Source: Lentisphaeria bacterium (GTDB lineage Bacteria > Verrucomicrobiota > Lentisphaeria > Oligosphaerales > Oligosphaeraceae). From it: a DNA stretch of 35,737 nt. Every line of letters starts with the position of its first letter. Position 1 is the stretch's first letter. Location of the stretch: positions 1-35,737 of the forward strand of contig JAKSPB010000032.1 in the NCBI GenBank assembly GCA_024405215.1. The letters run 5' to 3'. The notes below the pieces were generated by a model. The model saw nothing but the letters and a program-made list of their open reading frames with translations. It had not been told where the DNA came from and ran no database searches. A program made the translations under genes and the position numbers. This document shows, piece by piece, positions 1 through 35,737 of this stretch.

Positions 1-1002
1 GTTCTCGCCGATGCCGCCGGTGAAGAGGATGGCGTCAACTCCGCCCAGCAGCAGGAAGTATCCGCCGATGTAGTGGATGAGGCGATGCAGGAACATCTCG
101 TATGCGGTGGCGGCATCCTTGTCGCCATTGGCGCGCAGTTCGCGGATGTCACGCATGTCGCTGGACTTGCCGGAGACGCCGAGGAATCCGGACTTCTTGT
201 TGAGCATGTTGTCCACGTCGGCGGGGCTCATGCCTTCCTGCTGCTGCAGGAACGTGACGACGGCTGCATCCACATCGCCGGAGCGGGTGCCCATGACCAG
301 GCCGGCCAGGGGAGTCAGGCCCATGGTGGTGTCGACGACCTTTCCGCCCTTGACGGCGCAGAGGCTGGAACCGTTGCCCAGATGGCAGGAGATGATGCGT
401 GCCTTGGCGGGATCCAGTTTCAGGTAGTCGCAGACTGCGCCATAGACATACTTGTGGCTGGTGCCGTGGAAACCGTATTTGCGCACGCCGTACTTCTGAT
501 AGTACTTCTGGGGGATGGCGTAGAGATAGGCGGCGGGCTCCATGGTCATGTGGAACGCGGTGTCAAAGACGGCCACGTTGGGAATGCCGGGGAAGAATGC
601 CTCGCAGGCCTCGATGCCGCCAAGGTTGGCAGGATTGTGCAGGGGGCCCAGGGGGAAGCACTTGCGGATGCCGGCCTTGACCTTCTCGTCCACCAGGGTG
701 GGCTGGGTGAACTCCATTCCGCCGTGCAGGACGCGGTGGCCGATGGCCTTGATTTCGCTCAGGTCTTTGATGACGCCGATTTCGGGATCGGTCATCTTGG
801 CGCAGATGGGGGAGAGGGCTTCGCTGTGCTGAGAAATGGTCAGGGGTTCCTCGAACTTCTGGCCTTTGGCCTGGTAGGTCAGCTTGGTGCCTTCCATGCC
901 AATGCGCTCGACAAGGCCCTTGCACAGGACGGACTTGTCGGCCATGTCGAAAAGAGTGAACTTCAGGGAAGAACTTCCGGAATTGATGACCAGGACTTTC
1001 AA
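1..1002 (-). CDS. ackA: Acetate kinase, C-terminus cut by the window edge
   Basis: Acetate kinase interconverts acetyl phosphate + ADP and acetate + ATP, the substrate-level phosphorylation step of fermentation in the cytoplasm. The 334 residues visible begin with the family's N-terminal phosphate-binding signature (NSGSSSLKF, about residues 7-15). They continue through HRVLHGG, GFHGTSH and CHLGNGSS, and reach TGGIGEN exactly at the window edge. The family is about 400 aa long, so roughly 65 residues lie outside. No ATG fits the conserved N-terminus. The start is TTG (codon at 1000-1002), preceded on the minus strand by a strong GGAGG about 8 bases upstream. No pta gene is visible in the window; it may lie downstream, off the left edge. 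The identification is secure; only the end is unknown. Confidence 0.96.
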   Translation of the reverse strand, partial: MKVLVINSGSSSLKFTLFDMADKSVLCKGLVERIGMEGTKLTYQAKGQKFEEPLTISQHSEALSPICAKMTDPEIGVIKDLSEIKAIGHRVLHGGMEFTQPTLVDEKVKAGIRKCFPLGPLHNPANLGGIEACEAFFPGIPNVAVFDTAFHMTMEPAAYLYAIPQKYYQKYGVRKYGFHGTSHKYVYGAVCDYLKLDPAKARIISCHLGNGSSLCAVKGGKVVDTTMGLTPLAGLVMGTRSGDVDAAVVTFLQQQEGMSPADVDNMLNKKSGFLGVSGKSSDMRDIRELRANGDKDAATAYEMFLHRLIHYIGGYFLLLGGVDAILFTGGIGEN

Positions 1003-1150
1003 GGGATTACCCTCCAAAAACTGAAAAAAACGAGAAAACAATCGTAACGGAAAAGAAAAACGGCGTACTATACCACCTCGCACGGGGTTTTCCCACCAGG
1101 CGAGGAGAAAGTCAAGAAGTTTGGTTTCGCGAAATTACGGATATTTAAAA

Positions 1151-2086
1151 TCAGGATTTCAGCCATTCGTCAATAAGATCGGAATAGAACTGATCGAAGT
1201 GCTTTTTGACGACAAAGCGATGCGGTCCGTCGGGATCTTGCCGGAAGTGGTTTTTGCCGGAAGTCGGGTCGGTGGATGCCTGGCCGCGGATCTCGAAGAA
1301 TCCTGCTTTTTCCGGAGAACCCAGTCCTGCCATGACGATGGTCAGGGGATCCCACGAGTGGTGGCTGTGTTGTTCCGGACTGGCCAGCTGATATCCCTGG
1401 GTGTTATAGTCATCCATCGCCTGCCAGAGGATATCGTCCTTGGACAGTTTCCCGCCGGAAAGGAGCATATAGCCGATTTCAAAGCCCAGGAAGGTGACTG
1501 GCGTCGGCCATAGGGAAAGCACCTTCGAGCTGCTCTGGGTGATGAGGGGATTGGTGCCGCCGGCTCCAGCCAGATTGTATTCCTGCCCGCCGTCTTTAGT
1601 CCATGTTCCGGCCATCATCCAAAATTCTTCCACCTTTTGGGCAACCAGTTCGCGACCGGACAGCGGCGAGATTTCATCGGGTGCGCTGTCCAGCAGCGCT
1701 GCGTAGTTTTCCGTGAAGCCTATGGAAATCAGCGTCACTTTTTCCGGCGAGGAGGCCAGCAGGCGCCGATAAAGTCTGGCGGGAATCTCCGCCGCGCGGT
1801 TGTCGGCATATTTTGATTTCATCGCCGCCAGGCGTTTCTGGTAGGAGGGGCCGTTTGGCGCCGAATCGTCATGCCATTCCTGGACGATGCCGAGGGGGAC
1901 GTCCACGCCATGCGCCAGAAGGAAAGCGTCCAGGGAACGGACGCTTTCCTCGAATCTGGCGTTGATGCAGAGCCCAAGGATGCGAAAAACGCCCTGTTTC
2001 TGGAAGTTGATCAGGGCGCGGACGGCCATGGCGTCATCCACGTCGGTGTACCAGTCGGTGTCCAGAATGACAGGGCGCGCGTGCAT
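1151..2086 (-). CDS. Nucleoside hydrolase-like protein (IUNH family)
   Basis: 311-residue cytoplasmic enzyme of the inosine-uridine nucleoside N-ribohydrolase family, which cleaves the N-glycosidic bond of ribonucleosides in salvage or releases bases from related compounds. The evidence is the N-terminal calcium-binding aspartate cluster, seen as LDTDWYTDVDDAMA (about residues 7-20), in the DTDxxxDVDDA form found in part of the family. The rest is less conserved, so the substrate cannot be named. An upstream in-frame extension to 2179 exists but would overlap metG by about 85 bases. The ATG at 2086, eight bases after the metG stop and just before the aspartate motif, is the better start. It probably shares a transcript with metG, although no functional link is obvious. 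Confidence 0.8.
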   Translation of the reverse strand: MHARPVILDTDWYTDVDDAMAVRALINFQKQGVFRILGLCINARFEESVRSLDAFLLAHGVDVPLGIVQEWHDDSAPNGPSYQKRLAAMKSKYADNRAAEIPARLYRRLLASSPEKVTLISIGFTENYAALLDSAPDEISPLSGRELVAQKVEEFWMMAGTWTKDGGQEYNLAGAGGTNPLITQSSSKVLSLWPTPVTFLGFEIGYMLLSGGKLSKDDILWQAMDDYNTQGYQLASPEQHSHHSWDPLTIVMAGLGSPEKAGFFEIRGQASTDPTSGKNHFRQDPDGPHRFVVKKHFDQFYSDLIDEWLKS

Positions 2087-2094
2087 GGTTTCTT

Positions 2095-3648
2095 CTATGC
2101 GTTGGCTTCGAATTTGATGCGGGGGAAGAGTGAGCCGGGGACGGGCGTGACGACGGCGCCGTCCTGCAACAGGTTCCACTCTCCCAGATTTGCCATGGAA
2201 GGAACAAGCTGGTCATCGGCGATGCCGATGGACTTGCGCATTTCTTCCATCTTGGTCGGCATGACGGGGTAGAGCAGGCCGCTGATGACGCGGAGAGCCT
2301 CGGCCGTGCTGCGGAGCACCCTCGCCAGACCTGCTGTGTCGCCGGCCTTGGCCATGGACCATGGCTTCATGGCGTCGAAGTAGCGGTTCGTGGCCGCGCA
2401 GGCAGCCATGATGTCGGCGATGCCGCGGTCAAGTTGCATGTTCTTGATGGCGTTCTCCCAGCTTTCGGCCGCCTTCTTGCAAGCGTCGGCCAGTTCCGCT
2501 TCGGCGGGAGTGCTTTCGCCCATGGCGGGGAGCTTGCCGTCGAAGTTCTTGACGACCATGGTGGTCATGCGGGAGAGCAGATTGCCCAGGTTGTTGGCCA
2601 GGTCGGCGTTATACTTGACGACGAAGGACTCTTCGGAGAAGTTGGCGTCCTGCCCCAGGGACATGGCCGCCATGAGGAAGTAGCGCAGGGAATCAACGCC
2701 ATACTTGTCTGCCATGTCCATGGGATTGACCACGTTTCCGGTGCTTTTGCTCATCTTGTCCCCGGAGACGAGCCACCATCCATGCGCGAAGATGGTCTGG
2801 GGAAGAGGCAGGTCCATGGCCATCAGCATGGTGGACCAGTAGACGGCGTGCGTGGTCAGGATGTCCTTTCCGATGAGGTGGAAGTTCGCTGGCCACCACT
2901 TGGAGAAGGATGCGTCGTCCGCGAGATAGCCCACTGCGGAGATGTAGTTGACCAACGCGTCGAACCAGACGTAAGTCACGTAGTCCTTGTCGAAAGGCAG
3001 CTCGATTCCCCAGCTCAGGCGGGCCTTTGAACGGGAGATGCACAAATCGTCCAGCGGCTGCTTCAGGAAACCAAGAGTCTCCTGGCGGCGGTTCACAGGG
3101 CGGATGAAATCGGGGTGGGCATTGATATGGTCAATGAGCTGTTGCTGGAAGGCGCTCATCTTGAAGAAGTAGTTCTTTTCCACCAGGGTGTCCACCTTTC
3201 GTCCGCAATCGGGGCAGCACCCGTCCTTCAGGTCCTTGTCCGTGAAGTATCTCTCGCAGGCGACGCAGTAGTTTCCTTCGTAGTTGGACTGGTAGATGAG
3301 CTTGCGGTCCCACAGGTCCTGCAGGATCTTCTGGACGACGGTGACGTGGCGCCCCTGGGTGGTGCGGATGAAATCGTCGTTGCTGATGTTCAGTCGCTGC
3401 CACAGTTCCTGAAAGCGCTTGACATAGGTGTCGCAGTGTGTCAGGGGGTCGGTGTTGTTCTTCTGTGCCGCGCGCTCCACCTTCTGGCCATGTTCGTCAG
3501 TGCCGGTGAGAAAATGGACGGGGTCGCCAAGGAGGCGGTGGCAGCGGGAGAGCACATCGCCCAAAATTGTGGTATAGGCATGGCCGATATGGGGTTTGTC
3601 ATTGACATAATAGATTGGTGTGGTCAGATAGAAGTTCTTTTCGGACAT
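2095..3648 (-). CDS. metG: Methionine--tRNA ligase
   Basis: Methionyl-tRNA synthetase charges tRNA-Met with methionine at the expense of ATP. This is a 517-residue class I synthetase. The HIGH motif is at residues 20-23 and KMSKS at 298-302 (in DKMSKSTGN). A single zinc knuckle is formed by C128, C131, C145 and C148. The C-terminal tRNA-binding (EMAP-like) domain of the roughly 675-residue E. coli-type enzymes is absent; the protein ends soon after the helical anticodon-binding domain, as in many short bacterial MetRS. The start is the ATG at 3648; only a weak purine stretch precedes it. The nucleoside-hydrolase gene follows after 8 bases. Confidence 0.97.
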   Translation of the reverse strand: MSEKNFYLTTPIYYVNDKPHIGHAYTTILGDVLSRCHRLLGDPVHFLTGTDEHGQKVERAAQKNNTDPLTHCDTYVKRFQELWQRLNISNDDFIRTTQGRHVTVVQKILQDLWDRKLIYQSNYEGNYCVACERYFTDKDLKDGCCPDCGRKVDTLVEKNYFFKMSAFQQQLIDHINAHPDFIRPVNRRQETLGFLKQPLDDLCISRSKARLSWGIELPFDKDYVTYVWFDALVNYISAVGYLADDASFSKWWPANFHLIGKDILTTHAVYWSTMLMAMDLPLPQTIFAHGWWLVSGDKMSKSTGNVVNPMDMADKYGVDSLRYFLMAAMSLGQDANFSEESFVVKYNADLANNLGNLLSRMTTMVVKNFDGKLPAMGESTPAEAELADACKKAAESWENAIKNMQLDRGIADIMAACAATNRYFDAMKPWSMAKAGDTAGLARVLRSTAEALRVISGLLYPVMPTKMEEMRKSIGIADDQLVPSMANLGEWNLLQDGAVVTPVPGSLFPRIKFEANA

Positions 3649-3688
3649 TGTCGTTTCTTCCTATGGGTGGAAAGATATTCACAGTGAA

Positions 3689-3717
3689 CCCGCGCTACAA
3701 AGAAAATGTGGCGCGGG
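3689..3717 (-). other. Strong hairpin between the permease gene and metG
   Basis: CCCGCGCTACA (3689-3699) pairs with TGTGGCGCGGG (3707-3717): an 11-bp stem with one G-U pair and a 7-base loop. It lies in the 103-base gap between the permease stop and the metG start, both on the minus strand. No U-run follows on either strand, so it is not a typical intrinsic terminator. It could still be a transcript-end or processing structure, or part of the metG leader. Confidence 0.5.
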
Positions 3718-3751
3718 TGCGGGGAGTGTTTCTTGAAAAGACGTGGGCGGT

Positions 3752-5167
3752 CTAGGCGATTTGCGTGCCGGCCTCGCGGTTCCAGAAGAGCAGGATGCCC
3801 AGAAGCGTCAGGAGGACGTTCATGGCGATCACGTAAAGGATGCTGTAGCCCATATAGACAGGGGGCAGCGATGCCTCCCGGTTATGGACGGATGTGTCGA
3901 AGTCGGAGCTGGAGAGCGCGTCTGCCATCCAGAAGAGCTGCCAATTGGGAACAGCCGCGTAGATGGCGTTTGCGATCCAATTTCCGTTGACGGGCACGGG
4001 ACGCTCGTAGGTGCCGCCCGTGGGCACGCGGGGGGGATTCACGGAGCGACGGAAGATATACGCCTCGAAATCCTTGTCGGCTTCCTTCTTGGAATCCGCG
4101 AAGTCGCCCAGGTTATGGATGATCCACGAGCCGGTCTTGACGCTGTAGACGCCCATAAGCTGCGCACGGGAAGAAAGATCCTCCACGTTCTTCTTCCAGC
4201 CGTTGCCGTCCTTCCAGGCGCCTTCGGGGTCATTGCCCAGGCCGGGGAGGGAAGGGCTGGAGACGTTGTCGGACCAGACCATGAAGTCCGCATAGTCCTC
4301 CACGCGCATGGGGGCGTTCCAATTCTCGATATTGGCCAGTTCCTTGGGGCTGAAGGTATATTCGCAGATCCAGAGCTGTTCCTTGCCCGGAGGAGGCGTG
4401 CGCTGCCATGGTTCCTTCGCGTTGCGTCCGATGAGGTAGTCGCTCATCAGGCCCAGCAGGAAGATGGCGCCGCAGAGAAGGAGATTGGGGACCAGGCGGA
4501 AACGGGTGGAGAGCGCGGTGGCCAGAGTTCCCATGGACCAGCTGGAGAAGACCACTAGGATCAGGGCGGGGATGACGCGGAAGGCCAGTCCGACGTGGCG
4601 TCCCTGCGCGGGCTTGAACTGTCCGATCAGGGCGAAGATGATCATGGCGACCATCAGCGCGAAGACAGCGGCGCTGCAGAAGGAGGAGCGGGTCACATAG
4701 TTGTACGCGCCGGCTACGGCCAGGGCCAGGATGACGGTCACGAAGAATCCGTAGAACATGAAGTTGTCGATCCAGAACTGGTCGGTGGCGACACGGAGCG
4801 CGATAAGGGTGGCGGTGCCCGTGATGATGCAGAAGACGGTCAAGGCCGCCAAGATGCCCAGGATTTTCGCGATGATGAAGACGGGGCGCTGGACTGGCTT
4901 GGAGAGCAGCAGCAGAGCCATGCCGTTGTCGATTTCCCGGCTGATGGCATAGCTGGAGATCATGATGGCCAGGCCCCATCCGAAGACCATCATGGTGGCG
5001 ATGGAGCTGTCCACCACCAGCTTTTCCTGGGCGAAGAAGACGAAGATGGTGAAGATTGGGTAGAGTCCGATCAGCACCAAGGCGGAAAGCAGAATCAGCA
5101 GGAAGATGGGTTCCCGCAAGGATTCGCGGAACGTGTTCTTTGCGATCTGATAGAGCGAGGTGAACAT
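3752..5167 (-). CDS. ABC-2-type transporter permease with large extracytoplasmic domain
   Basis: 471-residue integral membrane protein. The N-terminus (TSLYQIAKNTFRESLREPIF) is the amphipathic start typical of ABC-2 permeases. Hydrophobic segments follow at roughly 20-45, 58-80, 103-130, 139-160, 168-190, 204-225 and 231-250. Next comes a hydrophilic stretch of about 190 residues, probably extracytoplasmic, and one last membrane helix (SILYVIAMNVLLTLLGILLF) close to the C-terminus. The phrase REIDNGMALLLLSKPV is also typical of this family. The start is the ATG at 5167; a GTG at 5239 would add 24 low-complexity residues. No good Shine-Dalgarno precedes either. An ATPase partner would be expected but is not adjacent. 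Substrate unknown. The lipoprotein gene upstream lies 92 bases away and may be co-transcribed. Confidence 0.8.
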   Translation of the reverse strand: MFTSLYQIAKNTFRESLREPIFLLILLSALVLIGLYPIFTIFVFFAQEKLVVDSSIATMMVFGWGLAIMISSYAISREIDNGMALLLLSKPVQRPVFIIAKILGILAALTVFCIITGTATLIALRVATDQFWIDNFMFYGFFVTVILALAVAGAYNYVTRSSFCSAAVFALMVAMIIFALIGQFKPAQGRHVGLAFRVIPALILVVFSSWSMGTLATALSTRFRLVPNLLLCGAIFLLGLMSDYLIGRNAKEPWQRTPPPGKEQLWICEYTFSPKELANIENWNAPMRVEDYADFMVWSDNVSSPSLPGLGNDPEGAWKDGNGWKKNVEDLSSRAQLMGVYSVKTGSWIIHNLGDFADSKKEADKDFEAYIFRRSVNPPRVPTGGTYERPVPVNGNWIANAIYAAVPNWQLFWMADALSSSDFDTSVHNREASLPPVYMGYSILYVIAMNVLLTLLGILLFWNREAGTQIA

Positions 5168-5259
5168 GGTAGGAGGGGGGCTCGAAAAAGAGGGAAGGGG
5201 CCTGCGGCGGAAGAAGAATCCTTCCGGCGCAGGCGGCACCGAAGAAGAAAAGGCGTGGA

Positions 5260-5784
5260 CTACTGGGCCGGAGTGGCGGGGACGGCCTTCTCCTCGTAGC
5301 GCTGCAGGTATTCCAGATAGAGGCGGTTCAGCTTGGGCTGCTTGAGGATTTCGCCCAGCATCTGGGCGTTGCGGTCCCAGTCGGTGCTGTTCAGGTGCAT
5401 GACGCGGAAATCGTCCTGGACCTGGTTCACGAATTCGGCAGGCACGCAGGATTCGTCACCCAGGAAAATGACGGTCTTGGGATTGAGGTACTTGACGAAG
5501 CCGGCGAATTTTGCGGCGGAGATTTCCTCGCTCTTGTTGCTGGCGGAGAGATAGAAGAGGCGCGGTGCGTCGCTTTCCTCGTCCTGCTCGAAAAGGATGA
5601 TGGGCTGCTTGGAACGGTATTGGGCCAGTTCGCAGAGCAGGCGGGGCTTCAGGTAGTTTCCGGTGACCAGAAGAGTGTTGACACGGGCGCGGGAGCCTTT
5701 CTTGAAGAGGGAGCAGGAGGAACCGGCGACCAAAAGGGTGCAGAGAGCGGCGACAACGGCCAGGCGAGTGAAAAGCTTGTTCAT
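5260..5784 (-). CDS. Small predicted lipoprotein of unknown function
   Basis: 174 residues. It begins with a lipoprotein signal peptide: MNKLFTR, then a hydrophobic stretch ending in LVAGSSC, with the lipidated cysteine near residue 24. The mature part is hydrophilic and reads like a small alpha/beta domain (hydrophobic strands NTLLVTGNY, QPIILFEQD, KTVIFLGDE). I do not recognise a family. It is the first gene of a minus-strand pair with the ABC-2 permease, and the shared location suggests, without proving, a role at the envelope with that permease. The start ATG at 5784 lacks a clear Shine-Dalgarno. Confidence 0.7.
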   Translation of the reverse strand: MNKLFTRLAVVAALCTLLVAGSSCSLFKKGSRARVNTLLVTGNYLKPRLLCELAQYRSKQPIILFEQDEESDAPRLFYLSASNKSEEISAAKFAGFVKYLNPKTVIFLGDESCVPAEFVNQVQDDFRVMHLNSTDWDRNAQMLGEILKQPKLNRLYLEYLQRYEEKAVPATPAQ

Positions 5785-5898
5785 TTGAATGTGTGACTTT
5801 TTGTTGTATGTGAGAGTTAAGAATGACTGCCAAATGCTATACTATGACAGCAAACGAAAAAGTTGCCCGCCTTGGCGGGAAAATTTTAGTGAAAATTG

Positions 5899-6864
5899 AT
5901 GAAAAATTTAGGAGAGATGCGTGTGGAAACGAATGTTGGCTCTAGGGAACTGAAGTCGTTGCTGCCTTCGGGAAAGCCTGATGAGCAGGCCAGGACGGCG
6001 ATTTTCCTGTCGGGAAGCGGCAGCAATGCGGAAGAGATTCTTCGTCGATGGACGGAGGACAATGCTGCGGGACGGAGGACGACCTTCACCGTGGCTTGCC
6101 GGGTGCCGGATGCGCCGGAGACCAGCCGGGCACGGGAACTTGGAAAGATTTTCCATCTTCCGGTAGTGGAAGAGGATATCCGGAAGTTCTATCATGATCG
6201 CGGAGAGACGCGCGTATCCATCGCCACCCCCCGGGGGCAGCAGATCCGCGAGGAGTGGACAGAGGCCCTGCGGCAGAAGCTGGCGCCATACGCGGTGTCC
6301 TTCGGCATTTTCGCCGGATTCGTGCCGCTGACCAATCTGACGGCGGATCTTCCCTGCCTGAACGTCCATCCCGGCGATCTGACCTATCGTAAGAATGGTC
6401 TCCGCCATCTGGTGGGGCTGCACGAAATCCCCGTGGAACGCGCCATTCTGGACGGTCTGGACTACCTGCGTTCAAGCGTCATTCTCGCCACGCCGGTTTC
6501 GGGGAAGGGGGATGACATGGATGGCGGACCGCTGCTGGGAATCTCCCCGCCCATGCCGATGGAGGTTACGGAAACGCAGCTGGAGGAGTTCCGCGCCCTG
6601 GCCGCCGCCCGTCCGGAGCGTCGTCCCGTCGGCGGCTTCCGCGATGCCCTGGAGACGTTTGCCTGCGCCCGCCAGAATGACCTGAAGAAGGCGGGAGACT
6701 GGGTGGTTTTCTATCCAGTCATCCGGGATTTCGCGGCGGACCGCTTCTATGTGGACCAGGCCGGACAGCTCTATTTCCGCCAGGGAGCGTGCAAGTTCCT
6801 GCCCGTCCAGACCGTCCAATACGCCGAGGACGGCTCGCGCGAATTGCTTCTGGGAGGAGAATAG
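5899..6864 (+). CDS. Formyltransferase-family protein (PurN-like)
   Basis: 321 residues with the formyltransferase fold seen in phosphoribosylglycinamide formyltransferase. Visible marks are the N-terminal FLSGSGSNAEEIL (matching the SGxGSN of PurN), FAGFVPL followed by the catalytic-type LNVHPGDL (Asn and His of the NxHP motif), and DMDGGPLLG, matching the aspartate-containing DxGPII region. PurN is normally about 190-215 aa. The extra length here is an N-terminal extension of about 30 residues, an enlarged middle and about 80 C-terminal residues. The substrate may therefore differ from GAR. Possible starts are TTG 5896, ATG 5899 and ATG 5917; the last has AGGAG only two bases away, so I prefer 5899 weakly. 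The stop overlaps the Shine-Dalgarno region of the next gene. Confidence 0.75.
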   Translation: MKNLGEMRVETNVGSRELKSLLPSGKPDEQARTAIFLSGSGSNAEEILRRWTEDNAAGRRTTFTVACRVPDAPETSRARELGKIFHLPVVEEDIRKFYHDRGETRVSIATPRGQQIREEWTEALRQKLAPYAVSFGIFAGFVPLTNLTADLPCLNVHPGDLTYRKNGLRHLVGLHEIPVERAILDGLDYLRSSVILATPVSGKGDDMDGGPLLGISPPMPMEVTETQLEEFRALAAARPERRPVGGFRDALETFACARQNDLKKAGDWVVFYPVIRDFAADRFYVDQAGQLYFRQGACKFLPVQTVQYAEDGSRELLLGGE

Positions 6865-6866
6865 TC

Positions 6867-7118
6867 ATGCGAAGACCGATTGGCTGGCTGGACCGGGAGG
6901 GTCCCAATGGCAAACGGCAGGTCCAGGTGGAGTTCTTCGCCGACACCCTGCGCTGGCGCTTCCGCGAACCACAGGACGAAAAGTGGGGGGACGGTGTTCC
7001 CTCCGAGGCGAACTGGGAGGTCCTGGAAGAGAATCTCAAGCAGCTTATCCAGCGCGGGCATCTCTTTACCAAGGAACTGGCGCTGGTGCAGAAACTGCAT
7101 GCTAATTGTAAAAGGTAG
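6867..7118 (+). CDS. 83-aa protein of unknown function, coupled to the formyltransferase
   Basis: Short basic protein (MRRPIGWLDREG at the start), rich in Trp and Glu, with no signal peptide, membrane segment or recognised domain. It starts 2 bases after the formyltransferase stop. A GGAGGAGA Shine-Dalgarno (6853-6860) lies inside the end of that gene, so translation is probably coupled. The pattern WLDREGPNGKRQVQVEFF followed by WRFREPQDEKW suggests a small beta-rich fold, but this is only a guess. Its TAG stop at 7116-7118 is immediately followed by the TTGCAAAAGTC end of a palindromic repeat, so the original C-terminus may have been altered by insertion. Confidence 0.7.
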   Translation: MRRPIGWLDREGPNGKRQVQVEFFADTLRWRFREPQDEKWGDGVPSEANWEVLEENLKQLIQRGHLFTKELALVQKLHANCKR

Positions 7119-7262
7119 TTGCAAAAGTCGCTTTGACTACTTTTCGCTCTTCCGGGGCAGTTTGCTTCAAGTGCTCCGCGTCGTAGTGAACTACGTCTTT
7201 GCGCACTTGAAGCAAACTGCCTCCTGAATCCCTGAAAAGAGCCTTCAAATGGACTTTTGCAA
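7119..7262. repeat. MITE-like palindromic repeat, copy A
   Basis: 144-bp element bounded by an 11-bp perfect terminal inverted repeat, TTGCAAAAGTC (7119-7129) and GACTTTTGCAA (7252-7262). Internally, a 19-bp perfect inverted repeat (GGCAGTTTGCTTCAAGTGC and its complement, about 7157-7222) surrounds a further small palindrome CGTAGT-GA-ACTACG. The whole element can fold into one long hairpin. It fills the gap between the 83-aa gene and rlmL. The same sequence recurs at 19264-19402 in the opposite window orientation, and in shortened form at 20831-20921. No coding capacity and no clear target duplication. Confidence 0.85.
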
Positions 7263-7281
7263 TTCCCTCTGATTTCCCGAT

Positions 7282-8409
7282 ATGTCTGATTTGTTTGAAT
7301 TCTATGTGACAGCCGCTCCCGGAACGGAAACCGTGTTGCGGGACGAACTGTGCGACCTTGGCTTCCGTTCCGCCCGTTTGAACTCCGGTGGAATCCCCTT
7401 CCAGGGGCGAGAAGAGGACGGCTGGAAGGCCTGCCTGCACAGCCGCGTAGGACAGCGCGTCATGCTGGTGCTGGGGCGTTTCCGCGCAGATTCCCTCGAT
7501 GATGTCTATGACGGTGCCTGCGGGCTGCCATGGGAGCAGTTCCTGACTCCCGCCCAGACGATTTCCTGCGGTGCATACGCGCATCCTTCCTGCGGAGAGA
7601 ATCCGGATTTCGTCGCCGTGCGCCTGAAGGACGCCATTGTGGATCGCCAACGTCATCTTTTCCATGGCGAGCGCTCCGATGTCTCCCGGACCGATCCGGA
7701 CCTGCGGGCCTTTGTTTACTGGGGCCGCGGCCGCGCCACGATCTATCTGGATCTCTCCGGCGAACCGCTTTTCAAGCGCGGATACCGTGTCTCCGGCGGC
7801 GAGGCGCCTTTGAAAGAGACGCTGGCGGCCGCCATCCTCCGCCTGACGGACTGGGATGGCCAGGCGCCGCTGATGGATCCCATGTGCGGTTCTGGGACAC
7901 TGTTGATCGAGGGCGCCATGTGGGCGGCGAACATCGCTCCGGGAATTTTCAGGCAGCGTTTCGGTTTTGAACGATGGGCCAATTTCGGCGCACGGCAGGC
8001 CTCTTTGCTGAAGGAGATGCGTGGCGAAGCGCGACGCAACGCCGCTGGACAGCTTCCGAAGATCATCGGTTGCGACCTGGATCCCCGGGCGCTGGAGCTG
8101 GCTGCCGAGAATGCCCGCAGTGCAGGGCTGGCGGGAAAAATCTCCTTCCGCCCCATCCGTCTGCGGGAACTGAGCTTTGACGGCCAGCGCCGGCTGGTGG
8201 TCACCAATCCGCCTTACGGCGTGCGGCTGGACGCGGAGAACCGCCTCTTCCAGGAGTTCGGAAACGCAGTCGCCCGCATGAAGAACTGCCGGGTGGCGGT
8301 GCTGGCCGGCTCTCCTCGGTGCCTGAGCTGCATTCCGCTTCGTCCCGTGGAGCGTTTTCCGCTGAAGAACGGCAATCTGGATTGCCAGCTGACAATCTAC
8401 GAGGTATAG
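7282..8409 (+). CDS. rlmL: RlmL-type 23S rRNA guanine-N2 methyltransferase (THUMP + SAM domain)
   Basis: 375-residue class I SAM-dependent RNA methyltransferase of the UPF0020 family. The N-terminal half (FEFYVTAAPGTETVLRDEL onward) is the THUMP-containing RNA-binding region. The C-terminal half has motif I DPMCGSGT, an IIGCDLDP motif II, and the catalytic NPPYG motif of N2-guanine methyltransferases. This matches the first half of E. coli RlmL, which methylates G2445 of 23S rRNA; the fused RlmK half is absent, as in many phyla. The exact target guanine is inferred. The start ATG at 7282 lies 20 bases after the palindromic repeat, and the uup gene follows 3 bases after the stop, so the two are probably co-transcribed. 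Confidence 0.9.
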   Translation: MSDLFEFYVTAAPGTETVLRDELCDLGFRSARLNSGGIPFQGREEDGWKACLHSRVGQRVMLVLGRFRADSLDDVYDGACGLPWEQFLTPAQTISCGAYAHPSCGENPDFVAVRLKDAIVDRQRHLFHGERSDVSRTDPDLRAFVYWGRGRATIYLDLSGEPLFKRGYRVSGGEAPLKETLAAAILRLTDWDGQAPLMDPMCGSGTLLIEGAMWAANIAPGIFRQRFGFERWANFGARQASLLKEMRGEARRNAAGQLPKIIGCDLDPRALELAAENARSAGLAGKISFRPIRLRELSFDGQRRLVVTNPPYGVRLDAENRLFQEFGNAVARMKNCRVAVLAGSPRCLSCIPLRPVERFPLKNGNLDCQLTIYEV

Positions 8410-8412
8410 CCA

Positions 8413-10335
8413 ATGGCAGATCCGGAATCCAATCCCGTGGTGCTTTCCGCCACGGACCTGAGCGCGAATATCGGCGATCGCATTCTGCTGGACCACCAGG
8501 AGTTCCTTCTGCGGGAAGGCGAACGCGTGGGGCTGGTCGGAAGAAACGGCGCGGGAAAGTCCTCCCTGCTGCGTATCCTTTCCGGACGGGATCATTTCTA
8601 CTCCGGCGAAATCGCCCAGAAGCGGACATTGCGCGCGGTCTATCTTCCCCCGGCCGGGGAGCTGGACGCGGAAGAGCGCGTCCGGGAGCGTATCCTGGCC
8701 GGGGCGGCCCGGACCCTGGAGCGCACCCGCCACGACGAAGGCCATGACGCCAGGCGCCGCCCGTCCGAAGTGGAGGCGCTGGAACGGGAGATTGCCGCCC
8801 GGGATGGCTGGAACCTGGAGGTCCGCCTACAGGAATTGGCCACGTCCCTCTCCGTGCCGGAACTGGACCGCCTTGCCGGCGAGCTCTCCGGCGGCGAAAA
8901 ACGACGCGTCGCCTTGTGCAAGACGCTCATTGACCGTCCGGAACTGCTGTTGCTGGACGAGCCGACGAACCATCTGGACACCGAGACCATCGAGTGGCTG
9001 GAAGACTACTTGAACCGTCAGCGCGGGACCTGCCTTTTCGTCACCCATGACCGTTATTTCCTGGATCGCGTCTGTACGCGGATTCTGGAATTACAGAACG
9101 GCGTCCTTTACAGCTATCCAGGGAACTATACGGAATTCCTGCGCCAGAAGGCAATCCGCGAAGAAGTCGCCCAGCAGAACGAGGAGAAGCGCCTGGCCTT
9201 CATCCGCAGGGAAATCGACTGGATCCGCCGGGGCCCCCAGGCCCGCGGCACGAAGTCCTGGAGCCGCATCCAACGTTTCAATGACGCCGTGAATGCCGCG
9301 CCGCCTCCCGTGGAACGGGATGTGGAATTGCTGATGCCGGAACCCGCCAAATTCGGCGATATCATCGCCCGTCTGACCAATGTCAGCCTGGAACGGGGAG
9401 GGCGGAGGCTCTTTGAAAATGTCTCCATGAATTTCACCAGCGGAATGCGTCTGGGAATCCTGGGCAGGAACGGCTTGGGCAAGACCAGCATGTTGAAGTT
9501 GCTGCTGGGAGAACTCCAGCCCACGAATGGCGAAGTGCGCATCGGCGAAAGAGTCGAGATGAACTACATCGACCAGCACCGGACTTCCCTGGATGATTCC
9601 AAAACAGTGGTGGAGGACATTGGCGAGGGAAATGACTTCGTCATGTTCGGAAACCGCAAGGTGTCGGTCTGGACTTACCTGCGGAGATTCCTTTTCCAGG
9701 ACGAGGAGATCACCACGAAAGTCGGAGAGCTCTCCGGTGGAGAACGGAACCGGCTGCTGCTGGCGAAGGTTCTCAAGAAAGGCGGGAACTTTCTGCTACT
9801 GGACGAACCGACCAACGACCTGGATCTCTCGACGCTTCGAATCCTGGAGGAATCCCTCATGAATTTCACGGGATGCGTGGCGGTGGTCTCTCATGACCGG
9901 TATTTCCTCAATCGCGTCTGCACCGACATTTTGGCCTTTGAAGGCGAGAACAAGGTGGTCTTCCAGCATGGCGATTACCAATACTATCTGGAAAAACGGG
10001 AACAGCGGCGCCAGGCGGCCCTTGCTACGGAAGCTGCCAAGGCAAAGGCAATTCAGCAGAAGACGACTGCACCTGCGCCGAAGCCCCAGAAGGTCCGTCT
10101 GACTTGGAAGGAACAACGGGAATTGGAAGGCATGGAGGAGGCCATCCTGGAAGCGGAAACCAAGGTCTCAGATTTGGAAGCCATCTTTGCCGATCCTAAT
10201 TTCCATGTAAAATACGGAACCCGCACGGCGGAACTTACCGCGCAACTGGATTCAGCCAAGGCCGAGGTGGAGGCAAAATACGCCCGCTGGGAGGAGCTTT
10301 CCGCCAAGGCAGCACAGGCCCAGCAGGAGAAATAG
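8413..10335 (+). CDS. uup: ABC-F family ATPase, Uup type
   Basis: 640-residue soluble protein with two ATP-binding cassettes and no membrane segments. Cassette 1 has Walker A GRNGAGKS (43-50), signature LSGGEKRR and Walker B LLLLDEPTNHLD. Cassette 2 has GRNGLGKTS, LSGGERNR and FLLLDEPTNDLD. The C-terminal region begins RLTWKEQRELEGMEE and continues as a coiled coil, the arrangement typical of Uup, which binds DNA or ribosomes and is linked to branched-DNA intermediates and translation. ABC-F proteins act on the ribosome rather than in transport. It starts 3 bases after rlmL. Length and domain order are normal for Uup (about 635 aa). Confidence 0.93.
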   Translation: MADPESNPVVLSATDLSANIGDRILLDHQEFLLREGERVGLVGRNGAGKSSLLRILSGRDHFYSGEIAQKRTLRAVYLPPAGELDAEERVRERILAGAARTLERTRHDEGHDARRRPSEVEALEREIAARDGWNLEVRLQELATSLSVPELDRLAGELSGGEKRRVALCKTLIDRPELLLLDEPTNHLDTETIEWLEDYLNRQRGTCLFVTHDRYFLDRVCTRILELQNGVLYSYPGNYTEFLRQKAIREEVAQQNEEKRLAFIRREIDWIRRGPQARGTKSWSRIQRFNDAVNAAPPPVERDVELLMPEPAKFGDIIARLTNVSLERGGRRLFENVSMNFTSGMRLGILGRNGLGKTSMLKLLLGELQPTNGEVRIGERVEMNYIDQHRTSLDDSKTVVEDIGEGNDFVMFGNRKVSVWTYLRRFLFQDEEITTKVGELSGGERNRLLLAKVLKKGGNFLLLDEPTNDLDLSTLRILEESLMNFTGCVAVVSHDRYFLNRVCTDILAFEGENKVVFQHGDYQYYLEKREQRRQAALATEAAKAKAIQQKTTAPAPKPQKVRLTWKEQRELEGMEEAILEAETKVSDLEAIFADPNFHVKYGTRTAELTAQLDSAKAEVEAKYARWEELSAKAAQAQQEK

Positions 10336-10342
10336 GGATAGG

Positions 10343-10379
10343 ATAGTTTTTGTATCGTGGCAATAGTTTTTGTATCGTG
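10343..10379. repeat. 17-bp direct repeat, two copies
   Basis: ATAGTTTTTGTATCGTG occurs at 10343-10359 and again at 10363-10379, separated by three bases, directly after the uup stop. The rest of the 244-base gap up to 10579 holds a CCGGGG...CCCCGG hairpin (10406-10427) without a U-run and an A/T-rich leader before the next gene. A binding site for a regulator is possible but unproven. Confidence 0.7.
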
Positions 10380-10579
10380 AATAGAAGGGAATAGGTGTTC
10401 AATTTCCGGGGTGCCCCTGCGCCCCGGGATTCATTCTTGCGCGGGTTGCGCCTTTTCCCCGGTCGGATTGCCTGGTCCCCTTATGGCGAAAAAAAATTTT
10501 TGATTTACATTAAAAACAAAGTCTGCGCTGCCAACAGCTCAGTATTTTCCCTCTCAATAACATCTCAAGGAAAAACATC

Positions 10580-11917
10580 ATGAAAAAATTCCTTTGTTTT
10601 GCATTTTGCCTCCTGGCAGCCGCTGCTTTCAGCGCGGAACTGTATGTTTCCCAGTCCACAGGAAAGAAGAAGGGACCTGGTACCAAAGAAGCGCCTTTCA
10701 AGGCGATTCTTGACGCCATGAAGAATGCCCAGCCCGGCGATACCATTTATATGGCCGAAGGCACTTACACCGGCGCCATGGGAGCCAGCGAAATCATCAT
10801 TGACAAGCCTGTCACCATCATCGGCGGCTATGCTGCGGATTTTTCTTCCCGTGACGTGGTTGCGCATCCTACGCTGATCCAGCCGAAGAACGAGAAGAAC
10901 GACACCAAGGGCTTGAGCGTTGTCACGCTGAAGATGCCTGCCGGCGCAGGTCCCGCCATGGTGATTGACGGCATTGTGATCGACCAGGGCTTCATGAACA
11001 GCTACCACGATGTGAAGGGCAAGCCCGAAGGCGTCGAGACCGGCATGTGGCTGGAGCCTCCCGCGAAGGGCTCAAAGGACCAGTTCGCTTCCGCAAAGTC
11101 CTATTCCATCTACATGGAGACGCAGAATCGCTTTGAAGGCGACGTTGTCATCAAGAACTGCATTTTCGCCAACGGCGGCAACTATGCGGTGAACATTTCC
11201 AAGTATTGCGGCTCCGTCAAGATCCTGAACAACATCTTCGTCGCCAACCGCATGGAATCCTGCGAAGTCTCTTGCTCCGCCAATGCGCAGAACAAATCCA
11301 ACGAACTGCTGGATGTGGAATTCGCCTATAACACCGTTCTTTATACGTGGAGCCGCACGAGTGAAATGACCGACATGGGCTATGGCTTCCGCTGCATGAC
11401 CATGGTCAAGTCCAATATCCATCACAACATCTTCGGCCTGAATGTGATGGCCGGCATCGGCAATGACAAGGGCGATGCCAAGCAGCCTGGCCTCGACCGT
11501 CTGGTGAAGAACATCACCATTGACAACAACCTCTTCTTCCTGAACAAGAACGCCGATGTCACCGTCACCAAGAGCCCAAGCATCCTGAAGCTGATGGTTG
11601 ACAGCGACGAATTCGAAGACATGTGCGACTATCCCGGCATCGAGGATGTGGACGGCAATGTCTCCCTGGAGGATCCCGCCGTCTTCAAGGGACGTCTCAA
11701 CACGGCTTATCTGACCGCCTTCCTCAACGCCACCTACTCCGAGAAAACCGACTATGACGAAAACTCCCCCGCGAACCTCTTCCGCGAGGCCCTGGGCATG
11801 AACAAAGTCGGCACCATCGAGACCAAGGTCTCCATGTATGGCAACCGCTATCCGCTGGCCGACTGCTACACGCTCTTCGGAGCCTGCGACGGCTATGGCG
11901 CGCAGCTGGTGAAGTAA
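10580..11917 (+). CDS. Secreted right-handed beta-helix protein (DUF1565-like)
   Basis: 445 residues with a Sec signal peptide (MKKFLCFAFCLLAAAAFSA, cleavage about residue 19). The mature N-terminus reads LYVSQSTGKKKGPGTKEAPF, then AILDAMKNAQPGDTIYMAEG and TYTGAMG. This is the DUF1565 pattern seen before pectate-lyase-like parallel beta-helices. Later strand-turn repeats such as NCIFANGG, ILNNIFVANR, NIHHNIFGL and IDNNLFFLN fit a beta-helix. Such proteins bind or cleave polysaccharides at the cell surface or outside; no catalytic residues can be assigned here. The start has a good AAGGAAAA Shine-Dalgarno. It stands alone, with a long leader in front and a strong terminator behind. Confidence 0.85.
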   Translation: MKKFLCFAFCLLAAAAFSAELYVSQSTGKKKGPGTKEAPFKAILDAMKNAQPGDTIYMAEGTYTGAMGASEIIIDKPVTIIGGYAADFSSRDVVAHPTLIQPKNEKNDTKGLSVVTLKMPAGAGPAMVIDGIVIDQGFMNSYHDVKGKPEGVETGMWLEPPAKGSKDQFASAKSYSIYMETQNRFEGDVVIKNCIFANGGNYAVNISKYCGSVKILNNIFVANRMESCEVSCSANAQNKSNELLDVEFAYNTVLYTWSRTSEMTDMGYGFRCMTMVKSNIHHNIFGLNVMAGIGNDKGDAKQPGLDRLVKNITIDNNLFFLNKNADVTVTKSPSILKLMVDSDEFEDMCDYPGIEDVDGNVSLEDPAVFKGRLNTAYLTAFLNATYSEKTDYDENSPANLFREALGMNKVGTIETKVSMYGNRYPLADCYTLFGACDGYGAQLVK

Positions 11918-11939
11918 ATTCAATTCTACATACGAAAGG

Positions 11940-11979
11940 AAAGGCAGTCCGGAGGTTCTTCGGGCTGCCTTTGTTGTTT
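11940..11979 (+). terminator. Intrinsic terminator after the beta-helix gene
   Basis: AAAGGCAGTCCG (11940-11951) pairs along its whole length with CGGGCTGCCTTT (11961-11972), one G-U pair included, around a 9-base loop. TTGTTGTTT follows (the stem's own terminal Ts add to the run). It lies 23 bases after the stop codon. Confidence 0.88.
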
Positions 11980-12195
11980 GATGGGGGGGGCATGGCCGTC
12001 GTGCACCGCATTGGGGCGAAGGGGGAATGTCAATAGGAGAGTCTTGGGGTGCGTGGCCATCGTGTCCCGGCTGCTTCCCGCGCTTGTCTCGTTGGGAATC
12101 GACAAAAGTTTTCTGCGTATAGGCGAGGGGAGTTGTATTTTACGATTATATTCCTGCAAAAGCCATTTTCTCTGAATCTCCAGCCCCCTTTCGCC

Positions 12196-13059
12196 ATGCT
12201 TTCTGATCGCTTAAAAGTAGCCATTCCGTTGATTCTTATCGTCTGCCTGGCCTTTTTCCTGCCAGGCGCCTATGGCAAGACCTTCTTTGTCCTCCTGGCG
12301 GCTGCCATGCTGGCTGGCGCTGTTCACGAGGGCTGCACCCTGACGGGCCTGAAGCCTTTCGGCGCGCAGGAAATTCTTCTTTTCGGCTTCAGTGCCTGTC
12401 TTTTGGCGAACATCTGCTTTTGCCATACGACCAAAGTCGTGGACGACATGTTGATTGTCTCCAACTTCAGTCCCCTGGTGGAAGTGGCGCTATTGCTTTT
12501 CTTCCTGCTAGGGGCTTTTGTGACAGTCTTTTCGCGACCCGTTGATCAAAGCTCCCTGCGGACAGTCGCCTGCACCATTCTTGTGGGGGTGCTCGTCTGC
12601 TGGCAACTCTCCTATATCGTCCGGCTCTTCTTCACCATGCCGATGCTGGTTGCCTATCTGGTGGCGGTTACCAAAATGGGAGACATCGGGGCATATACGT
12701 TTGGCTCCCTTTTCGCAAAAGTGCTTCCTGGCGGCAACCACAAGCTCTCGCGCCATGTCAGTCCCAAGAAGAGCTGGGAAGGGTTGCTTGGCGGCTGTGT
12801 CTTCTGCATCATCACCTCTTTGATCTTCCTGCTGTGTGCCAAGTCATTGCAGTTCGGCTGGATCCAGGGAATCCTCTTCGGAGTGGTCGCAGCCGTCTTC
12901 GGCTTGCTTGGCGATCTTTCCGAATCTCTGCTGAAACGCGCCGCCGGCGTGAAGGATTCCGGAAAGCTTCCAGGCCTGGGCGGCGTGCTTGACGTATTGG
13001 ACAGTTTGCTTCCCATGGGGCCCATTCTGTATCTGTGGTGCTTCCTGCCTTTCTTCTAA
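12196..13059 (+). CDS. cdsA: Phosphatidate cytidylyltransferase (CDP-diglyceride synthase)
   Basis: 287-residue multi-pass membrane enzyme making CDP-diacylglycerol from CTP and phosphatidic acid, the branch point for all bacterial phospholipids. Several hydrophobic helices are visible. The diagnostic motifs are MGDIGAYTFG followed by VSPKKSWEG, and the C-terminal signature KRAAGVKDSGKLPGLGG with LDVLDS just before the end. The catalytic aspartates and the KDSG core are present. The start is the ATG at 12196, just before the first membrane helix; a long upstream in-frame extension is not conserved-looking. No Shine-Dalgarno is obvious. It opens a tight plus-strand run (cdsA, LOG, SpoU methyltransferase, PBP2). 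Confidence 0.93.
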   Translation: MLSDRLKVAIPLILIVCLAFFLPGAYGKTFFVLLAAAMLAGAVHEGCTLTGLKPFGAQEILLFGFSACLLANICFCHTTKVVDDMLIVSNFSPLVEVALLLFFLLGAFVTVFSRPVDQSSLRTVACTILVGVLVCWQLSYIVRLFFTMPMLVAYLVAVTKMGDIGAYTFGSLFAKVLPGGNHKLSRHVSPKKSWEGLLGGCVFCIITSLIFLLCAKSLQFGWIQGILFGVVAAVFGLLGDLSESLLKRAAGVKDSGKLPGLGGVLDVLDSLLPMGPILYLWCFLPFF

Positions 13060-13063
13060 CATT

Positions 13064-13612
13064 ATGCACTTGAAGAACATTGCAATCTACTGCGGGGCGT
13101 CGATGCCGCCGTCAAAGGTCTTCCAGGACGCAGCCGTCCAGATGGGCACGCTCATTGGCAAGGCGGGAATCGGCCTGGTCTTTGGCGGCAGCGCCTGCGG
13201 GACGATGAAGCTTGTCGCGGGAGCGGCGCTGGCAAATGGCGGACGCGTCACAGGCGTATTTCCCGATGATTTACCCAGGGATTTTCTGATGTCGGGACTG
13301 ACGTCGGTCATTTTCACGCATACGCTGGCGGAACGGAAGGCGCGGATGATCGCCGAATCCGACGCGCTGATCGCGTTGCCCGGCTCTTACGGGACGTGGG
13401 ATGAACTCTTTGATGCGTTGGGGCTGAAGAAGCTGCCCGACAGCAAGATGCAACAGCCCATTGCGGTCTTGAACACGGAAGGCTACTACGATCACCTTCT
13501 GGCGTTCATCGAACATAGTTTTCAGGTCGGCTTCACAGGTGAAAAACATCGCCGCCTGTTGCTGTCGGCCAATACTCCGGAGGCTCTTCTGGAGAAGATT
13601 CTCAATTCATAG
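13064..13612 (+). CDS. LOG-family protein (nucleotide 5'-monophosphate nucleosidase-like)
   Basis: 182 residues of the Rossmann-type LOG/lysine-decarboxylase-like family, whose studied members release the base from (cytokinin) riboside 5'-monophosphates or AMP. It begins IAIYCGASMPPS, the usual IxVFCGSS-type start. FGGSACGTMKLVAGAAL and ALPGSYGTWDE occupy the places of the GGGxxGLMG and PGGxGTxxE motifs. The catalytic Arg-Glu pair is supported by ERKARM and TWDE. Note PGS instead of PGG. It starts 4 bases after cdsA and precedes the methyltransferase by 10 bases, so it is operonic. The physiological substrate is unknown. Confidence 0.85.
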   Translation: MHLKNIAIYCGASMPPSKVFQDAAVQMGTLIGKAGIGLVFGGSACGTMKLVAGAALANGGRVTGVFPDDLPRDFLMSGLTSVIFTHTLAERKARMIAESDALIALPGSYGTWDELFDALGLKKLPDSKMQQPIAVLNTEGYYDHLLAFIEHSFQVGFTGEKHRRLLLSANTPEALLEKILNS

Positions 13613-13622
13613 TTACGGAAGA

Positions 13623-14489
13623 ATGGCAATGCGTTTCCACGAAGAGATCACCAGTCTGCAGAATCCGAAAGTCAAGCAGGTCGCCCGCTGGCGGGACCGC
13701 CCTGATCGCGATGATAGCCAAGTGGTTTTGGCGGAAGGATATCGCGCCTTGGTGCGTGCGTTGGCAGGCGGCTACAAGATCAAGGAGGTCTTTGTCTGCC
13801 CGGAGTATTTTCCTGCGGAAAAGCACCATGAAGAGGAGGTTCTGGAGCAGTTGGCCGCCCAGGGTGCCCGACTGATCCGCGTGGCGCCTGCCGCATTTGA
13901 GAAAATGTGCTACCGGGATCGTCCGGAAGGCCTTCTTGGCGTCGGGCCACAGCTCCATCGCACCTTGAAGGATCTGAAGATTCCTGCCGATCCCTTCTAT
14001 CTTGTTGCCGAACAAATCGAAAAGCCTGGCAATCTGGGCACCATGATGCGTTCTTCCGATGCCGTGAAGGTGGACGGACTGATTCTCTGCGATTCCAAGA
14101 CGGACATCTATAATCCCAACGTGGTGCGTGCCAGCACGGGAAATCTTTTCACGCTGCCCATAGCGGAAGCGACGACCGTCGAGACCATTCCCTGGCTGAA
14201 ATCCCATGGCGTGAAGATCCTGGCCACTTCTCCCCATGTGGACAAGCTCTACACGCAAGTCGATCTGACCGGCCCTGTGGCCGTGGTCGTCGGCGCCGAA
14301 CAATATGGCTTGACCAAACCATGGCTCCAGCAGGCGGATATGGTGGTGCGCCTGCCCATGCTTGGCGAGGCGGACTCCCTGAATGTGGCGACCGCCACCG
14401 CCATTGTTCTCTACGAAGTTGTGCGTCAGCGCCTGGCTGCCGGAATCATCCAGGATCCGGGACGTGTGCCGGATTCCGCCGACTGCTAG
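13623..14489 (+). CDS. SpoU/TrmH-family RNA 2'-O-methyltransferase
   Basis: 288-residue SPOUT-superfamily methyltransferase, expected to methylate a ribose 2'-OH in tRNA or rRNA. The three knot motifs are clear: motif 1 EKPGNLGTMMRSSDA (Asn and Arg conserved), motif 2 VVVGAEQYGLT, motif 3 LPMLGEADSLNVATA. The N-terminal part (ITSLQNPKVKQVARWRDR, then VVLAEGYRALVRAL) matches the substrate-binding domain found in RlmB/TsnR-like members. The target nucleotide cannot be told from sequence. ATG at 13623 or 13629 both fit; GGAAGA upstream is spaced better for 13629. The next gene's Shine-Dalgarno overlaps this stop codon. Confidence 0.9.
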   Translation: MAMRFHEEITSLQNPKVKQVARWRDRPDRDDSQVVLAEGYRALVRALAGGYKIKEVFVCPEYFPAEKHHEEEVLEQLAAQGARLIRVAPAAFEKMCYRDRPEGLLGVGPQLHRTLKDLKIPADPFYLVAEQIEKPGNLGTMMRSSDAVKVDGLILCDSKTDIYNPNVVRASTGNLFTLPIAEATTVETIPWLKSHGVKILATSPHVDKLYTQVDLTGPVAVVVGAEQYGLTKPWLQQADMVVRLPMLGEADSLNVATATAIVLYEVVRQRLAAGIIQDPGRVPDSADC

Positions 14490-14495
14490 GAGTTG

Positions 14496-16238
14496 ATGCG
14501 CAAAGACGCCTTCCAACCGCGCGGTTTCGCCATGGCGTTGCGAATGGCGTATGCGGTGTTGCTCCTAGGGATACTGTTTTCGGTGGCCTGGCTGCAGTTG
14601 CGTTCCACCGAGTCTCTGGAACGGAAATCCCTCAAAGAGCAGACGCGGCTAGTCTATGTGCCAGCGTGCCGCGGCACGCTGGCAGCACGGGACGGAACGC
14701 CGCTGAACTACAGCCAGCCAAGCTACGCCATTGTGATTCGTCCTGACCTGGTCCGGGATCCCCGGGACCGTCGGGCGGAGACGTTGAACAAGCTGGAGAG
14801 CGTGATCTCCTCGTTGGGTGCCGCGCTGGGGCCGGACTTCTACCAATATCGTCCCGATCGCAAGACGGTTTTGCGGCATTTGGAACAGCAGCCGGCCATG
14901 CCCTTGACCTTATGGGACGACGTGGACGCGGATACGCGGGCGAAATGGCTTTTGATGCGCAAGGAATATCCGGGGACGGAGCTTCTGCTTTCCTGGAAGC
15001 GAATCTATGCCTTTCCCGACGTGTCGCCGCAGCTTCGGGGAATGACGCGCCGGCAAACCCCTCCCCGCAACGCCTTGGAACGCTATTGGAATGCCAATTC
15101 TCTGGAACTTTCGGGGATCAGCGGAATGGAGAAAGCCTTGAATTATCTTTTGGAAGGGCAGAGCGGTTCGGAGTTGTTGCAGACGGATGTTCTTTCCTAC
15201 CGGAACAACATCTTGGAATCCAGGTCGGCCATTCGAGGCGACGACTGCCGCCTGGCATTGGATCTTTCGGCCCAGCGTCTGGCAGAGGAGCATTTCCGCA
15301 AGGCCAATCTCTCTGGAGCTGCCGTGGCCTTGGAAATGGAAACCGGGCAGGTGCTTGTCCTGGCGTCCATGCCGGCCACGCCTTTGGGGGAGGAAAACAG
15401 GGATGATATATCCGGCGGCATGATGAACCGTGCTTTGGCGGCATACTATCCGCCGGGTTCCGTCATGAAGCCGCTTTTTGCCTTCTATGCCTTGGAGCAT
15501 GGCATCGCCACGCCGGAAATGGCGGTGGAGTGTCCCGGATATTTTTCACTGACGGAAAAGCTGCGTCTGAATTGCACTCATATCCACGGCAATTTGACGA
15601 TGTCGGAAGCCATTGCGCAGTCCTGCAATACCTATTTTTGCACCTTGGCGCAGAGTTTTTCCTCGGAACAGCTGGATGACTTTGCAGAATTCTTCGGCTT
15701 TGGCCAGAAAACAGGCCAGGAATTGGCTGAACAGGAAATCGCGGGCATTCCCTTTACGCCTGGATGGGTGAAGACGCATCGGGAAAGGGACAAGGTCTGG
15801 CATTTAGGGGATACGGCGAACGGCGGAATCGGGCAGGGCGGATGGATTGCCACGCCAATGCAGGTGGCGCTGGCATTGAATTTCGCCTTGACAGGAAGGC
15901 TCTTGTCGCCATCCTATTATCTGAACGACGAATTGAAAATCCGGCGGGAAACCACGATTTCCACAGAGACGAAAAAGACCTTGCAGGGGGGGATGCGTGG
16001 ATGCGTGACGCATGGCACAGGCCAGAGCATGAAAACGGACCGACTGGCGATCCTAGGGAAGACCGGCACGGCGGAAAACGGCAGGAACCAAAGGCCTCAT
16101 GCCTGGATGGTGGCGGCTGCCCCTGCGGAAGCCCCGAAGTATCTCGTGGTGGTCGTCGTGGAACATGGCGGGGGAGGCGGGCGCGTTGCGGGCCCCATTG
16201 CCCGGGAGATCCTGTTGGAACTCTGTGCGAAACAGTGA
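14496..16238 (+). CDS. Penicillin-binding protein 2-like transpeptidase
   Basis: 580-residue class B penicillin-binding protein that cross-links peptidoglycan on the outer face of the inner membrane. One N-terminal membrane anchor (about residues 16-35) is followed by the dimerization/pedestal domain, which begins VPACRGTLAARDGTPL and is the usual RGxIxDRxG region. The transpeptidase motifs are SVMK (S322, K325), SCN (376-378) and KTG (522-524, in GKTGTAE). Gene context and architecture fit PBP2 (mrdA) better than FtsI, but no rodA or mreBCD is adjacent. The preceding stop codon sits in TAGGAG, which also acts as Shine-Dalgarno. TTG 14493 or ATG 14496 are both possible starts. Confidence 0.88.
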   Translation: MRKDAFQPRGFAMALRMAYAVLLLGILFSVAWLQLRSTESLERKSLKEQTRLVYVPACRGTLAARDGTPLNYSQPSYAIVIRPDLVRDPRDRRAETLNKLESVISSLGAALGPDFYQYRPDRKTVLRHLEQQPAMPLTLWDDVDADTRAKWLLMRKEYPGTELLLSWKRIYAFPDVSPQLRGMTRRQTPPRNALERYWNANSLELSGISGMEKALNYLLEGQSGSELLQTDVLSYRNNILESRSAIRGDDCRLALDLSAQRLAEEHFRKANLSGAAVALEMETGQVLVLASMPATPLGEENRDDISGGMMNRALAAYYPPGSVMKPLFAFYALEHGIATPEMAVECPGYFSLTEKLRLNCTHIHGNLTMSEAIAQSCNTYFCTLAQSFSSEQLDDFAEFFGFGQKTGQELAEQEIAGIPFTPGWVKTHRERDKVWHLGDTANGGIGQGGWIATPMQVALALNFALTGRLLSPSYYLNDELKIRRETTISTETKKTLQGGMRGCVTHGTGQSMKTDRLAILGKTGTAENGRNQRPHAWMVAAAPAEAPKYLVVVVVEHGGGGGRVAGPIAREILLELCAKQ

Positions 16239-16268
16239 AGAGAAAGCCTCCGGATTCAAATCCTTCGC

Positions 16269-16352
16269 CTGCGGCGAGAATGCAAAACGAGCAAACCAGT
16301 TCCGCCTGCGGCGAGAGCGCAAAACACGCAAAATAAGCAAAATAAGCAAAAA
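16269..16352. repeat. A-rich imperfect repeats after the PBP2 gene
   Basis: Two related blocks of about 40 bases, each a CGCCTGCGGCGAGA hairpin-like core followed by GCAAAAC and GCAAA runs, lead into overlapping copies of GCAAAATAAGCAAAA (16328-16342 and 16337-16351). This 15-mer is the exact complement of TTTTGCTTATTTTGC inside the T-rich tandem repeat downstream (16437-16451), so the two blocks can pair around the terminator hairpin. Confidence 0.7.
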
Positions 16353-16386
16353 GTCCTTCAGCGGAAACCGTCGAAGGACCTTGTTT
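16348..16386. terminator. Bidirectional terminator between convergent genes
   Basis: GTCCTTC (16353-16359) pairs with GAAGGAC (16373-16379), with an inner CGG-AAA-CCG stem. A run of A precedes it (a U-run for minus-strand transcripts), and CTTGTTTT follows for plus-strand transcripts. It separates the PBP2 gene from the anti-sigma gene. Confidence 0.75.
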
Positions 16387-16502
16387 TGCAATTTTGCTTG
16401 TTTTGCAATCCGTCTTTCCCTTTTGCCTGTTTTGCAATTTTGCTTATTTTGCAATCCGTCTTTTCCTTTTGCCTGTTTTACTGTTTTGCTCTCCGTCTTT
16501 CC
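16384..16502. repeat. 46-bp tandem repeat, about 2.6 units
   Basis: Unit 1 at 16384-16429 and unit 2 at 16430-16475 differ at two positions only. A shorter third unit with internal loss runs to 16502. The sequence is T-rich, built from TTTTGC steps separated by CCGTCTTTCC. It has no open frame of interest, lies between two converging stop codons, and has no spacers, so it is not a CRISPR array. Confidence 0.85.
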
Positions 16503-16529
16503 AAATGAAAATGACTATGTTTTATCGTC

Positions 16530-17447
16530 TTATTCCGTGACAATCTTCAGGGTATATTTCACGGGATGGCCGTTGAATGCGACAAATTCCTTCTTGTTGG
16601 GCTGCGGTGCGGCAGGAGAGACCAGCCGCCAATGCTTCTGATACAGGCAGTCCGTCAGTTGCTGAACCACGGAATCCGGCGCAACAACCGTCCAGGTGAT
16701 AATGCCGTTTTCATCCGGCGTGTCGGCGCCTTGGAACGCACAGCCTTCGGGAAGGTCCAGGGCATTCTTGCCAGGCAGAGTGTCCGTCACCCAGATATGT
16801 GTGACTTCGTCAGAAATTTTTGACAGACCGTTCTGACGAATCGCCTTCAAAGAACCGCCTTGGGTGGAGACCGTCATGATGTCCTGGGGAAGGCTTTTGC
16901 TCATCTTGCCGAGAGCCATATTGTCTTTCCAGGAGAAACCATCGGCAGCGGAAGCAACGGCAGCGGGCAGGGTGGTTGTTTCCGGCAGAGAGAGCGGCTG
17001 CTGCTGAACAACCGCCAGAAGCGCTTCTGGGGCCTCCGCCACAGCAGGAGTTTCAATAGAACGCGCTGCCACGGCAAGAGAGCGCGAGGTTTTCTTTTCC
17101 ATTCGAAGCAACGCAAAGACGCCTAGGAGCAATACAAATAAAGCCGCCACGCGCAAAACACGTTGATAGAGAACCAGCCGAGGAGCCTTGCGGGAGGCAG
17201 GCTGGCGCGGCGTCAGGAATTCGTCTTCCAGACGCTGTTCACGGCAGGCAGCCTGGATACGTTCCGAAAAATCCGGTGCAGGCTTGGAATAATCTTCCAG
17301 AAGCTGGTTGAGCATCTGGTTTCCTTCTACGAATTTCCGACATTTCTGACAGGATTCCAGATGCCGGGAGACGGCGGGATTGGCCTTTCCTTCGGAAAAT
17401 TCTAGAAGTTCTTCGGAAGAAGGGCATTGGGGTTCGTTTTCTTTCAT
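16530..17447 (-). CDS. Anti-sigma factor with zinc-binding N-terminus and one membrane helix
   Basis: 305 residues. The N-terminal domain has the anti-sigma zinc-finger pattern HxxxCxxC (RHLESCQKCRKF, about residues 28-39), which in known members clamps the ECF sigma factor. A single membrane helix lies near residues 98-115 (LRVAALFVLLLGVFALL). The C-terminal 180 residues would be extracytoplasmic, with an Ala/Pro-rich linker and an unrecognised sensor-like domain. The start is the ATG at 17447, 11 bases after the stop of the sigma gene; a TTG at 17453 is also in frame. The pairing with the sigma gene is the usual operon order. The signal sensed is unknown. Confidence 0.85.
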   Translation of the reverse strand: MKENEPQCPSSEELLEFSEGKANPAVSRHLESCQKCRKFVEGNQMLNQLLEDYSKPAPDFSERIQAACREQRLEDEFLTPRQPASRKAPRLVLYQRVLRVAALFVLLLGVFALLRMEKKTSRSLAVAARSIETPAVAEAPEALLAVVQQQPLSLPETTTLPAAVASAADGFSWKDNMALGKMSKSLPQDIMTVSTQGGSLKAIRQNGLSKISDEVTHIWVTDTLPGKNALDLPEGCAFQGADTPDENGIITWTVVAPDSVVQQLTDCLYQKHWRLVSPAAPQPNKKEFVAFNGHPVKYTLKIVTE

Positions 17448-17458
17448 GGTCAAATTTT

Positions 17459-18067
17459 CTAGAGATCAAGGGCCTGGCGTAGAATTTCACGGCCGCGGTT
17501 GATTCGTGATTTCACGGTGCCGACAGCACAGTGAAGAATCTCCGCAATCTGGTCGTAGTCCAGCTGCTTCACATTGCGTAGGAGAACCGCCTGTCGGTAA
17601 CTTTCCGGAAGCGCTTTCATCGCGACATTCAGACGGTCGCGCATTTCGTTGAAGGCGACCTGACGATCCGGAATCATCCGCTCGTCGGAAAGTTCCAGCT
17701 TCAAATTGCCTTCATCGGAGGATTCGTGGGTATCCAATGGGGCATCCACGCTGATGCTCTTTCCGGCTCCGCGGATCTTGTTCCAGCGGTACTTGTTGTT
17801 GCACAAGTTGATGACAATCCGGTACATCCAGGTGGAGAACTCGGCATCGCCGCGGAAATTCGGCAGATTGCGGTAGATGCGCATGAAGGCGTCCTGGACA
17901 ACTTCCTCGGCATCCTCCCGGCTAGAGAGGTATCCGAAGGCAATCTGGTAGGCATGTCCTGAATGCCGGCTGATCAGTTCGTCAAATGCGGTCTGGTCCT
18001 TCGTCTGTTGGAAACGCTCCACCAATTGTCGGTCTGTCAAAGTTGGTTGTGCTGGCTCTACGACCAT
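17459..18067 (-). CDS. ECF-type RNA polymerase sigma factor
   Basis: 202 residues with the two ECF regions. Region 2 includes FDELISRHSGHAYQIAFGYL and the core-binding/-10 recognition stretch DAEEVVQDAFMRIYRNLP, then FSTWMYRIVINLCNN. Region 4 has ALPESYRQAVLLRNVKQLDY followed by the helix-turn-helix IAEILHCAVGTVKSRINRGR. It would redirect RNA polymerase to a stress or envelope regulon and be held by the anti-sigma factor encoded next. The start is the ATG at 18067. A GGAAC-N16-CGTC sequence 77 bases upstream suggests autoregulation. Confidence 0.93.
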   Translation of the reverse strand: MVVEPAQPTLTDRQLVERFQQTKDQTAFDELISRHSGHAYQIAFGYLSSREDAEEVVQDAFMRIYRNLPNFRGDAEFSTWMYRIVINLCNNKYRWNKIRGAGKSISVDAPLDTHESSDEGNLKLELSDERMIPDRQVAFNEMRDRLNVAMKALPESYRQAVLLRNVKQLDYDQIAEILHCAVGTVKSRINRGREILRQALDL

Positions 18068-18405
18068 GAAATATTCAAAGAGTTCCGGAAATCTAGAAAA
18101 AAAAGTTTCAGGAAAACGATGTTTCCCAAGAATGTCGTTTGCCGACGAAGATCTTCATGAGTTGTTCCTGTCCGACAGTCCGTCAGCCGGGCGAAGGAAA
18201 CCACAAAAAACACAAAAGGCTTATTCACGCAAAAGGAATTCTCCCATGTTCTGCGTGTTATACGTATTCTGTTTGTGTTGGCTTGCGCCGGAAGGCGCAT
18301 CCTGCGGAACCAATTCGAAAAACAAACAAGGCGGCATCCCGCCATTACGCCAAGCGCTCAGGCAGAAGTCGCCTTGTCTATGTTTTCCGCTCAGGCGTCT
18401 TGCGG
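18068..18405. other. 338-base intergenic region with hairpins and an A/C-rich stretch
   Basis: Between the sigma gene start and the tpiA stop, both minus strand. Besides the candidate promoter at 18144-18168, it holds nested inverted repeats ACACAAA (18210-18216)/TTTGTGT (18272-18278) and CACGCA (18226-18231)/TGCGTG (18252-18257). It also has a TGCGCC-GGAA-GGCGCA hairpin (18284-18299) with a GNRA-type loop. I see no gene in it. Confidence 0.55.
18144..18168 (-). promoter_or_regulatory. Candidate ECF sigma promoter upstream of the sigma gene
   Basis: On the minus strand GGAAC (18168-18164) is followed after 16 bases by CGTC (18147-18144), the spacing and sequence of the common ECF promoter consensus. 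The start codon of the sigma gene is 77 bases downstream. Autoregulation of such operons is common in the family; here it rests only on this match. Confidence 0.5.
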
Positions 18406-19176
<771 letters not shown>

Positions 19177-19263
19177 TGAAATTTTCTCCTAAAAATGTTT
19201 TTTGCCGTCCCGGAGACGAAGACTCCTCCGGGACGGATGAATTTGTTTGACCAAAGAGGGAAA

Positions 19264-19402
19264 GCAAAAGACCATTTGAAGGCACTTTCCAGGGATTTCG
19301 GAGGCAGTCCGCTTCAAGTGCGCCAAGGCATAGTTTACCGCGACGCGAAGCGCTTGGAGAAAAAGTCCCGAATGCGTGAAAAGTGCCCCAAACGACTTTT
19401 GC
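19264..19402. repeat. MITE-like palindromic repeat, copy B
   Basis: 139-bp element related to the one at 7119-7262 when that copy is read on the minus strand. It shares GCAAAAG, CCATTTGAAGG, CAGGGATT, GGAGGCAGT and GCTTCAAGTGCGC near the left end, and CGACTTTTGC at the right end. The second arm of the large internal inverted repeat has diverged, so the hairpin is imperfect. It lies between the pgk stop and the tpiA start. Confidence 0.85.
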
Positions 19403-19417
19403 TATTTTTCCTTACGA

Positions 19418-20689
19418 CTATTTGTCGTCCAGAGCGGCGACGCCGGGCAGGAGCTTGCCTTCCAGATATTCCAGGGAAGCGCCACCACCAGTGGAGATGT
19501 GGCTCATCTTGGCGGAGAGACCGCTCTTGTTGACGGCGCTGACGGAATCACCGCCACCGATCACGGAGATGGCGCCGTTCTTTTCAGTGGCGTCGGCGAC
19601 AGCCTGGCAGACACCGAAGGTGCCCTTGGCGAAGTTGGACATCTCGAAGCAGCCCATGGGGCCGTTCCAGACGATTGTCTTGGCGTTGGCGATGATGGAG
19701 GCGTACTTGGCAATGGTCTTGGGACCGATGTCCAGAGCCATCAGATCGGCGGGGATGTCGGCGCCGACTTCGGTGATGGCTGCGTCATTGTCGAACTTGT
19801 CGGCAGCCAGGTTGTCGATGGGCAGGACGAAGTCCACGTTGTTGGCCTTGGCGTCGGCCAGGGTGGCCTTCGCGGTGTCCAGCAGCTCTTCTTCGACCAG
19901 GGACTTGCCGATTTCGTGGCCCTGGGCCTTCAGGAAGGTGTAGGCCATGCCGCCGCCGATGAGGATGGCGTCAACCTTCTTCATCAGGTTCTGCAGGACC
20001 TCCAGCTTGCCGGAGACCTTTGCGCCGCCGATGATGGCGACGAAGGGATGGACGGCGTTCTCGACGGCGTTGCCCAGGAAGTTGATTTCCTTTTCCAGGA
20101 GGAGGCCGGCGACGCTGGGGCAGCCCTTGGCCTTCATGTACTTGGCGATGGAGGCGGTGGAAGCGTGGTCGCGGTGAGCGGTGCCGAAGGCGTCGTTCAC
20201 ATAGACATCACCGTAGGTGGAAAGCTTCTCGGCCATCTGCTGCTTCTTGGCCTTCAGCTCGGCCTTCTTGGCGGCGTATTCCTCGTCGCTCATCTCGTCG
20301 GTCTTCTTGACCTTGCCTTCTTCGGCCTTGTAGAAACGAGTGTTCTCCAGCATCAGGACTTCGCCGGGCTTCAAGGCGGCGGCCTGGGCATCGGCATTCT
20401 GGCAGTCCTCGGCGAACTGAACGGCGATGCCAAGATCCTTGGAGAGATAGTCGCAGACGGGCTTCAGGCTGAAGTCGGCCTCGTAGCCCTTGCCTTTCGG
20501 ACGGCCCAGATGGCTCATCAGGATCAGAGCTGCGCCCTGTTCCAGGACATATTTGATGGTGGGCTCGGCAGCCTTGATGCGGGTGTCGTCAGTGATCTGA
20601 TGCTCGGCGTTGAGCGGCACGTTGAAGTCAACACGCATGATGACCTTCTTGCCTTTCAGATCCACGTCGCGAACCGTTTTCTTGTTCAT
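19418..20689 (-). CDS. pgk: Phosphoglycerate kinase
   Basis: Transfers phosphate from 1,3-bisphosphoglycerate to ADP in glycolysis. The 423 residues carry the N-terminal RVDFNVP signature, [15 protein letters not shown] (substrate side), and the nucleotide-binding C-terminal GGGDS. The start ATG at 20689 has GGAGA 8 bases upstream; a longer frame to 20788 is not supported. Bacterial PGKs are usually about 390-400 aa. The excess is a Lys/Glu-rich insertion (about 30 residues, [20 protein letters not shown] onward) just before VNDAFG, at the place where eukaryotic-type PGKs are also longer. It is followed by tpiA on the same strand. Confidence 0.98.
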
Positions 20690-20830
20690 TTGAACGATCT
20701 CCAATTCTGTTGGGGGTTGTGTAAGGCATCCATCTCCGGCGGATGCTGTTTTTAAGGGAAAACGCCTTAATATAAAGCCTGCGTTCAACCTCGCACGACA
20801 AATGGAAAGAAGAGAACCGATCCGCGGTTA

Positions 20831-20921
20831 TTGCAAAAGTCGTCTTGGGCAACTTGTCGCGCTGGGAGCAAAGCGCCTCGGAAATCTTTGGAAAGAGTCT
20901 TAAAATGGGCTTTGTGATTGC
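20831..20921. repeat. MITE-like palindromic repeat, shortened copy C
   Basis: 91-bp element starting with the intact end TTGCAAAAGTCG (20831-20842). It continues to GCCTCGGAAATCTTTGGAAAGAGTCTTAAAATGGGC in pieces that match the outer part of copy A, but it lacks the central palindrome. Its right end (TTTGTGATTGC) is degenerate. It looks like an internal-deletion derivative. It lies 2 bases outside the lipoprotein gene end and upstream of pgk. Confidence 0.7.
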
Positions 20922-20922
20922 C

Positions 20923-21732
20923 TCATCTGTTTTTGACTGCTTTTGTCATGCAGGTTCCATCCAGGGAGTTCTGCTCCATGAAGGAACCGCGCCGATAGTC
21001 GTTCCAGCTGTCCAGCAGTAGCACGCGTGGAGGAGTTGTGCGAAGTTGCAGGAGCTGCTTTGCCAGGGCATTTCCTCTCTGGCGCTTGAGCTGCCACGAA
21101 TCGCCCCGGTAGATACCTGCGCTGGCCCAGCGGAAACTCGTCGGAAGAAGTGCCGTCTCCGGCAAGAGGCAGTCCGGACGGGACGGAAGTTCCTTGCCGA
21201 AACGGAGCAGGGCGATTCCTTCGGAGGATCCCTCCTCCGCATCCTCAAGCTGGAAGGCTTCGGATACGAGAACGGCATTCCGGTCTTGCATCTGGAGCAG
21301 CGCGGGAATTTCCTTGAATTTCAAGGATTCCAGGTAGCGTAGGAGGTTCCCTCGTTCCAAGACAACAGGATTATCCTTGTCCTGAACCAGATAAGGAACA
21401 ACGAAAAGCTGTTTCCGCTGAGCCAGTTCACAGAATTTCCGGACACGGTTCAGAAAGTCCGCATCAATCATCTGTGCGGAAGTCAACTGCAGCATGACGA
21501 CGCGGATACGGCAATCCGCCATGCGTTGAAGGTCGCGTTCCATCCGTAGATCCGTCCAGCCGTTGTCCATGGGAATTGGCCGGACGCCCAGCTGGAACTG
21601 CGCCTCCTGGTCCGTTTCCGGAAGATAGCTTACCCAGATGTCGTAGGTTGGCGCGGGCAGGGGAGGTGCCGGACGGGTGAAATGGCAGGAGACCCATAGA
21701 ATGGGGAAAAGAAGAAGCCAGAGTCGTTTCAT
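20923..21732 (-). CDS. Predicted lipoprotein, possible glycosidase-like fold
   Basis: 269 residues. The N-terminus MKRLWLLLFPILWVSC is a short basic start, hydrophobic core and cysteine at 16, suggesting a lipoprotein signal, although Trp at -3 is unusual for a lipobox. The mature part opens YDIWVSYLPETD, then MERDLQRMADCRIRVVMLQLTS, FCELAQRKQLFVVPYLVQDK, and later RVLLLDSWNDYRRGSFME. This order of strands resembles the barrel of GH99/GH71-like or WbsX-type proteins, but the match is from memory and catalytic residues cannot be assigned. Its start overlaps the preceding stop as ATGA, so translation is coupled to the zinc-ribbon protein gene. Confidence 0.65.
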   Translation of the reverse strand: MKRLWLLLFPILWVSCHFTRPAPPLPAPTYDIWVSYLPETDQEAQFQLGVRPIPMDNGWTDLRMERDLQRMADCRIRVVMLQLTSAQMIDADFLNRVRKFCELAQRKQLFVVPYLVQDKDNPVVLERGNLLRYLESLKFKEIPALLQMQDRNAVLVSEAFQLEDAEEGSSEGIALLRFGKELPSRPDCLLPETALLPTSFRWASAGIYRGDSWQLKRQRGNALAKQLLQLRTTPPRVLLLDSWNDYRRGSFMEQNSLDGTCMTKAVKNR

Positions 21733-22130
21733 TTTTTCAGAAATTCCTTGCAAAAATGCATGGGCTCGACCTCCGTCTGGAATTTATGGCAACGGCAGGC
21801 AAAAGGCGTAGCCAGGAAATGGGCGCAGTTCTTGCAGAAGCGCGCTTCCTCGTCTTGCAAGGACAGCCCGTCGTCCGGAGAATCGCCGTTGCCGAACAAA
21901 TCGTCCAAAAGAGCGGAATCCTGGCTTTTCCCTGGTGCCGCGGAGGTCTTTGCCGTTGGAGCAATCCAATCGGCGGGAAGTTCCCAGCCGCAGAAGGCGC
22001 AGGTCAGCTTCCGTTCTTCCGGGCCAAAGAGAGAATCTCCGGAAAACGTTTCCTTTACTTCGGAGGAAAGGCCGCATTGGGGACAGGGAAAGGCGTCGCC
22101 TGGATGGTATTTTCTAGAGAGGCAGGACAT
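21729..22130 (-). CDS. Zinc-ribbon protein of unknown function
   Basis: 133 residues with several Cys pairs: FPCPQCG, LTCAFCGWE, FCKNCAHF, then CRCHKF and HFC near the end. These suggest two small zinc ribbons separated by an acidic, low-complexity linker (SALLDDLFGNGDSPDDGLS). There is no signal peptide, so it is probably cytoplasmic. I do not recognise a named family. The ATG at 22130 is preferred because it precedes the first Cys pair closely; an ATG at 22193 would add 21 residues. It overlaps the following lipoprotein gene by four bases (ATGA). Confidence 0.65.
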   Translation of the reverse strand: MSCLSRKYHPGDAFPCPQCGLSSEVKETFSGDSLFGPEERKLTCAFCGWELPADWIAPTAKTSAAPGKSQDSALLDDLFGNGDSPDDGLSLQDEEARFCKNCAHFLATPFACRCHKFQTEVEPMHFCKEFLKK

Positions 22131-22619
22131 AAGGATTCGAAAAAACTTGGAAAAGGCACGGTTGTATGTCTGGGAAAAGCACTGCGTTCCCATCCTTGAT
22201 ACAAATAGACGAAGTATCCAGAAGAAGACAAAGAGGAATTTTTCTGGCGGGGAGCAGTGCTTGGGGAATTGTCACAGGATCCAGGAAAAAAAGGATTTCG
22301 CGTGAACCTTCCAGAACGGAAGATCGGCAAGTACGCGCTGATAGACAAGAACGACGATGTCAAGGGATTTCAATGCGACCGGATAACAATGCAGTGCCAT
22401 TGATGAAACGAAGCATACTATAATATTTGGCCGCCATTTGAAGACAACGGAAATGCTTCTGAACGAGTTCTCCCGCCCCTCCTGTAGAAGCGCATACCAT
22501 GTCGCATAATATGTGCTATGGGATTTTTTTATGGGCGATAAAGCACGAAAACGTCAATGATGGAGCAAGTGGAGCAAAGCAAAGGATCCCTAGGCAAAAG
22601 TTTTGTGATTTTCCTGGAG
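22131..22619. other. 489-base intergenic region, no gene seen
   Basis: Lies upstream of the zinc-ribbon gene and downstream of the beta-propeller gene, all minus strand. Open frames here are short and lack family resemblance. The only site I can propose is the promoter at 22420-22447. The remainder is unassigned. Confidence 0.5.
22420..22447 (-). promoter_or_regulatory. Candidate housekeeping promoter for the zinc-ribbon/lipoprotein pair
   Basis: On the minus strand TTGTCT (22447-22442), 16-base spacer, TATTAT (22425-22420). The start codon lies about 290 bases downstream, which implies a long leader. Moderate match only. Confidence 0.35.
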
Positions 22620-23927
22620 TTATTCCTCCCCGTCGAAAATTTCGGCCATCCAGGCTGCAGAGTTTTCAGATGGCTTTTGCCCTATGGTATCCATGACATT
22701 GAAGACGCGCCATGTCACAAAATTCCGTTCACGTCCTTCCAGGCGCAGACGGCATCCCTGGGGATGATCAACGAACCATCCGCCATCAATCTGGCCAGGG
22801 TCACCGAATTCGGCCAGTGCATTGCAAAGGACAAGCGGTTCCTGTGGTTGGCAGTCATCTCCTTGCAGCGGATAAAGCAAAAGTTTTTCACGAATGTTCA
22901 AAGACGGAATTGACTTCCCGCGCCAGTCCGTACGGCTATATTCGTTGGCAACCAAATAAGGTTTGCCAGACCAAGTTGCTCCAACAGTGATTGGCGACAG
23001 CGTATGGAAATATGGTTTTTCAAATACAAGGCGGAATGAATCTGTGCCAGGGCAACCGGTCCAAATACGGCCTCGGCTTGCATCCAAAGGTTCTGGTGAC
23101 CAGGGGTTAGCCCCCCATTCTCGGCATGTGAATACAACATTGCCATTGTTCATTCGCGCCAACGACGGTTCGCAGCCGCTTAGGCCATCACCATCGCTTG
23201 GTGCGGCAAAGAGCGGCGGGTTGTCCCCCTTTTCTGGGGCGATCATTTGGAAACCTGCTGGCTTCCAATCGCCATCGCCGCAGCGGCTCATTCGAAGAAT
23301 GCCGTTGCCGAAGTCTCCAGGAGCTTTTGTCGTAAAGGGAACCAGAATATCCTCGCCATCAAAAACAACAGATGCAAGTCCAGGTCCCACTGCACCTTGA
23401 AAATAGTCCATGGATTTGATGATCTGGCGACTTTTCTCATGCAAAGTGCCGTCCTTATACTCCATTTGGGTAATAATGGCGAACCACCCCTTGTTCTGTG
23501 AATAAACATCGCAGGCACCACTGTCAACGGCCTCCATCGGCAACGTTATGGAAGTTCCCATGCAAAAGCCTGTTCCTGCATGTGGATGAGGGCGTCCATC
23601 AGGCAACAGTTCACCTTCAGGCACAAAGCCAATCATGCTGTCATAGCGCACAAAATACACATCCGAACCATCGACCGGATGCTTTCCGGCAAATGAACGC
23701 AGAAATGTGATCGGCGATGAGGAAGTAAATTCTCCTGGCTTGTCAAAGAGGAAGATGTCATTCCCCAATTCGAAATCGCAGCCTTTTTGCCCCGTCCGCC
23801 GAAGATTTATGACAATGGCTGCACGTTCCTGGGTAACCTGAAAGCATAGAGCCAGGCCGTACACGCCTGTAAGGCCACCTGGCAGCTCGATGCTCTTCCG
23901 AATTTTCCATTTTTTACCAATTTTCAT
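22620..23927 (-). CDS. Sialidase-like/beta-propeller protein without signal peptide
   Basis: 435 residues, no signal peptide or membrane segment. The sequence shows recurring blocks with alternating strands, for example GPGLASVVFDGEDILVPF, GILRMSRCGDGDWKPAG, GCEPSLARMNNGNVVFTCRE, and DSFRLVFEKPYFHTLSP. The phrase EPSLARMNNGNVVFTCRE resembles the blades of BNR/sialidase-superfamily propellers (E-P-x-x-x-x-L-x-x-G-x-L pattern). A glycan-related role is plausible, but no catalytic arginine triad can be assigned. The start ATG at 23927 faces the Gfo/Idh gene divergently across 239 bases. Third-position base use looks more AT-rich than in the neighbours, which may indicate transfer. Confidence 0.65.
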   Translation of the reverse strand: MKIGKKWKIRKSIELPGGLTGVYGLALCFQVTQERAAIVINLRRTGQKGCDFELGNDIFLFDKPGEFTSSSPITFLRSFAGKHPVDGSDVYFVRYDSMIGFVPEGELLPDGRPHPHAGTGFCMGTSITLPMEAVDSGACDVYSQNKGWFAIITQMEYKDGTLHEKSRQIIKSMDYFQGAVGPGLASVVFDGEDILVPFTTKAPGDFGNGILRMSRCGDGDWKPAGFQMIAPEKGDNPPLFAAPSDGDGLSGCEPSLARMNNGNVVFTCREWGANPWSPEPLDASRGRIWTGCPGTDSFRLVFEKPYFHTLSPITVGATWSGKPYLVANEYSRTDWRGKSIPSLNIREKLLLYPLQGDDCQPQEPLVLCNALAEFGDPGQIDGGWFVDHPQGCRLRLEGRERNFVTWRVFNVMDTIGQKPSENSAAWMAEIFDGEE

Positions 23928-24166
23928 ATTACACGCCTTGCAGGTATGTTTCCCATGGAGCCCTTGGACGGGATGTCGCCCGAATTCAAGAAGAGCTTGT
24001 CAAGGCTTAATTTATGCTGAATCACGAAGAAATCAATCCGAATGGCAGATTTTCTTTTGTAAACCTGAATCCGTTTCACGGGCCGTTCCTCTAGCGTGAG
24101 ATATATTAGGGAAAGTTTACTGTTTTTCTTTTTTTGATTTCTCAACCAATTAGGATTTTTGATTCC

Positions 24167-25216
24167 ATGAAGAAGTTTCGGGTAGGCATCATCGGTTGTG
24201 GTCGCATCTCTCGTTTCCACGGCATGCCGGCTGCTGCACAGGAGTGTGTTGATCTTCGCGCTGTCTGCGACCTGGTTCCGGAGCGTGCCGAAGCGATGGC
24301 GAAGCTGTTCCGCGGCGACCGCAAGGCTGCCGTCAAGACCTATACGGATTATGTGGAGATGATCAAGAAGGAGAAGCTGGACATTGTCCACATCTGCCTT
24401 CCCCACTACCTGCACGCACCTGTCGCCATCGCCGCGATGAAACTTGGCTGCGACGTCTTGACGGAGAAGCCGATGGCCATTTCCATGAAGCAGGCCGAGG
24501 ACATGGTGAAGGCGTCCAAGAAGACCGGTCGCAAGCTCGGCGTGATCTTCCAGAACCGCTACAATGCCGGCACGCAGCTGATCAAGCAATGCCTGGATTC
24601 CGGTCGCCTCGGCAAGATTCTGGCAGCCAAGTGCAATGTCACCTGGTTCCGTCCTGACAGCTACTACACCGAGAGCGACTGGAAAGGCACCTGGGACAAG
24701 GAAGGCGGCGGTTCCATCATCGACCAGGCCATCCATACTCTGGACCTGATGTGCTGGTTCTGCGGCTACGACATCGACAGCGTGGACTGCACGCTGGCCA
24801 ATCGCACCCACCAGGGCGTCATCGAGGTTGAGGACTGCGCCGATGGTCTGATCACCTTCAAGAGCGGCATCCGCGCCTCCTTCTGGTGCATGAACTACTA
24901 CAACCATGACGCGGAAGTCGAACTTGAGCTGACCTGCGAGAACGGCAAGGCCATGATGAAGGCCGAGAGCGCGACCATCGTCCTCAACGACGGCCGCAAG
25001 TTCTCCGCCTCTCCCGATCCTTCCTTCGCTTTCAACTACGGCGGCGGTCCCTCCTACTGGGGCGCGAGCCACTACAAGGAGATTTCCGACTTCTACGCCT
25101 GCATGGCCGAAGGCAAGGAGCCTCCGATCACCGGCGAGGAAGTCCTGGCCACCGCGCACAAGATGATTATGTCGCTTTACGATTCCGGCCGCAACCACAA
25201 GGTCGTCAAGTACTAG
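24167..25216 (+). CDS. Gfo/Idh/MocA-family NAD(P)-dependent oxidoreductase
   Basis: 349-residue cytoplasmic dehydrogenase acting on a sugar or sugar derivative with NAD(P). The N-terminal Rossmann motif GIIGCGRISRFHG (about 8-20) is followed by ICLPHYLHAPVA, the family EKP motif (LTEKPMA, near 96-98) and GGSIIDQAIHTLDL with the conserved Asp/His of the active site. The C-terminal alpha/beta domain is complete. The start is the ATG at 24167 directly before KKFRVGIIG; an upstream in-frame start at 24134 is not conserved. The substrate is unknown. The ABC exporter gene follows 16 bases after the stop, so both may serve glycan or sugar-nucleotide handling. Confidence 0.92.
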   Translation: MKKFRVGIIGCGRISRFHGMPAAAQECVDLRAVCDLVPERAEAMAKLFRGDRKAAVKTYTDYVEMIKKEKLDIVHICLPHYLHAPVAIAAMKLGCDVLTEKPMAISMKQAEDMVKASKKTGRKLGVIFQNRYNAGTQLIKQCLDSGRLGKILAAKCNVTWFRPDSYYTESDWKGTWDKEGGGSIIDQAIHTLDLMCWFCGYDIDSVDCTLANRTHQGVIEVEDCADGLITFKSGIRASFWCMNYYNHDAEVELELTCENGKAMMKAESATIVLNDGRKFSASPDPSFAFNYGGGPSYWGASHYKEISDFYACMAEGKEPPITGEEVLATAHKMIMSLYDSGRNHKVVKY

Positions 25217-25232
25217 TTGGCCTCGCGACCAG

Positions 25233-27044
25233 ATGGGCAGCTTCAGGAGGGACATTCGTTTTCTGCTCTCCCGACGGGATTTCTTGCGCTTTGCGATATT
25301 GCTGGCGATTCTCGTCGCGGGCTCCCTCCTGGAACTCCTGGCGCTCTCCGCAGTTCCTCTTTTCATCTCCCTGCTCCTGACGCAGGGAGAGATTCCCGGC
25401 GGGATTGCGGGGGAGGCGCTGGAACGTATTTTCTCTTTCTTGAGCATCACGACGCCTACGCAACGACTATTGGTTGCCGGCGGAGGGCTTCTTTCCCTGA
25501 ACTTCCTGCGTACCGCCTGGGATATTCTCGGAATGGCGCTGCAATACCGCATTCTGTCCAACCGGCGCATTGAATTGTCGGGACGGTTGTTGCACGACTA
25601 CCTTATGGCGCCTGCCGAATTCCTTTCCGGCAGAAACACCACGGAACTGCTGAACCTGGCCGTCGTGGAATGCGACAATGTCATTCAAGGCATTTACACT
25701 CCGCTCCTGGAGTTCTTCCGATATGTCGCACTGGCCATCTGCGTCACCGCCCTGCTCCTCTGCTGGACGCCTGCAATGACGCTTGTCGCCATTGTGCTGC
25801 TTGGCGGCTCCGGACTTCTGGTGCTGGGCGTGCGCAACCGCCGACTTCACCGTTTTGCCCAGGAAGAACAGCGCGGACGTGAGACCTCGATGAAATTGGG
25901 CGGCGAAGCCCTTGGCAGCCGCGTGGAGGCCGCCGTATTCGGGCGCCGCGGCTTCTTCGAAGGACGTTTCCGCAATGCGATGCGTATCCTTGCGACGGCA
26001 CAGGGGAAAAACATGTTGCAGACGCGCTCCGTATGGCCGTTTCTGGAATTTCTTTCCATGGCGTCGCTGCTCGTGGTGACGCTCGGCGCGATGATGGTCA
26101 GCCACGGCAATCTGCAGGAAGTCGCACCGAAAATCGCCTTGCTGGCAATCGCCCTGGTCCGCCTGAAGACCATCTTCATCAACCTGATGCAGAACATTAT
26201 CGTATTCAAGCGCTTCCGTCCGTCCTTGAGGCTGGTCTGCGATGACTTGAGAACGCTTGAGGCGCAGAGTTCCGCGCATTCCTGCGATGAAGACGCCGTC
26301 CTGCCAATGGCATTCCACAAGTCCATCATCGTCCAGAACGTGACTTTCACGTATCCTCAGACTGACCGCCCTGCCCTCTCCGGCCTCACGCTGGAAATCG
26401 TCAAAGGCGCGGCCATCGGCATCGTCGGCGCCACAGGCTGCGGAAAAAGCACGCTGTTGAAATTGCTGCTTGGCTTTCTCAAGCCGCAGGAAGGAAGAAT
26501 CATGGTGGACGGGAATACTCTTGACGATGACAACCTGCCTGCCTGGCGCCACGCCATCGGCTATGTTCCCCAGAAGCCTTTCCTGATGGACGGAACGGTT
26601 GCGGAGAATGTCGCCTTTGGCAGGACACGCATGGAACAGAATGCCGCCGCCTTGCAGAATGCCTTGACATTGTCGCAGCTGGAGAGGGTTGTCGAAGAAC
26701 TGCCGAACGGCATGGACACGCCGCTCGGCGAATACGGCCAGCGCTTTTCTGGCGGACAATGCCAGCGCGTCGCCATCGCCCGCGCCTTGTATCGCAATGC
26801 GGATATCCTGGTTCTGGATGAAGCGACCAGCGCACTGGACCAGGGGACGGACGATGCATTCTCCGAAGCGCTTGAGGCCGTGCGGAAGAGTGGCGTAACC
26901 ACTATCACCGTCACGCATCGCTTGGAGAACATCCGTTCCTGCGATCGCATCTTCTTCTTGAAGGACGGCCGCCTGGAAGACGAAGGCACCTACGACGACC
27001 TGCTGAAACGTTCCGCCGAATTCCGCAAGTTCGCGAAGGCATAA
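25233..27044 (+). CDS. ABC exporter, fused permease and ATPase (flippase-like)
   Basis: 603-residue half-transporter that would dimerise. The membrane domain covers about residues 17-330, with helices near 20-48, 82-100, 160-180, 182-200, 270-290 and 300-325. The ATPase has Walker A GATGCGKST (399-407), Q-loop GYVPQKPFLMDGTV, signature FSGGQ (503-507), Walker B ILVLDEATSALD (523-534) and the H-loop VTHRL. This is the MsbA/PglK type; the layout recalls PglK-like oligosaccharide-lipid flippases, but lipid, peptide or drug export cannot be excluded. It is 16 bases downstream of the oxidoreductase and converges with the regulator gene 67 bases away, with no clear terminator between them. Confidence 0.9.
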   Translation: MGSFRRDIRFLLSRRDFLRFAILLAILVAGSLLELLALSAVPLFISLLLTQGEIPGGIAGEALERIFSFLSITTPTQRLLVAGGGLLSLNFLRTAWDILGMALQYRILSNRRIELSGRLLHDYLMAPAEFLSGRNTTELLNLAVVECDNVIQGIYTPLLEFFRYVALAICVTALLLCWTPAMTLVAIVLLGGSGLLVLGVRNRRLHRFAQEEQRGRETSMKLGGEALGSRVEAAVFGRRGFFEGRFRNAMRILATAQGKNMLQTRSVWPFLEFLSMASLLVVTLGAMMVSHGNLQEVAPKIALLAIALVRLKTIFINLMQNIIVFKRFRPSLRLVCDDLRTLEAQSSAHSCDEDAVLPMAFHKSIIVQNVTFTYPQTDRPALSGLTLEIVKGAAIGIVGATGCGKSTLLKLLLGFLKPQEGRIMVDGNTLDDDNLPAWRHAIGYVPQKPFLMDGTVAENVAFGRTRMEQNAAALQNALTLSQLERVVEELPNGMDTPLGEYGQRFSGGQCQRVAIARALYRNADILVLDEATSALDQGTDDAFSEALEAVRKSGVTTITVTHRLENIRSCDRIFFLKDGRLEDEGTYDDLLKRSAEFRKFAKA

Positions 27045-27111
27045 GTTTTTCCTGGGGGCTTCGGGCTATGCGTTTTGCTCTCGGCAGGAATCGCCGCGCA
27101 TCCGCTAACAA

Positions 27112-28182
27112 CTAACAACTATTCCCAGGCGCCGCAACAGATGCGCGTTTGATGAGCAGCGGTTGCAGGCGTTGCTGCAGAAACACTTCGCCACGCATGC
27201 GGCGGAACGCCTGGGGAATTGCCTGCAGCAGCTTTTCCGTCAGTTCGGTCACGGGATAGCGCACCGTTGTCATGGCGGGGGACAGGAAGGCGCAGCCGTG
27301 TGTGTCATCGAATCCCACGAGGCTGAAGTCCCGCGGGATTTCCAGATTATAGTCAAAGGCGTAATCATACAAGTCCATTGCCATCGGATAGCGCATACAG
27401 GCAAAGGCGGTGACCTTATGCGTGAGGGCGAATTCATTGAAATAGAGTTCGGAAATATGCCGATAGTCAAGGCAGGCGGGAATCCAAGGACGCTCCAAGG
27501 CGATATCCCGTTCGCCCAGATAGTCGGACAATCCTCGGAAACGCTCTTCGAATTCCGGATAGTCGTCGCGGTTCAATACGGCGGTGATTTTCCGATGTCC
27601 CGCCTGATAGAGGGTTTCCCCCATCAGGCGCCCTGCCTGATAGTTGTCGGGCATCAGCCAATTGGCGAAATTGACGTTGAAGTTGATGGCGATAATGTTA
27701 TGGGAGCACTCGCTGATCTTCTTCAGAAGTCCCGGTGCAAGGAAGAGGCCGAAAACGACAACTACATCCGTTTCCTTGAAACGCTCGGGCAGGCGTGGAT
27801 TCGTTCCGGCCGTCACGAACATCCTGATGACTGTCGTATTGCCAAAGCGGCTGATGATGCCCTCGATCATCGTCCGATAGGTCAGATTGACATAGCCATC
27901 TGAGTTCATTAGCAAAATGATTCTGCGCGAGGCGGTATCCTTATCGTCATTCTGCTCCGTGACAGATACATAGACCTGGCGATTGTCACGCGTCAAGACG
28001 CCAAGGCGTACCAGCTCTTCCAGATTCTTGTGGACAGTCGGACGGCTGAAACCGTATTTCACGCACAAGGTCCGCTCCGACGGCAACTTCTCTCCAGGCG
28101 AATAGACACCATTGTTGATGTCTTGCATCAGAAGCATCCCGAAGCTGTTCTTCTTCAGATTCTCCGCAAAATCAAATTCCAT
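27112..28182 (-). CDS. GntR/LacI-hybrid transcriptional regulator
   Basis: 356 residues. The N-terminal winged helix (about 8-72) shows the GntR pattern SPGEKLPSERTLCVKYGFSR followed by PTVHKNLEELVRLGVL. The remainder (from RRIILLMNSDGY) is a LacI/periplasmic-binding-type sensor domain, with WLMPDNYQAGRLMGETL, SLVGFDDTHGCAFL and MTTVRYPVTELTEKLL, as in AraR-type repressors that bind a sugar. It is divergent from the pseudopilin gene across a region full of TTACCA/TGGTAA boxes, the likely operators. The ATG at 28182 has GGGAG 6 bases upstream, while the ATG at 28188 directly abuts it, so I chose 28182. The ligand is unknown. Confidence 0.9.
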   Translation of the reverse strand: MEFDFAENLKKNSFGMLLMQDINNGVYSPGEKLPSERTLCVKYGFSRPTVHKNLEELVRLGVLTRDNRQVYVSVTEQNDDKDTASRRIILLMNSDGYVNLTYRTMIEGIISRFGNTTVIRMFVTAGTNPRLPERFKETDVVVVFGLFLAPGLLKKISECSHNIIAINFNVNFANWLMPDNYQAGRLMGETLYQAGHRKITAVLNRDDYPEFEERFRGLSDYLGERDIALERPWIPACLDYRHISELYFNEFALTHKVTAFACMRYPMAMDLYDYAFDYNLEIPRDFSLVGFDDTHGCAFLSPAMTTVRYPVTELTEKLLQAIPQAFRRMRGEVFLQQRLQPLLIKRASVAAPGNSC

Positions 28183-28264
28183 TGTCATCTCCCATGGTGC
28201 TCCTAAAGGCGAGAACGCAGAATGTCCTCTTCTCTTGGTAGTTGTTTAATTGTGTCGTTTGGAT

Positions 28265-28284
28265 TTACCAATTCCCTTTGGTAA
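28265..28284. promoter_or_regulatory. Candidate operator 1: TTACCAA-N6-TTGGTAA
   Basis: Perfect 7-bp inverted repeat, 83 bases upstream of the regulator start codon. The position suits autoregulation of the regulator gene. Confidence 0.6.
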
Positions 28285-28459
28285 GAAAGCAAACCAGAAT
28301 TTATCCATAAACGAGAACATAAATTACCAAATTAGACGTGTTTTGTCTTTTGTAAAAGATTTTAATTCCTTTACTTGCAAAATGTTATTTTGTATTCTAC
28401 AATCTTATGACAAGAAAAATCGCAATTGTAAAAAAATAAAATGAATTTTGCTGAATCTC

Positions 28460-28488
28460 TTGAAAATCATTCGGAATTGTCCTATACT
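28460..28488 (+). promoter_or_regulatory. Promoter of the pseudopilin gene
   Basis: TTGAAA (28460-28465), 17-base spacer, TATACT (28483-28488), a good housekeeping-type match. Transcription would start near 28495 and leave a leader of about 134 bases before the ATG at 28629. Confidence 0.7.
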
Positions 28489-28504
28489 ATAGCCGAGGTT
28501 TGAA

Positions 28505-28542
28505 GAATTTACCATTGAATTTTTACAATGGTAATTCTTTTT
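28505..28542 (+). promoter_or_regulatory. Candidate operator 2 and leader hairpin followed by U-run
   Basis: TTACCATTG (28509-28517) and CAATGGTAA (28526-28534) form a perfect 9-bp inverted repeat with an 8-base gap. Together with flanking GAAT/ATTC the RNA can form a stem of about 12 bp with one bulged U, followed by TTTTT (28538-28542). It begins about 10 bases after the expected transcription start. It could act as a DNA operator (roadblock), as an attenuator-like terminator, or both. A further half-site TTACCA follows at 28541-28546. Confidence 0.6.
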
Positions 28543-28628
28543 ACCACAAATGTCTTTTTGTTCCCTAGTAGAAGAGCATTTCCTGTTCTTCTTTTTCCTA
28601 AAAAACAACCAAAGGAGTCTTACCAACG

Positions 28629-29477
28629 ATGAAGAAATCCTTCACACTGATTGAATTGCTGGTGGTCATCGCCATCATCGCCATCCTGGCCAGCATGCTT
28701 CTCCCCGCGCTTTCCAAGGCCCGCGAGAAGGCCCGTGCCATCAGCTGCATCAACAACCTGAAGCAGGTCCAGCTTGGCAACATCCTGTATGCCAACGATT
28801 CTGACGATTATCTGCTTCCCATCTGCTACTCCGCCAAGGATCCCAGCCAGACTGGCTGGGCAGCCCGCAACGACTATCTGACCAACTGGCGTTCCGCGAC
28901 CTGGAACAGCCTGAATCCCCTGCTGCCCGGCGCTCCCATGTACGGCGACGAGTTCCTGGCCAAGGACCCCCGTGCGAAGATGACCCCGACCAATGCTCCC
29001 GATGGCACTGACGGCTCCAGCTGGCACAAGTTCTACATGTGCCCCTCCTGCCCCACCAGCGACCGCGCCGGCATGAACTGCTCCTATCAGTGCAATCTGG
29101 GCATGGGTTTCAACGAGGAAATCTATGCCAGCGGCACCATGGATGAAGACAGTGCGCAGTGCAACAAGTCCGCCACCTGGCACCGCATCGCTTCCATCAA
29201 GTATCCCAGCATCTACGTGAACTTCCTGGATGGCGTTGGCATTGAAAGCAATGGCATCACCAATTGGGCCACTCCCGGCGACCTGATGGCCCGCGGCATT
29301 GAAGTCAAGGCCAAGTACTTCCGCCATAGCAACAACTGCAACTTCGCCCTGGGCGACGGCCACGTGGAGGCTGTGAGCATTTCCAAGGCTGTTGACGGTA
29401 CCACCGAGGGCTATCTGCGCCGCGCCTACTACTGGTATCCCGGCACCCAGGCTTGGGGTGGTGACAAGAACCGCTAA
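28629..29477 (+). CDS. Type II/IV pseudopilin-like protein with H-X9-DG tail
   Basis: 282 residues. The N-terminus [19 protein letters not shown] is the prepilin cleavage/methylation helix, with Glu at +5. The position before Phe is Ser rather than the usual Gly. [12 protein letters not shown] and INNLKQ follow, a pattern shared by the large DUF1559-like pseudopilin families of PVC bacteria. Near the C-terminus His233 is followed nine residues later by Asp-Gly (243-244, in GDGHVEAV), the H-X9-DG signature. The protein would insert in the inner membrane and be assembled or secreted by a type II/IV-like system; its real role is unknown. AAGGAG precedes the start, and a TTACCAA box (28620-28626) lies between them. 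It has its own promoter and terminator. Confidence 0.9.
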
Positions 29478-29498
29478 TCGTTTCGTCTGTTTGCAATT

Positions 29499-29540
29499 CA
29501 TGTCTCCATGGCGCATGCCGTGGGACATGGATTTTTTGTT
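29499..29540 (+). terminator. Intrinsic terminator after the pseudopilin gene
   Basis: CATGTCTCCATGGC (29499-29512) pairs with GCCGTGGGACATG (29517-29529): 13 pairs, one bulged T, one G-U, and loop GCAT. GATTTTTTGTTTC follows. Only about 30 bases remain to the next start codon, so downstream expression would need read-through or a promoter inside the pseudopilin gene. Confidence 0.85.
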
Positions 29541-29569
29541 TCTTGCATTTTTCCTCTTGTTTTTCTGCC

Positions 29570-32041
29570 ATGAAAAGAATCCTGTTGGCTCTTCTGGCTG
29601 GAGTATCGCTCATGGGTGCCATGAAACCGAATGAAAATCTTCTCCTGAATGGAGATTTTGAAGAACTCCAGCTGGGCTTCCCGCCCTATTGGGAACGAAC
29701 CGATTTCCAAGATATGATTTTCCTTTGGACAGAGGGACCGGAAGCCTCCGGCGTCCTCCGTTTCCAGAGCAGTGGCATTTCCAAGACCCGTCCTGTCGTC
29801 ATGCAAAAAGGAACCCGATTGGTTCCCGGCGAAAGATATTCCCTCTCCATTCTGGTCCGCGCCAATGACTTCCGGGCGTCCAAGGTCTGCTTTGGGCTGA
29901 GGCCATCTTCCGACGAAAACGCCAATTGGACCGGAATTTCCGAATTCCCGGAAAACTGCGACGAATGGACGGAACTCCATTTTGAACTGACCGCGCCGCC
30001 CTCCCCGAACGGCAAATACGATGTCGCCATTTTCCTGGAACGCTTCTCCGGGCGCCTGGACGTGGCCCAAGCCCGTCTGCACGCCCTGTCGGACAAGGCC
30101 CTGGCCTATTCGCTCCCCACGGAAGGAGTCTCCTTTGAGACCCCACCTCGCATTTTCCCCTATTCGCCACTGTTGCAGGAGATCCCGGCAGAGAAGCCAG
30201 TTCTGTTTTTCCGACGCGGTGGTTTTTCCCGAAGCATTGCCGATGACCCCGCGAGAGAATTGGAGGCGGTCTTCGCCGTGGACGGCGTTGAAATCGCCAG
30301 AATGGCGGCGACGGAAGAAATCCCCTGCCCCTTGGCTGGAATCCCCCAGGGAACCCATTTGCTCCATGTGGAATTGCGCAGAAAAGACAACGGCGAGACC
30401 ATTTTCCGGCGAGATCATGAAATCCGCATCGTTTCCGCCCCTTCCTGGAATCCCACTCCGGGCAGACGTCTGAACAACTTCGTGGTGGAACTTCTGAATC
30501 GGGAGTTCAAAGCGGAAGAACAGGAAGAAATCGTGCTTGCACAGGAGAAATGGCTCTTTGTCCAGGCAGAAAATGGGCTCCTTCTGGATGGCGAGATCCT
30601 CGACGGCGAAAATTTCCGACTGCTTGCGGCAGGCCCACATGTCCTGAAGGCCCTCGTGGATGGACACGTCGTTGTCCGCGCCGTTTCAGAGATCTTCCAC
30701 AGCGCGGTCTGCGAAAGCAACCATGTTCGGCAGAATTCGCGCTACGACTGGAAGTTCTCGCGCAAATACGTTTTCCCGGCCTTGACGACCGCAAATCGCT
30801 TTGCCTGCCCCGAAGAACACCTGGAGGAATGGAAGGCAGGAAAACTGCGCTGGCTGGGAAACATCGTCACCGTGGACGCAAAGGATGCCGCGGATTTCCG
30901 AAAGCGTCTGGATGACTCCAAAGAACTGCACGACGCCCTCCACAATGGCGTGACGCTGGACGAGCACTACTACTCCCAGGACGTCATGCCCGCCGTGGCA
31001 GACGTGCTATGGAACTACCCGGTACCGGCAGGCAAGCTGCTCTACACATGGACCACCGGCCTGCCCGACATCCACAACGCCATCGCCCTGGAACACATCT
31101 CCGCCGTCTTCAATTCGGCAAAGAGCAAGTCGCTTCTGCTGGTGGAATCCTACTGCGCCAGCCAGGAGACGCAGAAACTCATGTCGGAATACCTCCATCG
31201 GCGCCTGAACCATTGCTACAACGCCTACAAAGCGGCAAATCCGGCCGCGCCCCGGAAGGTCGCCCTGATTCTCGGCAATTTCTCGCAGCCGCCGCTCTAT
31301 TCGCTGGACGCGCTTCCCGAAGTGGATTTCAAATACGCCCTGGACATGCAGCTGCATCATCTGGCCACGGATCCGGATTTCGTGGATATGCCGGCCATCG
31401 GATATTGGGGAAACCACTACACCACCGAAGAGATGTACCGCTGGTCCGCGAAGCTCCTCCGGCACTACTGCGTCGAAGGAAAGACGACTTTGCTTTCCGA
31501 GGAGTTTGGCTTCCAATACCTCCCTGGACATCTTCATAACGGAGACTTCCGGGAGCATTTCGAGAAGTGGGAGGTGCGCACAGGCAAAGGCGGACAAGCG
31601 CGGTGGGATGTAGTCTCCGCGCTCTACGGACGACTTCGCTGGGGCTCCCAGGTCCAGAACGGAACCACTTGCTGCGTCTTCGTCCGCGGAGAGACTGCCT
31701 CCCAGGTCAGCCAGCGCATCACGGGCCTCACTCCCGGACGCCCCTATGTCCTGCAATTCGTCACCGGCGATTACGACTCCCTGCGCAAAGGACAGTATGT
31801 CAACAGGACGCATCATGTGGACGCGACCCTCAGCGAAGAGGTGGATACCCTCTCCCGATTCCTGATCGATGGCTCATTGGCGCTTAGCGACTGGGATCGT
31901 CACAGCGTAAAAATCCATTACTGGCGCTTCATTCCCAAGACAGACAGCATGACCGTCACCTTCTCCGATGAAACTGCAGAACCGGGAGACAGCTTCACTT
32001 TGAACTACATTTCCGTCAAACCTTATTTTGCCGCGGAATAG
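29570..32041 (+). CDS. Large secreted protein, possible glycoside hydrolase with two carbohydrate-binding-like domains
   Basis: 823 residues with a signal peptide (MKRILLALLAGVSLMGA). The N-terminal domain opens NLLLNGDFEELQLGFPPYW, the pattern of CBM4/9-like carbohydrate-binding modules. A second such block, HNGDFREHFEKWEV, starts near residue 655 and leads into a C-terminal beta-sandwich. In between, after a beta-rich region (GPHVLKALVDGHVVVRAV), lies a section that looks like a TIM barrel. It has TLDEHYYSQD near 463 and LLSEEFGFQY near 642, acidic residues in places where an acid/base and a nucleophile could sit. I cannot assign a GH family. No Shine-Dalgarno is obvious at the ATG at 29570. 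The position behind the pseudopilin gene suggests shared control by the GntR/LacI regulator. Confidence 0.7.
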   Translation: MKRILLALLAGVSLMGAMKPNENLLLNGDFEELQLGFPPYWERTDFQDMIFLWTEGPEASGVLRFQSSGISKTRPVVMQKGTRLVPGERYSLSILVRANDFRASKVCFGLRPSSDENANWTGISEFPENCDEWTELHFELTAPPSPNGKYDVAIFLERFSGRLDVAQARLHALSDKALAYSLPTEGVSFETPPRIFPYSPLLQEIPAEKPVLFFRRGGFSRSIADDPARELEAVFAVDGVEIARMAATEEIPCPLAGIPQGTHLLHVELRRKDNGETIFRRDHEIRIVSAPSWNPTPGRRLNNFVVELLNREFKAEEQEEIVLAQEKWLFVQAENGLLLDGEILDGENFRLLAAGPHVLKALVDGHVVVRAVSEIFHSAVCESNHVRQNSRYDWKFSRKYVFPALTTANRFACPEEHLEEWKAGKLRWLGNIVTVDAKDAADFRKRLDDSKELHDALHNGVTLDEHYYSQDVMPAVADVLWNYPVPAGKLLYTWTTGLPDIHNAIALEHISAVFNSAKSKSLLLVESYCASQETQKLMSEYLHRRLNHCYNAYKAANPAAPRKVALILGNFSQPPLYSLDALPEVDFKYALDMQLHHLATDPDFVDMPAIGYWGNHYTTEEMYRWSAKLLRHYCVEGKTTLLSEEFGFQYLPGHLHNGDFREHFEKWEVRTGKGGQARWDVVSALYGRLRWGSQVQNGTTCCVFVRGETASQVSQRITGLTPGRPYVLQFVTGDYDSLRKGQYVNRTHHVDATLSEEVDTLSRFLIDGSLALSDWDRHSVKIHYWRFIPKTDSMTVTFSDETAEPGDSFTLNYISVKPYFAAE

Positions 32042-32206
32042 GAAATTGCTTTTTGCGAAAGGGGCAATCAAAGGACCTTGAGCTGGTTCTTCTCCTGAAT
32101 CGCTACGCCGCATCAAAGAAAATCACGTTCTGAAGAAGAGTTTTCCCGCCGTGCGCTATGTTATCGGAAATGACATTTTTTCGTCAAAACCATACCTTGG
32201 CAAACA

Positions 32207-33010
32207 ATGAGTGCTTCTTCTGAATTTCAGCGGCTGGCGGATGTAGTCCGTCGCCTGCGCCAGCCTGACGGCTGCCCTTGGGACAAATTCCAGACACACG
32301 ATTCCATCAAGCGGAATCTCGTGGAGGAATCCGGCGAGTTTCTGGATGCGCTGGAGGACCGCAATCTGGAGGGAATGCGCGAAGAGCTGGGCGACCTGAT
32401 GCTCCAGGTCCTCTTCCACGCGCAGATCGCCTCGGAACAGGGCGAGTTCACGCTGGAGGAAATCTGCAAGGAGGAGGCGGACAAGCTGATCCGGCGCCAT
32501 CCACACGTCTTCGGCGAGAATCACGCCGACAACGCGGTGGAGGCGCTGAATCGGTGGGAGCAGTCCAAAGTGGGCGAAGCGGGCGAACAGTCCCGTCGCA
32601 AGTCCGTGATGGACGGCGTGCCGCGCTCCATGCCGGGGCTCTCCCGCGCCCAGAAGGCGCAGACGAAGGCCGGTAGAAACGGCTTCGAATGGCCCGAGGC
32701 GACGCGGCTGCAGGATGCTCTCGCAAAGGTGGACGAGGAGCTTGCGGAAGTGAAGGAGGCCCTTGCGGAGGACAATGCCGAACACGTGGCCGAGGAACTG
32801 GGCGACCTGCTCTTCGTGGTGACGAATGTGGCGCGGATTCGCGGCCTGGAGGGCGAAGAGCTGCTTCACGCGGCCGTCCGCAAGTTCATCCGCCGTTTCC
32901 AGTATATGGAGAAAGCCACTGCCGAGGCCGGCTGCAAAATGACCGACAACTCTTCCGCGGAATGGACCGCCCTCTGGCAGAAAGCCAAGAAGGACGCATC
33001 ACTTCGATAA
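32207..33010 (+). CDS. mazG: Nucleoside triphosphate pyrophosphohydrolase MazG
   Basis: 267-residue all-alpha NTP pyrophosphatase that converts NTPs to NMPs and PPi, a house-cleaning role. The start is typical: LADVVRRLRQPDGCPWDKFQTHDSI, then the metal-binding helices EESGEFLDAL and EELGDLMLQVLFHAQ. The second repeat carries KVDEELAEVKEAL and EELGDLLFVVTNVAR. Both MazG repeats are present, as in E. coli MazG (263 aa). The start is the ATG at 32207. The 165-base gap in front contains no convincing terminator or promoter. A different frame within this gene stays open into the next gene, but it is not coding. Confidence 0.97.
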   Translation: MSASSEFQRLADVVRRLRQPDGCPWDKFQTHDSIKRNLVEESGEFLDALEDRNLEGMREELGDLMLQVLFHAQIASEQGEFTLEEICKEEADKLIRRHPHVFGENHADNAVEALNRWEQSKVGEAGEQSRRKSVMDGVPRSMPGLSRAQKAQTKAGRNGFEWPEATRLQDALAKVDEELAEVKEALAEDNAEHVAEELGDLLFVVTNVARIRGLEGEELLHAAVRKFIRRFQYMEKATAEAGCKMTDNSSAEWTALWQKAKKDASLR

Positions 33011-33078
33011 AATACAACATACAACTGAGTCTTTTGCAAAAGTCTCAACTACTCCCGAAATCGAAAACAACTTCAATC

Positions 33079-34794
33079 ATGGCAAATTTCTGTTATCAAC
33101 CCATCGTCGCCGCAGAATTGTGGAAGCGGCGTTCCCTGCTGGAACTCTATCCCTTTGACGGCGGCGGCGGATTCATCAACCGCGCCCTGCTCGGCTCCAT
33201 CGACGACCGTGAAATCCGCCGCAAGTTCCTTTCCGGCGAACTCTCCAAGTTCGTGGATTTCCCGAATATGGATTTCCACCGCTATGAGCGCTGGCGCTCC
33301 ATCGAGCTGAGCTGCTGGATCAACCGCTGCTATCTGGTTGCCTGTCTGGCGCACGCCGCGTGGCTGGAGAAGGACAAGGCCCTGGCCAACATCCTGAAGG
33401 ACACCATGCTGCACTTTATCGACACCTGCCCGCCTCCCGGAAACGGCGACCCGAAGGAGCTGGAGGCCCACTGGCAGCGCGTCCTGTATCGGATGAACCA
33501 CGACTACAACGAAAAGACCTACGCCGAATACAGTGTCGACGAGACGGACGTGGAATACATCTGGTATGACTTCCAGCCCGCAAGCCGCGTCATCCATTTC
33601 CTGCACACGCTCTATTTCATCAAGGACCTGGCGGATTTCAAGCCCGGCGAATTCGATCGCATCTTGGACGGCATCCGGCTGCACGGGCACATCCTCTATC
33701 TGCAGGAAAAGGCCCATCCCCATAAAAAGGGAAACCACCAGTCCGTCCGCCAGATCGGGCTTCTTCATGTCGCATCAGCCTTTGAAGAAGACGACGAGAT
33801 CCGCGAATGGAAGAAGCTGGCGCTGAACCGCAGCGCCTGGCACGCAACAACCGACTTCTTCGAAAACGGCGTCCTCTTCGAGGGCTCCCCCTCCTACCAC
33901 TCCTTCGAGACGTGGCATGGCCGCGATGCCATGGCGTTTGCCAAACTCTTCGGAATGCCGCTGGAGCCCGAGGCGGAGCGTCGTTTCAAGCTGGCCGGAG
34001 AGGTCCTGGCGACCTACCGCCGCCCCGACGGCAAGACGCTCGTCATCAACGACGCCTATCCGCTGCTGCCCGACGGCCTGCTGGAGTCCATGGGCATTGA
34101 TGCGCAGGCACAGCCGAAGACCTCCTACCTGGGGTTGGGCGGCCTGGCGGTCTGGCGCGGAAAACGCCTCTACGCCGCACTGGATGTCTCTTCCTTCACG
34201 GGACAGTTCTCACACTACCACGGTGGAAAGAACGCGCTGATGCTTTTCGTGGACGGCGAGGCCTTCCTGGATGATCCAGGCTGCTGCAATTACGACGATT
34301 CCAGCTTCCGCACCTGCAAGCAGGCGACCGCCCATAGCTCCATGATGGTGGACGATACGCCAGACGCCCATTCCTTCAGCCTCTACGGCTGGGATTCCTA
34401 TCCGGAATTCCTCCTGAAACCCTGGGACGGGAACCGCTTCCAGGCGGTCATGCACTCCACTACGCCCGAATGGAAGGACGTGGAATGGAGCCGCGAAATC
34501 GTCTGCGAAGAGGACGCCTTGACCTTGAACGACGTCGTGTCCGCGCCATTGGAACACGTCTATGAGCTGCACTTCACCCTCGCCCCCGGCATCGCCATCC
34601 GCAAGAGCGACGACGGCTTCGTGCTGCAGAGCGCAAAGAACACGCTGGAGATTCTGCTGAAAGGCGACTTTACCTGCGAAATCGTCGATGGCGAGAACTA
34701 CCAGACCGAGCCCGCCCTGCCCGTCAAACAGCTGCGCTTGAAATTCCCCCAGGCGGCTCTGATGAAAAACACCATCCGGTTCGTGGTGAAATAA
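33079..34794 (+). CDS. Heparinase II/III-like polysaccharide lyase, no signal peptide
   Basis: 571 residues. The N-terminal part is helical, as expected for an alpha/alpha toroid, and contains KKGNHQSVRQIGLL near residue 217, the catalytic-type Asn-His region of heparinase II/III and alginate-lyase families. The C-terminal beta-sandwich has FTGQFSHYHGGKNALMLFVDGE (His near 377), FLDDPGCCNYDD and KQATAHSSMMVDD. This is the classical heparinase II/III pattern with a repeating His-Asp-Gly arrangement. Such enzymes cleave uronic-acid-containing polymers by beta-elimination; the substrate is not known. The N-terminus MANFCYQPIVAAELWKRRS has no signal peptide, implying cytoplasmic action on imported oligosaccharides or a wrong start. 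The ATG at 33079 is preferred over upstream frame extension into mazG. Confidence 0.85.
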   Translation: MANFCYQPIVAAELWKRRSLLELYPFDGGGGFINRALLGSIDDREIRRKFLSGELSKFVDFPNMDFHRYERWRSIELSCWINRCYLVACLAHAAWLEKDKALANILKDTMLHFIDTCPPPGNGDPKELEAHWQRVLYRMNHDYNEKTYAEYSVDETDVEYIWYDFQPASRVIHFLHTLYFIKDLADFKPGEFDRILDGIRLHGHILYLQEKAHPHKKGNHQSVRQIGLLHVASAFEEDDEIREWKKLALNRSAWHATTDFFENGVLFEGSPSYHSFETWHGRDAMAFAKLFGMPLEPEAERRFKLAGEVLATYRRPDGKTLVINDAYPLLPDGLLESMGIDAQAQPKTSYLGLGGLAVWRGKRLYAALDVSSFTGQFSHYHGGKNALMLFVDGEAFLDDPGCCNYDDSSFRTCKQATAHSSMMVDDTPDAHSFSLYGWDSYPEFLLKPWDGNRFQAVMHSTTPEWKDVEWSREIVCEEDALTLNDVVSAPLEHVYELHFTLAPGIAIRKSDDGFVLQSAKNTLEILLKGDFTCEIVDGENYQTEPALPVKQLRLKFPQAALMKNTIRFVVK

Positions 34795-34826
34795 GGCAGT
34801 CTGCGGCACAGAACATAGAACATACA

Positions 34827-34880
34827 AAATGCCACAGTTCCCCGGCCTTGTTGCACGGGAGCTGTGGCATTTGTTTTTTT
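34827..34880. terminator. Strong terminator between the lyase and DUF805 genes
   Basis: AAATGCCACAG (34827-34837) pairs perfectly with CTGTGGCATTT (34862-34872), with a further TCCCCG/CGGGA inner stem. GTTTTTTT follows on the plus strand. On the minus strand the stem is followed by a short TTTTG only, so it works best for the plus-strand lyase transcript. Confidence 0.9.
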
Positions 34881-35726
34881 CTATTCCACTTCCACGTGGC
34901 CGTCCAGATATACGGTAATCGGCTTGTGGACCTTATGATTGTGGCATGTCACCAGGGGGAAAGTCGCCGGAGATTCCACGTCCGACATTTTCAGCCCTTC
35001 GGGAATTACCGCGAAATCATAATACTCTGCGGTTTCATCTCTTTGACAGTGAAGGACTTTTTCGGAAGCTTCCTTTCCGAAACATTCTCTGACGCAGGCG
35101 GGAATGTCTGCGGGAAGACAATCGTCATTGTCATCGGCATAGAGAATGACACACAATCCTATTTGCTTCAGGTTGTTAACACAATAGGTTTGCTTGGCTT
35201 TGGGGCGGCTCTTTGCGGAAAGCAGCGGAAGAAGTGCCAGGAGCAGGACAAAAAGGAGAACTATGACTGCAAGGAGTATTGCAAAAATCACACCAAAACT
35301 TTTGCCTGGCTTTCTGTCGGGATTGCCGATGGGATCCTCGCCATAACGATTGGGGCCGATGTCGCCTGCCGTAAGGACCAGTGCCAGAAGGTATAGGCCG
35401 TAAACATTCGCCACAAGGGAGAATACGACTCCATAGGCTGCCAACAGAGGGAATAAAAAGTAAAAAACGTAAAACCAGCCCCCCAACCAGCCGCTGCGAT
35501 TGGTGTCGTGCAGACGACGGATGAGCACCGCCAGGCCAGGGAAGAAGAAGACAATGGCAGGAATATAGCTAAAAACTGTTGGAGCCGATGGAAATAGCCA
35601 GTATTTTAGCGAGAAGTAAAGCAAACAGAAGATGACAGTGAGCCAGAAATACGTCCAGAATTCAGCACGCCGCGCGCGTCCGGAATAGTGGAAGGCATCC
35701 TTGAAGCATTTTATGAACCAGCTCAT
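34881..35726 (-). CDS. DUF805 membrane protein fused to a pseudopilin-like C-terminal domain
   Basis: 281 residues. Residues 1-135 form a DUF805 domain: GRARRAEFW (16-24), several membrane helices, RRLHDTNRSGW (70-80) and GPNRYGEDP (124-132). A further strongly hydrophobic helix (about 144-170) is then followed by AKSRPKAKQTYCVNNLKQIG, LCVILYADDNDDCLP and a terminal YLDGHVEVE. This second part parallels the pseudopilin at 28629, which has [36 protein letters not shown] and DGHVEAV. So a pseudopilin body appears attached to a multi-pass membrane anchor in place of its cleavable helix. The start ATG at 35726 lies 11 bases from the window edge. Function unknown. Confidence 0.85.
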   Translation of the reverse strand: MSWFIKCFKDAFHYSGRARRAEFWTYFWLTVIFCLLYFSLKYWLFPSAPTVFSYIPAIVFFFPGLAVLIRRLHDTNRSGWLGGWFYVFYFLFPLLAAYGVVFSLVANVYGLYLLALVLTAGDIGPNRYGEDPIGNPDRKPGKSFGVIFAILLAVIVLLFVLLLALLPLLSAKSRPKAKQTYCVNNLKQIGLCVILYADDNDDCLPADIPACVRECFGKEASEKVLHCQRDETAEYYDFAVIPEGLKMSDVESPATFPLVTCHNHKVHKPITVYLDGHVEVE

Positions 35727-35737
35727 TGAATCTTCTG

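Follow-up and report, generated by a model that had tools for sequence, protein, structure and literature searches.

A multimodular (beta/alpha)8-barrel protein family from several bacterial phyla that is probably a new family of glycoside hydrolases

We analysed an 823-residue modular protein encoded in a 35,737-nucleotide stretch of DNA from a Lentisphaeria bacterium (the whole stretch is here called the window), and consider it likely to be a secreted multimodular glycoside hydrolase whose family lacks a matching Pfam or NCBIfam model. The protein belongs to a family that is real, well conserved and spread over several phyla. Its members are barrel proteins, probably secreted and most likely glycoside hydrolases, and as a glycoside hydrolase family they are probably new relative to the Pfam and NCBIfam models tested. 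A preliminary description of the gene had proposed either a new enzyme class or an adhesin; a predicted barrel with invariant E465, E526 and Y528 argues for the enzyme half of that proposal, but "class" reaches too far, and the evidence supports novelty at the scale of a glycosidase family.

The 823-codon open reading frame given in that description is real, and runs uninterrupted over its whole length (Table 1). An alternative TTG start 27 bases upstream would give an 832-residue reading; we prefer the ATG because a signal-peptide-like stretch begins there. Judged by eye from this N-terminus, the protein is probably exported.

Table 1. Features of the gene, its product and its upstream neighbours, by position in the window
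Feature	Positions	Strand	Basis
GntR/Peripla_BP_3 transcription regulator, divergent	27112..28188	-	PF00392, PF13377
DUF1559 pseudopilin gene, upstream	28629..29477	+	PF07596, PF07963
Terminator-like hairpin and T-run between pseudopilin and enzyme genes	29495..29540	+	Folding
Whole gene, 823-residue modular protein, probably secreted	29570..32041	+	Frame and 69 aligned relatives
Signal-peptide-like N-terminus, residues 1-17	29570..29620	+	Read by eye
N-terminal carbohydrate-binding module, residues 19-182, NGDF 27-30	29624..30115	+	PF02018, E 1.3e-8
Middle beta region, residues 192-373	30143..30688	+	AF2 secondary structure, alignment A8
(beta/alpha)8 barrel, residues 374-656, putative catalytic domain	30689..31537	+	AF2 model, fold matches
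D464-E465, end of beta4, putative general acid/base region	30959..30964	+	Conservation
E526-S-Y528, end of beta6, second invariant acid and Tyr	31145..31153	+	Conservation
G611-Y-W613-G614, beta8	31400..31411	+	Conservation
C-terminal beta-sandwich module, residues 650-823, NGDF 657-660	31517..32038	+	Conservation; CBM-like matches weak

The source genome (2.98 Mb, 82 contigs) holds six family genes including the window gene, a protein search having added four that are full-length, with 31-33% identity, and one that is distant; a 103-residue fragment (C60) and a weak CBM-only match (C13) are not counted among the six. When 59 genomes were searched as relatives, the source genome included, 30 had a match at E<=1e-10, all of them within the 47 genomes of the same order; the other orders of the class gave 0/12. 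A profile of the barrel, made from 70 rows, matched 28 of 288 genomes across the phylum, some of them in other orders and classes. A first contig scan with the single window protein as query returned no relatives, and a scan of contigs from named genomes yielded 145 relatives among 167 candidate stretches, with 79 loci retained. By title these loci come from Lentisphaerota, Kiritimatiellota, Verrucomicrobiota, Planctomycetota and Armatimonadota bins or from uncultured bacteria, and many are from rumen or hindgut samples. A tblastn search of 72,556 plasmid records with the window protein gave no match.

The 70-row set used below comprises the window protein and 69 relatives that are 27-38% identical to it. 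Alignment A2 omits ten of the 79 loci: shorter matches (L064, L094, L098, L105, L110 and L111), loci whose frame is broken or holds a stop (L070, L084 and L121), and L100, which was treated as a near-duplicate of L097. Every second row (35/70) went into alignments A6-A8, and a set of 20 distant rows omits a second-frame partial N-terminal match in L131. No characterised homologue was found. A literature search likewise found no description of the family, and a published one may still exist: excerpts of PMC5352709 mention unclassified glycosidase-like planctomycete proteins, the named ones being beta-propeller and DUF1080 proteins, and a member of the barrel family may be among the planctomycete proteins of that report.

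Sugar-binding-like modules flank the barrel. The NGDF blocks that the preliminary description had placed at both ends of the protein are both present, at conserved positions, and its reading of both ends as carbohydrate-binding-like holds for the N-terminal one, a CBM_4_9 domain, whereas the C-terminal one begins a beta-sandwich that is conserved but has no Pfam match in the window protein. The N-terminal module scores 35.7 bits against Pfam CBM_4_9 (PF02018; curated cut-off 25.9) and so is a member, as are its counterparts in 23/35 rows by a match at E<=1e-3. It folds like CBM16, CBM4 and hyaluronan-binding modules (Z 13-15.6), the best match listed being 4d0q, a hyaluronan-binding module (Z 15.6 over 144 residues at 2.8 A). 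Run against PDB sequences, the profile of the N-terminal module matched short chains from GH10 enzymes and from laminarinase 16A (E 7e-4 to 0.024). The C-terminal module, by comparison, is without a confident family: in the window protein it matched 0 Pfam families at E<=0.1, PF02018 was found in only 2/35 rows at E<=0.1, and its profile found nothing below E 0.04 among PDB sequences. Direct comparison of the two module profiles (hhalign, E 9.6e-5, probability 58.6) gives a resemblance that is suggestive only, and the C-terminal module may likewise bind glycans. Conservation reaches into both modules, as N27, D659, F660, W667 and R690 show no variation over the 70 aligned proteins, and N657 is kept in 69/70. 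Among distant members, one (L123) has three CBM-like stretches at its N-terminal side, and another (L126) has a Laminin_G_3 domain.

Between these modules, AF2 predicts a complete (beta/alpha)8 barrel. The full-length model has a mean pLDDT of 90 and a pTM of 0.89, and a model of the barrel alone (pLDDT 91.5, pTM 0.89) has eight strands, at residues 375-378, 407-409, 427-432, 460-467, 490-496, 523-527, 564-568 and 610-612. Plain Foldseek with the barrel gave weak matches that placed triosephosphate isomerases first (best E 1.6e-4), with GH128 (from rank 8), chitinase (from rank 13) and GH5 chains further down, so that glycosidase kinship rests on a second look with VIA-align, together with conservation. 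VIA-align re-ranked the Foldseek top 1000, and the best 50 of its 998 aligned chains are without exception barrels of glycosidase type (Z 12.4-14.6, with 214-247 residues aligned at an rmsd of 3.3-4.4 A), which by title we take to be 29 GH18-type, two of these chitinase-like or GH18-like, 18 GH2, two GH84 and one GH20. The top match is 3co4 (GH18; Z 14.6, 236 residues aligned, 3.8 A), GH2 chains reach Z 14.2, and the GH20 chain 5ac4 has Z 12.4. Several glycosidase families lie within Z 1-2 of one another, so we make no family call from the fold. Full-chain Foldseek was set aside for family assignment; it placed an insecticidal crystal protein first, and its alignments were multi-domain with large rmsd.

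Part of the strictest conservation in the barrel lies where an active site would be expected. In (beta/alpha)8 enzymes, active sites sit at the C-terminal ends of the strands, and in this family those ends are better conserved than the N-terminal ends (entropy 1.23 vs 1.50; rank 6 among 283 circular shifts). E465, E526 and Y528, which lie at strand C-terminal ends in the predicted model, are unchanged in 70/70 rows, as are W494, G611, W613 and G614, and position 464 is Asp in 67/70 and Asn in 3/70. All 20 of the distant proteins retain E465, 18 retain D464, and E526 and Y528 are each found in 19, compared with 11 for W494, 11 for G611, eight for W613 and six for G614; from these counts we take the acids and the tyrosine to mark a wider superfamily, and the tryptophans a nearer family. 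The preliminary description had picked out DEHYYSQD and SEEFGFQY as candidate catalytic acid motifs, and counted loss of the acids in relatives against its own reading. The first motif stands, for it contains D464 and E465. In the second the acids are seldom present, with E644 in 13/70 rows, E645 in 10/70 and S643 as its sole invariant letter, and we reject a catalytic role for it because neither glutamate is conserved. The second invariant acid is instead E526, which, with Y528, was absent from that description.

The preliminary description found no glycoside hydrolase family that could be named, and our searches bear this out, with no clear match among the Pfam and NCBIfam models and an indecisive fold search. 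Searched with the 70 barrels, Pfam gave no glycosidase model at E<=1 (12 families were listed, none of them a glycosidase) and NCBIfam gave none at E<=0.1; the full-length and barrel profiles found nothing below E 0.04 among PDB sequences. Ten distant members used as a bridge brought no glycosidase model above its cut-off, the sub-cut-off matches being Glyco_hydro_36C (E 0.006) and Glyco_hydro_2_N (E 0.03). We also compared profiles with GH123, GH20 and GH2 sets from related genomes. GH123 was rejected (PF13320 in 0/70 barrels at E<=1; profile E 0.41-0.53 against 5.1e-35 for the within-family control), as were GH20 (PF00728 in 0/70; 0.15-0.37 against 2.5e-38) and GH2 (PF02836 in 0/70; 0.16-0.38, a comparison made without a within-family control). 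Between-family controls, GH20 with GH123 and GH2 with GH20, also gave nothing, and the profile test is therefore blind to kinship at the level of superfamilies. PF00704 (GH18) matched 0/70 barrels at E<=1, and a Pfam model of GH66 gave no match either, since no glycosidase model is among the families listed for the 70 barrels.

Some features are shared with several of these families. GH18 chitinases and endo-beta-N-acetylglucosaminidases give the best Z among the matches listed, and their layout of a beta4 acid, a beta6 tyrosine and a beta8 tryptophan is also found in the window-protein family. GH18 enzymes, however, carry DxxDxDxE on beta4, and the family barrel lacks it: its beta4 consensus is DGxTxDE, in which neither -2 nor -4 from E465 holds a conserved aspartate. 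GH2 beta-glucuronidases fill 18 of the best 50 barrel rows and have their catalytic acids on beta4 and beta7, a placement not found here, where the invariant acids lie on beta4 and, for the second, beta6 of the predicted model. GH20 hexosaminidases share the adjacent D-E dyad on beta4, but PF00728 and profile similarity are missing.

We suggest that the CBM4/9-type N-terminal module and the C-terminal beta-sandwich would keep the enzyme bound to a polysaccharide or to the glycan of a glycoprotein, and that the central barrel would cut the bound glycan, with E465 on beta4 as the putative general acid. How the cut would be completed may be answered in two ways. In a two-carboxylate glycosidase, E465 (or D464) on beta4 would act together with E526 on beta6, as acid/base and nucleophile in a retaining enzyme or as acid and base in an inverting one, with no need for an N-acetyl group on the substrate; this we hold to be a serious candidate, somewhat short of probable. 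It is favoured by E526 being as invariant as E465, both within the family and in its distant members, and by the GH66 dextranase chains that full-length Foldseek returned at ranks 6, 11 and 49; GH66 and GH27/31/36 enzymes have their catalytic acids on beta4 and beta6. Against it, the alignments to GH66 span several domains, with TM 0.17-0.19 by query length at an rmsd of about 28 A, and so do not pin the barrel to GH66; no GH66 or GH27/31/36 row is among the VIA-align best 50 of 998, an absence that does not amount to exclusion.

Alternatively, the barrel may use substrate-assisted catalysis on an N-acetylhexosaminide. Such catalysis is described for GH123-type beta-N-acetylgalactosaminidases in Sumida 2024 (PMC11087588), which gives these enzymes a conserved D-E motif, Y392 65 residues after D327, G427 at beta8, and W431. 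Our family shares with them an N-terminal beta-sandwich followed by a (beta/alpha)8 barrel, an adjacent D-E with a tyrosine 64-65 residues on, and, in the 70-row set, a glycine and a tryptophan near beta8. The tyrosine spacing is close (D464 to Y528 is 64, compared with 65 in the GH123-type enzymes; PMC11087588); the tryptophan spacing is not (D464 to W613 is 149, compared with 104 in NgaLy, from the same paper), and W613 is kept in few of the distant rows. In this mechanism D464 would orient the N-acetyl group, E465 would protonate the leaving group and Y528 would contact the acetamide. E526 is an extra invariant acid relative to the GH123-type layout, and its invariance is left unexplained by the substrate-assisted reading. 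We lowered our confidence in that reading slightly because the tryptophan was robust neither in the distant rows nor in spacing, and regard GH123-like catalysis as a tentative lead, no likelier than a two-carboxylate mechanism, and not as family membership. A more ambitious proposal, a new glycoside hydrolase family from genomes titled as five phyla with a substrate-assisted N-acetylhexosaminidase layout, without detectable kinship in sequence to GH18, GH20 or GH123 and paired with a pilin in some lineages, was marked down slightly for the same tryptophan check and appears doubtful. Under it, a dedicated DUF1559 pseudopilin and the enzyme would form a paired unit for glycan capture and glycan cutting in some lineages.

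The genomic setting bears on this pairing. As the preliminary description had it, the gene lies behind a pseudopilin gene with a regulator, here a divergent GntR/Peripla_BP_3 protein. The source genome has 49 PF07596 matches (two below the cut-off), and a DUF1559 match lies within 1 kb of four of its six family genes (on C26, C14, C38 and C11), for which p is about 2.6e-5 by a binomial that assumes random placement; without the window gene, which was chosen with its pilin in view, the count is 3/5 and p about 4.8e-4. In other genomes an open reading frame with a pilin-like N-terminus was found at 14 of 73 loci with enough flank (a raw count), within 1 kb at 10 of the 14 and in some cases on the opposite strand. 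One locus (L002) has a GntR/Peripla_BP regulator 18 bases after the enzyme gene, on the same strand. The gap between pseudopilin and enzyme genes in the window (29478-29569) folds with a z of -4.19, and 0/200 shuffles did as well. Three of five other pilin-to-enzyme gaps have strong hairpins (L002 -4.44, L102 -3.37, L106 -4.33), two, of which a part was folded, do not (L075 -0.58, L108 -0.81), and neither does an enzyme-to-pilin gap (L003 -0.59). The two genes are thus neighbours that perhaps do not share one unattenuated transcript; pilin and enzyme may be functionally paired. Immediate neighbours (122/129 scanned; 25 of 53 and 25 of 47 families listed) included, among the families listed, DUF1559 (5/69 and 3/53), CBM_4_9 (5/69), DUF4838 (3/69), and one each of GH127, GH106, GH5, GHL10 and a sulfatase. 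As each listing stops at 25 families and there is no control set, we claim no enrichment. Most neighbour families listed are not carbohydrate enzymes, and the neighbours gave no lead to the substrate, presumed to be a glycan.

Another reading is a surface protein or adhesin that binds glycans and whose barrel has no catalytic function. Sugar-binding-like modules on both sides of the barrel and the pseudopilin genes near four of the six family genes would fit such a protein, and inactive chitinase-like barrels exist: one of them, concanavalin B, is row 24 of the VIA-align list. We think this improbable, since acids and aromatics at the C-terminal ends of strands are among the most strictly conserved residues of the barrel, and Pfam gave no anchor or adhesin domain for the window protein.

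A separate question is whether the window copy itself is diverging as a relaxed paralogue in which the activity of the family has been lost. It sits on a long branch (1.81 vs a median of 0.18, in a quick tree with unsure placement), differs at 16 of the 117 columns with 90% conservation or more among the other 69 rows, and has no close orthologue in two other genomes of the genus (88% and 77% complete; best identity 34%). Its frame is intact, however, it retains E465, E526, Y528 and W613, and two other rows deviate at more of the conserved columns (L118 at 20, L122 at 17). Loss of activity seems unlikely to us, and the window copy may have shifted in specificity. Less likely still is a polysaccharide lyase, transglycosidase or other barrel carbohydrate enzyme in place of a hydrolase: a heparinase II/III-like gene lies on the 3' side (32689-34794) and a (beta/alpha)8 fold by itself leaves the chemistry unfixed, but a MazG gene stands between that gene and the enzyme gene, and heparinase II/III enzymes have a fold other than the barrel.

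Hydrolysis of a glycosidic bond thus remains our preferred reading. If the enzyme is a glycosidase, the annotation libraries tested lack a widespread family of glycan-degrading enzymes from gut and environmental bacteria, and the carbohydrate diet of genomes that carry several copies is undercounted. PMC4807772 counts DUF1559 proteins with the largest gene families of Planctomycetes and describes them as exclusive to the PVC superphylum; a recurrent pseudopilin neighbourhood would, again if the enzyme is a glycosidase, give these proteins a testable role.

The strong hairpins that RNA folding places between the pseudopilin and enzyme genes, in the window and at L002, L102 and L106 (loci with family members in other genomes or contigs), suggest that the pilin gene is followed by a terminator or attenuator.

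Locations of the hairpins in the pseudopilin-enzyme gap and of a neighbouring gene
Feature	Location	Strand	Basis
Strong hairpin	window 29495-29540		RNA folding
Strong hairpin	L002 4036-4170	-	folding
Strong hairpin	L102 7861-8000		folding
Strong hairpin	L106 1539-1688		folding
Heparinase II/III-like protein	window 32689-34794	+	

Elsewhere, family copies are interrupted by an in-frame stop codon (L084) or have an apparently broken frame (L070 and L121, the latter sequence including unread bases). Tandem copies also occur: four at L138 (G006:C25:30500-44000), and three consecutive copies each on G004:C97 and G014:C332, close to a weak GH20-like match. PF13320 (GH123_cat) matches are abundant, found in 28 of the 30 related genomes with up to 31 per genome.

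Near a paralogue at L003 lies a glucuronyl-esterase-like gene (4281-5510 (+); PF22244, E 8.7e-21). In the window, the 435-aa ORF at 22620-23927 (-) has no Pfam match at E<=0.01. The listed start of the heparinase II/III-like ORF overlaps the MazG gene (32207-33010), and its true start therefore probably lies downstream.

Follow-up and report, generated by a model that had tools for sequence, protein, structure and literature searches.

A headless pilin body behind a DUF805 membrane domain in Lentisphaeria and its relatives on other anchors

DUF1559/H-X9-DG pseudopilins (PF07596, TIGR04294) of Planctomycetes, Lentisphaerae and Verrucomicrobia are among the largest paralogue groups of these phyla, with 68 in Planctopirus limnophila, and their function is unknown (PMC10632474; for the number and unknown function of DUF1559 paralogues, also PMC2754498). 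A gene of a Lentisphaeria bacterium raises the question of what such a pilin body does when it lacks the prepilin head and follows a multi-pass membrane domain. The window analysed here (35,737 nucleotides) is an entire contig, C26, of a 2.98-Mb genome in 82 contigs. A sequence-only reading of this DNA had proposed that the product may act, permanently anchored, as partner, template or receptor of the pseudopilins and knew of no described function for such a fusion. Our literature search likewise found none, nor any report on headless pilin bodies or linking DUF805 or DUF4190 with pilins. The features discussed below are as follows.

34881..35726, minus strand: fusion gene, 281 amino acids, DUF805 plus fifth membrane helix (TM5) plus headless pilin body (open reading frame, profile and pairwise comparison)
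35337..35693, minus strand: DUF805 domain, residues 12–130, about four predicted membrane helices (Pfam; AF2)
35298..35336, minus strand: linker, residues 131–143, within GPNRYGEDPIGNPDRKPGKS, common to all four fusions
35214..35297, minus strand: fifth membrane helix, residues 144–171, counterpart of pilin α1-N without the FTLIE motif
35112..35213, minus strand: pilin α1-C part, residues 172–205, with LLSAK...CVNNLKQIGLCVILYADDNDDCLP and C182
34884..35114, minus strand: globular body, residues 205–281, with C227, H264 and the D275-G276-H277-V278 motif
28629..29477, plus strand: ordinary prepilin for comparison, N_methyl plus DUF1559 with FTLIE head (Pfam, NCBIfam)

A DUF805 domain joined to a pilin body

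Pfam matched DUF805 (PF05656) at residues 12–130 (E = 1.4e-17; 64.6 bits against a cut-off of 25.7) over positions 2–111 of the 111-position profile, confirming the domain that had been placed in front of the pilin-like half. The C-terminal half carries, in order, a hydrophobic helix (residues 144–171), LLPLLSAK, CVNNLKQ (C182), ILYADDNDDCLP and DGHVEV. DUF1559/H-X9-DG pseudopilins share with the fusion an α1 with LLPAL, CxNNLKQ, YADDN, CP and a terminal DGHVE, whereas the fusion has no prepilin leader, no E5 and a short body, and is tied to a multi-pass domain. At the position of KSFTLIEL in the window's prepilin the fusion reads KSFGVIFA, so that the FTLIE head and with it E5 are missing, and neither N_methyl nor TIGR02532 matched it in Pfam and NCBIfam scans, so no class III signal peptide was found and the reported lack of a leader was borne out. 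The window fusion also fell below the DUF1559 cut-off in Pfam (E = 0.059; 13.8 bits against 23.3), and NCBIfam returned neither TIGR04294 (H-X9-DG) nor any other match in the C-terminal part. The spacing of the H-X-DG motif is H-X10-DG in the window copy (H264, D275) and H-X9-DG in its paralogues, as read from the sequence. An AF2 model of the full protein had five well-predicted helices, with a pLDDT of about 70–91 in DUF805 and mostly below 50 in the body. Modelling the body alone with two sequences gave a pLDDT of 50, and a PDB fold search with the full-length model, whose body is of low confidence, returned no match.

A genuine gene, found in one genus

The start codon of the fusion lies 11 bases from the end of the contig, a position that might point to two genes joined in assembly, which the sequence-only reading had named as an outcome that would undo it. 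The DUF805 domain is nevertheless complete, and the paralogues start at nearly the same residue. Two further full-length fusions are encoded in the same genome, on contigs C35 and C33 (41% and 35% identity to the window protein), and a fourth in G304, one of the two other genomes of the genus. With one full-length copy on each of three contigs and a further one in another assembly, the probability of a join is negligible, and the listing of genomes with both domains in one gene, proposed earlier as a check, thus yielded the fusion's own genome (three genes) and its congener (one).

Full-length combinations of DUF805 and body were absent outside the genus both from a family search (29 genomes, E 1e-15) and from a phylum sample (289 genomes, E 1e-18). 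Among the matches listed from a named collection, which was scanned with patterns that fell within DUF805, there was one full-length DUF805 fusion, in a horse-faeces MAG of Lentisphaeria (L074). Within the genomes searched, we found the DUF805 version of the headless body confined to one genus. Grouping of the four DUF805 bodies as one clade is compatible with the data (AU test, p = 0.71), so that a single fusion followed by duplication suffices. This narrow distribution, with the third genome of the genus (88% complete) lacking a DUF805 fusion, would suit a functionless relic of a fusion event, which we nonetheless consider improbable: there are three intact paralogues plus one in the congener, and divergence at codon positions 2, 1 and 3 was 0.20–0.39, 0.34–0.53 and 0.59–0.68, in the same order in both halves. 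Position 2 is thus the least and position 3 the most divergent, the pattern of purifying selection, in the DUF805 half and the body half alike.

The three fusion genes are scattered in the genome. The window copy has a heparinase II/III gene beside it and lies at the contig end, one paralogue follows an acyl-CoA ligase-like gene and the other sits among biosynthetic genes. Pilus assembly genes are found on contigs C23, C44, C22 and C34 of the same genome, which also encodes prepilin peptidases, two GspF/PilC-type genes and two further T2SSF pairs. No pilus assembly gene adjoined an own-genome fusion copy in the stretches read.

Several observations concern ordinary, headed pilins. The window's prepilin gene lies between genes for a GntR/LacI-type regulator (27112–28188) and a CBM_4_9 protein (29543–32041), near the heparinase II/III gene, and the stretch 27112–34794 resembles a locus for glycan use that has a pseudopilin of its own. 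In a set of 45 prepilins, comprising this one (28629–29477) and the headed pilins of fetched loci, residue −1 of FTLIE was not Gly, Ala or Ser in 17 (E, K, P, Q, L, R, N or D instead); the prepilin peptidase of Lentisphaeria may have a wider specificity. The gene for a short headed pilin of genome G046 adjoins a Wzy_C ligase gene and not secretion genes. Viral contigs carried headed prepilins only and no headless bodies; several of the IMG/VR contigs (L160, L168, L170, L174, L182, L185, L191 and L202) have, side by side, two prepilin genes of the H-X9-DG type that resemble one another across contigs and may be viral or part of a host stretch.

Homology to pilins along α1

Pairwise comparison of the window's prepilin with the fusion gave 50% identity over 70 amino acids (E = 1e-14), in a match that begins at KSFTLIE/KSFGVIF, spans the helix and ends at YADDNDD. 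A search of the own genome returned 62 matching stretches in total, mostly in other pilin-like frames. Against PDB chains, a profile built from ten headless bodies, all without an intact FTLIE head, aligned along α1 with geopilin (9egp, E = 2.5e-4) and GspG (5wda, E = 4.6e-4); the four DUF805 proteins alone placed the same two pilins on top, more weakly (0.81 for geopilin and a marginal 0.058 for GspG). In hhalign, the headless profile matched the window pilin at 98.4%. Pairwise and profile comparison together show that α1 of the fusion is homologous to pilin α1. The suggestion that the C-terminal half is of pilin origin was upheld for this helix, and of the profile match proposed as its check, the Pfam DUF1559 part stayed below cut-off while profiles built here find pilins along α1.

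For the globular part, profile matches are mainly with further headless bodies, and those with headed pilins are weak. A profile of this part from the four DUF805 proteins, without α1, found headless bodies behind other anchors at E values up to 2.4e-14, whereas its best headed pilin scored 0.011 and shuffled controls began at 0.3. The window fusion matched the globular-part profile, which includes the window sequence itself, at E = 2.2e-21, and with no prepilin head it falls within the headless set. In the tree, a few headless bodies fall together with headed pilins from the same genome. Genome G305 provides a case: a headed pilin is 63% identical to a headless protein over 118 amino acids, a second headless protein groups with that pair, and what precedes this much-alike body is in turn a prepilin head, a lipobox-like stretch or some large ectodomain. 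The headless bodies as a whole are compatible with one origin or several (AU test of a single origin, p = 0.145).

The same homology raises the question of whether the DUF805 domain is a giant leader, with prepilin peptidase cleaving at KS|F ahead of the fifth helix to release an ordinary pilin. The start of that helix, KSFGVIF, is close to KSFTLIE of the genome's own pilins, which have S at −1 in 14 of 17 sampled. We judge this very unlikely, as the site is not kept in the paralogues (CFAGCAI, KLPDFLPS, SAGCFIA) and E5 is absent from all four fusions.

Headless bodies across the class

We call a body headless when no FTLIE-like motif precedes it. Across 198 genomes of the class, the globular-part profile (E 1e-8) gave 80 matches in 56 genomes, 79 of them headless, a proportion to be read with the profile's own descent from headless bodies, which it favours, and with the scoring of only the best first-look candidates per genome; even so, headed candidates in the class number many thousands. 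In 388 genomes of the phylum (E 1e-9) there were 39 matches in 30 genomes, and those read were all headless.

At least nine unrelated anchors or partners carry the headless body. Pfam identified TM2, DUF4190, zinc ribbon, AXE1 (5.6e-32 and 2.4e-29), LysM and DUF4878 partners, and inspection added lone helices, lipoboxes (L226, L243, L246, L266, L275 and L228), Sec signals alone (L227, L254 and L273) and an ectodomain of about 400 amino acids. Domains flank the body on both sides in L252, and L257 has two domain–body units in tandem. The TM2 and DUF4190 proteins (L037, L039, L032, L055 and L059) resemble the fusion in that a small polytopic domain is followed by a short headless body, and differ in the membrane domain itself and in often having an N-terminal zinc ribbon; DUF805, TM2 and DUF4190 seem to occupy one and the same slot. 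The TM2 form also occurs in G083, a single-contig genome, so such fusions are not joins. Some TM2, DUF4190 and ectodomain relatives pass the DUF1559 cut-off in Pfam, and TM2 and DUF4190 architectures of this kind may therefore already be listed in domain databases.

AXE1 (acetylxylan esterase) proteins with a C-terminal headless body are encoded at L241:85-1773, L244:82-1770 and L247:320-1981 (assigned by Pfam in L241 and L247, by likeness in L244), all in the window's family of genomes. DUF4878/NTF2-like domains adjoin headless bodies in L251:4278-5399, L252 and both tandem units of L257. The ectodomain form occurs in many genera of the class (L054, L056, L057, L061, L062, L066, L070, L216, L228 and L232), with a signal peptide in most and no Pfam name where scanned. 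Tandem pairs or triples of headless-body genes were seen in L030 (G144:C70), L032/L279 (G118:C117) and L251 (G295:C29), and in L024, L027 and L031 zinc ribbons or a GYF-like stretch precede DUF805 and a pilin body is absent.

The P that precedes the globular part is conserved in every one of 84 headless bodies, DG in 83 and DGH in 79; LLPAL is lost in paralogue C. The first Cys is present in 74 of 84 and the Cys of CP in 70 of 76. Both Cys occur in 66 bodies, the first only in 8, the second only in 4 and neither in 6, a tendency to be kept or lost jointly (Fisher p = 0.001, without tree correction). A disulfide between C182 and C227 is the simple reading of the paired Cys and would probably help to keep the body folded. 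Like the lipobox and Sec forms, such a bond would place the body outside the cytoplasm.

Proposed role of the body

The reading we favour, with moderate confidence, is that a pilin body has been reused as a non-polymerizing extracytoplasmic binding domain, fixed here to the inner membrane on DUF805 and TM5. The four helices of DUF805 and a fifth, the former α1-N helix of the pilin, would hold the body outside the cytoplasm; helix count and a positive linker suggest the periplasmic side, where unassembled pilin bodies lie. DUF805 would serve as anchor or coupling part. With leader and E5 gone and the N terminus occupied by DUF805, the body could presumably not be cleaved, extracted or polymerized, in agreement with the sequence-only reading, which had denied the protein pilin-like polymerization. 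The body itself would be a binding module for a ligand, a glycan or a protein partner: it is retained whether the partner is a membrane anchor, a lipoprotein or an enzyme domain, which argues for an activity of its own that is useful without a filament, and binding is the most economical reading.

What the body might bind bears on the idea of a permanently anchored partner, template or receptor that meets H-X9-DG pseudopilins through body-to-body contacts. The pilin origin of the body, the GspF/PilC-type genes and T2SSF pairs of the genome and the distribution of headless bodies, which are absent from all 32 genomes that have fewer than 25 pilin candidates and present in 56 of the remaining 166, are consistent with it. 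Genomes with headless bodies have a median of 118 pilin candidates against 73.5 (p = 7e-4, uncorrected for phylogeny and genome size); pilin number tracks genome size and descent, and the association with pilin-rich genomes is weak. The same bodies, however, occur on lipobox and esterase-domain proteins, the globular part has diverged from headed pilins and the own copies have no assembly genes beside them in the stretches read. A role dedicated to pseudopilins, as first proposed, is not supported, the body being shared by so many unrelated partners, and we regard the anchored partner as unlikely. Given the association with pilin-rich genomes, a pseudopilin-binding role is possible. We entertain, tentatively, a portable docking or recognition module on membrane anchors, lipoproteins and carbohydrate esterases that would dock on a pseudopilus or on the ligands bound by the many H-X9-DG pseudopilins.

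Discussion

In the modular pilins known, such as PilB of Streptococcus sanguinis, a pilin module precedes the unrelated domain to which it is joined (PMC8179133). Their N-terminal pilin module is cleaved and polymerized, whereas in the fusion the extra domain is N-terminal and would block both. DUF805 proteins (PF05656), for which E. coli was one of the control genomes to give a match, share the four-helix domain with its RRLHD motif. Most of the fetched examples stop at about 115–160 amino acids, whereas the fusion continues with a pilin body. Judged by the range of its partners, the headless pilin body appears to be a general-purpose extracytoplasmic domain in Lentisphaeria. A headless, non-polymerizing version separates the function of the body from that of the filament, and the lipobox, Sec-only and esterase-domain versions should express easily, which would make the ligand or partner of the body directly testable.
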